A stretch of DNA of 64,000 nucleotides from Imbricaverruca yamaguchii (Eukaryota; Arthropoda; Thecostraca; Neoverrucidae), in contig JAOTOL010001304.1 of the NCBI GenBank assembly GCA_034440575.1, positions 337,501 through 401,500 on the forward strand, given 5' to 3'. Both the position numbers and the translations under genes were made by a program. Positions 1 through 64,000 of this stretch are shown here, one piece after another (the stretch's first letter is position 1; the number at the start of each line of letters is the position of its first letter). A model generated the notes under the pieces. The model had not been told where the DNA came from. It searched no databases and saw nothing but the letters and a program-made list of their open reading frames with translations.

Positions 1-428
1 ACAACAATGTGTTGCAGTACAGTATTATAGTGTAATGCAAGGTAATGATCTACATGTCTGCATATCATACCATATCCTGTCAGAATTTCAGTTCAGGCCG
101 ATGATCTGTCACTGCGATAATATTAATCAACACAATCTGCATCAGCGCGCACAGAGCGTACACAGCGTACACAGCGCGTACAACACGTCTCGCTTCGCCC
201 AGCTACGATTGACACACACCCCGAGTCGGTAAACAGTTCATGAACTACTACGGTGCTGTGGGTCACCGATACGAATCTGTGATACCCCTGTGTTCCTTTC
301 ACCGAGTTGGCTTACGAGAAGCGCTCGGTGAGGTGGGTCGCGTCCATTGTCCCCATGCTTTAATACGAATATGAACTTGATGCAGCTGACTAGCTTATGC
401 GACAGATACTCAAGCATGTCCTTCGCCG
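1..428. other. Non-coding stretch, no gene seen
   Basis: No convincing coding or RNA gene. The only local structure is a short run of a 9-10 bp unit (cacagcgta) at about 157-182. Confidence 0.5.
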
Positions 429-800
429 TCAGTATCTAGTAGTCAGCGGGCGCTTGAAGCTCTTTTGAGCGCGCGGCACGATGGCTGTGCCCCCGATGCC
501 TTCGCAAGCGCCTTTGCAATGAGGTGTGACAAAAAGCCACTCACAGGGTACCCCAAAATCTGTTTGATGGCAACATACATTGATGAAGTCATGCTTATTC
601 GCATACTGTGCAGCACTATCGTCAGTGAAGTACATATTTTTTTTTAAGTCAAGTTCTTCTGTCCGAATTTCTGGATAAGCAGTTGCAGGAGCGCATGCAC
701 CAAGGTGGTGATGTGCTTTGTGCTGTCAAAGATACAGCAGCAGCTTTGATAGCACATAATCTCGTCCTCACGCCGGTACACTACAAACTGGTGCACCGTG
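429..800 (-). pseudogene. Fragment of conserved invertebrate mobile-element-like protein
   Basis: The minus strand reads YFTDDSAAQYANKHDFINVC, then DFGVPCEWLFVTPHCKGACE and GIGGTA, before a stop at 429. From memory this matches a widespread invertebrate family with a YFSDGA.QYKN..NF.NLC...DFG...W.FFATSHGKG.CDGIGGT core, usually found in transposon-like uncharacterised proteins. The frame upstream (about 660-800), read with a stop and a shift, gives VHALLQLLIQKFG, which fits the segment normally just before YFSDG. The conserved SHGK motif is degraded to PHCK. There is no start codon and no complete domain, so I call it a decayed fragment. The family assignment is from recall; a protein search would decide it. 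Confidence 0.5.
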
Positions 801-1202
801 TACTTGGACGAATCCCAGTGGAAGCCTTGAGCTGCTCTTGAAGCACATATTTGTCCTAAAAGGCGATTGAATAGTTTGATTTGAATGTCGTGGGCTCATA
901 TCAATGGATTGATAATTTCATTAGGCTGGGAATTTAGACATATTCCGAGAAATAATTATTTGGGTGAATACTGTTTACACTGAAATACTGAAATGCTGTT
1001 AATACCGAAAATTGTTTGGGAATGTATTATTTATTCCGGCAGGGAATTGCCGAAGGTTAATCGTCACGAGTGCGCGGCTGGAGGGAGAGAGGAACTGCAA
1101 TCTTCCTGTCTTAAATATCGACCACAGGAAAACGGCGCTCGGCATGCCTGACGACGAATCTTCTCGCGTGCCGGCACGTGCCACCGGCGGTGACGTGCTC
1201 AC

Positions 1203-1306
1203 CTGTCGCCCAGCGGGTGCGGTGTGTAGTTCTGGCGACTGCGCCGGTGGCGGCGGCGCCGGTTACCCTGCTGGCCGCCACCGCCGCCGCCGCCCCCGCC
1301 GCCGCC

Positions 1307-1338
<32 letters not shown>

Positions 1339-1569
1339 CGCCGCCGCCGCCGCCGCCGCCGCCGTCGCCGCCGCCGCCGCCGCCGTTGCCGCCGCCGCCG
1401 CCGCCGTTGCCGCCGCCGCCGCCGCCGCCCCCGTCGCCGCCCCCGCCGCCGTTGTCCCGGCCCGCCTGCGGTCCCATGCCGGCGTTGTCGCGGCCGACCG
1501 GGATCGACAGGCCCGGCACCAGGCCCCATGGGTTGAACTCGTCCGTGATGCCGAAGTCGTCGAACGACA
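1203..1569 (-). CDS. Exon 3 of secreted arthropod protein: glycine-rich tail
   Basis: Candidate third exon of the minus-strand gene that starts at 8286. The acceptor is catcttttccag at 1570-1571 and the reading frame stays open for 367 nt to a strong donor CAG|GTGAGC at 1203/1202. The frame's first stop (TGA) overlaps the donor, so it is intronic. The exon begins with TG, which completes the single A left by exon 2 (Met). It encodes SFDDFGITDEFNPWG, a Pro/Val/Gly-containing linker, then long Gly runs with Asp/Asn interruptions. The Gly run turns into poly-Arg and back to Gly because the GGC repeat slips phase. An alternative donor (CAGG|GTAACC, exon end 1267) exists. SFDDFGITDEFNPWG looks like the conserved segment that follows the FPPG core in arthropod relatives. 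Further exons would lie beyond the window or are unrecognised. Confidence 0.6.
1243..1460. repeat. (GCC/GGC)n trinucleotide array with phase slips
   Basis: About 215 bp of nearly pure GCC units, interrupted by GTT/GTC triplets and by single-base phase changes near 1303-1340. It lies inside the glycine-rich exon and codes poly-Gly, poly-Arg or poly-Ala depending on frame. The overlapping plus-strand and other-frame ORFs are consequences of this array. Confidence 0.9.
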
Positions 1570-4500
1570 CTGGAAAAGATGGCCAGTGGGTGGCCCCAGC
1601 TTTAGTATTTGGTACAATGGTGCCGCTGTTCGCTCTTGCATCTTGCATTGCGCATTATGTTGTGTACTGTTTATTGTGGTTTGGGTAGTTTATTGTGCTA
1701 GCTGGCTTGAGTATATCATGTTGACATCTGTAGTCTCTTAATATAATCACTGCATTACTAATATAATATAAATATTGGGTCAACGAATTCCGCCACCGCC
1801 TCAAATTGGTGTGGTAACATTGAGATATTCTCACCGAAGAGCACCGAAAGAGAGCACCGAGGGCCTAGCCATACAAATACAGAGGCCTTATTAGACAGGA
1901 CTAGCCCCTGACATACTTGTCTGCTAGGAGTGGCCGGTTTTACCACAAGCATGTGATCTGAATGGTATCTGTGTTGTTCTCATATTTGCTATACATCCGA
2001 AAGATATATATTTATATTTCCCAGGCCACTCCACATCACACGGCCCATATCACTGGGTTGATCTATTGTAGCAGTGAAAAACGTCAGCATGGTCGTAAAT
2101 GAAGAAATATAATATATATGAGCTATAGGCTAATAGGTTTGTCAAAACATTTCCGTGTCCCAAACAGAATAGCTCGAAAGCTGGTTTTCAAGAACAGGCA
2201 CGACGTGACATACCCTATCTTGACCCTTTTTTACCACGACGATTAGAAATCCATTCATCTGTGTTAGTTCCTAAAACAATGGAGACAGAAAAGAATATTT
2301 GTCTTTACAACAACAAAAATCCAGGGATTTAAGCCGAAGTCCGTGTATGTACTTAACATGCCATCTCGTGACTTCATTACCGGCCAGGATGCAAATGTAG
2401 GGGATGCTTCGGGCTCTCGATAACCATCCAACCGGTGTATTGCATTGTATCCTAGCGTAAGTAGATCGGAAGTTAGGCTGGCTCTCAATGACCCCGCCCC
2501 CTCCCTCTCGACCCGGCGAAGGCGGATTTGTCGACCGGCCCGGCGAGGGTTACAAGTGGCATTTCAAGTGAGACACCCGGCAGCGTCGTGAGTAAACGTG
2601 TCCACAGTACTCTTGACCATGCAGTTCTCATACGGCCTCGCGCTCCCACCTCCGTTCAACGGTGCCTGTTTGGACCTGCGTCCTCCCGCAACATTTTCAC
2701 AACGTCTCGACACACTTGTTTGAAATGAGACGCAAAAGTGTTTTCCTGCAGAGCAATGACTGGGTGGGGCCGCCAATGCTTTCCTTCGTCAGCTTCTCCG
2801 GGGTAGGCAGTAGTTTCGGTAGCGAAGCCTGCGTCAGGAGCACGCATGAAACAGCACATGAATTGACCAGTATTGGGCTCCGTCGGAAGGAGAGAGGGAG
2901 GTGGTATGTCACCCTGGAGTTTGAATGATGGAGAATGGTCCTTCAACTGTGATGGACACTAACCGTCATTCCGGGGCCTGGTAGTTTAGTTGGGTGGTAT
3001 CAATGTGTGAATGATTTCCACCCATCACTAGAGTGTTCAATGGAAAGAGCGGATCTAAGCAAAACTAGCAGCATTCCATTTCCAAACATCCAAGTCACGA
3101 TAGATCCCCATGGTAAATCCGTAGTTGAGCTGCATTACAACGTGGCAGGTGGCCAGACTGGCGACCATGCAGGTGACCGGGCAGGTGACCGGGCAGGTGA
3201 CCGGGCAGGTGACCGGGCAGGTGACCGGGCAGGTGACCGGGCAGGTGACCGGGCAGGTGACCGGGCAGGTGACCGGACCTGGCAGGTGACCGGGCAGGTG
3301 ACCGGGCAGGTGACCGGGCAGACGGGTGACCGGGCAGGTGACCGGGCAGGTGACCGGGCAGGTGACCGGGCAGGGCCCGTGCCGGACGACTGGTGCCTGG
3401 GGTGACCGGGCAGGTGACCGGGCAGGTGACCGGGCAGGTGACCGGGCAGGTGACCGGGCAGGTGACCGGGCAGGTGACCAAGCCATCTGTTGGCGCCGAT
3501 TCTCCGGTACAAGTGGAGTTTGGTGTGCCTGCTGACCCATGCCAGGCACCCGCCAGTGTCGGCCAGCAGAGCTAGTGGGCAGCTGATGACGCAGCAGCGG
3601 TCACGCCGCAACGGACGCGACGAAGGCAGACATTGGCTGGCAACAGCCCCCACCCCCTCCCCATCTCTCGATATACACGTGGACGCAGAGGCCAGGCTGA
3701 AACTCAGATAGCTCGGCACCGACTTGACAGTTTGAGTTGACCCTGGCATGAGTTCGAACCCGTTTCCAATTTGTCCCATGATTTTGTCCCATTTCCCTCA
3801 CCCACGCCCAGCTATCTCCGGAACAAATTAGTTGGTTTTACATGATGGTCCGGTATGCGCATGCTCGTCGACGATGGTCGAGGTTCGTCGGCATGATCAT
3901 CGACAGAACATCAGGTATGTGGCACTTAGCCTTACAGTGGCAGTCAAGGATCGTCCAGAGTGGCACGACCATTGACAGATCATCAGATAGATGGCACTAG
4001 CCTCACGGAAAATGCCTGTGCTGGTGGCAATGTCACGGACATGTCACAAAACGCAAATTTTTTAGCTTTTTATGGCAGCATGTAGAAATTCCGAATATCG
4101 ATTTATCCAGGGAAACTAAGTGCAAGTACCAGGGGTAGCATTGCGCTGGTGAAAGCATACTCGTGCAAAGGAAACCTATGCAAATGTACATAGATAGCAA
4201 ATGCATTTTACCAACTCAGTCAAGTTATTCCAGATAAGCACACTCACAACCACTCATACATTACAGCGCTGCGACACGTGGTGCCTCAGCCCATAGCCAC
4301 ACACACTTTCAAGCAGTGATATTTGTATTAACCAATAGAATTAGTCGAACTATTATGATACCCAGATTTGATTTAGTTCCATTCGATTTGATACAATTCC
4401 ATGAAGTAATGCCTGTGAAATTACTTTGCATGAAGTAAAGTAATTTCACCAGTGCTCGTTTTCGTCTGCATGCCTGGTCCATATTGGGAAATACTGGGAG

Positions 4501-4827
4501 CGTTATATTGTATGAAGCCTTTCGTGCAGGAATTGCAATAGCATGCGACACATTCAGTTCCTATGTAAATAATGCCCCGAAATGCATAATTGTGTTTTAT
4601 CATTGTATATAGAGCATGCTTCCGAGCGGTTCATTTTCCGCCCACCGAATGTGGACTGTGGTGGACAAACAACCGTGATTCAGGATTCCCCGATATTTCC
4701 ATGAACGATCCCGCTATGTAACGCCATTTTCGCACTGCTTCAGTCGAGGGTTTGCGCCCGCCCCAAGCAACTTAACATAGTCTCCAAAGCCTCCAAAACA
4801 TCGATTGCCAGTCTAGCCCACACTTAC
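1570..4827 (-). other. Intron 2 of the secreted-protein gene
   Basis: Inferred intron between donor AAAA|GTAAGT (exon 2 end 4828) and acceptor TTTTCCAG (exon 3 start 1569), length 3258 bp. It contains the 12-bp minisatellite at 3168-3480 and otherwise unremarkable sequence. No other exon was recognised in it. Confidence 0.55.
3168..3480. repeat. 12-bp minisatellite (GGTGACCGGGCA)n
   Basis: Head-to-tail copies of GGTGACCGGGCA, more than 20 in total, in three blocks. The interruptions lie near 3277-3285, 3320-3327 and 3372-3403. The unit length is divisible by three and the repeat lacks stops, so long AGDR-, VTGQ- and PVTC-type ORFs arise on both strands; I treat these as artefacts. Each unit carries CAGGTG and the half-palindrome GGTGACC. 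Confidence 0.95.
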
Positions 4828-5001
4828 TTTTGAACGGGGCCGATATGGTCATGTCAGACACGAAACCTTTGGCCAGGTTCCTGATGAAGGGTATCGCCAA
4901 TGTTGGCGTCAGGATTAAGATGGTTCCCGGCGGGAATGTTATTCTCTTCTCGTCGTAGTTGAAGGCGATGAATCTCTTCGATCTGCTCTGCTCTTCGTTT
5001 T
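4828..5001 (-). CDS. Exon 2 of secreted arthropod protein: conserved FPPGT core
   Basis: A 174-nt exon bounded by acceptor gtgtttcag (AG at 5003-5002) and donor AAAA|GTAAGT (exon end 4828), both strong. It enters and leaves in phase 1, so it fits exon 1 (ends with one G) and exon 3 (begins with TG). The product reads ENEEQSRSKRF, then FNYDEKRITFPPGTILI, then LTPTLAIPFIRN and SDMTISAPFK. A basic RSKR site before a KRF...FPPGT...TPTLA.PF core resembles the secreted arthropod proteins related to the DM4/DM12 type (KR...FP.GS). That comparison is from memory and the function of such proteins is not established. The RSKR could be a furin-type processing site (inference). This is the most gene-like exon in the window. 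Confidence 0.75.
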
Positions 5002-5394
5002 CTGAAACACCGTGGACGTTATTCATATGCACCCACAGCACACGATAGCAATGTTTAATGTGTGATTAAGCAAATAATGGAGCCCATGGCCAACCAGCTG
5101 AAGCGAGACTATGCGGGGTTAATTCGTATCATGATCCTCAATTAATATAGCTGTTCATTAGCTTGAAGGAAAAGAGACTGCTTTCATTAAAATTTTCATA
5201 TTACACTACTGTGACACACATCCTGAGTAAATATTTCATTGCAACTACACCACATAATCGTGAATAGAGAAAAAAGAACAGCTAAACTTACAAAACGATG
5301 TAAATACGCAAAATGTGTCGGATAACTCTTGCATGTAGCTGAAGGTGTCCGACAGCTTCATAAAGAGGAAAACATGGCAGCTTATGTTGTAGAA

Positions 5395-5735
5395 ACATGG
5401 CCAGTGTCGCACCCACATGGGGTGTACCGCAAGCACATTGGGTCTACCACAGTCGCATAGGGTGTGCCGCAATCACATGGCGTGTGCCTTGCTCACGTGA
5501 CGTGTACGGTATCACATGGGGTGGCGCAGTCACATGGGGTGCCCCATGTGACTGCGGGTGTCACATGCGCCATGTGACACACCCCATGTTACTACGGCAC
5601 ACCCCATGCGGTCACATGGGGTGCCACAGTCACTTGAGGTGCCGCAGTAATATGGGGTGTGCCGTAGTAGCATGGCGTGTGCCACAGCCACATGGGGTGT
5701 GCCACGGCCACACGGGGTGTGCCGTAGTCAGGTGG
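5395..5735. repeat. Degenerate minisatellite, CACATGGGGTGTGCC type
   Basis: Imperfect copies of a unit of about 22-27 bp containing CACATGGGGTG and a (t/g)CCGCAGT or CCACAGT segment, partly arranged in inverted orientation near 5540-5600 (CCATGTGAC next to GTCACATGG). It is more diverged than the neighbouring 48-bp array. Confidence 0.75.
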
Positions 5736-5859
5736 GAGAATGTGCGTGGTTTGGGGTGTGAAGATAGCTTGGTTAGGTGTAGTTTGAGGTATAAAGCTGG
5801 GTGTAGTTAGAGGCCGAAGTCTCGACTATGTCCACTTAGTCTGCTGCAGCGCTCCCCAT

Positions 5860-8160
5860 GTTTTGCTGTAGCACACCCACTAGTCAACTGCAACACGCCC
5901 AATGTTTTGCTGTAGCACACCCAGTGGTCTGCAGCAGCACGTCCCTTGGTCTGATCAAATCAGTAGCATGCCTACTGATTTGATGTAGCACGCCCACTGG
6001 TTTGCTGGAACACGCCCACCGTAGCTGGAGCCGTAGCACGCCCACTGGTCTGCTGGACCACGCCCACTGTAGCTGGAGCCGTAGTACACCCACTGGTCTG
6101 TTGGAACACGCCCACTGCAGCTGGAGCCGTAGTGCACCCACTGGTCTGCTGGGACACGCCCGCTGTAGCTGGAGCCGTAGTACACCCACTGGCCTGCTGG
6201 AACACGCCCACTGTAGTTTGAGCACGCCCACTGGTCTGCTGGAACACGCCCACTGTAGCTGGAGCTGTAGCACGCCCACTGTTCTGCTGGAATACGCCCA
6301 CTGTAGCTGGAGCCGTAGCACGCCCACTGGTCTGCTGGAACACGCCCACTGTAGCTGGAGCCGTAGCACGCCCACTGGTCTGCTGGAACACGCCCACTGT
6401 AGCTGGAGCCGTAGCACGCCCACTGGTCTGCTGGAACACGCCCACTGTAGCTGGAGCCGTAGCACGCCCACTGGTCTGCTGTAACACGCCCACTGCAGCT
6501 GGAGCCGTAGCACGCCCACTGGTCTGCTGGAACACGCCCACTGCAGCTGGAGCCGTAGCACGCCCACTGGTCTGCTGGAACACGCCCACTGTAGCTGGAG
6601 CCGTAGCACGCCCACTGGTCTGCTGGAACACGCCCACTGTAGCTGGAGCCGTAGCACGCCCACGGCTGCTGAACACGCCCAGCTGGAGCGTAGCACGCCC
6701 ACTGGTCTGCTGTAACACGCCCAATGTAGCTGGAGCCGTAGCACGCCCACTGGTCGCTGGAACACGCCCACTGTAGCTGGAGCCGTAGTACGCCCACTGG
6801 TCTGCTGGAACACGCCCACTGTAGCTGGAGCGAGCACGCCACTGGTCTGCTGGAACACGCCCACTGTAGCTGGAGCCGTAGCACGCCCACTGGTCGCTGG
6901 AACACGCCCAGGCGTCGTACGCCACTGGTCTGCTGGAACACGCCCACTGTAGCTGGAGTCGTAGTACGCCCACTGGTCTGCTGGAACACGCCCACTGTAG
7001 CTGGAGCCGTAGCACGCCCACTGGTCTGCTGGAACACGCCCACTGTAGCTGGAGCCGTAGCACGCCCACTGGTCTGCTGTAAACGCCCACTGAGCTGGAG
7101 GTAGAGCCACTGGTCTGCTGGAACACGCCCACTGTAGCTGGAGCCGTAGCACGCCCACTGGTCTGCTGGAACACGTCCACTGCAGCTGGAGCCGTAGCAC
7201 GCCCACTGGTCTGCTGTAACACGCCCAATGTAGCTGGAGCCGTAGCACGCCCACTGGTCGCTGGAACACGCCCACTGTAGCTGGAGCCGTCGTACGACCA
7301 CTGGTCTGCTGGAACACGCCCACTGTAGCTGGAGTCGTAGTACGCCCACTGGTCTGCTGTAACACGCCCACTGTAGCTGGAGCCGTAGCACGCCCACTGG
7401 TCGCTGGAACACGCCCACTGTAGCTGGAGCCGTCGTACGACCACTGGTCTGCTGGAACACGCCCACTGTAGCTGGAGTCGTAGTACGCCCACTGGTCTGC
7501 TGGAACACGCCCACTGTAGCTGGAGCCGTAGTACACCCACTGGCCTGCTGGGACACGCCCGCTGTAGCTGGAGCCGTAGTACACCCACTGGCCTGCTGGG
7601 ACACGCCCACTGTAGTTTGAGCACGCCCACTGGTCTGCTGGAACACGCCCACTGTAGCTGGAGCTGTAGCACGCCCACTGTTCTGCTGGAATACGCCCAC
7701 TGTAGCTGGAGCCGTAGCACGCCCACTGGTCTGCTGGAACACGCCCACTGTAGCTGGAGCCGTAGCACGCCCACTGGTCTGCTGGAACACGCCCACTGTA
7801 GCTGGAGCCGTAGCACGCCCACTGGTCTGCTGGAACACGCCCACTGTAGCTGGAGCCGTAGTACATCCACTGGTCTGCTGGAACACGCCCACTGTAGCTG
7901 GAGCCGTCGTACGACCACTGGTCTGCTGGAACACGCCCACTGTAGCTGGAGTCGTAGTACGCCCACTGGTCTGCTGGAACACGCCCACTGTAGCTGGAGC
8001 CGTAGTACGCCCACTGGTCTGCTGGAACACGCCCACTGCAGCTGGAGCCGTAGCACGCCCACTGGTCTGCTGTAACACGCCCACTGTAGCTGGAGCCGTA
8101 GCACGCCCACTAGTCTGCTGGAATACGCCCACTGTAGCTGAAGCCGTAGCACGCCCACTC
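5860..8160. repeat. 48-bp minisatellite, about 2.2 kb, inside intron 1
   Basis: Roughly 45 head-to-tail copies of a 48-bp unit whose plus strand contains CACGCCCACTGGTCTGCTGG followed by CACGCCCACTGTAGCTGGAG. The first ~120 bp (5860-5980) is a diverged edge. The unit is 16 codons long and has no stop in any minus frame, so ORFs of about 660-735 codons appear in all three minus frames. Their peptide units are ADQWACYGSSYSGRVP, GVLRLQLQWACSSRPV and GRATAPATVGVFQQTS. A segment with the marker ctgtagtttgagcacgcc occurs near 6211 and again near 7610, showing a higher-order duplication of about 1.4 kb. Units between about 6660 and 7115 carry many small deletions. Confidence 0.95.
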
Positions 8161-8162
8161 AC

Positions 8163-8286
8163 CTCCGGCCGTCGCGTTGGCGCGCAGTAACCAGTGGAGA
8201 TCGGGGCTGGTCGGCACCGCCTCGCTGTCCGCCAACGTGGCGCACGCGTACACCACCGCCACCACCGCCAGCGTAGTCAGCACCAT
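8163..8286 (-). CDS. Exon 1 of secreted arthropod protein: signal peptide
   Basis: ATG at 8286 in a good context (A at -3, G at +4). It encodes MVLTTLAVVAVVYACATLAD, a textbook signal peptide with a short n-region, a hydrophobic core and a likely cleavage after the Ala/Asp-Ser region, followed by SEAVPTSPDLHWLL. The exon ends at GGAG|GTGAGT (8163/8162), a near-perfect donor, after 41 codons plus one base (phase 1). This is compatible with exon 2 (5001-4828). Reading through the donor would add about 17 residues from the first 48-bp repeat unit and hit a stop at 8110. The upstream region (8287-8400) is GC-rich without an obvious TATA box. The product is predicted to be secreted; its function is unknown. 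Confidence 0.72.
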
Positions 8287-11284
8287 TGTACCTGGAGCCA
8301 AGGCGGCAACTGCATTAACAGGCGCGCCGAAGGGAGGGGAGGGGAATTCCGTTAGCGAGGTGAGGAAGAACTCCGCTCATCCTCTCTGTTTTTAGAAGAT
8401 ATCTCATAAATGGGCAAGAATATTGCAATGAAATCTTGTGGATTCGATGCCAATTGATACGCGCATCGTGTGTAAAAATAATGCTTCAAACCTGTTGGTA
8501 AATATATAAACTAAGGGGTGCAAATCTGATTGATTAGTCTCCACGAAGGTTTCGTCCATAGGGGAGGGAGGGGGTGGCGTGACATGACGGGCTCATTTAA
8601 CTCTGAAGGCATTGCTCCGGGATCGCAACATTTATGCTGCTGAAGGTTCAGTGCAGCTGTAATCTCCCGTATAAATGTTCCATTTCTAACCTTAATAGTT
8701 TTCGAGATCTTAGGAGTGGGAACAGAATCCGCCCCTCCGCAGTTTGCATTATGTGAGACACTTGATGCGAGTTTAACCACTGTCTTGGCCGAACGCCACT
8801 GACAGCTGATGTAAATTGCCACCGGTTGCACTGTACTCTGCGCGTTCGGGAGCACTCAGAGCAGCACTCTATTGGCATTCAGAGCTGTAATTGACGTCAC
8901 AGCTCAGGCCAGGCGAACAAGATGAAGTTTTACGGGCTGCGCCTTCCCACTGACTTATCTCAGTGTCCAATCGACAGCTACATGTAGTCGAAGAATTGAT
9001 GGCCCTGGATCGTCACCAGAGCTTGTTCCCAATAGGTTTGTCTTTTGCGATCAATGTTGACGTAGGATGGTTGACGTCATGACAAGCGAAATTCTAAAAC
9101 GTTGTCAAATGCCTGGGCACGAATGGACTTCTACACGGCATGTGTGAGTCCTAGAAGGCAAAATTAATAACAATAATGGCAGTAATAATAATAATAAGCA
9201 ATAATAATACAACTGAAAATGCACACCTTTTATGTTTCACATATGATGATCATACTTAAAGGTTACTAAGAGAAATCGTAGTCAGAGGTCCAGCCAAGAC
9301 CCCCGCACTTAGGAACCAGAAATACAAAACATAAAACAAGACATTTTGATTTGATATTTCCACTACGAAACCAAACATTTTCGGCGCTCTTCGCAAGTCC
9401 AGAGTGGTATCTGTTTCATGACAAATTGTGTTCGTCGGGCCCCTGAAGAGAATTCCGGCTGCGCCCCTCACTGTTGTATTAAAGATAAGGCAAAGCTGAT
9501 TATATTAGTATTTTGCATCGAAATTCAGTGCAGTACCTTGATGTATAGAGGAGACCGGGTCTAGTTGATGCAATTTGGGGGAAACTCAAACTAACTCATC
9601 ACTTTGAAATGGAAGCGAGGAGATAGCTACACGTTCGTCAAGCCTAAACCTTCTCGTAACATCCCCGATAATTACTTTTCGTGGCATCCTCTATGGGTTT
9701 TCCACCAGAAAGCAAAACGTCGTGCAACTATTGGTTCATCAACTTCCCAGCAGCTATAGCGGTAAATTATTTGTTGACGATGTGTTAAGTTTATGAAATG
9801 TAACTTGGTCAAATATATTGTCTATGGGTGGCATTCTTTTACGTCATTTGAAAGGTTCATGTTTCACCCTTGCACTAATAATGTTGGTTTGAGTCCCGCC
9901 TAATCACGCCTCATGGTGTATGCCATTTATGGAATGCGCAAATATCCATTCCGTCGCAGCACCTTTTCCTTCATTCAGTCTTTTCTGTCGGGTGAGAAAT
10001 TCCCGTAGAAATGTTGAATAAGATTATCTTGAAACAGTTTTAGCAAGAAACCTGATAGGATTAGGCAATCCTATGGTGATTTTATTTCCTTACCAGCCCA
10101 CAAAACGTTGATACAAGCTGATGCTGACACAGACTGATTAATTGCATGCAATCTGCATTAATGCACCCCACAGGTTTGCTGGTGCAGACTGCAGCATGCT
10201 ATGCAATGTTGCAAATGCCGTGTAACGGTAAACGATGAAAGCACATAAACGTTGCGAAGCTGAAAGAAAATGATACTGATAGCAGACACCTATAAAGTTA
10301 GCAAGTTGGTGATAAATTAGAAACTGAGTAGGAAGCAGAGACGTAAAAATTTTACTTTCGCTCCCAAAAAATGTGCCGCATATTTAACACTCCGCTGCCG
10401 CCGGTCGAAAGGACTTTTTTGTTTTGCCGCGAGAAGAGGGTGCCAGTAGCAACATCTGTGGTGCCAACCAGGGCAACCGGCTGCATACTTTGGGAGGAAG
10501 TGCTGCTGTGACAACCGTCACGTGTATCGACTAGTCCCGGCTTCCCCTGCATGGACAAAATATGGCATTTGCACATCATGTCAACATTATTTCAAACGTA
10601 GTGTGTCGTGATATACGGATGATATAGAAAATGAATCACATAATGCAACTTATCCTACTTGCCGCTGCAACCACAGCCAGGGTCCTAAAGAAATACAGCA
10701 CCTACCAATGCCCATGTCCGGTGTTCTCTAATGATACAATATATGAGGTGATGCACGTGGTAGGTAAATTCTGCATTATGTATAGCCGTGGCAGCATAAC
10801 CACCGTTGTAGTTTTTATACACTACCGCGTTTTAAATGTTCACGTTCCGTCAGGTAAATGGACCTAGCATCTTTGCAAAATATACTAGATGAGTTGCCGT
10901 CATCCAAATGTGACCCAGATATGGTCTGAAGCAATGTCATCCAAGGTCAGATATGCATTTCCATTTATCATTAAACCAATATGATATTTTACTCATCCAC
11001 GTGTCACATTAGTGCATCGCGCGATTCATGTGCTATATTCCTTAGGCACCTTAGTACATGGCATATACTATATTATTCATTATGTCTCAGACAATTTCGC
11101 TAAGCTGGAACAAAATCATGATGCCCCAGTCTCTTACGACATGCAAAGAAAATTGGAGCCAGCTTTGGTGCTTTAGCTTTAGCTCCACTAGGCATTATTT
11201 CCAGGAAGTCAATGTAGTATTCTGAAGTACGTGAAGATTGGTGGAATACCTTAAGGTTGGTATGCCAATTTGTAAAAGGTAAGT
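8287..11284. other. Intergenic, no supported gene
   Basis: Ordinary AT-rich sequence with only short, shadow-like ORFs. An (AAT)n-like patch lies at about 9157-9210. The first ~100 bp presumably holds the promoter or 5' leader of the minus-strand gene at 8286, but I see no clear core-promoter motif. Confidence 0.5.
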
Positions 11285-11755
11285 ATGCAGTGTGTAGGAG
11301 ACTATAAGGCAGTGAGTTTGGCCTTAATAGTTTGTGAGGTACTAGAAAAGCTGGTCAAACAGAATGTTCAGACTGATCTAGATAAGCAAAACCTATTAAG
11401 GATACTCAACATAAATTTCGATATGGAAGATCTTCATTAGCTAATCAATTGGAGTTCATGAAGTATGCAACTAGAAAAGTAGACCATCAACTGAAGATGG
11501 GTGTTATACACTTGTACTTTAGCAAAGCGTTTAATAAAGGTCATTACAGGCGCCTAATTCATCAACTAGAACAGCATGAGATTGGTGCAAAAGTTATAGT
11601 TGGGATTGAGGAACGGCCAAGGGAACGGAAAGGACGGGTTGTGTTAAATGGATATAGATCTGAAAGGAGGAATGTTTTGAGTGGAATGCTACAGGGCTTT
11701 GTTCTCGGACATTTCTCGTTATCATCTTTAGTGAACATTCAGATAGTCTGAGGAA
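11285..11755 (+). pseudogene. Decayed non-LTR reverse transcriptase fragment (CR1/Rex1-like)
   Basis: In the plus direction it reads DYKAVSLALIVCEVLEKLVK, then, after stops, LYFSKAFNKGHYRRLIHQLE, GRVVLNGYRSERRNVLSGML and QGFVLGHFSLSSL. These are the RT palm landmarks of CR1/Rex1-type LINEs: (N)YRP(V)SL, DFSKAFDKVPH, RVV.NG.SSEW..V.SGVPQGSVLGPLLF. The catalytic Asp of motif A is lost (FSKAFN), PQGS has become LQGF, and stops interrupt the frame. It stops before the YADD/FADD box. It is an old, truncated and inactive copy; the 36.8-37.7 kb copy belongs to the same type. Confidence 0.8.
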
Positions 11756-12809
11756 CATAATTTTGCTATATTTATATTACACCAGAAATAAAATGATATT
11801 ACTAAAGATAAGCAAACGCTGAAGTTTCATTCAGATATCTTGATCCGTTAGAGCATGACGACTGGCTGGATTTTTTTGGAGGTGACCACACTTGACCTTA
11901 TCTAACTCGTTGACCCGAGAAGACCTCATCTTAAAATTTTGACACAACATGCCAAACTGATGTGGGAAGAGGTATGCCAAATTTCGGCGCGTTTCAGCGC
12001 GCCGTTCTTCCGCTATCCGCGGAAAACCTGGGGAGGGGGAACGGATAACAACTCCCCCGCTAAGAGACGGCGCGGGTTAAGTTTAAACATTTTATAACAT
12101 GACTTTATGACATATGCCACATCATATGTCACACCGCATGTCACACCATGAATATATGCATGTCACACCATGAATATATGCATGTCACACCATGAATATA
12201 TGCACGTCACAGCATATGTCATGCTATGCAATTCGCCTATGCTCATCGCATAAAGCCATCGCTTCTTTGAAAAGACCAAGCCATTCACGCAACATAGACC
12301 GTGACTGTTGAAAAAGCTTCGAAGGAAATGCCATCTCTAATAGCCATTAGATCCTACAGAAGCGTTTCTTCTAACGCTGTTTCAAAGGTTTATCTAGGTC
12401 GAGCATGTCCGGCTATTTGGTTTTCCGGTGGTGAGCGCATCCATTCAGAATCCTTGCGTTTCATCGGTGAGATGAGATAGTGCCGCCGACAGCAGATCTA
12501 TTACATCACATTTCCGGCCGGTGAAAGCAAAACATACGTCCCCAAAAAGGCCACATCACGTGACATAACACGCCAGCCCGTCACACCAGTCATATTTCGC
12601 AGTCTAGTCTATTTGACACTAGTACTATTTCGCAGTCGCAGACTGCGATCATTTTGCAATCTAGTCTGCTTTGCACCAGTACTATTTCGCAGTCGCAGGC
12701 ACTAGTCCCATTTCGCAATGGTTCCCAGAAAGGACAGCACCTGATTATCTGCCATTCACAGATGAGCACGTGAGGTGGCCGTGAGAGCGCCTCCGCCGCG
12801 CGACCGCGT
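11756..12809. other. Non-coding with small tandem repeats
   Basis: Contains three to four copies of a 22-bp unit (ATGTCACACCATGAATATAT...) at about 12114-12215. An imperfect ~60-bp duplication with TATTTCGCAGTCGCAG lies at about 12596-12715. No gene seen. Confidence 0.6.
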
Positions 12810-13140
12810 TGTAACGACACACCTGATTGGTGCAGACTGCCGCCGGCAGCGCCGGCGTGCGCGTATCATCGGCAGACTTGCTCGGCGAATTGCTTCGCGG
12901 AGTGGAAACTGGTGGCGCTAACTGGTGGGTGTATTTTCCGGCTTCGATCTTTGGTCGCCACCAACGGCAGTACCTGGTTGGCGTGCCGCCCGAGCCGGAC
13001 TTATCGACTGCTCGACTTGCTTCATTTTATTTTGATTTGTATTCTGTGAGTTTGATCTTTTGTGCTGTGCTGTTTTATCCATTTGACGCGATGTCATAAT
13101 AGCCATGAATCAATTGTGGATGACCTCAATAAAGTCTGTG

Positions 13141-13174
<34 letters not shown>

Positions 13175-13199
13175 CGAGTCCGACACGAACGCAGTCACA
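12810..13199 (+). repeat. Possible solo LTR with AATAAA
   Basis: A 390-bp segment starts TGTAACGACAC and ends GCAGTCACA, so its ends are TGT...ACA with the imperfect inverted pair TGTAAC/GTCACA. It contains AATAAA at 13128-13133, followed by GTCTGTG and a short (CTGT)n run, an arrangement like an LTR R-U5 region. I see no matching target duplication (CGCGT before, ATGAG after) and no primer-binding site, so this is tentative. It could also be the 3' end of another transcript or a LINE tail. Confidence 0.25.
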
Positions 13200-14002
13200 A
13201 TGAGCAGCGATTCGTTTGTTTCAGATATCGCCCATGTCAAGCGACATGATCGTACGGAGAACAGTGAAGTGTTGGCGTTCGTGCGGCTGTTTGGCATACC
13301 CAGAACTTTATGTCTTGAAATGGTCCGTATTTACATAATACAGGGACATCTACCAACCCTTGCCTTCCGAGATAATCTTGGCAGCTTTCTGATCAGAGGG
13401 AGAGATGTCCACATCTCGCCACTTTACTCCCAATTGAGACTACAGAGCCGAGAGACTGGAGCTAACACATTGCTTGTCACCAAGCAGATGCAACAGCACC
13501 TGGTTGTTTAGCGTCCGACCATCCAATTGTCCTCCAGGGCAGGTCAAAGGTAAGCGTTTCCCGGCACGGCGGTCGTCGTCATCTTCAACTCCGTGCCGTG
13601 GATCGACCTCTTTTCGGACAGTCGCGAGAAACGCCAGAGGGCACCTTAGGCTCGTAATACAGGTTCCTCAATAATACCAGTTGACCCTCTGAAACCATCG
13701 CGACACATTTTTGAACAGATCGTGAGCCTGGCCGAAATGAATTGCATATCTTCGTGCATAAAAGGTACATTCGGTTTGCCTTCTCACGCTTGCCATCCTA
13801 AAGCAACAACTACAATAAGTCAGGCACTGAAGTAAGTTTATCGATGCATGAGACAGACATGGAGACATCTCTGAACTGTGAAGGTGAACTGAACTGTGAA
13901 GGTGGCATCATCTGAACTGTGAAGGTGGCAACACCTGGTGCTCGGACGACGGCTAAGAACAGACAACGGCCATCGCACTGCTGGCTTAGTCCCAGAACGC
14001 CG
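13200..14002. other. No supported gene
   Basis: A 103-codon ORF at 13200-13511 has an ATG in good context but no recognisable domain and no splice support. The rest shows nothing that I can identify. Confidence 0.4.
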
Positions 14003-14880
14003 ACTCTGATTACACCTCTGAGCTGTACGGACGCTGTGGTGCCGACACCCTGCCGGCTCAATCCCAGAACGCCGACTCTGATTATACCTCTGAGCTGTAC
14101 AGACGCTGTGGCGCCGCCACCCTGCCGGCTCAGTCCCAGAACGCCGACTCTGATTATACCTCTGAGCTGTACAGACGCTGTGGTGCCGACACCCTGCCGC
14201 TCAGTCCCAGAACGCCGACTCTGATTATACCTCTGAGCTGTACAGACGCTGTGGTGCCGACACCCTGCCCGCTAAGTCCCAGAACGCCGACTCTGATTAT
14301 ACCTCTGAGCTGTACAGACGCTGTGGTGCCGACACCCTGCCGGCTCAATCCCACAACGCCGACTCTGATTACACCTCTGAGCTGTACAGACGCTGTGGCG
14401 CCGACACCCTGCCGGCTCAATCCCACAACGCCGACTCTGATTACACCTCTGAGCTGTACAGACGCTGTCGGGCCACCACCCTGCGGCTCAGTCCCACAAC
14501 GCTGACTCTGATTATACCTCTGAGATGTACAGACGCTGTGGTGCCGCCACCCTGCGGCTCAGTCCCAGAACGCCGACTCTGATTATACCTCTGAGCTGTA
14601 CAGACGCTGTAGGGCCGCCACCCTGCGGCTCAGTCCCACAACGCTGACTCTGATTACACCTCTGAGCTGTACAGACGCTGTGGCGCCGACACCCTGCCGG
14701 CTCAATCCCACAACGCCGACTCTGATTACACCTCTGAGCTGTACAGACGTTGAGGTGCCGCCACCCTGCCGGCTAAGTCCCAGAACGCCGACTCTGATTA
14801 TACCTCTGAGCTGTACAGACGCTGTAGGGCCACCACCCTGCCGGCTCAATCCCACAACGCCGACCCTGATTACACCTCTC
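14003..14880. repeat. 72-bp minisatellite, about 12 copies
   Basis: Head-to-tail copies of a ~72-bp unit with landmarks CGCCGACTCTGATTA(T/C)ACC, TCTGAGCTGTACAGACGCTG and CACCCTGCCGGCTCA. Some units have lost one base (71 bp), so frames switch between units. The unit is 24 codons long. The 80-100-codon ORFs on both strands come from the repeat and I do not call them genes. Confidence 0.95.
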
Positions 14881-15689
14881 GGCTATGCAGACGTTGCACG
14901 TTTTCTGTCTTCGTGAGCGGAGAGCATCAAACGATGACTGTGCTCAGTTGACGTCGCCGGGCTCTAATTAGCTATGCACTTGTCTGAGTTTGTAATAACT
15001 GCACCACGGAGAATGAAAGTTTGCCACCGGGAGGTTCTCACTTGCACTGTCCGCACGCTTATGGTAATGAGATTGCCAATGGCGACTGCAGGTGATAATT
15101 CCTTGAGCAAAGTGGAAGTCTCGCCAGCATGCAGGGCCTCGATGCTTTCTGGGGATTATTGTTCAGTGTGCGAATAGAGTTTTGGGTGCATTATTGAAGA
15201 TGGCAGTACACTACCAGGATCATTATTGATGAGGGTAGTGTGTGTGCTCACTGCGGGGAGGGTGAAGTTATGAAAGAGTTATTGAGAATGTCAATGTTGT
15301 TTTGCTTACATATTTGTTTGGTTTTCAAGCAGCGCATGTGAACTTCTCATCGGGGCTAGTTGCCCTAGGTCCCTCCAGGACGTTCAAGTGCATCCCATCG
15401 CTCAAGCAGTGTTCTGTTTTCAGCTGATGGCGCCCCTCTCCGAGTAGAAGTGTTGACAAATGCGTCCCTCCAGAACAGCGGCCCCTCCCCCGATCAGAAT
15501 ACATGGATGCACCACTGGTTTGTGAGGGCTGAGAGTCGCTTTACTCTGCGGAAGCCGCATCATTTCGAGTAGATCAACGTGAGTACTGTGACAACTCACT
15601 TCAGTTGTCAAATCCTAGCTATAGTTCATCCCCAAGACGAACAACAAAAAAGTGTGCGCAGAAAGTGCACCGTCGAGCGATACGCCTGG
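14881..15689. other. No supported gene
   Basis: Ordinary sequence between two repeat blocks. Nothing was recognised on either strand. Confidence 0.4.
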
Positions 15690-16030
15690 GATGCACGACG
15701 GTGCACGTGAAATGCACAACACGATGGCACGATGGTGCACACCACAGTATGATAGCGCACACATGTGCACAACACAATGGTGCACACATGTGCACAGCAC
15801 GATGGTGCACATATGTGCACATCATGATGGGCCACACATAACGATCACTGTGTTGCACATTCTCGACTCACAATTATGGATCGGTGTCGTCTTCCGGTGA
15901 AACTGCATGCCAGGGAGGCGAGGGTGGGGTGTGCACCGTGCAGAGCATGCCAGGGGGAGAGACCGGGGTGTGCACCGTGCAGAGCGTGCCAGGGGGTGAG
16001 GTCGGGGTGTGCACCGTGCAGAGCATGCCA
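15690..16030. repeat. Two adjoining short tandem arrays (GTGCAC types)
   Basis: 15690-15840: degenerate copies of a 20-25 bp unit built from GATGGTGCACA and CATGTGCACA, rich in the palindromes GTGCAC and ATGTGCACAT. 15905-16030: about three copies of a ~42-bp unit with GGGGTGTGCACCGTGCAGAG and CATGCCAGGG. The GTGCAC core is shared, so the two arrays may be related. Confidence 0.8.
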
Positions 16031-16104
16031 TGACTGCACAAGTATCAATAGCCCAAGTGTGGTGCACATCATGTAATTGGACAGACAATACTTTGTGAAG
16101 GCAT

Positions 16105-17140
16105 TAATCCTTTAATGGCAATACTCTTTTAGACCTGAATTTGTACGGGGGATAAACATATTCTGCCCCCTGAGACCTCGGAATCTATCAGGCCGATTTG
16201 AAAACTGGATAGTTCAAGCGAATTCCATTAGTATGTTCCTCACGTCTAGATGGCCAAAATGTTAATTTCCACAATGGCGAACTTAGGATGCAAGAAATGG
16301 TGGGAAATTGATGAACACCACTTGGAATGTTTTTGTATTTTACATGTTTAAAAAAAACCTTATGGATAATATTGCGCACGCGTCGGCATAAATATTTCCA
16401 AATGGTGCAAATAACTCCGCAATGTCCATATATGCAGCATCAAACAGCCAATGGTGTAGCCAGGAGACTCAGAAGGGGTACCATTAGTTAATTGTGGTTA
16501 GTCTTTCCTTGCAGTCAGTGAAATAAGTAGGTATTAATTTTCCATTCGTACACAAAATCAGCGTTTGCCGTGAAGTTTTTGAGCGGAGGCGTCGTCGGAC
16601 AATTATATTAGGGAGGATCCTGAGAGGCCTGAGTGGGAAGGCTACCACAATGATTCGCAAGTGGCCAAAGTCTCCTGACTCCACCATCGTGTGCGATTTT
16701 ATTTCATTAGTTTGTCCTGAATTTACTCTTCTCCATCCTTCATCCGCCACTGACAAGTGCTACATTCGCCGCACCATTGATTGCAGTCGTTTGAATATGA
16801 TATGTCCTGAATATCTCTCACCCCCTGGATGCACCATTGGAAAAGTATTCCGGCTTCACTCCGGCTTGGGATGTATTATTGCTGCTTGCTCTGAATTTAT
16901 CCTACCTCCCAACTTACAGATGGTGACATTAGTGATTTCCCTGTAGAGAAACCGATCACATGTTGCCAATTTTTCCTCCATTGGATCCGCCCCTGGCATG
17001 ATTGTGATATCAATAGGCATTTCCCTGAGCAAGAAAGGTGGTATGAGCAGTTTAATTCCAAATACTAGTCACCTGAACATCAGCACAATACACATATTCG
17101 GATGCATGTGCTGTTCATAAGCTTCCGCAAAAATAGGTCG
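16105..17140 (+). mobile_element. Interspersed repeat, copy A (about 1.0 kb)
   Basis: Shares scattered but colinear blocks with 22995-24025: TTTTAGACCTGAATTTGTA, CCTCGGAATCTAT followed by GGATAGTTC, then far downstream GGTATGAGCAGTTTAATT, TCACCTGAAC and TATTCGGATGC...GCTGTTCA. Two diverged copies of a non-coding family in one 64-kb window indicate an interspersed element. The exact termini and class are not determined. Confidence 0.65.
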
Positions 17141-17980
17141 AAGGTGCCGGACTTCATTTGCCCATGGAACCGCCCCCGATAAAGCTACGTATCTAAAATT
17201 CTGGTACGAAGTAGAAAAGAGAAAGATGGAAAAAATACCGCGTTTCACATTCCACGGTGGATTCAAGAGACAGCATGCGTAAAGCGACTGGGGCAGAACT
17301 CACCCCAGCTAGGATTTTCCTAAGGAGGTACAGACCACAAAAATGTGAGACAATAGAGAAAGATCTCAATGCAAGAAGTGTGTTGAAATTTTGGGGTTTT
17401 ACGCGGTTAATATATCAAAATTATTCCTTCGATCCAGTGTAATTTTTGGTGCTAAGGGGAGGCCCTGGTCCAACAGCTCCCTGTCTGCTGCGCCTCTGCC
17501 TTTATACTGGAATACAATTACAATACAGGGGATGCTCGACATTTCCAAAGCATGTGGAGGCACTTGAAAGCGATTTTCGAATCCCATGAAATCAGCGAGT
17601 TCTAACTTAATATTTTAATGAATAATCAGGGCAAATTACAATCATGTCATTAACCCTTGCCCAACACCTTGAGATATCCCTCTCACCCTCACGCCGTAGG
17701 ATATTCCCCTCGCCCTCTCATCATAATACTTTTCTCAGGCAACAACTGGACCGTTCATGATACCGTCTTAACATTTAATATACATTCCACCACATAACTG
17801 GCGCAAATTGTGTGTCAAATTCGATGTACTTACATTATTAAGGCAGTGTGCATACACAAATGATCAAAGGAAAAAGCAATCCTATAAAATGTGATCTGCG
17901 ATCCGACCTCGGGATAATGTGAAGGTTTAACTGGAAAAGGGGAGGGGCAGGAAGGAGAAGGAGGGATGGGAGAGGAGGAG

Positions 17981-18034
<54 letters not shown>

Positions 18035-18436
18035 GAGAGGGAGATAGGGGCTATCCTTTATCCAATATGAGGAATACACACCACTGGAATGCGCGCAGTG
18101 TCGCAACGCAATCACCACATTGTAGTAGGATTTTCAGCTGTTAGCCGCGCTCGGTTATTCCGAGAGGAAAACAGCTGAGGCAGTTGGCATAGCAACCTGT
18201 TATGTGGGTCAGTGAGAACTGGTGAAACTCTTCGGCTGGCAAGGGTGGTACACTGTGACAGGGGCCTGTGCAGCAGGAGAGCGCAACTGAGATGATGTGC
18301 AGGACGGGAAGCAAGTCTTGGCACTGGTGTGCACCAGTCATAGCTTAGTCATAGGCTATGACTGGCTCACGATCAGTGCAGAAGACAATGGAAGAGACCA
18401 TGTGAAGGAGTCTTTGGTTGGACTCGCACGCGCTTA
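17141..18436. other. Non-coding with a (GA)n microsatellite
   Basis: Contains a (GA)n tract at 17985-18030 flanked by purine-rich sequence. No gene was recognised. Confidence 0.6.
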
Positions 18437-19420
18437 GTTCTCGAGATGTTTGACGTGTCATAATTGTAGACTCGGCGGGACTTAGGTTTTCGAAGGCTTA
18501 ATTTAGGCGTGCTGAATTGTCATTTTTGACATCGGAACTGACATGTCATGTTTCCGAACTTTCGAGAACCGAATTTTGGCGCAAAATTTGTAAAGAATAT
18601 AATTGAAGCCAAGCAAAAATTCAAGTATTCGAGGCTCGGCAAATATTTTTCAACATGTATAGTGGAATAACATCGGAGCGAAAATCGGCATACGAAGCCC
18701 GCAAAGCTTTGTGGAAGTATTCATTAAAGAATATTCAAGTCCTAGCAATGTAAGGTTAAATTAACAGACACGGCATTTTTGTGGGCACCTCAGCATTGGA
18801 TCAAGCAACGGCATTCAGTCTTCAACAGAACAACGAAAGAACAATATGCCATATAGTACATGCTATGCATGACATAAATTCAGGTGTTGATGTTTTCCGA
18901 CATACTGGCCCCAAACGTGTATGGGTTAGCATGCAGAAGTTTGCAGTGATCGTATCAACGAGATGCAAGGTCGGTATCATTCTTATATGGTGCACACAGA
19001 TACCCACATTTCGACCTACCCCAATGCATGGGTTGGTCAATTCCAGTCATCAGGTGTTGCACAAGTTTAATATGAAAATCAAGCATTTCCATGCATGGGT
19101 AGCACAAGTGTCATATCGCGGTACGGTCTATATCATGAAAGCTGATAGCCAAGCGTGCATAGAGGTAGCTTCTTAGCCGAAAGGTACCGGGCTTCAGCGC
19201 CGCCAGCTGTTGGGTATGTCGACCTCCTGTCGACCGGGTTGTGCCATGCACAGGAACATGCTCACGTGAACAACCTGCGCACAAAACGGCAGCGGCTCAT
19301 CACAATAGCTGGCATCAAATCGGGATAGTGTCGAATACTAAGCACAGTTTGACACCGTTTGGCGCCGGCGCGCCGACGCTCCACAGTTAGTCGGCTACAT
19401 ATTTAGTATACACGGCGCGT
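18437..19420. other. No supported gene; possible upstream region of the 19.4-kb gene
   Basis: One ORF of 131 codons (18781-19176, plus) has no recognisable domain or codon bias. The stretch just before 19420 contains an AT-rich TATA-like patch (catatttagtat, about 19398-19409) before the CRE/E-box palindrome. Confidence 0.35.
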
Positions 19421-19436
19421 CACGTGACGTCACGTG
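19421..19436. promoter_or_regulatory. Perfect E-box/CRE/E-box palindrome
   Basis: CACGTGACGTCACGTG is a perfect 16-bp palindrome fusing two CACGTG E-boxes to a central TGACGTCA cAMP-response element. It is followed by ACGCGTCACG. It lies about 22 bp before the candidate coding exon at 19458 and about 12 bp after a TATA-like stretch. Binding by CREB/ATF or bHLH factors is inferred from the motif only. Confidence 0.5.
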
Positions 19437-19457
19437 ACGCGTCACGATCTCTCTCAG

Positions 19458-20008
19458 AGCCGAGCCAGTCTTCACACTGCCCGCCGAGCCAGTCCTCACA
19501 CCGCCCGCTGAGCCGGCTGAGCCAGTCCTCACACTGCTCGCCGAGCCAGCTGAGCCAGTCTTCACACCGCCCGCCGAGCCAGCTGAGCCAGTCCTCACAC
19601 CGCCCGCCGAGCCAGTCCTCACACCGCCCGCCGAGCCAGTCCTCACACCGCCCGCTGAGCCGGCCGAGCCAGTCCTCACACTGCTCGCTGAGCCGGCTGA
19701 GCCAGTCCTCACACCGCCCGCCGAGCCAGCTGAGCCAGTCCTCACACTGCCCGCTGAGCCGGCTGAGCCAGTCCTCACACCGCCCGCCAAGCCAGCTGAG
19801 CCAGTCTTCACACTGCCCGACCTTGCTCTGTCGGCACCGTTATGTGTTGTCTCCGGGGAGACGACTACGGGCGCCGCTATTACCACACCCGGGACGGCCG
19901 GCAGCCGTTTCGACATCGACAATTACCACGATAGCGGACAGCTCCATCGATCGGGGTCGCGCGGCGGCCCCTCTTCTGGTCTCGCCGGCGCCGACATGGT
20001 CGCACCCG
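19458..20008 (+). CDS. Candidate exon: Pro/Glu repeat protein (AEPVLTPP)n
   Basis: Begins after a good acceptor (atctctctcag, AG at 19456-19457). It stays open with one base completing the incoming codon, then reads tandem AEPVLTPP / AEPAEPVLTLL units of 24 and 33 bp. After the repeat it continues as non-repetitive sequence including ETTTGAAITTPGTAGSRFDI and DNYHDSGQLHRSG, and reaches a donor CCCG|GTGAGA at 20008/20009. The exit phase (one base, G) fits the entry phase of the 20161 exon, where G plus TT makes Val. No start codon lies in this frame near the 5' side, so an upstream exon is required. The same repeat also opens a 210-codon plus ORF and a 175-codon minus ORF; I prefer this frame because of the splice agreement. 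No homologue is recognised. Confidence 0.4.
19462..19815. repeat. 24/33-bp tandem array inside the candidate exon
   Basis: Alternating 24-bp (GCCGAGCCAGTCCTCACACC type) and 33-bp units, the latter with an extra GCCGAGCCG or GCTGAGCCG block. Every unit is a multiple of three, so length changes preserve the frame. Confidence 0.9.
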
Positions 20009-20160
20009 GTGAGAGTGGTCACTTTCGCCGAGCACGGGTGCCGTCCGCTCTTGTGACGTCACAATATCGCCCAGTTCGCCCAGAATCTGCCCCAGCCATA
20101 CTCACTAGAGAACAAACTCTGCCGAGCCGACCGCAGCGATAGGATATGCTCCTGACCCAG

Positions 20161-20311
20161 TTCCAGACGGTGTTTCTTCTGAATCAAAAGTAGGCCAGGC
20201 TGCACCCCCCGAACATTATTCCGTAAAAGGCATCAAATCTGATGACGCCAAGGCAGCGTTAGAAGACAACATTCCGGAGGAAGCCCTGGCAGTGGCAAAA
20301 AGGCCAAAAAG
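20161..20311 (+). CDS. Candidate second exon of the Pro/Glu repeat gene
   Basis: Bounded by acceptor tatgctcctgacccag (AG 20159-20160) and donor AAAAAG|GTAACT (20311/20312). With two incoming bases TT it encodes PDGVSSESKVGQAAPPEHYS, then VKGIKSDDAKAALEDNIPEE and ALAVAKRPK, with no stop over 151 nt. Composition is acidic then basic and looks protein-like. The intron to the previous candidate exon is 152 bp and the phases agree. It leaves in phase 2. A possible last exon at 20753-20880 (acceptor cttgtcttgcag, 42 codons to a TAA) needs phase 1, so it does not join directly. No family recognised. Confidence 0.4.
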
Positions 20312-21667
20312 GTAACTCACCATCAAAGAAATCCAAGCCCAAAGTGAATGAAACGAATTTTGAGTAGGGCCAGATCCATTACAATTCACATCATACTTCA
20401 TATGAAATAGGTGGTAGCATTCTGGACCGAAGTAAGGTACGGTGCAGACATCACGAATGTTTGGAAGAATACGGTGTTCAAAAAGTAGCACGAAAACGAC
20501 TGAAGAGTGAAATAACACTTAACTCAGCATCTTTACTGTTGCAACGCATACAAAGCTAGCACCTGTTGTGTAAAATGTCAATGGAAATGACAGTTGCATG
20601 AGCTGGTAGGACACGGCAGCTCCTACAAACAACTTCCGCAGAAGACATCGTCAAGTCTTTTCCGTTTTCTGGTGGTCGCTAGAAGAAAAAACGCCTGCAA
20701 ACTTGGCACCGCCTCCGATTGAAATGCGTTCATATTTCAACTTGTCTTGCAGTGATTGAAGTCGGCCTACAAGTCGTATATCCCCAAGTCTTCAGCTCCA
20801 ATAGACATCCATTATCGGCTGTGGATTACAACAATGTAATACCACAGACCTGTATTCCGCAATCCCCAGCAAATTCTTAATCAAGTGTATCGGTCCGTAC
20901 ACAACCAGCCGAGGTTCACACGGGACACGCTCTGCCGAGCATCAGGCACGTGCTCGTTTACTGGTGACGTCACGTCGGTTCCGCCAAGCGGCTCTGAAAC
21001 CGAAAGTAAACCGAGACGGCCACGGAAACTGGCACATAAAAACCGCCCGTTCAAGGCCGCTCGACCGACCATGTGACACTTCCGACCGCCACGACCGCAA
21101 TCAGCTGACGTCGGGCAACGGGCAGTGGACATGGCCCGCCAGAACGGGCCGACCTGTCGCTCGCGCCCTGCACCCTGGTCTCCCTGGATCATCTGCCGGC
21201 GCTCAGGTCGGCTTTGCCTTCACGGCTGCGTCTATCATACCCAGCCTCGCACGTGCACGGCATGTCGATGTCTTCGCCAGGGGCGCTGCCGGCGAACCTC
21301 CAGCACGCCCGCACGGAGCGCGCTGGCGACGCAAAATGTCTTCCTTGCTTATGTCCACACATCAGCTTGTGCGCTTATGCGTTGACAGTAGGTCGAGGGT
21401 TCCGAGGGCATACTCAGCCGAGGGGCGATGCGGCGGCTATGTCAGGACACTGAGCTGCGAGGCGCTCACCTCTCGAGTCGCGGTGCCTCCCATCTCATCT
21501 CGAGCTCGCCTCGACAAGTGGCGACTTTCTACGGCGACCCGACTCGGCCGTCCGTCATAGCCGGCGCCAAGTGGACCTCCGAGTGGGCCGGAGTCTGCGC
21601 TCCGTGTCACGAGTGCAAGACCAGCGCGCATCAATTACCAGGAGCGCCTCTGCACGAGCTGGGGGCA
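20312..21667. other. GC-rich stretch with CRE-like sites, no defended gene
   Basis: From about 20900 the sequence is CpG-rich with TGACGTCA at about 20964 and TGACGTCG at about 21107. Long plus ORFs (such as 20964-21560) look like GC-content artefacts: Arg/Pro/Ala-rich with no domain. At 20753-20880 there is an isolated exon-like segment, described under the 20161 exon. Confidence 0.35.
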
Positions 21668-22012
21668 GATGTTGTCGGATTCTTGCTGGGACAGTTGTGG
21701 TCGGATTCCTGTACCGGGTGGGGACAGTTGTGGTCGGATTCCTGCACCAGGTGGGGACAGTTGTGGTCGGATTCCTGTACCAGGTGGGGACAGTTGTGGT
21801 CGGATTCCTGCACCAGGTGGGGACAGTTGTGGTCGGATTCTTGTTAGGACAGTTGTGGTGGATTCTTGCACCAGATTGGTACAGTTGTGGTCGGATTTCT
21901 ACATCAGGTGGGGACAGTTGTGGTCGGATTCCTGCATCAGGTGGGGACAGTTGTGGTCGGATTCCTGCACCAGGTGGGGACAGTTATGGTTGGATTCCTG
22001 CACCAGGTGGGG
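21668..22012. repeat. 33-bp minisatellite, about 10 copies
   Basis: Copies of a 33-bp unit with GGTGGGGACAGTTGTGGTCG and GATTCCTGCACCA. One or two units are shortened near 21840-21895. The period of 11 codons keeps ORFs open in several frames (VGTVVVGFLHQ and WGQLWSDSCTR types). I do not call these genes. Confidence 0.95.
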
Positions 22013-22994
22013 ACAGACCGCACGAGCCATATCACCCGATCGTCACGCCTCGCCTGGCACAGCAGTTCATGTTCCGCCGTCATCACTCAAGGGTGTCCAT
22101 CTTCTAAGATGCGCATCAGTCAGTTACACTAACACAAATTAACTAATCGCATACCTTATGCCATATTACGGTACCCATCTGAGCGAATCGTTCCTGTACT
22201 GGGGAGGGGGCACTGATTCGTCCCCTGGAGATCTCGGAAGCTATGATGGGTCGATGTTCTTGAAAGAAGCGGTGATCGATTCCTCAAGCTTTTAGGTATA
22301 TCTTGGTGCAAAAGTAACAATGTTCGCAACAGCGTAAATGGGTAGCTAAAAATAATAGTGTGGGATTGTTTGTCTGGTGTACAACTGCTACATATATGAT
22401 CTTATTTTAGTCGAAAAGGCACCAGATAATTGAACAAGGATGGAAGACTAGCGTGAGGTGGTAATGATGAAATATGAACAGAATCAAGGCGGTGCTAAGG
22501 CAGCGGTGTCCTACACCCGTCCCTTGCAAAATAAATAGCGTTGTTTTCATGAAGCACACCGGTCGATCCATCTAATTATGGTTAGCAGTCGAATGTCAAC
22601 TTATTTTCCTATCAGTCTGAAATTATTCAAAGCCTGACCTGAAGACACCTCTGCCACACTACATTTTTTTTAAAGCAAGTCGGAGGTTCGATAATTATCC
22701 TGGAGGGGCGGTGTCTGAAGAACTGTAGCCATTTAGCAATGAATAGCAGGCCAGCTTTGTACATCTAGAAGACTGTCCTCAAAGGCACAAAAGAGACAAA
22801 ATCGGCTCGAGTGACAGTCCACAAACCTGTTCCAGATTCGCATACGATCAAAAAAGAAGAAATTTCTGCACGATGCGTGGGAAAGAACGCTTGGGAAATA
22901 CATCAAGTTTTAAAAGCCCACACTCAGAGGTTTAGAAATGACAGGTGAGGGTTTAGAAAAACTTAGGGAGAATTTCCAGTCACCTTTACCTACC
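22013..22994. other. No supported gene
   Basis: Ordinary AT-rich sequence; nothing recognised on either strand. Confidence 0.4.
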
Positions 22995-24025
22995 TTAACC
23001 CTTGTAGGGCAAGGCTCTGTTAGACCTGAATCTGTAGAGTGGGCGGATTCCGCTACCCCCACCCCCACCCTCCCGCTAAGATCTCGGAATCTATTGGGAG
23101 GATTTCAAAACTGAATAGCTCCAACGGATTATACTAGTCTTATCTACATTTTAAGATGTCAAATTGTCGTTTTTGCTATGGTGAAGATGGGAAAAGTAAT
23201 GGAAATCATTTGGCGCTGTGTTCGTGTTTTACATTGCTGAAATTGTATATGGATTAGTGCAATTTACTCCTAGTGGATAAGAACACAATTTTATGCCCAC
23301 ATCAGCAAGGAAGCTAAAGCATATCATGTGTTGTTCATTGCAGCCACTTCTTCGGGGTCAGTGCCACTTCGCAAACACCTATTGCCTTGTCATTTTTACA
23401 TTGTATCATTCATTACCAAGTGCTTTTTGATCAGAGGCGTCACAAAGAAATCATACCAGGAAGGACCCTGACCAGAGGCGGATCCAAAAATTTTCATGTG
23501 GGGCATGGTTTCCTCTCATGAGTTAAGTTCGAATTTTCATTCGGCGGCAAAATTGGCCAACCAATGTGGGAGGGGTGGGGGCATTCGAGCATACTGAAGG
23601 GCGCCTTTTCGTCTCAAACGAGTGCCTCTTCCCCTTGAAATGTGTCTGGCTGAAAAATACGTTGCACGTATGTATGTATGTTCTGGGTATTTCTCGTCGC
23701 CTTCCGAATTCGCCTTTTGGAAAATATTTGGCTCCGCCACTGATTGTGGTGCATTATTACCGTTTGTCCTGCTCCACTCTCCAAGCTTTTCGACGGCGGC
23801 GTAAATGATATCGCTTGTAGAAAACCGGCTATTGTTGCAAAGTTCCTTCCTTTTTTTAAAATTTTTTTTCCCCTTGATGTACCTTTCAAATGAGAAGGCT
23901 TAAAATGAGCATTTCCGCACGTAAGCAAGGTAGTATGAGCAGGTTAATTACAAATTATAATCACCTGAGCAGTAAGGCAATGACAATATTCAGATGCTGT
24001 TCAAAAGCTTTTGAAAAAAGAGAGA
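22995..24025 (+). mobile_element. Interspersed repeat, copy B (about 1.0 kb)
   Basis: Second copy of the family seen at 16105-17140. It starts near TTAACCCTTGTAGGGCAAGG, contains TTAGACCTGAATCTGTAGAG, GGGCGGATTCCGC, a C-rich stretch and AAGATCTCGGAATCTATTGG, and ends near GATGCTGTTCAAAAGC. The GCGGATTCCGC...AAGATCTC block is also near the left end of the TTAA-flanked element at 59.5 kb, suggesting one broader family. Confidence 0.65.
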
Positions 24026-25202
24026 AAAAAAGAAGTAGCTCCCAATAGTCGCTCCTGGAGTCGCCTCTGATATACCTGCGAAATTAATAGTTTGGAACCA
24101 TGGATCAAGAAAGTCAGGAACAGGCATCGAGTTTCACTCTCCTAGCACAACGGGTTTGGGAAGAACAGGCGATAAACCACAGGAGGATAGAATCCCCACT
24201 CCATCTACCGGAATAAGGTTAATATAACTATAGCGAAGTATCTGGCTTCAGGTTCAGGCACCTTAGCCCTCACCTACCAAATTTGTTTGGGCAGCCCTCC
24301 CATATGAGACATGTGAATAGACACCTCCGGTCATATTGCTCAATACAGATCTAGCCACCGAACAAAAATGACAAATGGGAAAGCCAACGTATTGCTTGTT
24401 GTGAGATGAAACCAGTGATACTCGATGTCGACACACTATATCAGTCAGTGGAAAGTCAAAGGTGAACACATCGTGAAACATCGGGCATAGACGAACTCAG
24501 ATCCATCCATTCGCCAGGTGAATTTCAACCAGAGTGGCCGATTAGACACCGACTGGTAGCATAGGCCCGCGCAAGTATGTTAACATCTCATATGCCTAGC
24601 GTGCATGACTAATATACCAACCGTGATTTAAGCATAGTAGGTCATGTAAAACCTGACATTTCATAGCTTGTAAAAGCTTTAAAATGGCTTCTTTGGAGAC
24701 TCCAAGGATATACGAAAATAATATGTGTAGGAATTGAAATTCTTATGTCTAACAATTGAAATTCCTATGTCTAAGAATTGAAATTCCTATCTCTAAGAAT
24801 TGAAATTATGAAACAGGTGTTTACCAAGACGTTATAGGATGTCCATCGAGGTCGATGACACAGTTGATCTCCAGAAGATGATCGATGCGGCGGTGCGATC
24901 TGACATGGCATGACACAGCTCAAAGACACGGAATATCAATCAACTGCAGAGGAAGGTCGGCAGACACCAGGATGCAGCGCAAAGTGCTCCACATGCCTCC
25001 AGAAACACGTGACGGCTTCACTGACTGCTATGACCTGATCACAACTACAAATTGCCGAAAGATCCGCATAACCTGTGGTATCCGTTTTGCCAAGCATTGG
25101 CGTGCCAGTGGCGAGCGACCAGTCTTACCGGATGGTGACGCCGAAGGCTGTTCTTACGGTAATTACATATCGCTCCATTTTATGCAGCAAGTAAGGGCAC
25201 AT

Positions 25203-25203
<1 letters not shown>
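24026..25203. other. Non-coding, small 26-bp tandem repeat
   Basis: Four copies of a ~26-bp unit (GAATTGAAATTCCTATGTCT...) at about 24728-24808. The 144-codon plus ORF ending in the (GT)n tract at 25.2 kb has no recognisable domain. Confidence 0.6.

Positions 25204-25272
<69 letters not shown>
25204..25272. repeat. (GT)n microsatellite
   Basis: About 34 uninterrupted GT dinucleotides, followed by an imperfect tail (tttgtgtgcgtgtgt). Confidence 0.97.
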
Positions 25273-25276
<4 letters not shown>

Positions 25277-27504
25277 TGTGCGTGTGTATGCTACTACGGG
25301 TGCGCAATATTGCGTATGACGCCATCGGTGCAGATGTCATTTAACGTGCCTATGCAGGGGATGCTAAATGGCAGTAGGCCCATGCTAAATGGCAGTAGGC
25401 CCTGTTGGTCCCGAAGTGCTACGCTGGATGCAGTCACGCAATGCTGCTCCCCTCCCCCACAGGCTTATTTAAGGTTCTGTTAAACTCTAGGTGTAGTTAC
25501 ACTTTCTTCAATCTTAGAACGAGGCTTGTGAGGAACGGGATGATATGATGTTTATAATTGGATTCGTACACGACACGAAGCGCATTTTCAGGAAAAATAT
25601 GCTGCAGCTGTGTCTCTAAACATCTTCTCTGAGCGTATCGAGGTTGATGTTGGTGCCCGCCTCTATTGGCGTATTTTAGTGCCGCCGCCGTTCACAACGC
25701 GCCTCGTCCAGTGGTTCGTTGAAAGTGAAACAGAGAGGGGAGGGAAGTGCTTGTCTGCTAACTTGAACGTGAAGAAGAAGTTGCAAAAGAACAACAAGAT
25801 GTTGCGGGGTGAAATCCTCCGCATCCATCTTGCATGGACTGATGCATATCGTTATGGAGTAGCTTTCTTCCCGAAACCGACGTTGGAATTGAATTCGCTG
25901 ACACTATTCAACATGCGAGTCGGAACTGCACACGAGGATCTTCAATTTCCCAGATGGATGTCGGAAAACTAGCAGATCATTTTTTGTTTAAAGCAACAAC
26001 AACGGATAATGCAAGCATGCTTTTCTTTTCAATGTACACTGTATGTTCTGACCGGAACTTTTAAGCAAGAAAATGCTTCTTTTTGTACCTAAATTTTGCC
26101 GAGCATCCCATAGGTATCGACCCCTAAGCCGGGGCTGGATCAAATGTTTACATAGATATAGGTGGAGTTTGTTTCATCCCTTCGAAGGAGGATCTAGCCC
26201 TTCTCCATGCTGATCGAGGACCTCAATAATTATAGATAATGCCATGGTAGGTAATGGTCATGGTCCTTGATATTGTTATTGGCATGAATTTCGCAGACTG
26301 CGTCAGAACTGCAACGGACAAAACATCGCACAACCATACATAGAGAATGATAGATGGTGCTGCCCGGATTTCTGAAATAGAAAATCAGATATAACATGCC
26401 AATGTTTTGCACCTAAGTACCCTGTAAAGCATTACAGAACAAAAAGCATCAGCGCAATAGATATCAGTTACAGAAAACATTAGTTCAAGTATGTACATTT
26501 CAAGTTTACGAAATATAATCCACTACTACCGATAATACTCGTGCTAGCAATAGGGATATCCAGATGCAAATGTGTGAAGGTAAAAAATCGTGCCAATGAA
26601 TGGTGATGTGGAAGCGTTAAATTACAGCCTAAGTTCATTGCTGTATTGCGTGAGGGATTTGACAAATAGTCCCCAACTAATAGTGATATATCTTCCCGCC
26701 TAGCAAGTCACTTCCCTTCCAATAATTCACTGAATTAGGAAAACACTCCCTGACTCAGTTTTTATGAATAATCACTTCCCTAGAAAAGCAGCCGCCGCAG
26801 AGGACGTGGACCAACCCCTTTCGACCGACGTTTTGACGTTTTCCAACGTTTTGGTTGGAACGTGGACCAACCAACCGACCAACCCTGCCTCTTTCTCGAC
26901 GGCCTATCAGATCGACTTCCGTTTGGCACCTTGTGTCAGCGTTCTTGTCTTGCAGGCAGCTCCGCGCGCTGTATGCACTGATTGCACCGACCATCCTTCT
27001 ATCTAATCAGCAGATTACACCGGGGAATACACGAGATCATTGAGTACACGGCTACAGAAATCGTGGACTGCATGAATCATTGACGATCACGCGACGGCTG
27101 CGGTCATTCGTCAGACATACTTTTATTGAGGTAATCCACAATGGACTTGTGGCCATTACAACCTCGCGTTAATTAGACGAAACAGCACGGCACGCAAGGT
27201 CTAAATCACATAACAGTTAAACCGGTGGTCATACATGTCATAATAAAAAATATGAAAAATGCAGCAGGGCGAGCAGCAAACCAGTCCGGCACGGGCGGCA
27301 TGTTAAAAAGGTGCCGCCGTAGGTGGCGGCCCAAGATCGGCACGGGAAGCCGCATCAGCTCCGGTGGCAACGAGCTGCACATGAGTGGTGCTCTGGAGCT
27401 AAATCGTCTCTTCCCCATCTCAGTGCGGGGCCGGAGAACACGTCACGTGCCGTTCGGGAAGTCACAACGCCTGCTACACCCTGGCCAGCTGGCCGTCCGG
27501 CGAC
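25273..27504. other. No supported gene
   Basis: Includes a direct duplication ATGCTAAATGGCAGTAGGCC (about 25361-25400), and a 120-codon plus ORF (25610-25972) without a recognisable domain. At 26938-26956 there is a good isolated acceptor (cttgtcttgcag) with no partner that I can assign. Confidence 0.4.
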
Positions 27505-27690
27505 CGGCCTCCACCGGCACCGAGGTCGTGCCGGCTGCCACCAGCACTGAGGTCGTCACCTGCCGTCGCCAGCACCGAGGTCGTGCCGGCCGCCATCAGC
27601 ACTGAGGTCGTCACCTGCCGCCACCGGCACCGAGATCGTGCCGGCCACCACCAGCACTGAGGTCGTCCCGAGCACGGCCGCACGCGACCG
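27505..27690. repeat. GC-rich minisatellite, about 27-28 bp unit
   Basis: Alternating AGCACCGAGGTCGTGCCGGC and AGCACTGAGGTCGTCACCTG units separated by GCCACC. It sits at the start of a CpG-rich stretch that extends to about 28100. Confidence 0.8.
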
Positions 27691-29284
27691 CCGGCCGCCG
27701 GCTGCGTCTACACACCACTCTCACCTGTGTAGCGGACGCCGGTCCAGCAGCAGCAGCGCAGAGCACGTGGTGGGCCGGTGTGCGACGTGTGCGGCGCCGC
27801 CCCTGTCCCACAGCGGTGTGCCGGAGCGCGCCGACCACCGGCCAGCGCCGACCGCCGGCCACCCGTACCCCTTGGGTGAGGACCAGACGACCCGAGCGAA
27901 AGGCAGCCAATGAGAGGCGCCACAGCACCGCCAGGGCGCCGCCGGCCAGAAGGGGCCTCCGCAGAAGCCGACCCGAGACGCAGTTTCACCCGTGCCGTGG
28001 CCGCTGCCGACTCCCTTCAGCCGAGCGTCAGTGTCCCGACACTGCGCACCGTGTATGCATGTGCATGTGCACACGTGCACGCGTGTCCAAGCGTGCTTGC
28101 CACATGTGGTACCGCGCGATACAATTTGTGATTGAATCTTCGAGTGGCTGAGGGCATACATGATGCCTGGCTGATATACGTATGGCTTGGAATGACTGAG
28201 GGTCTGCATCATACCTGGCTGATAGGCACGTGACTGCACATAATTAGTTGAGAAAGTGGAAGTGGATTTATAAAACAAGCGACATGCGTTGCTATTTAAT
28301 ATTTTCCACTCCGACAAGACGTTTTAGAAACCGGGCACGCAAGTGATTAATGCAACATAGAATATACAAATGCAATGACACCTGAGCTCATTGATAAATT
28401 TCGCACCAGCCACATACAATGTGTGGCTACAACATGTACACAGTAGAGCTCTACAGCGCTTACATATTGCTCCACCTGCTCATGAAGAATTACTTGTCCT
28501 ACAGAAGATTGTCGCTATAGAAACGCCCGGAAGGTACTTATTGGCGGCATATTTTGCAATGAACGAATGCATCGGCGCAAAGATGAGTATTGCATTGGAT
28601 GAACGTGTTAACTGGTATGCTACTCATTACGATTGACACATACTCAAATTATGTTGACTGACAAGCCGGTGTTCTGTGCCATGCGATATCCCACTCCGGA
28701 ACAGTAGAGTGCACTCGGACGTCTTCTGGACAATTTATATTTCAATAGGGCTCCAAAGTCAGTGGGGACTCCCACAGTTAACTGATAAACATTTGGAACC
28801 GCTCTCGACCGGGCTCACACTTTTGAACGCTTGGAAAACAACAAGATTCATTGAAACTACTTCGCACCGGAGGACACGGCAGTATTGATCGGTAGAGGGT
28901 AGGGGGAGTGTGGGGGTGCACCGATCGAGAAGGCAGGACTTGAAAACTTTGGAAGAAGAAAAAAATTAGTGAAAAGGGTAGAATTGAAATTTGTCCAAGA
29001 GGAACACCTTTCACTGAAAATTCCGTTAGTGGGCGCGCTCACGTGTTTCGGGGTGTACTCACAATGAAGCAGTTTGAGCAAGGTGCAGTTGGAACTTCCA
29101 GATCTGGAATGGAATACCGATGGGGCACTGTGTCCCAACTGGGGGAAGCACATGTTCCCATTGTCCAATCAAGGTCTTCCGCTTCGATGTAGTTTATCGC
29201 ACAGGGGTGATAGGGTTGAAGTGCCTATATCCACGATGTTGCCTTCCTTGTATAAAAGCAAGCGGTATTTTTGTGTGGAATCGC
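27691..29284. other. CpG-rich then ordinary sequence, no defended gene
   Basis: 27691-28100 is GC- and CpG-rich and opens several Arg/Pro/Ala-rich ORFs on both strands, none with a recognisable domain. 28100-29284 shows nothing that I can identify; part of it may be further decayed LINE, since a LINE ORF1 fragment begins just to the right. Confidence 0.35.
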
Positions 29285-29505
29285 TCAGAATATGTTCGAT
29301 TAGATAAATCCCCCATTCGGTTCACTTCACTCGATGCCGGAATATACATTACTCCCTCTAACCTATCCCCAACATCCTCTACAAGAGCACCTGGGAAGCA
29401 AACACGAGTCCGTCCGCTGGGGTTCCTACTACAGAACGAGCGTTCTATATACCTAACTCTCGAGTCCCCTATGACTAAAACCTCCCTCTCTGTCTCTATA
29501 TTGAG
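29285..29505 (-). pseudogene. LINE ORF1 esterase-domain fragment (CR1-like), downstream half
   Basis: The minus strand reads EVLVIGDSRVRYIERSFCSR, then RTRVCFPGALVEDVGDRLEG. This matches the SGNH/GDSL-esterase-like domain of CR1-type LINE ORF1 proteins (VLV.GDS.VR...FC....R..VCFPGA.VEDV). The fragment is cut off upstream exactly at the left end of the transposon (29508). The missing upstream half of the same ORF1, in the same orientation, is on the far side at 34483-34900. Further downstream (below 29285) the reading frame becomes unrecognisable. Confidence 0.7.
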
Positions 29506-29507
29506 TA

Positions 29508-29888
29508 GGCTGGTCGGGTTTGCGTTTTTTATCTGGAAAATGCACTAGATCGCCCCCTAGTTTATGCATTTTGGGCGCTGAGCGCGATGCGCCCATCAAA
29601 ATTCCAAATTTCGAAAAACTTTTGACCGCGACGCCCGCTCAAAGGCTTCGGCGATTTTGCAAATTCGCCTTCTTCGGCTCATTATTCCGAAAGTTGTGAT
29701 AGGAAATAGGAAAAGCAGCATGGACAAGCTGAACCAGGTATATTTCATAAGATATTCGCACAAACCAGCGGCGTTCACTCCACTTACATTATGCAAAAAC
29801 ATTGTGTCCGTACTATTTCCCAATTTCACGACCTACTTCAGCACGCCACCCATAGATGGCGTTGGTGGCGATCGCGTATGTTTCATCG
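29508..29888. repeat. Left long terminal inverted repeat
   Basis: Reverse-complement match to 34094-34480 over about 380 bp. By eye it has a scatter of mismatches and several small indels. Shared blocks include GCGCTGAGCGCGATGCGC, CCGCGACGCCCGCTCAAAGG, CAGCATGGACAAGCTGAACC and CACGCCACCCATAGATGGCG. Confidence 0.9.
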
Positions 29889-30152
29889 CTGGAGGGTGCC
29901 TCTCCAGAAGGTCGCCACTTTTCATCGGGGTGGGTGTGAGGTGGGGCAGCTCCCCTCCGCCGTTGCCCCTCCCCGGGATCTGCATCTGATAGAACAATTC
30001 CAGTGTTTACACTACATGTTTCAAATTAATTAATCAACAAGCAATCATTACCACAGGTCTGAGGCCCATTACTAATTACAAACACACAAGCCAATCGAAC
30101 AAAACCCAACCACTGCCGAAATGACGCCATCTCATCAGACTCGCCACATTCA

Positions 30153-31586
30153 TCAGTCTGAAGCCACTGACCCTGTCACAGACGCTCTATCCCTGCTTCG
30201 TCTGGTCTTCGAGCTGGTCTGCTGGCCCATGAAGCGGCGCCGGAAGGCCACCTTATTTAGGCTGTGACCGTCTTGTCTCTCCGCGCCCACGACGGCCGCT
30301 GCGGCCTCGGTCGTCAGCTTGACGACGCGCTCGGTGGACTGGGTGTGGCAGGGCACCCCCGTCCGGAGCGGCTCGTCCAGGAGCCGGCCTAGCTCGTCTT
30401 CAGTGAGAGGACGGACACAAGGTGGCTCGATGTCGGCCTCCCGAGCATACTGGTTGATGTTCACCAGCTCCGTGTACTGGCGTGCAGTCACGTTGATCGT
30501 TGAGCCTTGCACCCGGAACTGGCGGACTGGTCCGGGCTGCCGGCACTCTCTGACCTCGCGCACCATCTGCACGGCCCTCGCCCTGAGCTTCTGGCGCTCG
30601 TCACCCAGCATCGACAGCACCACGTTCTCTGGGTGGGACATCAGGGCATTCCCGCACAGGCGTTCCTGCACGGTTTCCAGGTCGGCGCCGCTCAAGTGCC
30701 GCTGCTGCCATTGCAGCTGATCAAACAGATGGCGGGGCGCTTCCACCAGGTCCGGTCTGGACTTAATGGTCATGACTGTGGGGACGTACACGGCCACGAT
30801 GTATAGGGCCAGGGTCGTTAGCTGGTCGCCGGGGCTCTGCTGGGACATATATACCCGCAGCAGCCGGCTCTGCGCCGTGAACCACTGTGCCAAGTTGAGC
30901 TGGCCGTGGATCCGGTGCGCCACTAGGCTGCCATCGCCGGACGCCGCGCACTTTGCACACTGGTAGAGCAGCCGCAGCTCTGAGCTCAGCGACTGCTCCA
31001 CATCAGCCGGCAGGAGCGGTAGCTCGGCGGAGGCCAGGGGCTGGAACTCCACCAATGGCAGCTCATGCACCGCGTCCGCCACCATCTGGCCGATTGGCCC
31101 TTCGAACGTACTTTTGGAAGTAGTGCGGTCATCCAGGGCGCGGAACAGGGCCCGGTACGGCAACTCCGCTTGGTGGCAGAGGCCTACCATTCTGGTGAGT
31201 GGCCGGCCCAGGAGTGCCTCCAGCTTGGCCATCCAGCCGCCGCTGTACCCCACCACCGAGTTGGTCCCATCCCCTCCCGCAATGTGCACCTTGGCCAGGT
31301 CGATGCCCCGCTCCCCGAGGAAGCTGGCGAGCTGATCCGCCAGCGCCTGACCTGTGTGTCGGCCACTGCAGCTGAAGTGGCCGACAAAGACATCGCCGGG
31401 ATGCATGTTGGCAGAGATGTTGTGTATCTTCAGCGGAGCACCGTGCCCCTGGCCGCGTGTCAGATCATTTCTGCCATCGCAGAACATTGCAGTACAGTAT
31501 GATGCGCTAGCACTTATCTCCCGCACCTTCTCCCGCCTGCTCTTCTCTAAAGCTATCTGCACTTTTGACCTCGGAATCTGTGCGTT
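30153..31586 (-). CDS. Transposase-like protein, C-terminal part
   Basis: About 475 codons ending at a stop at 30153. In order: RSKVQIALEKSRREKVREIS, then CTAMFCDGRNDL, VFVGHFSCSGRHTGQAL, HIAGGDGTNSVVGYSGGWMA, GLCHQAELPYRALFRALDD and STFEGPIGQMV, followed by a mostly helical-looking C-terminus. From memory these match a large invertebrate family (DGRKD...; ..GCDGT..N.G..GG..; LHANELPLRHLF..LDG.T.GP..F.G.IG). D of DGR, D of GGDGT and E of AELP are conserved acidic positions spaced like a DDE/RNase-H-fold transposase; the catalytic role is inference. The 5' edge is the 14-G homopolymer at 31587-31600, across which the frame shifts. It lies between inverted repeats, so it is the likely transposase. 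Confidence 0.7.
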   Translation of the reverse strand, partial: NAQIPRSKVQIALEKSRREKVREISASASYCTAMFCDGRNDLTRGQGHGAPLKIHNISANMHPGDVFVGHFSCSGRHTGQALADQLASFLGERGIDLAKVHIAGGDGTNSVVGYSGGWMAKLEALLGRPLTRMVGLCHQAELPYRALFRALDDRTTSKSTFEGPIGQMVADAVHELPLVEFQPLASAELPLLPADVEQSLSSELRLLYQCAKCAASGDGSLVAHRIHGQLNLAQWFTAQSRLLRVYMSQQSPGDQLTTLALYIVAVYVPTVMTIKSRPDLVEAPRHLFDQLQWQQRHLSGADLETVQERLCGNALMSHPENVVLSMLGDERQKLRARAVQMVREVRECRQPGPVRQFRVQGSTINVTARQYTELVNINQYAREADIEPPCVRPLTEDELGRLLDEPLRTGVPCHTQSTERVVKLTTEAAAAVVGAERQDGHSLNKVAFRRRFMGQQTSSKTRRSRDRASVTGSVASD

Positions 31587-31600
31587 CCCCCCCCCCCCCC
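31587..31600. repeat. Poly-C/G 14-mer at a frameshift
   Basis: Fourteen C on the plus strand. The conserved coding sequence changes frame across this run, so it is either a genuine inactivating indel or a homopolymer length error. Confidence 0.8.
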
Positions 31601-31880
31601 GCTACAGCATAGGCCAAAACGATTTTGGATACTTTCCGTGATCCCATATCACAGGCATCGGCAGCCTCAGACATTAGCGATAAAGATGTCTCTACCCTCC
31701 TTTTATTGTGCCAGCGCGCGAGAACAAAGTCCGGGTCGCTTTCACCGCCACTCTCACTCCTGCTCTCAGAATCACTACAGTCTGGTAGACTAGTGGAGGC
31801 TGAGGGAGTGCGAGTGACGGCGATGCTAGAGGCGGAAGCACCAGAATTGACATCGCTGGAGGTATCAACGACGACGGCAG
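31601..31880 (-). CDS. Transposase-like protein, middle part (frameshifted)
   Basis: A separate frame from the C-terminal part. It carries a Ser/Asp/Glu-rich linker (DSESRSESGGESDPDF), then ARWHNKRRVETSLSL and ACDMGSRKVSKIVLAYAV. In recalled relatives a similar block (two- or three-helix segment with ..VSDR.AA.I..A) directly precedes the RSKV/RRER segment seen at the start of the C-terminal part. This supports one protein broken by the poly-G indel. The upstream boundary is uncertain: a ctccag acceptor-like site lies near 31860-31870, but the frame stays open to about 31953. Confidence 0.5.
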
Positions 31881-32899
31881 CGGTGCAGGAATAATGATCC
31901 GAGACAAAGAGCGAATAGGGTTTACCAGCATGGTGAGGAGAAGAAACGGTCACCTTGGACAGCTAATCAGTTACAGAAAACGTCCCACTTTGCATTTGTA
32001 CAGTTGGAATGAGAAGCTATTGGGTATGTTTCCAGGCAATACATTTATATCAGGCATGCAAACAGGGAATCTGGTGCCACCTGTCCAAGGTTCCGGCAGC
32101 TGTGGATGCGGGAAGGGGAAGAGGAGCGCCTTCAGCGGCGGCGCAGGACGCCCAGACCCAGCTGGTGCGGCAGCCACCGCGCCGGACGGGCGAGGAGCCG
32201 CCGAGGAGCCGGCAGCAGCGGCGGCGGCGTGGTAGGTCCCGGCTGAAGTGTGGACAGCTGCCACACGAACCGAAAGAAGAACGCCTGAAGCTCTGGCAGC
32301 GGCGACGGCAGCGGCACAGAGTGGGTGACCGGAGGCATCGAGCAAGGGGTGCTTATAACATTGGATAGGGTGGGTGACCTGAGGCAGGGAGCAAGGGGTG
32401 TTTACGAGATTGGATATCGTTCCAACAACATACTTCTTCACGAGGCATTAAATCTAGGGAGCATGCAATGCAGTGATTATGTCTTTCACGGACCTGAGGT
32501 GCCGGCAGCTGCGGATACGGAGACGGGAAGAGGAGCGCCTTCAACGGCGGCGGCACGAGATGTCGAAGCTGCTGTACGCTTCGGGGGATGAGCTGCCGAG
32601 GGCCCAGCAGCGACGGCGATGGGCGTGCGGGCCGCGCGAGGAGCCGCTGAAGGCCAATTGGCGGCAGCGGCGGCGGCGCGGGAGAGGCGACCTGAGGTGG
32701 GTTAGGGAGCATCAGTTGGTTTGAAGCAGTCAGGAGAGGTAATGTCGCCCTTATAATGTAATGTAGCGACAATCTCATGCATGCCAATGCCAATGAAGTA
32801 ATCGATGACACGGCCCTGAGGCGTGGGCAGCCGTTGGGACGTGGCGAGGCTCGTCGTACGGTCCGGCGACGGCGGCGGCGGCAGTGACGGTGGCAGCTC
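31881..32899 (-). other. Probable intron of the transposase gene with duplicated GC-rich blocks
   Basis: Separates the N-terminal and middle coding parts. It contains two diverged copies of a ~200-bp GC-rich block (about 32080-32250 and 32495-32700), sharing GCGGGAAGGGGAAGAGGAGC or ACGGGAAGAGGAGC and CGCCTTCA(g/a)CGGCGGC. It also has a ~50-bp tandem duplication with GAGCAAGGGGTG at about 32322-32420. I found no convincing splice pair, so exon borders here are not defined. Confidence 0.45.
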
Positions 32900-33540
32900 T
32901 GCTGGCTTGACGAGCCTGTCGCTTGGCCCGCTCATCTCTTCTGTGCCAGCGCCCCGTCGTCTGCTGGTCGACCCCACCAATGTGGCGTTTCCTGGGGCCA
33001 CGCCGGTCGGCCAGAAACTCTCTGTCATTGGCAAGCTCTGGCTGGCGGGCTGTGCTCGAAATGTCGAAGAGTTCACCGAAGTCGGAGACAGCAGCAGTTG
33101 TTAAACGGGCTGTAAGAGCAGGATGCTGTTTCTTCGAGGTTTTTCCGACGCCCTCTTTTCTTTCCCACAGCTGCTTCACCGTTTCCAGAACACGTGGCAT
33201 CGGCCTTTTCGGTAGTGAAGCCCTGTCCCAGAGTAACAATATCTCATCTGTCACTTGCTGTATGCACTCTTTCATTGGTACATGCTTTTCATCTGTGGAC
33301 ATCTCCTCCATCTTCTCCAATCTGACCATCATCAAGCGGCCGATGACGTCGGCCATGGTTGGAAGCTGGCTTCCAGGCAAGCGACGAGGCGTTATCCCAA
33401 ACTGAGGATGAGGTTCCTTCATTTTCTTTCTAAATGCTTGTCCTTCCATCGTTGGCAACGCCTTTCGGAGACGATTTAAACCGGAATGAAGACGTGCCGA
33501 TACAGATAGCGAGATTTTTGACTGGCTAATGTCACGATCA
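32900..33540 (-). CDS. Transposase-like protein, N-terminal part
   Basis: Starts after a strong acceptor (tttttgtttgttccag, AG at 33542-33541). It reads HSGLNRLRKALPTMEG, HPQFGITPRRLPGSQLPTMA, DVIGRLMMVRLEKM, VTDEILLLWDRASLP, FGELFDISS and DREFLADRRGPRKRHIGGVD. The block VIGR...., helix with LW, LFDI and DREFL.D.RGPRK..IG.VD is, from memory, the conserved N-terminal half of the same family as the 30.1-31.6 kb part. The frame runs on as an Arg/Ala-rich tail to 32775; the true donor is unclear, so the 3' edge is approximate. The upstream exon is uncertain: see the entry at 33825-33905. Confidence 0.6.
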
Positions 33541-33824
33541 CTGGAACAAACAAAAATACAGCAGGTAAGTATTAAAAATAGCATTGGATGATGAAATATA
33601 TTTAATGTTGAGCATAAAACGTACTTTGGTAGATAATTACTCGCGTAAAATTCAATACTTTTTCCACGATTCAACGTGAAAGTAATCCCAAATTAACATT
33701 TCTCCTCAGTCTAACTGATCGATAGCTACCGTAGCTATGATAAGCTGCCATGAAATTTCAAACGGACCCAGTGAACCTATAATGGTGATGGTTGTGGTGA
33801 GCCGATTATTTGATATATTATCAC

Positions 33825-33905
33825 CTGTAATGCATTGTGATTGTAAAATTGCTTAATAGTTGCAGCACTCTCAAGAGATGGTTCCTTGAAATCAGCGTCA
33901 CTCAT
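33825..33905 (-). CDS. Possible first exon of the transposase gene
   Basis: ATG at 33905, 27 codons (MSDADFKEPSLESAATIKQF...) to a good donor ACAG|GTGATA at 33825/33824. It lies just inside the right inverted repeat and in the right direction. Its exit phase (0) does not match the acceptor at 33541, which needs phase 2, so another small exon, an indel or a wrong call must be assumed. Confidence 0.25.
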
Positions 33906-34093
33906 CACTGGCCTCACTGGCAGATCTAGCCGGTTATTTGGGGGGGGGGGGGGGGCAAACGGTAGTATTTATGGGGGCAAACAGCTACAAATAGCCATAT
34001 TGACTATTTTCGGGGCGTTTGGGGGCAAATGGCTTTGGGGGCACTGGCCCTTGTCCCCCTTAAATTCGCCCCTGCACTCCATTGTCAATGTCC

Positions 34094-34480
34094 GTGTGAT
34101 GGAACACACGGGATCGCCACTAACGCCATCTATGGGTGGCGTGTTGAAGTAGGCCGTACAATTTGGAACTAGTACGGATACAGTGTTTTTGCAGATAAGT
34201 AAATGGAGTGAAAGCCGCTGGTTTGTGCGAATATCTTAAGAAATAGACCTGGTTCAGCTTGTCCATGCTGCTTTACCCATTTCCTGTCACAACTTTCGGC
34301 ATAATGAGCCGAAAAAGGCGAATTTGCGAAATCGCCGAAACCTTTGAGCGGGCGTCGCGGTCAAGTTTTTCGAAATTTGGGATTTTGATGAGCGCATCGC
34401 GCTCAGCGCCCAAAAAGGCATACACTAGGGGGCGACCTAGTGCATTTTCGGGAAGGAAAAAAACGCAAACCGGACCAGCC
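34094..34480. repeat. Right long terminal inverted repeat
   Basis: Inverted counterpart of 29508-29888. Its outer end is ...CCGGACCAGCC, followed by TA. Confidence 0.9.
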
Positions 34481-34482
34481 TA

Positions 34483-34900
34483 ATATTCAGCTACCTGGTC
34501 ATGCCTACCTTCATCTCTAGCAGCATTACTCTCCGTTTCTAGAAACCTCAAACCAAGAAACTTACCATAGAAACCTCTCACACTTTAAACCAATTATTAA
34601 TTTCAAAGCCTGTTTCAATTTTCCTTGAAGCTAGTCTGGTGCTCCTTCGTCTGGTTACTTTCCACTCTCTAGTTGCGAAGCAACTCGTCGCGCCGTACGA
34701 GGTATTGCAATGCGGCGGACACGATAGGCAAGTTCTACCCTGCATCCAACACTGCAACAACAACCTTCCCATGTCGTGAGCAGGTAGGCCAGCTACCCCT
34801 GATCCATCCGTCCGCTCAGTTTTATTGTGGTTGTCTGGTCCTCTCGGCTCGTCCCGCGCGGTTGGTGGAGTCCTCGAGGCTGAGGTCCCCCGTCGCACGG
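34483..34900 (-). pseudogene. LINE ORF1 fragment (CR1-like), upstream half
   Basis: The minus strand reads CWMQGRTCLSCPPHCNTSYG, then SCFATREWKVTRRRSTRLAS and KIETGFEINNWFKV, followed by a decayed linker (LETESNAARDEGRHDQVAEY) up to the right end of the transposon. A Cys-rich segment, then W(k)V and a sNRF-like motif before the GDS esterase domain is the order in CR1-type ORF1 proteins (recalled). The esterase domain follows at 29505 once the transposon is removed. Confidence 0.6.
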
Positions 34901-36049
34901 TGCAAGCTGTGACGGGGGAGCATTGTGCCCCTTTCTAATCCTTTCTTATCCGCGTCTCCCCGCGAGAGACTTCTACTCAGAAGTGTCTGCTTTTCTCCAA
35001 GGAAGGTAACAAGAAGGTTGGAATTATCAGGTTTCGAACAAACTTCGATGTGTAAAACAATTTATGACGTCACGGCTGTCGTCACTGCATAAATGTATGA
35101 ACGAAGAGGTAGTTTTGGTACGATTGCAAATGGGACGCAAATATGCTACACACAGACACCTGATCAGGGAGGTGAAACTACACTGCTTTCGATGCGACGC
35201 ACCTATGACAGCTCGGCACACTGTTTGACACACTGACATACGCACCAACTTTCAAGAGAAATGAATGCGTTACTTCGGTCCAAACTTTTATACAAGTGGT
35301 GCACTGATGTCTTAGGAGATAGCTTGGATGTCATTGACAGATGTAAAAGATACTGGTGCGTAGCGGGTACTCAGTTTTACGTCGTTCAACACCTTTAAAC
35401 ATTGACACACAGAGTCTCATATAACGCTATGAAAAAGACAGATAGGAGCGCTAGATAACCACTAGCAGTTCAGGCGCCTTTAACCCTAAGTAATCAATAA
35501 AATAGTCGACTGACAACTTCGAATGTATACAGTTATGATTTGGCTACGTCATCTGATACTTATGCTGCCGCCAGAAGATAACTTCACGGCACTTTCTCTA
35601 TTGTCTAACTGGAAACAGACTGCATAACCTCCGCAGGTGACGACACGACTTTATGCTTTCCGGTCAAGGAATCGGCTGATGGAAATACCCTGGACAACAC
35701 TCCACGTGTTCACGGACACGACAAATCATGCCAACATGCATGACGCATACCACACGTATCTTGTACCACACTGTATACGAGAGCAGCATGACCAGTGCAT
35801 CGAGTATGTGTTTGCTATTGAGTCTGGCTTAGCCTTCCTCCGCACATGCATACCTGGTCGTGCACATGATTTAAGGTAGCTGGCAATGATACAACATTGT
35901 GATAACGTGTCTGACGCTCTTCAGCTACAGAGGCGCGGCTAATTCTCCCGCGAGTTTCTCCACGTCTTGCAAAATGGTCCCCGATGACTCCGGCCGTAGG
36001 AGTTCTTCAGACTGCCGCCTGGTGTGTCGCCACTACACAACTAAACCGA
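34901..36049. other. No supported gene
   Basis: Ordinary sequence. The 80-codon ORF at 35637-35879 has no recognisable domain. Confidence 0.4.
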
Positions 36050-36365
36050 TCGCCGCCCCGGAACACTAAACAGCGGTTCTTCAGAACACTACACAGAGGT
36101 GCTCCGGACCGCCGAATGGTGTGTCGCCACCATACAGCGGCGCATCGGAACACTACACAGCGGTGCTTCAGAACACTACACAGCGGTGCTTCGGAACACT
36201 ACACAGCGGTCGTCTCCGACCGCGAATGGTGTTCGCCCCTACAGCGGCGCATCGACACTACACAGCGGTGCCCTCTCCTCGGAACACTACACAGCGGTGC
36301 CTCGGAACACTACACAGCGTTGCCTCGGAACACTACGCAGTGGTTCCTCGGAACACCATCACACA
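36050..36365. repeat. 23-bp minisatellite, about 12 copies
   Basis: Copies of a ~23-bp unit (GGAACACTACACAGCGGTGC plus CTC or TTC) with insertions near 36105-36140 and 36205-36260. ORFs over it are artefacts. Confidence 0.9.
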
Positions 36366-36775
36366 ATGGTGCCCCGGATCACCGACTGGTGAGTCGCCGC
36401 TACACAGATGCGCCCCGGGCCGCCGACTGGTGCGTCATCAGATCCCCACGTGCCGCGCGAGGACTGTTTTACATGCCACCATCTATTGAGAACTGGTCCC
36501 AACCACTTTTACTCGGCTATCGCGCCGTTCAGTGTGCCCCACTAACGGGCCGAGACCGCATGGGTGCCGCTTCACTCAGGCTGTGAACGCGCCGCAGACG
36601 CCAGCGGGGACGGCCCGGCGTCGTCACAGTGTTACTGACGTCAGCAGCTACTGTACACGTCGTGCTGCTGACGCCACCTGCTGGCTCGGCAGCTGTGTGA
36701 GGACGCGGGAAAAAGCGAGTCCGCCTGACAACAAGCATCGGAACAGGTTTCAGTTGGTATGGGCCGGACGCCATG

Positions 36776-37690
36776 AGCCGTCTTGTAGTGTACTTGGACT
36801 TCAGCAAAGCTTTTGATAAAGTTCCACCTGGGCGTCTAATTCAGCGTCTAGAGCACGATGGGATTGATGGTAAGGTTCTAGGCTGGATTGAAGGGTGGTT
36901 AAGGGGACAGAAACAAAGGGTAATGTCAAATGGTTAAATGGTGTTGAATGGTTAAATGAATGGAATGATGCTCTTAGTGGAGTGCCACGGGGCTGTGTTC
37001 TAGGACCACTTCTCGTTATCATCTTTGTGAATAACATTGAGGTAGAGCTGAGGAAATGGGTGTTGAAATTTGCTGATGATATAAAATTGGTAGGAGAGGC
37101 TATCAGTAGTGAGCAATCTAGCAATATTCAACTAGACTTGGAGTACTTAAGAAAGTAAACTGATCAATGGGAGATGTCTTTCGGTTATGAAAAATATAAA
37201 GTTGCGGATCTGGGGTCTTGGGGTGAGACCTTGAGATATACAATGGGAGGTAGGAAACTGAATGCTATTGAAGAGGAAAGAGATTTAGGTGTGTTCGTTT
37301 CAAATGATCTTATAGTATAAAAAAAACAATGTATATCAGCGAGGAACAGGGCAATCAGAATGCTGGGAATCATTAATAGGAGTGCGAAGTATAAGCAAAA
37401 AAGAGTAAGGAAGTGCTGAAAATACTGTAGTATTTGGCATGTGTGCGACCCCACATATAATATTCTGTACAGGCATGGAACCCTTACTTATAAATATATG
37501 GATATGTTAGAAAGAGTCCAGCGCAAGGCCATTGGACTCATCAGGGGACTAGATAACTTAGAATATGGGGAAATGCTTGTGCCATTAGATATATACTCAC
37601 TCAAGTATAGGAGATTAATGGGTGACATGACTGAAATGCATAAAATTATTAAAGGGCTAGATCATGTCAATCTGAATGGTGCCCATCCAT
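36776..37690 (+). pseudogene. CR1/Rex1-like LINE reverse transcriptase, truncated and frameshifted
   Basis: Reads LVVYLDFSKAFDKVPPGRLI, then GWIEGWLRGQKQRVMSNG. After a frameshift and small insertion near 36935-36960 it continues with SGVPRGCVLGPLLVIIFVNN, KFADDIKLVG, NAIEEERDLGVFVSNDL and, in another frame, YKYMDMLERVQRKAIGLIRG and IYSLKYRRLMGDMTEMHKII. These are RT motif A (DFSKAFD), B (GVPQGSVLGPLLF), C (FADD) and the conserved post-RT domain of CR1/Rex1-type elements. The 5' side begins within motif A's approach, so it is 5'-truncated. Stops at about 37156 and 37318 and at least two shifts make it inactive. Confidence 0.85.
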
Positions 37691-38427
37691 AAAAAATGTC
37701 ACATATGGGTGCGGATTCATTGCACGACAGATCGACCAGGCCCGGCACCATTATCTCTCAGATCTGGATCAAAATTGTTGTGTGGGGTTGTCATATACCC
37801 TGAATCCGCCCGCGCAAATTTTACTTCGACCAGGTCAACGGTTCAGGAGTTACAGCCTCGGGGATTTCTTGGAAGGTTGGCGCTGCAAGGCTATGTTCGG
37901 TGGCAGATGATTATGCTAAATATCATTCAAAATATAAATGTGTAGACATTTCTGAACTCGCAAAGGATAGCTCAGGAAACCAAATTCCGACAATATTTAT
38001 CAGATTTGATGGATGATTAAAAAGTTATATCACGACGTCAATTCACGTGACCTCCGGTGACCTCGGTGCCTGTCAAAATATGTTCAAAAGAAACGAAAAG
38101 ATGGAAGGACCATTCTTTGGATTGATTTATAGCAAATCAAAATAATAGCGATTTTAATACAAATGGTCGTTCGAAGAGCGCAAACTTTACCATATTTCAA
38201 GCAAGTCGGTGATTGTATTGTGATTGAACAACTAACATGGCCGCCACCCTGCATATAATTAAGATATAATATGATAGGGTGCACCAACATGCTTTCTGGC
38301 ATTGTGCGCATAATGGACGGTTTTAATAAATAGTACTAATGCGCAAAGCCACGTAATAGTAATAAATTTCACGAAGGACATCGAGCTAGTGGTGTAACAC
38401 GGATTTCGTCTAGGTGGGACGTTTTCT
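37691..38427. other. No supported gene
   Basis: Sequence downstream of the LINE copy. No recognisable features. Confidence 0.4.
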
Positions 38428-38474
38428 CTCTTTCTCTTTCTTTCCTTCTTTCTTTCTCTCTCTCTCTCTCTCTC

Positions 38475-38546
<72 letters not shown>
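38428..38546. repeat. (CT)n plus (TA)n compound microsatellite
   Basis: A CT/CTTT-rich tract (38428-38476) followed by about 34 TA dinucleotides (38479-38546). Confidence 0.95.
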
Positions 38547-38548
<2 letters not shown>

Positions 38549-38619
38549 TATGCATCTATTTCCTAATCCTTGACAGCAATTATGTCTCTCAAAGATATTG
38601 AATCTCTGATGCTGGCCCT

Positions 38620-39110
38620 CAGTATTCCATGAGCCCATCGCCAATTCTTAGGGACTCCCCTGGTTCTCAGAGGGCCCTGATCTCTGAGGTGTGCATCCCA
38701 AGGCTCAGAAACATCCCAGCACCGTCCTTTTTGGCTCTCAGGGGATCTATTCATCCGTCAGGAGCCCTCTCAATCTTGAATGGACCATTCCCAGTCTTCG
38801 ACAAACTTGTCTAGGTGTCAGGGGAATCCTGTAGCTCTGAGGAAGGCTTAACAATTTCTCGCAAACATCGCCAGCACTCGGAAATCTCCCTAGCTCTAAG
38901 GTGGCTCTGTTCATTCCTCAGTGTTCCTCCAAAGCCTCAAGAGCATCACAGTCTGGCCAGCTCTACCTCTCAGGGACCTCCCTAGTTCTCGACAGTCTTT
39001 CGAGCTGGCAATGACATTCTAACCCTGAATCTGGCTCTCAGTATTCCTCACAACCATCGCTAGCACTTAGGGACTCTATATGAATCTCAGGGGTCTCTCG
39101 GACATCCTCT
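38620..39110. repeat. Very degenerate repeat (TCTCAGGG / CATCGCCAGCACT type)
   Basis: Recurring words such as CATCGCCA, (g/c)AGCACT, TCTCAGGG and TAGCTCT at irregular spacing of about 40-60 bp suggest an old tandem array. The unit cannot be fixed by eye. Confidence 0.45.
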
Positions 39111-40373
39111 ACGACCGTCATCTCTCGCCGACGTGCGACGCTTCAAGCATCTCTATGCAAATACTAGCCGTATTCTGCATACACAGGTTTGTGGCAACTT
39201 GCCATGAATGAAGTTTTGACCGGACGTCCGACTCAGCAGTCCAACATGGTGGTGACTGTGGTCCAGCATGGTGGTCCAGCATGGTGACTCCAAACGCTTA
39301 CTATCACACGCAAATTAGCATCCGAGACGAAATACCAGCAGCGAAACGATATCCTTCCGATGTCCCGTGATGAAGAGGCCGCTCCGTCTTGCTTTAAGGT
39401 TCGGAGGCTGTAGACACGAGCTGGACGATACTGCCAGGGTAGATGAGGAGTCAGTGCAGCTTTGCCGGTGTGAGAAAAATTACAGGTCAATGTTATCACG
39501 AGTTGACAGCTTGAAGTTTGGTATTTGGGATGCCCACATACTATTTGCCAGATACTCAGATATCGGCACGTTTCCAGCCAACGACTATCGAACCGAGGCG
39601 TGTTTCGCTTGATTTTGGTGATGCATGCATGCCGAAACTGAAAGCACTATTCCCACAATCTGGCTACTATGCCAATTGTTGAAGAGACATTCCAAGTGTA
39701 CATGTATGGTGGCGAACTGTCGAAAAAGATTGTATGTGATTTTTTTGCGCCTGCAGTTCGGTGCACTGCCGCACACTTGTTGGCATACGAATTCGTATTG
39801 TTGGCATACGAATCAGCTGTTGCATTGGCCCGACCACCGCCAGTCACCGAATGCTATTCAGACGCCGACACTACGGGTGCATATGCTGACTGAGAAACGT
39901 GCCATCTCATCAACTGTCTGGAGTTCAGGCCGGACAAAAACCGACGCTCGCTTCTTCAGTGAGAGCATGTGTGGCGAAGGCCGTGTGTCATTCGTTATCG
40001 AGTTCTTCGGCTAGGTTTCTCCAGGACACATCATACACAGAGTAGTGGGTCATTGCTTATCATCGATTGTGCTTAGCCTATCTAGATAATTATGCGGAGA
40101 GAAAACGATACGTTCCCTCCAATGCTTCACCATGAAATATCAGCCAACTCAGTAGGATTGGATCCTTTATCAACAGCGGAATAACAGAAGTGCGAATCAG
40201 ATTGAAGCTTCCCTGCACAGTAAGCACCCTTCGTCCATGACATTATATTCGGCAATCTCATGTAATAGCTTGGCCGTGTTGCAAATATCCCAGCATGGTA
40301 TGCACCCTATACACTGTGGGATACTCCCGAACTTGATGGTATATACTTCAGTATTGTAGCACATATATAGCTA
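39111..40373. other. No supported gene
   Basis: Only a short duplication (TTGGCATACGAAT twice, about 39779-39812) stands out. Confidence 0.4.
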
Positions 40374-40375
40374 TG

Positions 40376-40464
<89 letters not shown>

Positions 40465-40470
40465 GTATAT
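40374..40470. repeat. (TA)n microsatellite
   Basis: TA dinucleotides interrupted by TGTATATA units. Confidence 0.95.
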
Positions 40471-41699
40471 AACCCCAACACTGCAGCATCAACCATGATG
40501 TTGTTGTATATACCCCAAGATTGCGACAATTGCTGTTTATGCCCTTGCACTGGGCTTGCGGAGTTCGTAGGTGTAGGAACGTCTCAAGAAGTGGGTGCGC
40601 CATGGTCAACAGCAGCGGCGCACCGATAAATTTCGCAAAGTACCATGGTTGAACACGTTTGGATAGAGAACCCTATAATTTGAATAGTAAACACAAAACT
40701 TTCAAGGGGCAGGTCTAAGGGGGAGTAAGCAGCCACCCTGGGCGCGCCTATGGCTAACAGCAACATGTGGTACTGAAAGAGAACTATCATCGCAGCATAA
40801 GTACTTTCAAATTCACACTTCTCGCTGAACATGGGACTCTTCAAGACTGTTGGATTTAATAATAGGTTTATCTTCCTGGCGCAAGGGAGACCATCAGCAT
40901 CTATTACTTTTCAAATAAAATTCCTTCAACTTCCGCTATGTACTTGTGTGTGGGGAATGCAAGCTCATTACAGACTCACCAACGGATATGTAGTGTGCAA
41001 TAGTTTCTATAAATTAGTGCATTATGTCACTATGATGTCCCCATTGTACATGTTCAACTTGTTGCTGAGGAGAAAGGATAAGGAAAGAATGTAGCTCATT
41101 TACTGCTCCATGGCAAAGGAAGTCTCATGATTGATGATGGAAAGGATGAGAAACAGGAAAGACGAGTGATCGCTTGTTGAAAACTCTTTGATCCGGTGTG
41201 TGACAGACAAAGATTGGCAGGCTGACAGACCGAGGCAAAGAAAAAGGTAATATATAAAACTACAGTGTACAAATACAGTGTATTCGTAGGGCCTAATTCC
41301 AACACAGAGATGATCAGTCACCTCAATCATCTCTGAAGTATACATTGTGCACCTTAGAATATCCGCCATTTGGAGCGAAATGCTACAACTACATCATGTG
41401 GTACCCGGCTGAAACGGAATGTAAGCGCATATTTTTCAGACCAACAATTCAGCACAAAATAGCTGAAATGTGACAGCACACGTCACCACTTCAAGTCATA
41501 AGCGTGTTCAAACTTAACAGCCACAAGAACCAATGCTGAATTCAACTGAGTGATCAATTATCTTCTACCCACGTATTCCGGTGGCTAAGAAATCAGGATA
41601 GCCGCTGAGCTTTAATGCACCTCGTATCTTTTGTTAAATATGCTCCTAGGTTGGCAACCGAACTGAGTCTTTAGAGTTTTTCCCTGTACCTTTCTGTTT
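40471..41699. other. No supported gene
   Basis: Ordinary AT-rich sequence; nothing recognised. Confidence 0.4.
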
Positions 41700-42620
41700 C
41701 TCTTTGTCCACGGATGTGCCTTAGGGCTCTAGCCGACTTTTGCTAGGGGTCCGGAACATTTTTGCGACCCCGGCTCTTTTTTGTACGGTTTTGTTGCGTT
41801 TTTGTGCACCGACGGTATGCTTTTAGGTAACGTTCTAGTTTCTTTTGAAACAATTGCTGGGACCCCAGATTGATTCTCCCTGTCCAGACGTTTTCGTTGC
41901 CCCGATTTCATTTATTGGGTGTTCCCGGTGAGACTTTTGGGCCCCGGTGCGACGTTTTGAGCCCCTAGCGTGATTTGCATTTCCCCGGGCGCGAGTTTTC
42001 AATATGTTCAGGCTCAGTGTGATTTTCAATGGACCCGGTCTGACTTTTTGGAGTCCCTATCGTCATTTTGAAGAACGCCGGCACGACTTATCGTTATTTT
42101 CACGGACCACGGGACGACTTATTTGGTGCCCCCACCGTTATTTTCAGGTGCCCGGTCCAACTTTTTGGTGCACCAGCGCGATTATCAAGGGCCCGACCCG
42201 ACCTTTTGGGACCCAGCGTGATTTTGTGGGCCTAGCCAACCATTCTGGTGCCCAAAATGGTTTCTGGTGTTGTTTTCGAAGACTTCGGCGTAACTTAGCG
42301 TGATTTTCTGAAGTCCTGGCACGATTAATCGGGATTTCGGCACGACCTTTTGGAGGCCCAGCGGCATTTTCAGGGGTTCGGTCCAACATTTCGGAGCCCT
42401 CAGCGTTATTTTTAAGGTCCCGGAACGACTGTTGAGGCCCCAATATGATCGTCAGGGTCCTTGGTGGAACTGTGAGAGCCCAATCGTCACTTTCAGGGCG
42501 CCCTGCGCGACTTCTTCAGGCCCTAAAGTGATTCATATGTTCCCCGGTGCGATTGCTGACACCAGCAGGAACTTTTTGGAAGCATGGCGATATCTTTCCG
42601 AACCCCGGCCCGGTATTGGG
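41700..42620. repeat. Highly diverged tandem array, about 40-bp rhythm
   Basis: Alternating motifs of the type (g/c)CCCGG(t/c)(g/c)CGACTTTTTGG and GCGTGATTTTCAGGG recur at about 35-45 bp for over 900 bp. The same words appear again at about 44300-44560. Divergence between units is high, so this is an old array. Confidence 0.7.
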
Positions 42621-45600
42621 GGCTCACTTCTCATGGGGAGGGGAATTTCCAGAATTATTTCCCCTTTCGGTACGCCATTGCGCGTGTCCCAATGATTATA
42701 TAGTTTAACAATGTCGTCGTCCATGGAGTACATCGCACAAAACTGACTTTCCTATGCCCATTTAACTCCTTGCACCACAAGTAGTGTTAAGAAATATACA
42801 CTTTGCAATTGGCATTAATTCACCCCATCATCTTCGAGGTTTTTAAATATCAGCTTGAACGTACAGATCACTGGATGATGAAAAGCATTTATAGTAGTCT
42901 CCGTTGTAATTCGGTGTTTAAATATTCTTAATCTAAATGTCTTCGTTCAATACATCATGGGATCAGCCTATGCTAAGTGGATATTGTTACATATACCATG
43001 TAACCATATACCATGAGCCCGCCATCTTCCCGAAACATTTATTTTCAACGACAGTTTGGATTCAATGATTAACGTGCTGGCAATGTCACTACGCAGTTAC
43101 CCAGCTGAAGATCGACTCGGGTCAGTTGCCATGCTCGTCATGTGACTTCTCAGGTCACATGGCAAGCATCACTCGTTACTCGTCACATCATCACTCTTCA
43201 TATCACTCCTCATGTGCCCTTGTCAGGTCCCATTGCCAGCGCCTAATCCTCTATGGATTCTAAGATTCTGAGAGTCGTTCTCGCACTTGAAGCTGATATA
43301 ATAGTGTGTGGACTTCATTATTGTATTTATGCTACCATAATAAATGATGACAATAAATGTCTTGCTACATTGGATGCCAGCACCGATTATAACCAGGCAT
43401 CTCAATGAAAAGGTTGAATATCTATGTGCTGTGCAAAACAGTGAAAATCCATTGAAATGTGGAAACTTACGTTCTTTATCATATTACAGTAATGCAATGG
43501 ATATATGGTGGAAACAATTTATATGCATCAATAATCAAAATACATGTAAATATTGAAGTGCATCGCAGCTATGGCCAAGGCCGTATGCAATACATAGCTC
43601 TGTAATATCAAGGCAAGGAACTTGCACTTGCAAATTGTATGTCTTAATTGTGTTAATTGATGGTGCCCTCAGCCTTTACAATTTTGAGCCCTAGTCCATA
43701 TTAATGAAATAAATGTTAAATATGTCAACAGTCAAAGAACCACAGTGAAACTCTATTATGAATGTATTTTGATACTGACTGGCACTTTGCCTGTTTTATG
43801 GTCTTTTTATACCATAATGTAAAGTGTGAGTACCCATATATCTGCTGTATTACATCAACTCCTGAAGTATTTGCGTTCTTGTACGATCATGTCAAAGTGT
43901 GCATGCCTTGAGAAGTGAAGTGCTACGATGTGATATGTACAGCTTGTACTTAGTTATGAATTGCAAGACATTTTTTACATACGTAAGTGTGTGCATGCTG
44001 CATTTTAGGAAAGTTAGCTGCCTCAAAAGTGTGAGGGCCAGCTACCATTATTCCCGCCTCCCCCCGTCGAACTTTGAAAAGTGGGTGGGCCATGACCCCA
44101 GGCCCCCAGCTCCTACGCCTATGGCGGAGTTCGTGCCAACTCTTTCCCGTTAATGTCTCTACGAAGAAGTATTGAACCGTTGATACAATCCTCATACATT
44201 TTGTCATATCTGACATCACATCCATTTCACGTCTTTGAGTGAAATGAAGGTGAAAGGTGTGGTGCATTAATGACAGGAAGCTTCTAAAGGTCGCGAAAAG
44301 CCCCAGTTTGATTTTTGTGGCTCCAGCAAATTCTTGGTCAGCTCTTACACATTGCATATTTGTGTGGGGGGAGGGGAAGCTTCTGGCACGATTTGTGGGC
44401 CACATAATAATTTTTCGTGCTCAAATTGATTCTCTTTACTCTGGCTTCATTTGTTCCGCGTTCCAATGGTATTTTAGGGTTTCAACGCGAATTTTGAGCG
44501 CCCAGGATGATTTCTTTTAAGGTCAGGCGCGACCTTATTGGGCCCTTTACCTCCGGATATTTCCTCATGCCTTCAGTATATCACTGCCCAAAAGAGACCA
44601 TGGAAACGAAGGGAAAATGCACGGCAACTTCGAACGGAGGCCCAATGGGAACCACATACCCTGGGGAAGTAGGTGGCGTCGCGACTGCTAACAGCCAGAT
44701 CTGTACTAATGACCTAACGTCAGCTGGTAGAGACGAGAGAGACCAGAGCAGTGACAAGAGACGCTTCAACGGTGAGACAATGGGTAGTTCCATGTGCTAA
44801 GGTTAATGTCGAGACAATGGGGCGGTATGATCATCGTACCCAGTGTTCTCATTATAATAGCCCTGGCAAATGCTGCAGATAGTTCCAAGCATCTTGCTGT
44901 ATTTGTGTTGTATGTATTTACTACAGACATATCCACCGACCACGGTGGCTATTATCGTGCCCGTCGAAATGAGTAAGATCAATGGGAATGCGATAGGGCA
45001 TTGGGAAGGATGTAAGGCTGGGTGTTGGGACTGGGAAAGGTAGGGACACTGCAACATGGGGCGAGTCAGCCAGTATCGGCGTCTCGCTCAACAAACAGCA
45101 GGTAGGAGGATGTAGGGATGAGGGACAAGTAAGCAAATAAATACAATCCAAGGGAGAAATGATGACTGTGAGCTCGAGGTTCTTTTCGTGTTTAAAATAA
45201 GCGCGTTTTCTTGTTTTTGCATCTACAACTATTGGCTCGAATACTTCCTGAACATGTCGAAACAATCAAGATTTGGCTGTTTCAACTTCTTCATCTTTGA
45301 AGTTTTAATTAATCAAACCAGCTAGTATTTTATGAGGAACGCTGCCCGCTTCGTTCAACAAGTAGCGTATCGCTTATTTGCAACGCCTGTAATATTCCTT
45401 GCGTCAGCGAAGGTTCTTCACAGTACGAACCTCACATTCCGTGACGGGGAAAAAAATCGATGTAGCTAAGCAAGCGATGGCTTGACTGAAAATGTCAGCA
45501 ATTTGCAGAACAAGGCTAAAATGACTAAACTTTAACTAGCTATTTCTTCAACACCGATCTAGATCGCTAATTCAAATTAACATGTACATGATTCTAGTTT

Positions 45601-47539
45601 CTTTACATATACGGCTCACGTCTTCAACATTTACTTTCTACCTCCAAAACGCGTTAAATCGACCAGTAAATGAGACGTAGAAAAAACGCCATCCCGCTTG
45701 AAACCGCACAAACAAAATGATTGGTGGCGCTCAAGGCCCATCGTGCCGAGTGGTTACAGCGCCACCTGTTGAACAATTCTTGTACCTCACTTTGTACCTT
45801 CCGACGCCTGAGAGAATGACGCACGGTTTCTGAGTTGCCAGAAAAGCCCGCTTCACACAGCGTCTACTTCTGGTTTGACGGACTCAGACGTCTGTCGAAC
45901 GTCGGTAAAATTATCATGGACTATCAGAGGATTTATCTTCCTCAACCAGATTCGAGACCAGGAACACTATCTGTCTAGACCACCTGGATATTTTCAATGT
46001 CCGTGGTGTGGAATTGATATTTCAATGTGCATGGTGTGGACATTTTCGTATCGTCTGCATACAACACACAATTTGTCCTGGCGTCAAGCGGGATGTCAGT
46101 GGCAAACCATTTAGAGAGCAGCTATTCGGCAAACTGCCCTCCGACACGGTTGAGAGAACAGTGGTTCATTCAGACTGCTTGCCATTAACCACAGCCCATC
46201 GCATGCGTCCAGACAGCCATGACTTGCCATCTGTTTAGTGTGCTAGATATCTGAAATTTATATTTCAATTTATGTAAGAAAAGTGTGTTATTACCACTGG
46301 CCAACATGCAATATAGGCAATTTGTAATACGCAATAAAGCTTGTAAGTATGGTCAGTATACATGGCATCTGTCTGTTTACGATGCTATGTTGAGGCCCAA
46401 TAGTGAGCTGTGGAAGATGGAAGGTTCGTCACACCGGATCTTCTTGAGAGGGGTGGGGGGGGGGACCGTATCGGCAACAAGGAATTCCGGGACAAAAAAC
46501 GTGCCTACCAAACACGTATGCACCACTGTTACCAAGACCTTCGAGCAGATTAGCAAACGAGACACTGTTCTATTGCTGCTTGCTTGATTATTGGAGACCT
46601 TCGTGAAAATTGGAATTGCATTTGCCTCTTTCTACGCAGTTGGAAACATGCCTGTTTTATGGAAAACATACACATTGTCTCGAGGGGGATGTCAAGCGCA
46701 TGGTCGCATTCTTTTAGGATGTGAACATTAAAGCCATCGGGACTATACGCTTTGCTTGAACAGAGTTATCTCAATGACAGAGAAATCTTACCAGTAGGAA
46801 CTACAAATTGATGAAGTCCTGCAGCGTTGAGAAATAGGCAGATCAGATGGGACATTTTCATAGTGGTCACAAAATGTACCAGAGCAAAAAGGAACATTTT
46901 ACGCGCTCCATGTCACCCTTGTATGTATATCCGACCCTCGAACTCCATCGCAGGTGATGTGCATTGCGGTGCTTTGAGAGCTCTGAGGGTCGACCAGCAC
47001 CGCTTGGGGTTGCCTTTGAGCTCATGCAGCAATCCTGACAGGTATTTGCGATGCTTGTCATCGCAATGATGTCACAATTCTATCATAGGTTTAGCATGCT
47101 GGGCCAAATTTTAAAGAATGTGGCAGCTCTGTTGCGTCAGAAAACTACCTCTCTCGCCATCAAAAAATCTCCCATCGATAGGTGAAACCGCAGTGCGTGC
47201 ATCTTATTCAGCTTAACAATCAGCTTCCAATCAAACATTTCCGCGAATACAAAGTCATAAGCCAGATACACATCACCGTTTACATCAAATCCTAGACCAA
47301 ATCAGTCACAGGTATAAGCTGCAGAGCGATGCACAATCCGACAGCAAGTACGTTCGTAGTTGCATGCAGTCGTTCGGATTACACTCTGAGCAGACAGACT
47401 ACGGATATAGACCTCTGTCGACACCACACGACGGATGGTGTCGAACAGCCGAAGCGAATGTCAGAAACAGCATCTACTTGTGCAATTGCTACATTGAAGA
47501 CATTATGTAAGCGAGTCGGGTCTGTTACAATTTAGAGAA
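42621..47539. other. Long AT-rich intergenic stretch, no supported gene
   Basis: No coding region was recognised in nearly 5 kb. It contains an outlying block of the 41.7-kb repeat family (about 44300-44560) and short ORFs without domains (such as 44507-44800 and 45875-46114). Confidence 0.45.
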
Positions 47540-47760
47540 CATCACATTCGGCCAAGGTATTTACAAACTGTATGGCCAAGGATTTTAAAACCGCTCCGAC
47601 CCAGCGTTGGCGCAGCGCCTGCTCACCGTTAGCTGGCCATCGGACCTTAGATGAACTGAAGTCGCCAGTCGCCAGAAGTGGGAGGTTAGTAGCCTGCCGG
47701 AGTCTGCGCAACAGTGCACATTCGCCGTCCACGTCACCGCCACGCTTCGGAGGCCTGCAA
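47540..47760 (-). pseudogene. Possible LINE endonuclease-domain fragment
   Basis: The minus strand reads LLRRLRQATNLPLLATGDFS, then SSKVRWPANG and FVNTLAECDVL. This resembles the (L)LR.........L..GDFN.P...W.......F......N.L.Q.V.EPT region of LINE apurinic endonucleases, but the Asn of GDFN is Ser and the flanks are unrecognisable. Confidence 0.4.
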
Positions 47761-47784
47761 CGTTCAGTCAGCGACTACGGGCGC

Positions 47785-47970
47785 CACCAGACCAAGCCGA
47801 ATTATGTCGATAAAATTATTTTTTATGCGCATATAGTTGAGATGGGACAGAGTGTGACATTGTTCAAATATCGTTTGCCATCAGACCAAGCTGAATTATG
47901 TTGATAAAATTATTTTGATGAGCAGATAGTTGAAATGGGATGAAGTGCAACATTGTTCAAATATCTATGA
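47785..47970. repeat. About 94-bp direct duplication
   Basis: Two adjacent copies of a unit starting ACCAAGC(c/t)GAATTATGT and ending ACATTGTTCAAATATC, with several point differences and a small indel. Confidence 0.9.
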
Positions 47971-48095
47971 AGTGCATTGCTTGACATTTAAAGTTCAGAG
48001 CATTCTGATGAACTTTCGGTACCTGGTCCCTGGTGAGTGACTGGTGAACTTTCCCTGGTCCCTGGCGAGCGACAGTGACGCAGCTCAAAAGCAGT

Positions 48096-48345
48096 TCACA
48101 GCTGTGCCTGGGTACGCTCACAGCTGTACCTGGGTACGTCCACAGCTGTACCTGAGTACGCTCACAGCTGTGCCTGGGTACGCTCAAAGCTGTACCTGGG
48201 TACGCTCACAGCTGTGCCTGGGTACGCTCAAAGCTGTACCTGGGTACGCTCAAAGCTGTACCTGGGTACGCTCACAGCTGTGCCTGAGCACGCGCAAAGC
48301 TGTGTCTGGGTACGTCCACAGCTGTGCCTGGGTACCCTGAGTACC
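48096..48345. repeat. 22-bp minisatellite, about 11 copies
   Basis: Copies of CAGCTGT(g/a)CCTGGGTACG followed by CTCA or TCCA. Each unit carries the palindromes CAGCTG and GGTACC-like GGGTAC. Confidence 0.95.
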
Positions 48346-48540
48346 TGGTCATCGGCACGTGCAGCTGGATTGCAGCTGGGCCACAAACGATGTGGCCATA
48401 TCTGGGCGGCTCTGAAAATGGAGTGGGACAATGTAACAAACAACGTGCTGGCGAGCTATCAGCCTTAGATCACCTGTCCGCTACACCAGACGTATTCCCA
48501 ACACAATCGTCAATATGTTGCGCATTCGATTGGAATTATG

Positions 48541-48605
48541 TGTAGAGAGAGAGAGAGGAGAGAGAAAGAGAGGAGGGGAGGAGGGGAGAGGGAGAAAAAG
48601 AGAAT
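48541..48605. repeat. GA-rich microsatellite
   Basis: Purine-only tract of GA, GGA and GAAA units. Confidence 0.9.
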
Positions 48606-48936
48606 GAATCACTTTGAGGTGAAGTGAAGGTTCTGCCTATTCAGAAAAAGTTGTCTTGTTTCATTTGTGTTTTAGTGCCAATGCGATCCGGTATTATTGT
48701 AGCGGCTTGAGTGGCTGCTGTCGTGTCCGTTGGCGAGCTCCAAATATCCATCATTACTTGTTGGCACGTATATCCGGCGGCGATAACGAGAACCACAGCG
48801 AGAGAGCGAGTGCAATTTGCATGGCACGTTATATACAGTACCCGCCGACGTGTCAAAGTGCTGTTCCGCCGCGGCGCCCCGCAAGCATGCGTAAACGACC
48901 TGCGCGAGGTCACGGGCGATACTGGCAAGCACTACA
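48606..48936. other. GC-rich island beside the LINE array, no defended gene
   Basis: A minus-strand ORF (48641-48928) contains a short hydrophobic stretch (LAVVLVIAAG), but no domain, start context or splice partner convinced me. Confidence 0.35.
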
Positions 48937-49395
48937 ACCACACACAAACCACACCCTGCCCACTTTCACAATCAGACTACTACCCCACAATACGCCAGGC
49001 AATCAACAAAGACATCCAGCAAACATGGGACACAACAATCACGCAACTACACGAAATACACCCAAAACACGAACTCTGGCACACCATCAACCAAAACACT
49101 AGACAAAAAGAACGCACACTAACTCGATTACGTCTCGGACACACTGCACTCACGCACTCCTATCTCTTACAACAACGCCCACGACCACAATGCACAACAT
49201 GTCAGCGAACACTCACAATTAAACACATACTCATACACTGCACCAAATACAACACAGAAAGACAACCCATCACAAATTGCTGCAACATGAACAACATCCC
49301 ACTAAACATCACGCCACTTCTCAACGATGACCATCCAACATTACACGAGCACCTCTTCCACTTTTTCTCTATCACACGCCTGATCCACGAACTAT
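48937..49395 (+). mobile_element. I-clade-like LINE, copy 1: 3' end only
   Basis: Begins abruptly near ACCACACACAAACCACACCC and matches the 3' end of copy 2 (52672-53131) closely. It encodes DYYPTIRQAINKDIQQTW, RTLTRLRLGHTALTHSYLLQ and a CCHC zinc knuckle (CTTCQRTLTIKHILIHC), ending RLIHEL and a stop. Unlike copy 2 it is open throughout this part, so it is less decayed. Confidence 0.85.
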
Positions 49396-49545
49396 GAGAA
49401 GAAAAAAGAAAAAAGAGAGAAAAATGAAAAGATATGTTAGAAAAGAAAACAAGAAAATCAAAAAAATGGGAAAAAATGACAAGATATGTTAAAAAAGAAA
49501 AACAGAAAATCAATTTTAAAAAAAGAAAAAGAATAAAAAAAACTA
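49396..49545 (+). repeat. A-rich tail of LINE copy 1
   Basis: Adenine-rich GAAAAAA-type sequence containing two AAAAGATATGTTA or CAAGATATGTTA words. It is directly followed by the 5' end of copy 2. Confidence 0.8.
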
Positions 49546-49979
49546 ACCCCACGTGATATTTACGAACTGCTAACGTTCTTGCAATGTAAAATCAATACTG
49601 GCGATGACCCGACCCAACCCTCCAACTACACCCCGCCCCATGGCACCGACCGGACTGGCAAACGCTATTCTTCTGCACCAGCTCAGCTTCGACTACTACC
49701 TCATCTGCCTGCAAGACGTCTCAACTTCTACTCCCTCTACGCGCCATTCTTCAAGTCGTCTCAACTCTCTCACAACTCGCCTCTACAAGACTTCTTCGCT
49801 TCCTCTCAAACCCACCACATTACTCCTCACACCCTTTCACCCCTAACAAATAACAACACAAAATACTGACACCACAAACGCCCCCCCCCCCGGGAACAGC
49901 CGACATCACCCCGCGGTGGCAGGCTGGCAAAACACACATACACACACCAACCGGCTCACCAACCTACCTAGTACCAATC

Positions 49980-51315
49980 AGCTCCCTCCTCCCAACGACC
50001 CCAGATGTCACACTTGCTTCCTCACGTATAGCCCTCACCCTGTCCTGGACATCCGACTCCGACCCACACTTCAGCAACCACGCACCCATCACCATTACCT
50101 TTCACCAAATCCCGACCACTGGCCCACCCAACCCCCAGCCAGGCCGGTGGAACCTCAAAAAAGCATCCTGGACCACATTTTCAGATTCCTTAAGCGCACA
50201 AACAGCACACACTCCACAACACACACCAGAACAGTTTGCGGACATACTCCTCACCACAGCACACGAACACATACCACGAACAAAACCAAGACACCAACAC
50301 AAACCTCGCGCGGCTCCCTGGTGGGGCGAAGTGCCACCGGGCGATCCGCGCGAGGAACCACGCACGCCACAGACATGGAAGACACCACACACTAGAAACT
50401 ATCAGCTTACAAACGACAGAGAGCACTATGCAGACGTACCATTAAACAAGCAAAAAAAGACCTCCTGGAATAAATTTTGCACCCAATTTAACAGATTCAC
50501 ATCTCTCGGCGAACTTTGGACACTCCTCAGAACATTTCAACACAGACAAAGACCGCCATGCAAAGCAATCACACTTAGACACAACAACAACACTGTCACA
50601 GACACACAAACAATAACAAACATTTTCGCACACCACTACCATCTCAGATCGTCTACACTTCCACGAACACCCCGACCTCCAATCAGACACTCACGCCCAC
50701 ACCTATACAACAGCAGATTTACACTGACAGAACTACAATTAGCAATCACACAGGCAGGAAACACAAGTGCAGGACCAGACAACATTAACTATACGTTCTT
50801 CAAACACATACCAATCTCAGCACTCCAAACATTGCTCGACACTTACAACGCCGCATGGACCACACATACATACCCACAATCATGGTTACACGCTTCTCTC
50901 ATAACTATACCAAAACCAAATACGGACTCAACTCTCTGCACTTCCTATCGCCCTATCGCCCTCACCAGCTGCTTCCACAAACTATTCGAACGTCTTGTCA
51001 AAAAGCGCCTTCTCTATATCATCCAAACACAAAAACTAATCTCTCCTATTCAATCGGGTTTTCTTCCTCATCGCTCATGCTTAGATAACCTCACTTACCT
51101 TGTCACACACATCCAGGAAGCGGCGGCAGGGAAACGCTCCACTGTCGCCGTCTTCCTGGACCTCAAACAAGCCTACGACACCATCAACATAACAGCACTA
51201 CTACAACACCTACACAACATAGATATACAGGGCAGATTACAACACTATCTTCACTTCTATCTTCTAAATCGCTCATTTCAAGTCAAAATTGGATCCCATA
51301 TGTTAGAACAAAATT
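49980..51315 (+). pseudogene. LINE copy 2: endonuclease end and N-terminal RT
   Basis: Endonuclease part: DVTLASSRIALTLSW and DPHFSNHAPITITF (the usual SDH is SNH), then GRWNLKKASWTTFSDSL. RT part: SAGPDNINYTFFKHIP, TSYRPIALTSCFHKLFERL, SPIQSGFLPHRSCLDNLTYL and VAVFLDLKQAYDTIN (motif A with catalytic D). A frameshift near 51290-51315 separates it from the next motif. The frame is otherwise open for more than 1.2 kb, so decay is modest. Confidence 0.8.
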
Positions 51316-52430
51316 CCCCACAACCGGATTGATGCAAGGCTCCGTACTTAGCCCCCTACTCTTTATTTTAGGTCTAAATTCAGTTATCCCAGACAACCTT
51401 CCGGCCAAAATTGCAATATATGCTGACGATATAGTTATATGGACATCACACGAAACACCACAAAACGCACTAGGAATACTACAAACCACATTAATACTAC
51501 TACATCGCAAACTCGCCGCCCTAAACCTACACATTACACCACACAAATCAAAATGCATGATTTTCGGCTACCACAAATACACAGACTTACCACCACTAAA
51601 AATAGACCACACTCCCATCCCATTCGTCACCACAACAAAATTTATAGGCATCACTTTAGACCCAAAACTCACTTTCCGGCCACATATCTTAGACATCCAA
51701 AAACGCGCATCAAAAAGAATAAACATCCTTCGAGCACTATCCGGAACAAACTGGGGATCCGACAGAAACATACTTTGAGCTCTTTACAAATCAATCATTC
51801 GGCCAATTTTGGAATACGGATCCCCACTCTTCGAAAATGCGAGTAAATCAAGCCTCAAAATTATAGATTCTCTTCAACGCCAATCTTTACAAATAGCCAC
51901 AGGAGCATACACCACTTCGCCTTCTTTCGCGCTTCACATATATAACCACATACCAGAACTGAAGCACAGACGCACAAAAACACTATTAAGATTACACTAC
52001 AAAACACAACTCATCGCACAACACCCATGCACCCAGGCATTAAAACTCCGCACCGAACGCATACACCAACTCATGAACGCAACACGACTGAAAACTACAA
52101 TAGGCTGCCGCATCCACCAACACGCAAATAGACTACACGTCACACTCCCCACAGCAAAAGCACTCCCACCACCCACTGCATGGTGGAAACACCAATCACC
52201 CAAAACACACCTCCCCATAGACAAGCCAAGGCACAACACCTACACAGACGCAGAAATATACCAACTATTCCTCCACTTCAAAGCTCAATATCCAAACCAC
52301 AACACCATCTACACGGACGGCTCAAAATCACACACCCATCAGACGGGCACAGCGGCGGTGCTGTACCCCAACGCAGCACCGCCGCGGGTCATCCTTCGTG
52401 CCCGTCTGCGTGACACAGCATCCACACGCA
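51316..52430 (+). pseudogene. LINE copy 2: C-terminal RT and start of RNase H
   Basis: GLMQGSVLSPLLFILGLN (motif B), IAIYADDIVIWTSH (motif C with YADD intact), FIGITLDPKLTF, then a single TGA at 51776. It continues through YKSIIRPILEYGSPLFENAS, and ends with the RNase H entry IYTDGSKSHTHQTGTAAVLY. A shift near 52430 leads into the next part. Confidence 0.85.
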
Positions 52431-53131
52431 GCATAATTATTCGCAATCTTCTCGGCATACTGCACCATCTACAACACCAAAATTGAACACAACATCATAG
52501 CCACAGACGCAAAATTAGCATTACAGAGCATAACACCCCACACCAAATACAAACACCCCCTCATACACAAACAACTCACCATACCACAACGGCCAACACT
52601 ACTCTGGATCCCAAGTCACACAAACATACACGGCAACGAACACGCAGACACCGAAGCCAACATAGCCACAATACTACAACAAACCACACCATGCCCACTT
52701 TCATAATCAGACTACTACCCCACAATACGCCAGGCAATCAACAAAGACATTCAACAAACATGGAACACAACAATCACGCCACTACACGAAATACACCCAA
52801 AACACGAACTCTGGCACACCATCAACCAAAACACTAGATAAAAAGAGCGCACACTAACACGATTACGTCTCGGACACACTGCACTCACGCACTCCTACCT
52901 CTTATAACAACTCCCACGACCACAATGCAAAACATGTCAACGAACAGTCACAACTAAACACATACTCATACACTGCACCAAATACAACACCTAAAGACAA
53001 CCCATCACAAATTACTGCAACATGAACAACATCCCACTAAACATCACGACGCTTCTCAACGATGATCATCCAACATTACACGAGCATCTCTTCCACTTCC
53101 TCTCTATCACACGCCTGATCCACGAATTATG
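52431..53131 (+). pseudogene. LINE copy 2: RNase H end and CCHC knuckle
   Basis: FAIFSAYCTIYNTKIEHNII, ATDAKLALQSI, LLWIPSHTNIHGNEHADTEA, then the same C-terminal block as copy 1 but with stops replacing Gln or Arg at several places (for example NTR* and YLL*), and C..C....T..H....C retained. Stops in copy 2 where copy 1 is open show that copy 2's 3' part decayed independently. Confidence 0.8.
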
Positions 53132-53262
53132 AGAGGAAAAAATGAAAAGATATGTTAAAAAAGAAAACCAGAAAATCAAGAAAAAGGGGAAAAAAGAACA
53201 AAAAATGAAAAGATATGTTTAAAAAAAAACAGAAAAGAAAAAAAATAAAAAGAAACAAAAAA
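53132..53262 (+). repeat. A-rich tail of LINE copy 2
   Basis: Same architecture as the copy 1 tail (AAAATGAAAAGATATGTT words in an A-rich run), again directly followed by a LINE 5' end. Confidence 0.8.
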
Positions 53263-53660
53263 CTAACCACACGTCATACTTACTAACTACTAACGTTCTT
53301 GCAATGTAAACTCAAATACTGGCGATGACCCGACCCCAACCTTCCAACTACACCCCACCACATGGCACCGACCGGACTGGCAAACGCTTTTCTTCTGCAC
53401 CAGCTCAGCTCCGACTACAACGTCATCTGCCTGCAAGACGCCTCAACTTCTACTCCATCTACGACCCATTCTTCAAGACGTCTCAACTCTCTCACAACTC
53501 GCCTCTACAAGACAACTTTAATCTTCTTCGCTTCCTCACATCCCCACCACATTACTCCTCATACCCTTTCACCCCTAACAAACAACAACACAAAATACTG
53601 ACACCACAAACGCCCCCTCCCCCGGAAACAGCCGACATCACCACGCGGTGGCAGGCTGGC

Positions 53661-53663
<3 letters not shown>
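53263..53663 (+). mobile_element. I-clade-like LINE, copy 3: 5' end only
   Basis: Matches 49546-49930 from ACTAACCACACGTCAT onward, including ATGACCCGACC, GGCACCGACCGGACTGGCAA and CTGCAAGACG. It ends where it meets the (CA)n tract at the position of the copy 2 sequence AACACACATACACACACC (about 49930). Confidence 0.85.

Positions 53664-53751
<88 letters not shown>
53664..53751. repeat. (CA)n microsatellite grown from a LINE site
   Basis: About 44 CA dinucleotides, starting exactly where copy 2 carries an imperfect (CA) stretch. Confidence 0.95.
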
Positions 53752-53752
<1 letters not shown>

Positions 53753-55181
53753 GGGCATCTCGGCGCAGGCGCATAGTAATGTTCGGCGCGTGACTCATGT
53801 GCTGTCGGAACACGAGTTGCTACATTATATGGGTAATGCAGGCAGTGTATACATACACACATGAATTATCCGCATGTGAATTTCTTTCACTATTTCCATG
53901 GAATCATTTTGAAAATGTACCGTATGTACCGTATTTCGCAATTCGGCGTTCCCACGGCGTGGGACGGCCAACGTTTCCCAAAAAAATTCGTGTTTTCCCA
54001 AAAGTTTCCCCAAAAGTTTAACACTGCGTCTATGACGTTGCATGGAAGAAGTTTACATAAAGAAAATGCAAGCCTCCCCTCTGAAAAAAATTGCGAAAGC
54101 TATGTATTTCACTAAAGTATTTCGATGCTATCTTCGGGCAGGTTTTCCATTCAAACTTACCTGTCGAGGTCCCAAACTCTCTCACTTCACATAGATGTAG
54201 GAGATGAAAATCCTTCCGAAGAGTTGAAAGCCAACACAAATGTTTTGCTCGGGAGAACTAAATGTTTTTTCATTGAAAAAGGGTAGAAGTGCTTATTTCG
54301 TTGGACAAGTAGTTACAGTGATTTAGCTGGCTGACCTCAGTATAGTACGAAGACCTCCTTAGATCCCATCAATTCGGTAAAAGCCCCAAATGTTCGTTAT
54401 CTGTCGGCCACAATTCCGTTGCAGTCGGGTCAACGTGTTGCGCGTGCACGTCACGGGGGTCATGAGGGCACGGATGTCCGGTGAATCACCAACCGCCCAT
54501 AGGAATAGCATGTAAAACTGAGATTTTTCGTTCGGAAAATCACCAATTCTAGCTCTCCCCATCGACCCGATTTAGACCGCCACATCTCAACAACCAATGG
54601 ACCGATCGACACCAAACCAACACCTCAGTGTTGTCACAATTGTCAACATCGCCGTGGCAACCGTTTCCGAGTTATACGCCACGCGAACGCGAGGGAGCGT
54701 GGGAAGCGGAAGCGACCTTTCAGGACGTTTTTCACGATCGGGTCTGGTTCTCGGAAACGGCTAAACTTGGCGACTTGCCGTCACTTTCACCTCATGGCTC
54801 CATGTACCGGGTACAGTTTTCCAACTGACAGATCAGTGGCCGCAGTGTGCGGGCGCCGTCATCGTGACACGGGCTGCACGTGCTTCGGTCCGTGAAAAAG
54901 GCACCGCTTTCCACCGTCTCCACACCACTGTCGAATGACATTTCGCGGAGAAAGTTGTATGCACGGATAGCCCAACTCTGTGATGCTCACAGTTCCTTCG
55001 CATTTTACCCATCGCAAATACTTTAGTTGCAATCGTCGATGACCATAGTCCACACTGTTACCAGACTTCACTTTCGGCAATCTCAAACAGGATACGGGGC
55101 GGGACAGTATCCTGTCACCGTCCAGAGATTGGATCCGACGCAACAGCTTCGTTTTCTGGCGCAGTTTGTTTTCAAAGTTGG
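53752..55181. other. No supported gene
   Basis: Ordinary sequence. Several short ORFs, none with a domain. Confidence 0.4.
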
Positions 55182-55189
55182 CTTCAGTG
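55182..55189. repeat. Left 8-bp target duplication of hAT element
   Basis: CTTCAGTG immediately before the terminal CAGGACCTCG; identical to 58802-58809. Confidence 0.92.
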
Positions 55190-55210
55190 CAGGACCTCGT
55201 CTAACATAGT

Positions 55211-55282
55211 CACTGGTGGACCACTTGGTCCACCAGTGCTCCAAAGTGGTCCACCAGTGGCGGGAAATTGGACCACCAGTGG
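55211..55282. repeat. Subterminal palindrome and repeated 13-mer
   Basis: A perfect 13-bp inverted repeat with a 2-bp centre (CACTGGTGGACCA-CT-TGGTCCACCAGTG, 55211-55238). The same 13-mer TGGTCCACCAGTG recurs at 55247-55259 and a variant at about 55270-55282. Such clusters near hAT ends are typical transposase-binding sites; that role is inferred. Confidence 0.85.
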
Positions 55283-55531
55283 CAAATGCCAGAAATTTAG
55301 TTATTTTCAGTTGGTGTTTGGTTCAACCCAACAGACAAATGTTATTCACAAGTGTGACCGAAATATCTTACACTTTGCATCTCTACAGGGAAAAATTGTA
55401 CTTTGTAGCAATTTTTCCTTTTTAGGAATGTGGTAGCTCTCCTTTTAGAGACGTCAGTCACAGCCCCTGGCGCCTGAACAGAGCCAGCCTGGTCCGTCAC
55501 AGTCCCTCCGCCACCTGGCAGGCTGACCTAG

Positions 55532-56003
55532 CCTGGTCCGTCACAGTCCCTGCCACCTGACCAGAGCCAGCCTGGTCCGTCATCCGGGTCGCCTCCTGAT
55601 CCAGATCTTGCCACCGATAAGGGTACGTGGTACAAAGGGGCCACACTCCAGCTGAACTGGCTGACAGAGAACTTCCCATGCTTGAAAGTGACTAAGGTGA
55701 CTTCAGGAAAACGTCAGAGTTCTGTAGTGACGTGCCAGATACGTAAAGACCAGATTCATGTGGCACAGAAGGTCTCGGTGAATGGGCGCGTGTACATCGC
55801 CAATGGAATCATCGTCCATGGTAAGGATCGGCTGAAGCTAGTGGTGGATCACTTGAAGGGACCCGTCCATGAAGCAGCCTCTCAAGCCAAGCGTCTCACT
55901 GAGCAATGGCAAGCTCAAGAGGCAGACCATCCGTGGGTGAGCATTCTGAGCAAGCACCGAGCGGACTTCGTAGAGCTGCTGGTACACCTCGCCAGACGTC
56001 TAC
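55532..56003 (+). pseudogene. hAT transposase, N-terminal zinc-finger part
   Basis: The frame opens after a TAG at 55529-55531 and has no ATG, so a start must lie in an upstream exon or be lost. It reads a Pro/Ser-rich leader, then KGTWYKGATLQLNWLTENFP, SVVTCQIRKDQIHVAQK, VDHLKGPVHEAA and HRADFVELLVHLARR. A W..WL....C..C....G........L..H..S..H..A order is the BED/TTF-like DNA-binding finger of the C17orf113 / KIAA1586 / ZNF862-type hAT proteins (recalled). The second Cys is Arg here (CQIR), which would break the finger. A one-base shift near 55995-56003 joins it to the next frame, giving VYNDSLLETPSAWSW. Confidence 0.75.
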
Positions 56004-57160
56004 AATGATTCGCTGTTGGAAACCCCAAGTGCCTGGTCGTGGCCCGCAAGACCGCTGGCGGTTCTACACAGTCAGCGAGTGATGATGATGATGGCCGAGT
56101 CGACTCCGTACACACCAACACAACCTCCGCCATCTGCACTCTCACACCGGTCGCCGGACATTTACCGAGAGATGCTGGAGATTATCAGTGACCTGGAGAT
56201 CAAGAAGCTCGGTCATGCCATGTCAGAGTGCGTGGCCTACAGCGTTCAAGTTGACGGGTCGGTGGATCGCCAGGCGATTGATAATAAGTTCATCACCGCG
56301 CGTCTCATCCGGGACGACGGTAGTCTTCAGACCGTCATTCTTGGGGTCGAGGAGCCTGAGGGCTCAGGTGCTAGTGGCCTTCTGGAAGCCGTAAAGAACG
56401 GCTTGAAGCGATGTGGGGCGCCTCTCGACAAGCTCGTTGGTGTGACCACTGACGGAGAAACAGCGAACACCGGCCGACACGGGGGGTTGTGGCGCCTCCT
56501 AGCTGACTACGCGCAGCGCCAACTGCTCACATTCTGGTGTGCATGTCACAGATCAGACCTCGCGATGGAGAGCGTCGAGAATACTGTGAAGGAGATCCAG
56601 CACTGGAAGGGAGACCTTCGCGCCGTGGCGACATTCTTCCGAGTGTCGGGAAAGAGGACGGTGCGCCTGAAGAAACACGGTGGCACGGTAGCCTTTCCAG
56701 CGTTTTTCGACGTCCGTTTCTCGCAACATCTGCTCGCCCTCATCACAGCCGTGCTGAAGAACCTGCCAGCATGCCGCGTCGTCTGGGAGGAGATAAGCCA
56801 GTCAGGGAGTGAGAAGAGCAAAGCATCGAAGGCGGAAGCGCGCGGATTCCTGCGCCGCTGGGAAGAAGGGGGAAGGTTGGTGCGTCTCACTCACCTGATG
56901 GGGGACGTAAGCGAAGTCATCACCCACCTCCAGAAGAGACTTCAACGGAGCGACATCATCCTCCCCCAGGCGCTCGAGGCGCGCGACAGCGCCAACATGC
57001 AACTAACAGTGATGATCCATGGCAACCTCCTGGGAGGTCGAGAGGAACAGGCCTTAGACAAGGGCAGGGAGCGGGAAGATCCGAGTCCGAGAAGGCGCGT
57101 CCCAAACGAGAACGTCACGTTTGAGCGCGATTTCAAGGCCTTCAGAGAAGAGGTTCTGCA
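56004..57160 (+). pseudogene. hAT transposase, catalytic core
   Basis: YNDSLLETPSAWSWPARPLA, then CVAYSVQVDGSVDRQAIDNK (first catalytic Asp in the QVDGS motif), LVGVTTDGETANTGRHGGLW (second Asp), TFWCACHRSDLAMESV (hAT CxxH motif) and PAFFDVRFSQHLLALI. This order (D, D, C..H, then a large insertion region) is the RNase-H-fold core of hAT transposases related to human C17orf113/ZNF862. Open for about 385 codons, so not old. A shift near 57160 ends the frame (VLQ / AINIVGQRLDF). Confidence 0.88.
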
Positions 57161-57719
57161 GACGCAATCAACATCGTCGGTCAGCGTCTCGACTTTGAAC
57201 AGGAGGAAGTGACCCAGAGCATGAATCGGATGATGAGGGCTCAGACCACCGAAGAGTTCATCCGTGCCGGGGAGAGCGTGGTCAACGACCTGTTCCTCGA
57301 GAAGGCGACAGAGTTTTCTCTGAACGTCTGCGACAGGTGGCCGGCCATGCAAGCGTTAGGCGGTGCAGAGTACTCGGACGACAGAAAACTGCGAGTCATG
57401 CTGAAAGCATAAACCGGCGTTTGCAAGCAGGTGCTCGCTGCTTTCATCACGCTCACGCCCCCACAGCATGGCCACAGAACGTGCTGTCTCTCACTACAAT
57501 AACCTATGCTCATACAACAGGCTCAGCATGAAGAACGACACGGTGAATGCCCGTATGATCATCGCTCCCAACGGTGTCGGCACGGCTCATTACGATCCTC
57601 GCCCAGCGGTGTGTGCATACCTTGAGGCAAGGGGGCGGCGCATGCGGGTGCCAGATGCAACCACCTACCAGAAGCGTGAGTTTGTCACGAAGTTCTTCCG
57701 GGCGACAGGGAACGTGTAG
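57161..57719 (+). pseudogene. hAT transposase, C-terminal part
   Basis: Two frames. The first reads AINIVGQRLDFEQEEVTQSM, MMRAQTTEEFIRAGESVVND and KLRVMLKA to a stop at 57412. The second reads ATERAVSHYNNLCSYNRLSM, NDTVNARMIIAPNGVG and YQKREFVTKFFRATGNV to a TAG at 57719. The second is the hAT dimerisation segment (S..ER..S..N......R..M....N.R..I..NG) of this family. Total inferred protein length of about 700 residues fits the family. Confidence 0.78.
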
Positions 57720-58801
57720 GTAGTCAGTCATGAGATAATCCAGATGGTACAAAGATCGTAGTGTGATTCTGATGGTTGTAAATACTGAATCGTTACTGTG
57801 ATGTTTGACCAAAGTTATCACGTGCGTTTGCTAGTTGGTACTATGCGAGTTCAAAATCCAACCAGACAATGCGACAAGTCGCGTATTTGCACCCGTTGAA
57901 CCCGTCGCAGCGGCATACTCAGCCTTGTGTGCCTTGTGATAGTAGCTTTACGCTTAGACGCGGCGAGCCACGAGCGGTGGTGCGCGCCCCTCCTAGTCGT
58001 TGACGGCGGGGATTTTGTGATAGTAACCCAGAGGATGCTCAAACTCGGAGAGAACGCGTTGTTTAGAAGCTGATGACTGGGTATTGTACACATGTATGCG
58101 TGAGATCTCCTGTGTACCCTGCTGATCTCACATTGTTAACCCGGAGGCAGTAGGGACGATGTCCTTTTCGGTCAGTCTGTTCCTTGTACTCAGTCGCAAA
58201 GCGGCGGTCGGCGCTCAGTGAGCACCATTACCGTGCTGTGCTGTATCGTACCGTGAATAGTACCGAGCACCCTTATTGTGGTTTGTTTTTCGCCAAAATG
58301 AAACAAGCTGAAATTTGACAGTAATGTTTGATGAAAGTTCAAATGTAGGTAAACCATTAGGTTCTGCGAGACAGCTACATGCTACTTTGATATAGTTTGG
58401 TGCATATTTGCCTTGAAAACAATAATTAGTACAGCCAGGCAAGCATTCGAAATTTGGCCTTTTCATTCACTGTTTAACCTGCACTATATAGTTGGCCTGT
58501 CAGAGTCAGTGCAGTCTTCACCAAGGGTGCCGTGACATCCGTAAAAAGCAATCCTGACCGGATTAGGAGCACAGGATTATCATTCAGCCTTAACACAACA
58601 TACCCATAAATAGCGTTGATGCGGCATGATTATGAAAGGCCTTGGATATTGGGTATAAATGCACCGGCAGAAGGCCTCGCATGGATACAAGATGCTCGTC
58701 TTGGTTGCAGGAAGCCCATAGGTAGGAATGGAGGCCCCTAAAACATGCAGGGCCCTTGGCCAAAGTGGGCCACCAGTAAAAATTCCTTAGACGAGGCCCT
58801 G

Positions 58802-58809
58802 CTTCAGTG
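58802..58809. repeat. Right 8-bp target duplication of hAT element
   Basis: CTTCAGTG immediately after the terminal CTG; identical to 55182-55189. Confidence 0.92.
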
Positions 58810-59532
58810 CGTACGTATCTATCTGATAAGTATAAAGGCGATGTTGAAGCTGAACTTGTGTATGTTTGCGTAGGTGGCGTTTCATCTTTGAGAGTCATTA
58901 CAAGTATTGGAAACATGGCCTTGTCTTTGATGCTGGCCGCCCACAAAATTTTTATATCCGGAAAGTGATCCACCTATTTTTCCAAAAGATGAATTGAGTC
59001 TGACAATGACAGTGATCTCCTTGCTGTTTGGTCATGATCATGGGAACATCGAAACACGAAACATGACCGTGAAATGTATGAGCCTTTGTTATCTTAATAA
59101 TTCCATCTGTTCACTTTCATGTACTTTATTTGCTTGGGTCAGGGCCCATGTTTTGTCATAACCAGGACTTGTTGCATGGACGAAAAGTGGTATAAATTGT
59201 GTGTGTGATTGTGGTTTTAGGGCGCATCGACCATGGTTGGTCATTTAGCGCCCAAAAGTGGTATAAATTATTTGAAACCAATGCAAAATATCACCTATCA
59301 TACTCTGCCCTTGATATTGATGCACCAAATTCAATTTGCATTGGTAAATTTCATTTTCAAGGAGTCATTGGATTTCGCGAGTAGCATGTTTCAATGCCAT
59401 GTTTATTAGCTTGATTAAGATGATGTGACCACTGATTCCCATCAGAAATGCTTGATTTTAGTTGGAAAACAAATTAATGTACCACTATTTTAAGTACGTA
59501 AAATAACCTACCTTGGTTTACCTTACCTCCTT
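58810..59532. other. No supported gene
   Basis: Ordinary AT-rich sequence. Confidence 0.4.
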
Positions 59533-59536
59533 TTAA

Positions 59537-60517
59537 CACGCGCCCTGGAGGGCCTCTGAAAATAACGCGCACTGGAGGGGGGGGGGAGCGGATTCCGCCC
59601 CCCCTAAGATCTCAGCTCCTATGAAAGCTAGAACAACGAAATGCACAGGGTGGATGGGCACGATAGTGTACTCTATTGTGTGCAAAGTTTATGAGCTTAG
59701 GTTAATATCTTCGAGGTCAAATGAGGTGAAAATAGCAAAATGTTCTGGTTTTGCGTGGCTTGGTTTGTCATTGTTATGGATCGCTGCGATTGTGTTTAAA
59801 TGCTCAAAAATCGGCATTAATGATGTTTTGGACATTACTAATGATGCAATATAGATGTCAGATCCGCCATTGGACCTCAGGTCACCTATATAGGAACACT
59901 TTATTAGGTCATTTCATGCTCCAGTTACCGGAACCAGGCTGCCCACACGAGTGCTCCGTCGGGCGGTTCGGCACAATTGACTTCGCAAAGAAAGGAGTGA
60001 AATACATGAATAAAGTATGGAAACGCTTAGGCACATAATGACAAACAGTAGATTTCGGGATGTGTAGGGATTAGCATGCAAAGCGATATCAATCGCATGA
60101 CAGTCATTTGAATTTAAAACACATTCCAGTTGACCAAGTTTGGTTCCAATAGCCTGTCATGAACTTGACCTGACTTGACCTTGGCGACTTAACATGACTT
60201 TTAAATGATATAGCATAACAATATGCATCAAACAAGTCGATAGTGTTATCAAGAACGCTTCCCTTTTGCCAATATACTGTAAGCGCATCACCGCCGATTT
60301 TTCTGGTCTGGCGCTGCGAATTGTTTTTACTTTAACGGCCCCTAACTTGAAAACCTTTCGGCCGAATTACATTGTTCTTACTTTAAACAACGCGCCGGTC
60401 ATTTAGCAGCAGGTACACAAAAAATGGCGTATATCGACCGGTAAAATCTGGAGTTATCTACGAAAAACCGGAAGGGTGGGCGGATTTCGCTCCCCCCCCC
60501 CCCCTCCAGGGCGCGTG
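59537..60517. mobile_element. Non-autonomous TTAA-flanked element (981 bp)
   Basis: Both flanks are TTAA (59533-59536 and 60518-60521). The ends are inverted: left CACGCGCCCTGGAGGG..., right complement CACGCGCCCTGGAGGGGGG..., then AGCGGATTCCGCC / AGCGAAATCCGCC. The left end carries an imperfect second tip (AACGCGCACTGGAGGGG) about 26 bp in, as if the tip was duplicated. No transposase ORF is present. TTAA duplication suits piggyBac or Kolobok-type elements; which one is not decidable here. Confidence 0.75.
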
Positions 60518-60521
60518 TTAA

Positions 60522-61329
60522 ATTGCATCTTCAATACAGGCATACTTTGTGTTAAATAACAATACAAAAATGTTAGGAAACCTAACTTGGCCTTGCCGTT
60601 TTAGAGAAAAATTCATATTTTGTCGGAAATAAAATGAGCACATTTTCACAATAAAAGCTTGCCTAACCTGCTGTTTTGCTTTGCTAAGTACAATTTGTGT
60701 AACAAATATTGGGAGCACATTAAGCCACAATAATACCATTATATGTATGGATATACCCAATGGAAGCAAGATTGGGTGACAGGCTGGAAACTTTTTCACC
60801 TCTGCGATAAGGATTTGACTTCAAACTGTAGCACACTTTATTTTAGTGAATAGTGGTACAATTGTTTCGACGTAGCTTTCGAGCATTTTAGTAGGATATG
60901 CAGGCATGTGGTTACGCCTGGCGTGGGATGTGCTGGTCCCCACCCCGCGGCCATTGCTATGGCAGCTATGTCGACGCTACTGTTGCGGGCCGGTCGGCTG
61001 CTATGAGCAATGTCCAGTGACCTCTTCCCATTTTCTCTCCACTTCAGTGACATATAGCCGATACTTAGTTGAGCTGATTGTGCTGTGGGAAGTAACGGCT
61101 CAAGATTCGCGATGCTAAGTGTCGAGAAAACTATGTCAATGCATTTCAAAGTAAAATATTCCCAATACACTGAGAAATATCGTGAAGGGATACTGCTACT
61201 TGTGGTTCTATTTTAATTCGTTATAACAATCTATTCAGAATTAATTTTCCGTTACATCCTGACGGCTAGACGAGCAAATTTAGACACATTGGACCGGGGA
61301 CGTCGCAACCGGGATGAGGTAGCGAGGCC
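60522..61329. other. No supported gene
   Basis: AT-rich; no feature recognised. Confidence 0.4.
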
Positions 61330-63200
61330 AGTCACCCCTGCCCTGTGGAAGATGCCGTTTTCCCTGACATCTCAGGAAGCCCGGTCCCGGAAACGCACAG
61401 AAGAGTTGAAGAGCTCTCTAAAAGAAAGGCTATAAAAGGTTATAGACCCAACTCACTTACTATCTGTGCTAGCAAGTTGGTCGAATGAGTCAACGCACGA
61501 TTGAGGAAATTTCTATAACACAACAACCTGCTCGATGAATTTCAATGCGACTTTCAGCGTCAAAAATCAACTGCAGCAATCTCGTTAGATTAGTGCATGA
61601 CATCAAAAGTAGTCTACGCATCAAACGCACAATAGCTGCCTATTTAGACATCATTTCCGCATTCGACCGAGTACACAAGTCCGCACTGACACACAAACTC
61701 CACAAGATAGGCATACGCGGACACATGGCACACTTCATTCTCACCTTCCTCAGATACAAGACAATTAAGGTCCGACGCAGTAGTGTCACATCAAACACCA
61801 CAACCCAGGAGCAGGGTCTGACTCAGGGGTGCGTGCTCTCACCGAGCCTCTTCATCATCATGGGCAACGACATATTTGCGAACTACACGGACACTTCACT
61901 TCAATGCTCACTTTCCGCGGACGACACAGCAATTTGGACATCACACTGCTTCCCTAAAGCTGAAAAAAACATTCAAGCATGACTAAACCACATTGCAAAG
62001 TGGTGCAAAACATGAGGCTTCACCCTGTCCAGAGACAACTCGGCCACCGTCACATACAGTCGTCTCCGCCCCACACCCAAAACTCTACTTAAAATCGATA
62101 GCAACAGCTGTGCCGCTACCACATTAAGATACAATCGATTAAAAAGCATCCGGCACGGCGCTGCTTTACGACTGACAGTTACGGCAAGAGCCAATTTGCG
62201 CGCAAACTACCACCATATAGCATTCAAATTGCAACGGCTCTCTTAGATCTTAACCTAGCAATGCCATCCACTGCAGCTCGACCCCCATTAGGCCATTCCG
62301 GACTTTCAGTTAACCAAAGGTCGAGTACTTGTTCTCGGAGAAGAAACCCACTCTATTACATCGGCTGACATTCTTGCCATCTTCCACAAGTTCGCTGATG
62401 ACAACAATCACAAATCACTCGTATTTACGGATGAGTCGAAACACGAGGCTTAGGTAGGCATCGGTATGCCTGGAACAGGTCTCAGACTTTCCAAGCGTCT
62501 ACCGGATACCTTCTCCATCTACTCCGCTGAAGCAATGCTCATTCTGGTGGCTATCTTCTTTCTCATGAGGCGAAAGCCAAAAACTTAGTGAATTCCTTAG
62601 ACACCAAATCCGTCTTATATTCATTTAGCAACACCCGCGACTGCCCGCATCACGTCATTGATCGAATCCAACAAATCGTGGCCCATAACGTAAGCATGAA
62701 CTTTTCCCGGGTTTTGGGTCACACCAACATCCCAGATAACGAAGAAACAGCTCACTAAGCAAGCCTTAACATTGAACACTTACCCTAGCGTGGAATATTC
62801 GATAGACGATTGTAAAGCACTCCTACAACGCCACATTCACCAACATCAACAGAACACATGGACATAACACAACTCAATACAACACAAATCCAACCACACC
62901 CACGCAATCAAACCAACGATAGGCAAATGGAACACATCAAATGAATCTCATCGACAAAAAGAGGCCCTCCTCACCAAAGTAAGAAGTGGTTGCACAAAAC
63001 TAACACAGCCTCGATTAGAGGATGACCAACACACAACGCCTCACTGCGACATCTACAACACTACGTCAAGCATAGGGTGCATCCTGCTAGACTGCAGTAC
63101 CTTTGGCTCCCAAAGACAACCACTTATGACATTCAGCCAAAGAGAGGATATCACGCTATCGGTACCATCGCTTCTCCTTCAATTGCTCTTTGAGTATTTG
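61330..63200 (+). pseudogene. Decayed I/R1-group LINE: RT, RNase H remnant, C-terminal block
   Basis: RT motifs: IAAYLDIISAFDRVHKSALT (motif A), HKIGIRGHMAHFILTFLR, GLTQGCVLSPSLFIIMGNDI (motif B) and LSADDTAIWTSH (motif C; the usual (Y/F)ADD is SADD). Later, with stops, SLVFTDESKHEA and VLGHTNIPDNEETA (RNase H), then QKEALLTKVRSGCTKLTQPR near 62960-63020, comparable to RLR.GHT.LTHS in the 49-53 kb LINE. Many stops after 61980 show it is old. It is related to but clearly distinct from the 49.5-kb family. The 5' side begins near 61330 without an endonuclease that I can recognise. Confidence 0.8.
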
Positions 63201-63319
63201 TATGCCACAAAACTAGCAGTAGCACTGTAGGCACTCTAGGCACTACACCATCAACGCTCACATCAACTCGTGATGCATGACCGCGAAACACTCGTAGGAA
63301 ACATGTAAATAGCCATCTC

Positions 63320-63575
63320 AGCAAGCCGTCGGACGTACATGAGCCGATTTGCCTCCCAATTAGAAATAAGTGGTTACACACCGGTGTCGTCGGAAGTAGA
63401 CGTGCCGATTTGCTTTGGGAAAACGTAAACACTAAAAATAAAAATAGAAATTAGCATAACGTACGACGACAACCCAGGGGAGCCATCGGGCGTAGATGAG
63501 CCGATTGCCTTGCAACTCATAACGTAAACGGTTACCCAGAGGAGCAGCGGACGTAGAAGAGCCGAATTGCAAAAC
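63320..63575. repeat. Spaced repeat GG(a)CGTA(g)AtGAGCCGATTTGC
   Basis: Four copies of a ~30-bp core ((c/g)GGACGTA.ATGAGCCGATT.GC type, the second one with a one-word change, GTGCCG) spaced about 55-75 bp apart. Nature unknown; it sits downstream of the LINE remnant and could be part of its 3' tail. Confidence 0.6.
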
Positions 63576-64000
63576 ACCGTACTAACCCAACTGACAACTC
63601 TGCATGGCATGCTCGGACTAACCCGCTACTAACGACTAATACGCAGCGGCCGGCGTAATAGGCGATGTGGACAATTACCTCCTTGTTCGCACGGTAAAGA
63701 TCCCTCGGTGCTCTTCGATAAGAGTAGGCTGAACCTGGCCCACTAGCAAAATACATTCTTGCCAATCTCAAAACACCCCCACCCCACCCAAACAACAAAT
63801 GATTTTGTTGAGGAGTAAAGTAAAATTAAAACTATTTAGACATCAGGGATATGTCCCCAACACGGCCACCGCCTTCAGCACCTAGAATATCACACAAACT
63901 AGAACGTAAAATTCTCTTGACGTAAATGTCCACTTGAATGCACCTTAATCGCGAACATTTGCTTGTATAGGCCGACGTGTAACGTACTAGCTTTAATGGC
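63576..64000. other. No supported gene
   Basis: Nothing recognised up to the window end. Confidence 0.4.

Follow-up and report, generated by a model that had tools for sequence, protein, structure and literature searches.

A probable decayed hAT-type DNA transposon with long inverted ends in Imbricaverruca yamaguchii

The analyzed stretch of 64,000 nucleotides of the Imbricaverruca yamaguchii assembly (contig JAOTOL010001304.1, positions 337,501 to 401,500; hereafter, the window) contains an element that is probably an autonomous DNA transposon of the cut-and-paste kind, now present as a decayed copy, with a transposase that would be a divergent enzyme of the hAT (hobo/Ac/Tam3) type. The initial annotation had proposed a single DNA transposon, with inverted ends enclosing its own transposase gene and a D-D-E triad, and this proposal was supported. 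What we describe is likely the identification of an unnamed family, and not of a new mechanism.

Element limits and presumed target-site duplication

A blastn comparison within the window detected two arms that are inverted copies of each other, with 89.4% identity over 388 columns (E about 3e-138). The global alignment of arm versus arm had 347 identical columns, 18 transitions, 15 transversions, and 12 gap columns. The inverted repeats placed initially at 29508-29888 and 34094-34480 are therefore real, and they are slightly longer than first given:

29506-29888, plus strand: left terminal inverted repeat, 383 bp, tip TAGGCTGGTC
34094-34482, minus strand: right terminal inverted repeat, 389 bp

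No third copy of an arm was found by blastn within the window at E ≤ 1e-3. With respect to subterminal repeats, the commonest 6-mer inside the arm had 3 copies, and 295 of 300 dinucleotide shuffles reached 3 or more.

The left junction reads ATATTGAG followed by TAGGCTGGTC, while the right junction reads GACCAGCCTA followed by ATATTCAG. The TA noted earlier on both outer sides is indeed present, at the tips of both inverted repeats. Exactly at the outer edges of the element, just outside the TA, we observed two 8-mers identical in 7 of 8 places:

29498-29505: ATATTGAG, left-hand 8-mer of the presumed target-site duplication, fitting nTnnnnAn
34483-34490: ATATTCAG, right-hand 8-mer of the presumed target-site duplication

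In each 8-mer, the second place is T and the seventh is A, which is the nTnnnnAn pattern given for targets of hobo and Hermes in excerpts of PMC8961557 and PMC10512250. When 400,000 pairs of 8-mers were drawn at random from the window, agreement in at least 7 of 8 places had a frequency of 0.00059; with nine edge offsets allowed, the frequency was 0.0043 (100,000 pairs). The one mismatch is in line with the divergence of about 10% between the arms. At the edges, no 9-bp match with at most one mismatch was found over the nine offsets. In the search for an empty insertion site within the window, the joined flanks matched only themselves.

Because the 8-mers outside the TA agree to this extent and both fit the pattern, we take the element to span 29506-34482 (4,977 bp) and to be flanked by a duplication of 8 bp, on the thin basis of one copy.

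Transposase gene and its state

Between the arms, we found the minus-strand gene in pieces that had been described initially, and the four motifs quoted for it, FCDGRNDL among them, are located in minus-strand ORFs. P0006 (831 aa) is matched in the same order by two of the pieces, 33449-32874 and 31577-30228, with 54% identity in the core; the third piece, 31836-31558, situated between the other two, aligns in another frame with P0008 (790 aa). Together with P0011, these proteins are uninterrupted relatives, with lengths of 784-831 aa. The gene was divided as follows:

32874-33449, minus strand: N-terminal coding piece, with the Met at 33449 aligned to the first Met of P0006
31837-32873, minus strand: inferred intron without a match to the relatives, splice sites not fixed
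31558-31836, minus strand: upstream coding piece in a frame other than that of the core, matching residues 242-328 of P0008 and residues 43-118 of P0005
30156-31601, minus strand: transposase core ORF, 482 aa, with a predicted RNase H-like catalytic domain and helical insertion (AlphaFold model)

The gap of about 1 kb between the coding pieces is presumably an intron. G+C-rich imperfect repeats with plus-strand ORFs were seen in this region, at 32088-32905. The frame change between the upstream piece and the core coincides with, or lies close to, a run of C at 31587-31600. In addition, Gly replaces the Cys of the CxxH motif and Gln replaces the Arg of the RW motif. The window copy is most likely inactive, as judged from its sequence.

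Presumed catalytic residues and predicted fold

The conservation of key residues is given for alignment A3, which contains 23 of the 50 fetched proteins and the window ORF (24 rows). The equivalence of these residues to those of Hermes was judged by order and spacing.

31476-31478, minus strand: codon for the first Asp presumed to be catalytic, within FCDGRND (CDGR starts at 31481); corresponds to Hermes D180; Asp in 24/24 rows
31269-31271, minus strand: codon for the second Asp presumed to be catalytic, within GGDGTN (GGDGT starts at 31277); corresponds to Hermes D248; Asp in 24/24 rows
31173-31187, minus strand: region of the CxxH motif, here VGLCH; the Cys (23/24 rows) is changed, the His is kept
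30876-30890, minus strand: region of the RW motif, here AQWFT; the Arg (22/24 rows, one gap) is changed, the Trp is kept
30330-30332, minus strand: codon for the Glu presumed to be catalytic, within CHTQSTERVVKL; corresponds to Hermes E572, in a part of the model with low confidence

The presumed catalytic Glu was found in all 19 rows that have a residue at this place, with gaps in the other five. The His of CxxH was conserved in all 24 rows, and so was the Trp of RW, though in the truncated row P0048 the alignment of the Trp is doubtful. In P0006, the key residues are D351, D422, C451/H454, R551-W552, and E751. For Hermes, an excerpt of PMC6027215 lists D180, D248, R318, W319, and E572, while an excerpt of PMC4763223 places H268 in the CxxH motif. 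The D-D and D-E spacings are 71 and 329 in P0006, compared to 68 and 324 in Hermes. The CxxH and RW motifs of the family, on the other hand, lie at a greater distance from the second Asp than those of Hermes.

A comparison of predicted folds with known transposases had been suggested as a check of the initial annotation. For both predicted structure models, the Hermes hAT transposase was the best match, above all others. The predicted fold is Hermes-like, with an RNase H-like core and a large helical insertion before the helix of the final Glu.

Protein family and its relatives

Scoring in the protein searches was limited to the 7,986-7,998 candidates with the most words in common, and the resulting lists are incomplete. 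The core ORF as a query produced at least 24 related proteins, four of which carried an organism name; alignment A1 produced at least 39, with five so named. All the named ones were from Amphibalanus amphitrite, which points to a barnacle as the likely source of the window. The Amphibalanus amphitrite proteins LOC122388524, FJT64_007668, FJT64_022706, FJT64_009039, and FJT64_009680 are direct homologs, with 46-70% identity over the listed coverage. FJT64_022706 (P0016) is without the first Asp, looks like a fused gene model, and is outside alignments A2 and A3. The family was said at the outset to be normally annotated only as uncharacterized, and the named members do bear just the labels hypothetical or uncharacterized.

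More distant relatives (P0026 and others), whose identity to the window ORF is only about 30%, retain the same motifs; P0026 as a query yielded at least 12 proteins, itself included. In the P0026-type rows of A3 that extend over columns 161-215, the QR motif is preceded by a cysteine-rich cluster (CxC...HIxCxC...KIP). The cluster is absent from the barnacle-type proteins, a difference that perhaps reflects the loss or replacement of a zinc site at the N-terminus.

A Pfam hAT profile matched none of the 24 members of A2 and none of the 24 of A3 at E ≤ 1; matches to these alignments were scattered and weak, with HEAT_2 as the best one (0.0041). For four window ORFs, Pfam gave just one match, to Auxin_canalis (E 0.0045), which was dismissed as weak and below the cut-off. 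Of two sequence searches against the PDB, one was empty and the other gave sortase and AP-2 at E ≥ 0.31, with no match to Hermes. Relatives with DNA context were sought as well. In viral contigs, none of the 67 pattern matches for A1 and none of the 22 for A3 was a relative; in genome contigs, the same was true of the 31 pattern matches for A3. For a family outside Pfam, an identity based on fold may allow gene models labeled uncharacterized to be recognized as transposases or their remains.

Probable assignment to hAT

Several features are shared with Hermes and other hAT elements. They comprise a DDE core that is predicted to be RNase H-like and to carry a large helical insertion, residues equivalent to D-D-RW-E and CxxH in the same order with similar D-D and D-E spacing, a target-site duplication of 8 bp (seven places of eight, in one copy only) that fits nTnnnnAn, and an element length within the 2.5-5 kb of hAT elements. 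The tip TAGGC agrees with the hAT tip (T/C)A(A/G)NG in 4 of 5 places; it begins with TAG, but its fifth base is C, not G.

There are also differences. The terminal inverted repeats have 383 and 389 bp, compared to a usual, though not strict, 10-25 bp in hAT elements, and the family has no match to the Pfam hAT profile. Two residues after the first Asp, all 24 rows of A3 have Arg at the place of W182, which follows D180 in Hermes (excerpts of PMC4763223 and PMC6027215).

Since the length and pattern of the duplication, the element length, the predicted fold, and the key residues are those expected of hAT, we consider it likely that the transposase works like a hAT enzyme, a claim that would also cover the case of a superfamily sister to hAT. 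The element most probably represents a divergent hAT branch, and we place it in no named hAT group. The initial annotation had referred it to a superfamily that matched no named one; this was not supported, with both models matching Hermes above all else. In the literature seen, with Repbase and Dfam outside the search, we found no description of a hAT element with long inverted repeats and this protein family. The element is a candidate hAT-type element with ends more than 10 times the usual length.

By analogy with Hermes, the transposase would nick the DNA at the tips of the element (TAGGCTGG), and hairpins would form on the flanking DNA with the aid of the CxxH and W residues. The freed 3' ends would then be joined to a new target at points separated by 8 bp and so give rise to the 8-bp duplication. 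The long ends may hold binding sites of the transposase. According to an excerpt of PMC4763223, CxxH matters for hairpins in Kat1 and Hermes.

Alternative explanations

We regard as possible, yet unlikely, a separate superfamily that is sister to hAT, with the same fold and 8-bp duplication and with its own protein family, long ends, and tip. Such an origin would agree with repeats of about 385 bp, with the lack of a Pfam match above the cut-off among the matches listed and of a sequence match to Hermes, and with the retention of the motifs in relatives as distant as P0026. However, the fold, the order of key residues, and the length and pattern of the duplication are all those of hAT. In its general form, this reading would make the DGRxD/GGDGTN/CxxHxxEL/HTQSTERAV proteins, unnamed in genomes and transcript collections, a sister superfamily with 8-bp duplications, repeats of several hundred bp, and Arg instead of Trp after the first Asp, overlooked because Pfam has no model; this, too, we hold only as a tentative idea. 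Long inverted repeats are also combined with 7-8-bp duplications in Galileo, a Drosophila element of the P superfamily (excerpt of PMC4168063), and the P element transposase appears among the fold matches; still, membership in the P superfamily seems quite improbable to us. Much the same holds for a Mutator-like element, with long inverted repeats and a duplication of about 9 bp. Mutator-like elements typically have long inverted repeats, with 9-nt duplications in grapevine (excerpt of PMC2528002), and the CxxH motif is common to several superfamilies (excerpt of PMC4763223). The near-duplication is, however, 8 bp and not 9 bp long, and no MULE model was among the Pfam matches for A2 and A3. 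The fold matches shown include no MULE transposase either, an absence that excludes nothing.

The remaining explanations concern the ends. A 2-bp TA duplication, with mariner-like integration, had been proposed initially, and TA does stand on both outer sides. TA is its own complement, though, and so fits an inverted end, as its last two bases, as well as it fits a duplication; the 8-bp near-duplication outside it would have to be a product of chance, and in Foldseek the mariner-type Metnase (E 0.04) and Mos1 (E 0.08) were far below Hermes. We set the TA aside in favor of the 8-bp near-duplication and judge the 2-bp duplication to be very doubtful rather than refuted. The case shows that a self-complementary TA at the tip of an element may pass for a target duplication. 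Lowest of all in our estimation is a chance arrangement in which two independent MITEs flank an unrelated gene. The arms could in principle move alone. Taken singly, however, the arms show neither inverted ends (scores of 3-4, compared to 23 when tip is set against tip) nor an 8-bp duplication (at best 4 and 5 matching places of 8, with 31 shifts tried for each), while the flanks outside the pair agree as described above; therefore, this arrangement was set aside as well.

Other features of the window

Besides the hAT-type element, the window contains an ORF of 412 aa at 55974-57212 on the plus strand, with TTDGETANTGRHGG...CACH, which aligns with the transposase family around the second Asp and CxxH. 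The tblastn E-value was 1.5e-4 for one of the 50 query proteins, and hhalign gave a P-value of 1.2e-4 with a probability of 55.6; no Pfam match was found for this ORF. It may be another hAT-derived gene, and it was not counted as proof.

An ORF with VLVIGDSRVRYIERSFCSRNPSGRTRVCFPGA at 29194-29544 on the minus strand flanks the insertion and resembles a part of a retrotransposon ORF1. Long ORFs at 48711-53861 on the plus strand resemble parts of a LINE-type retrotransposon; the segments 48937-49947 and 52673-53679 of this region are repeats of each other with 89% identity. Tandem arrays were observed at two places: at 13978-14896, with a unit of about 72 bp, and at 5985-8159, where the units of a long array measure about 48 bp, are about 90% alike, and are open in several frames.
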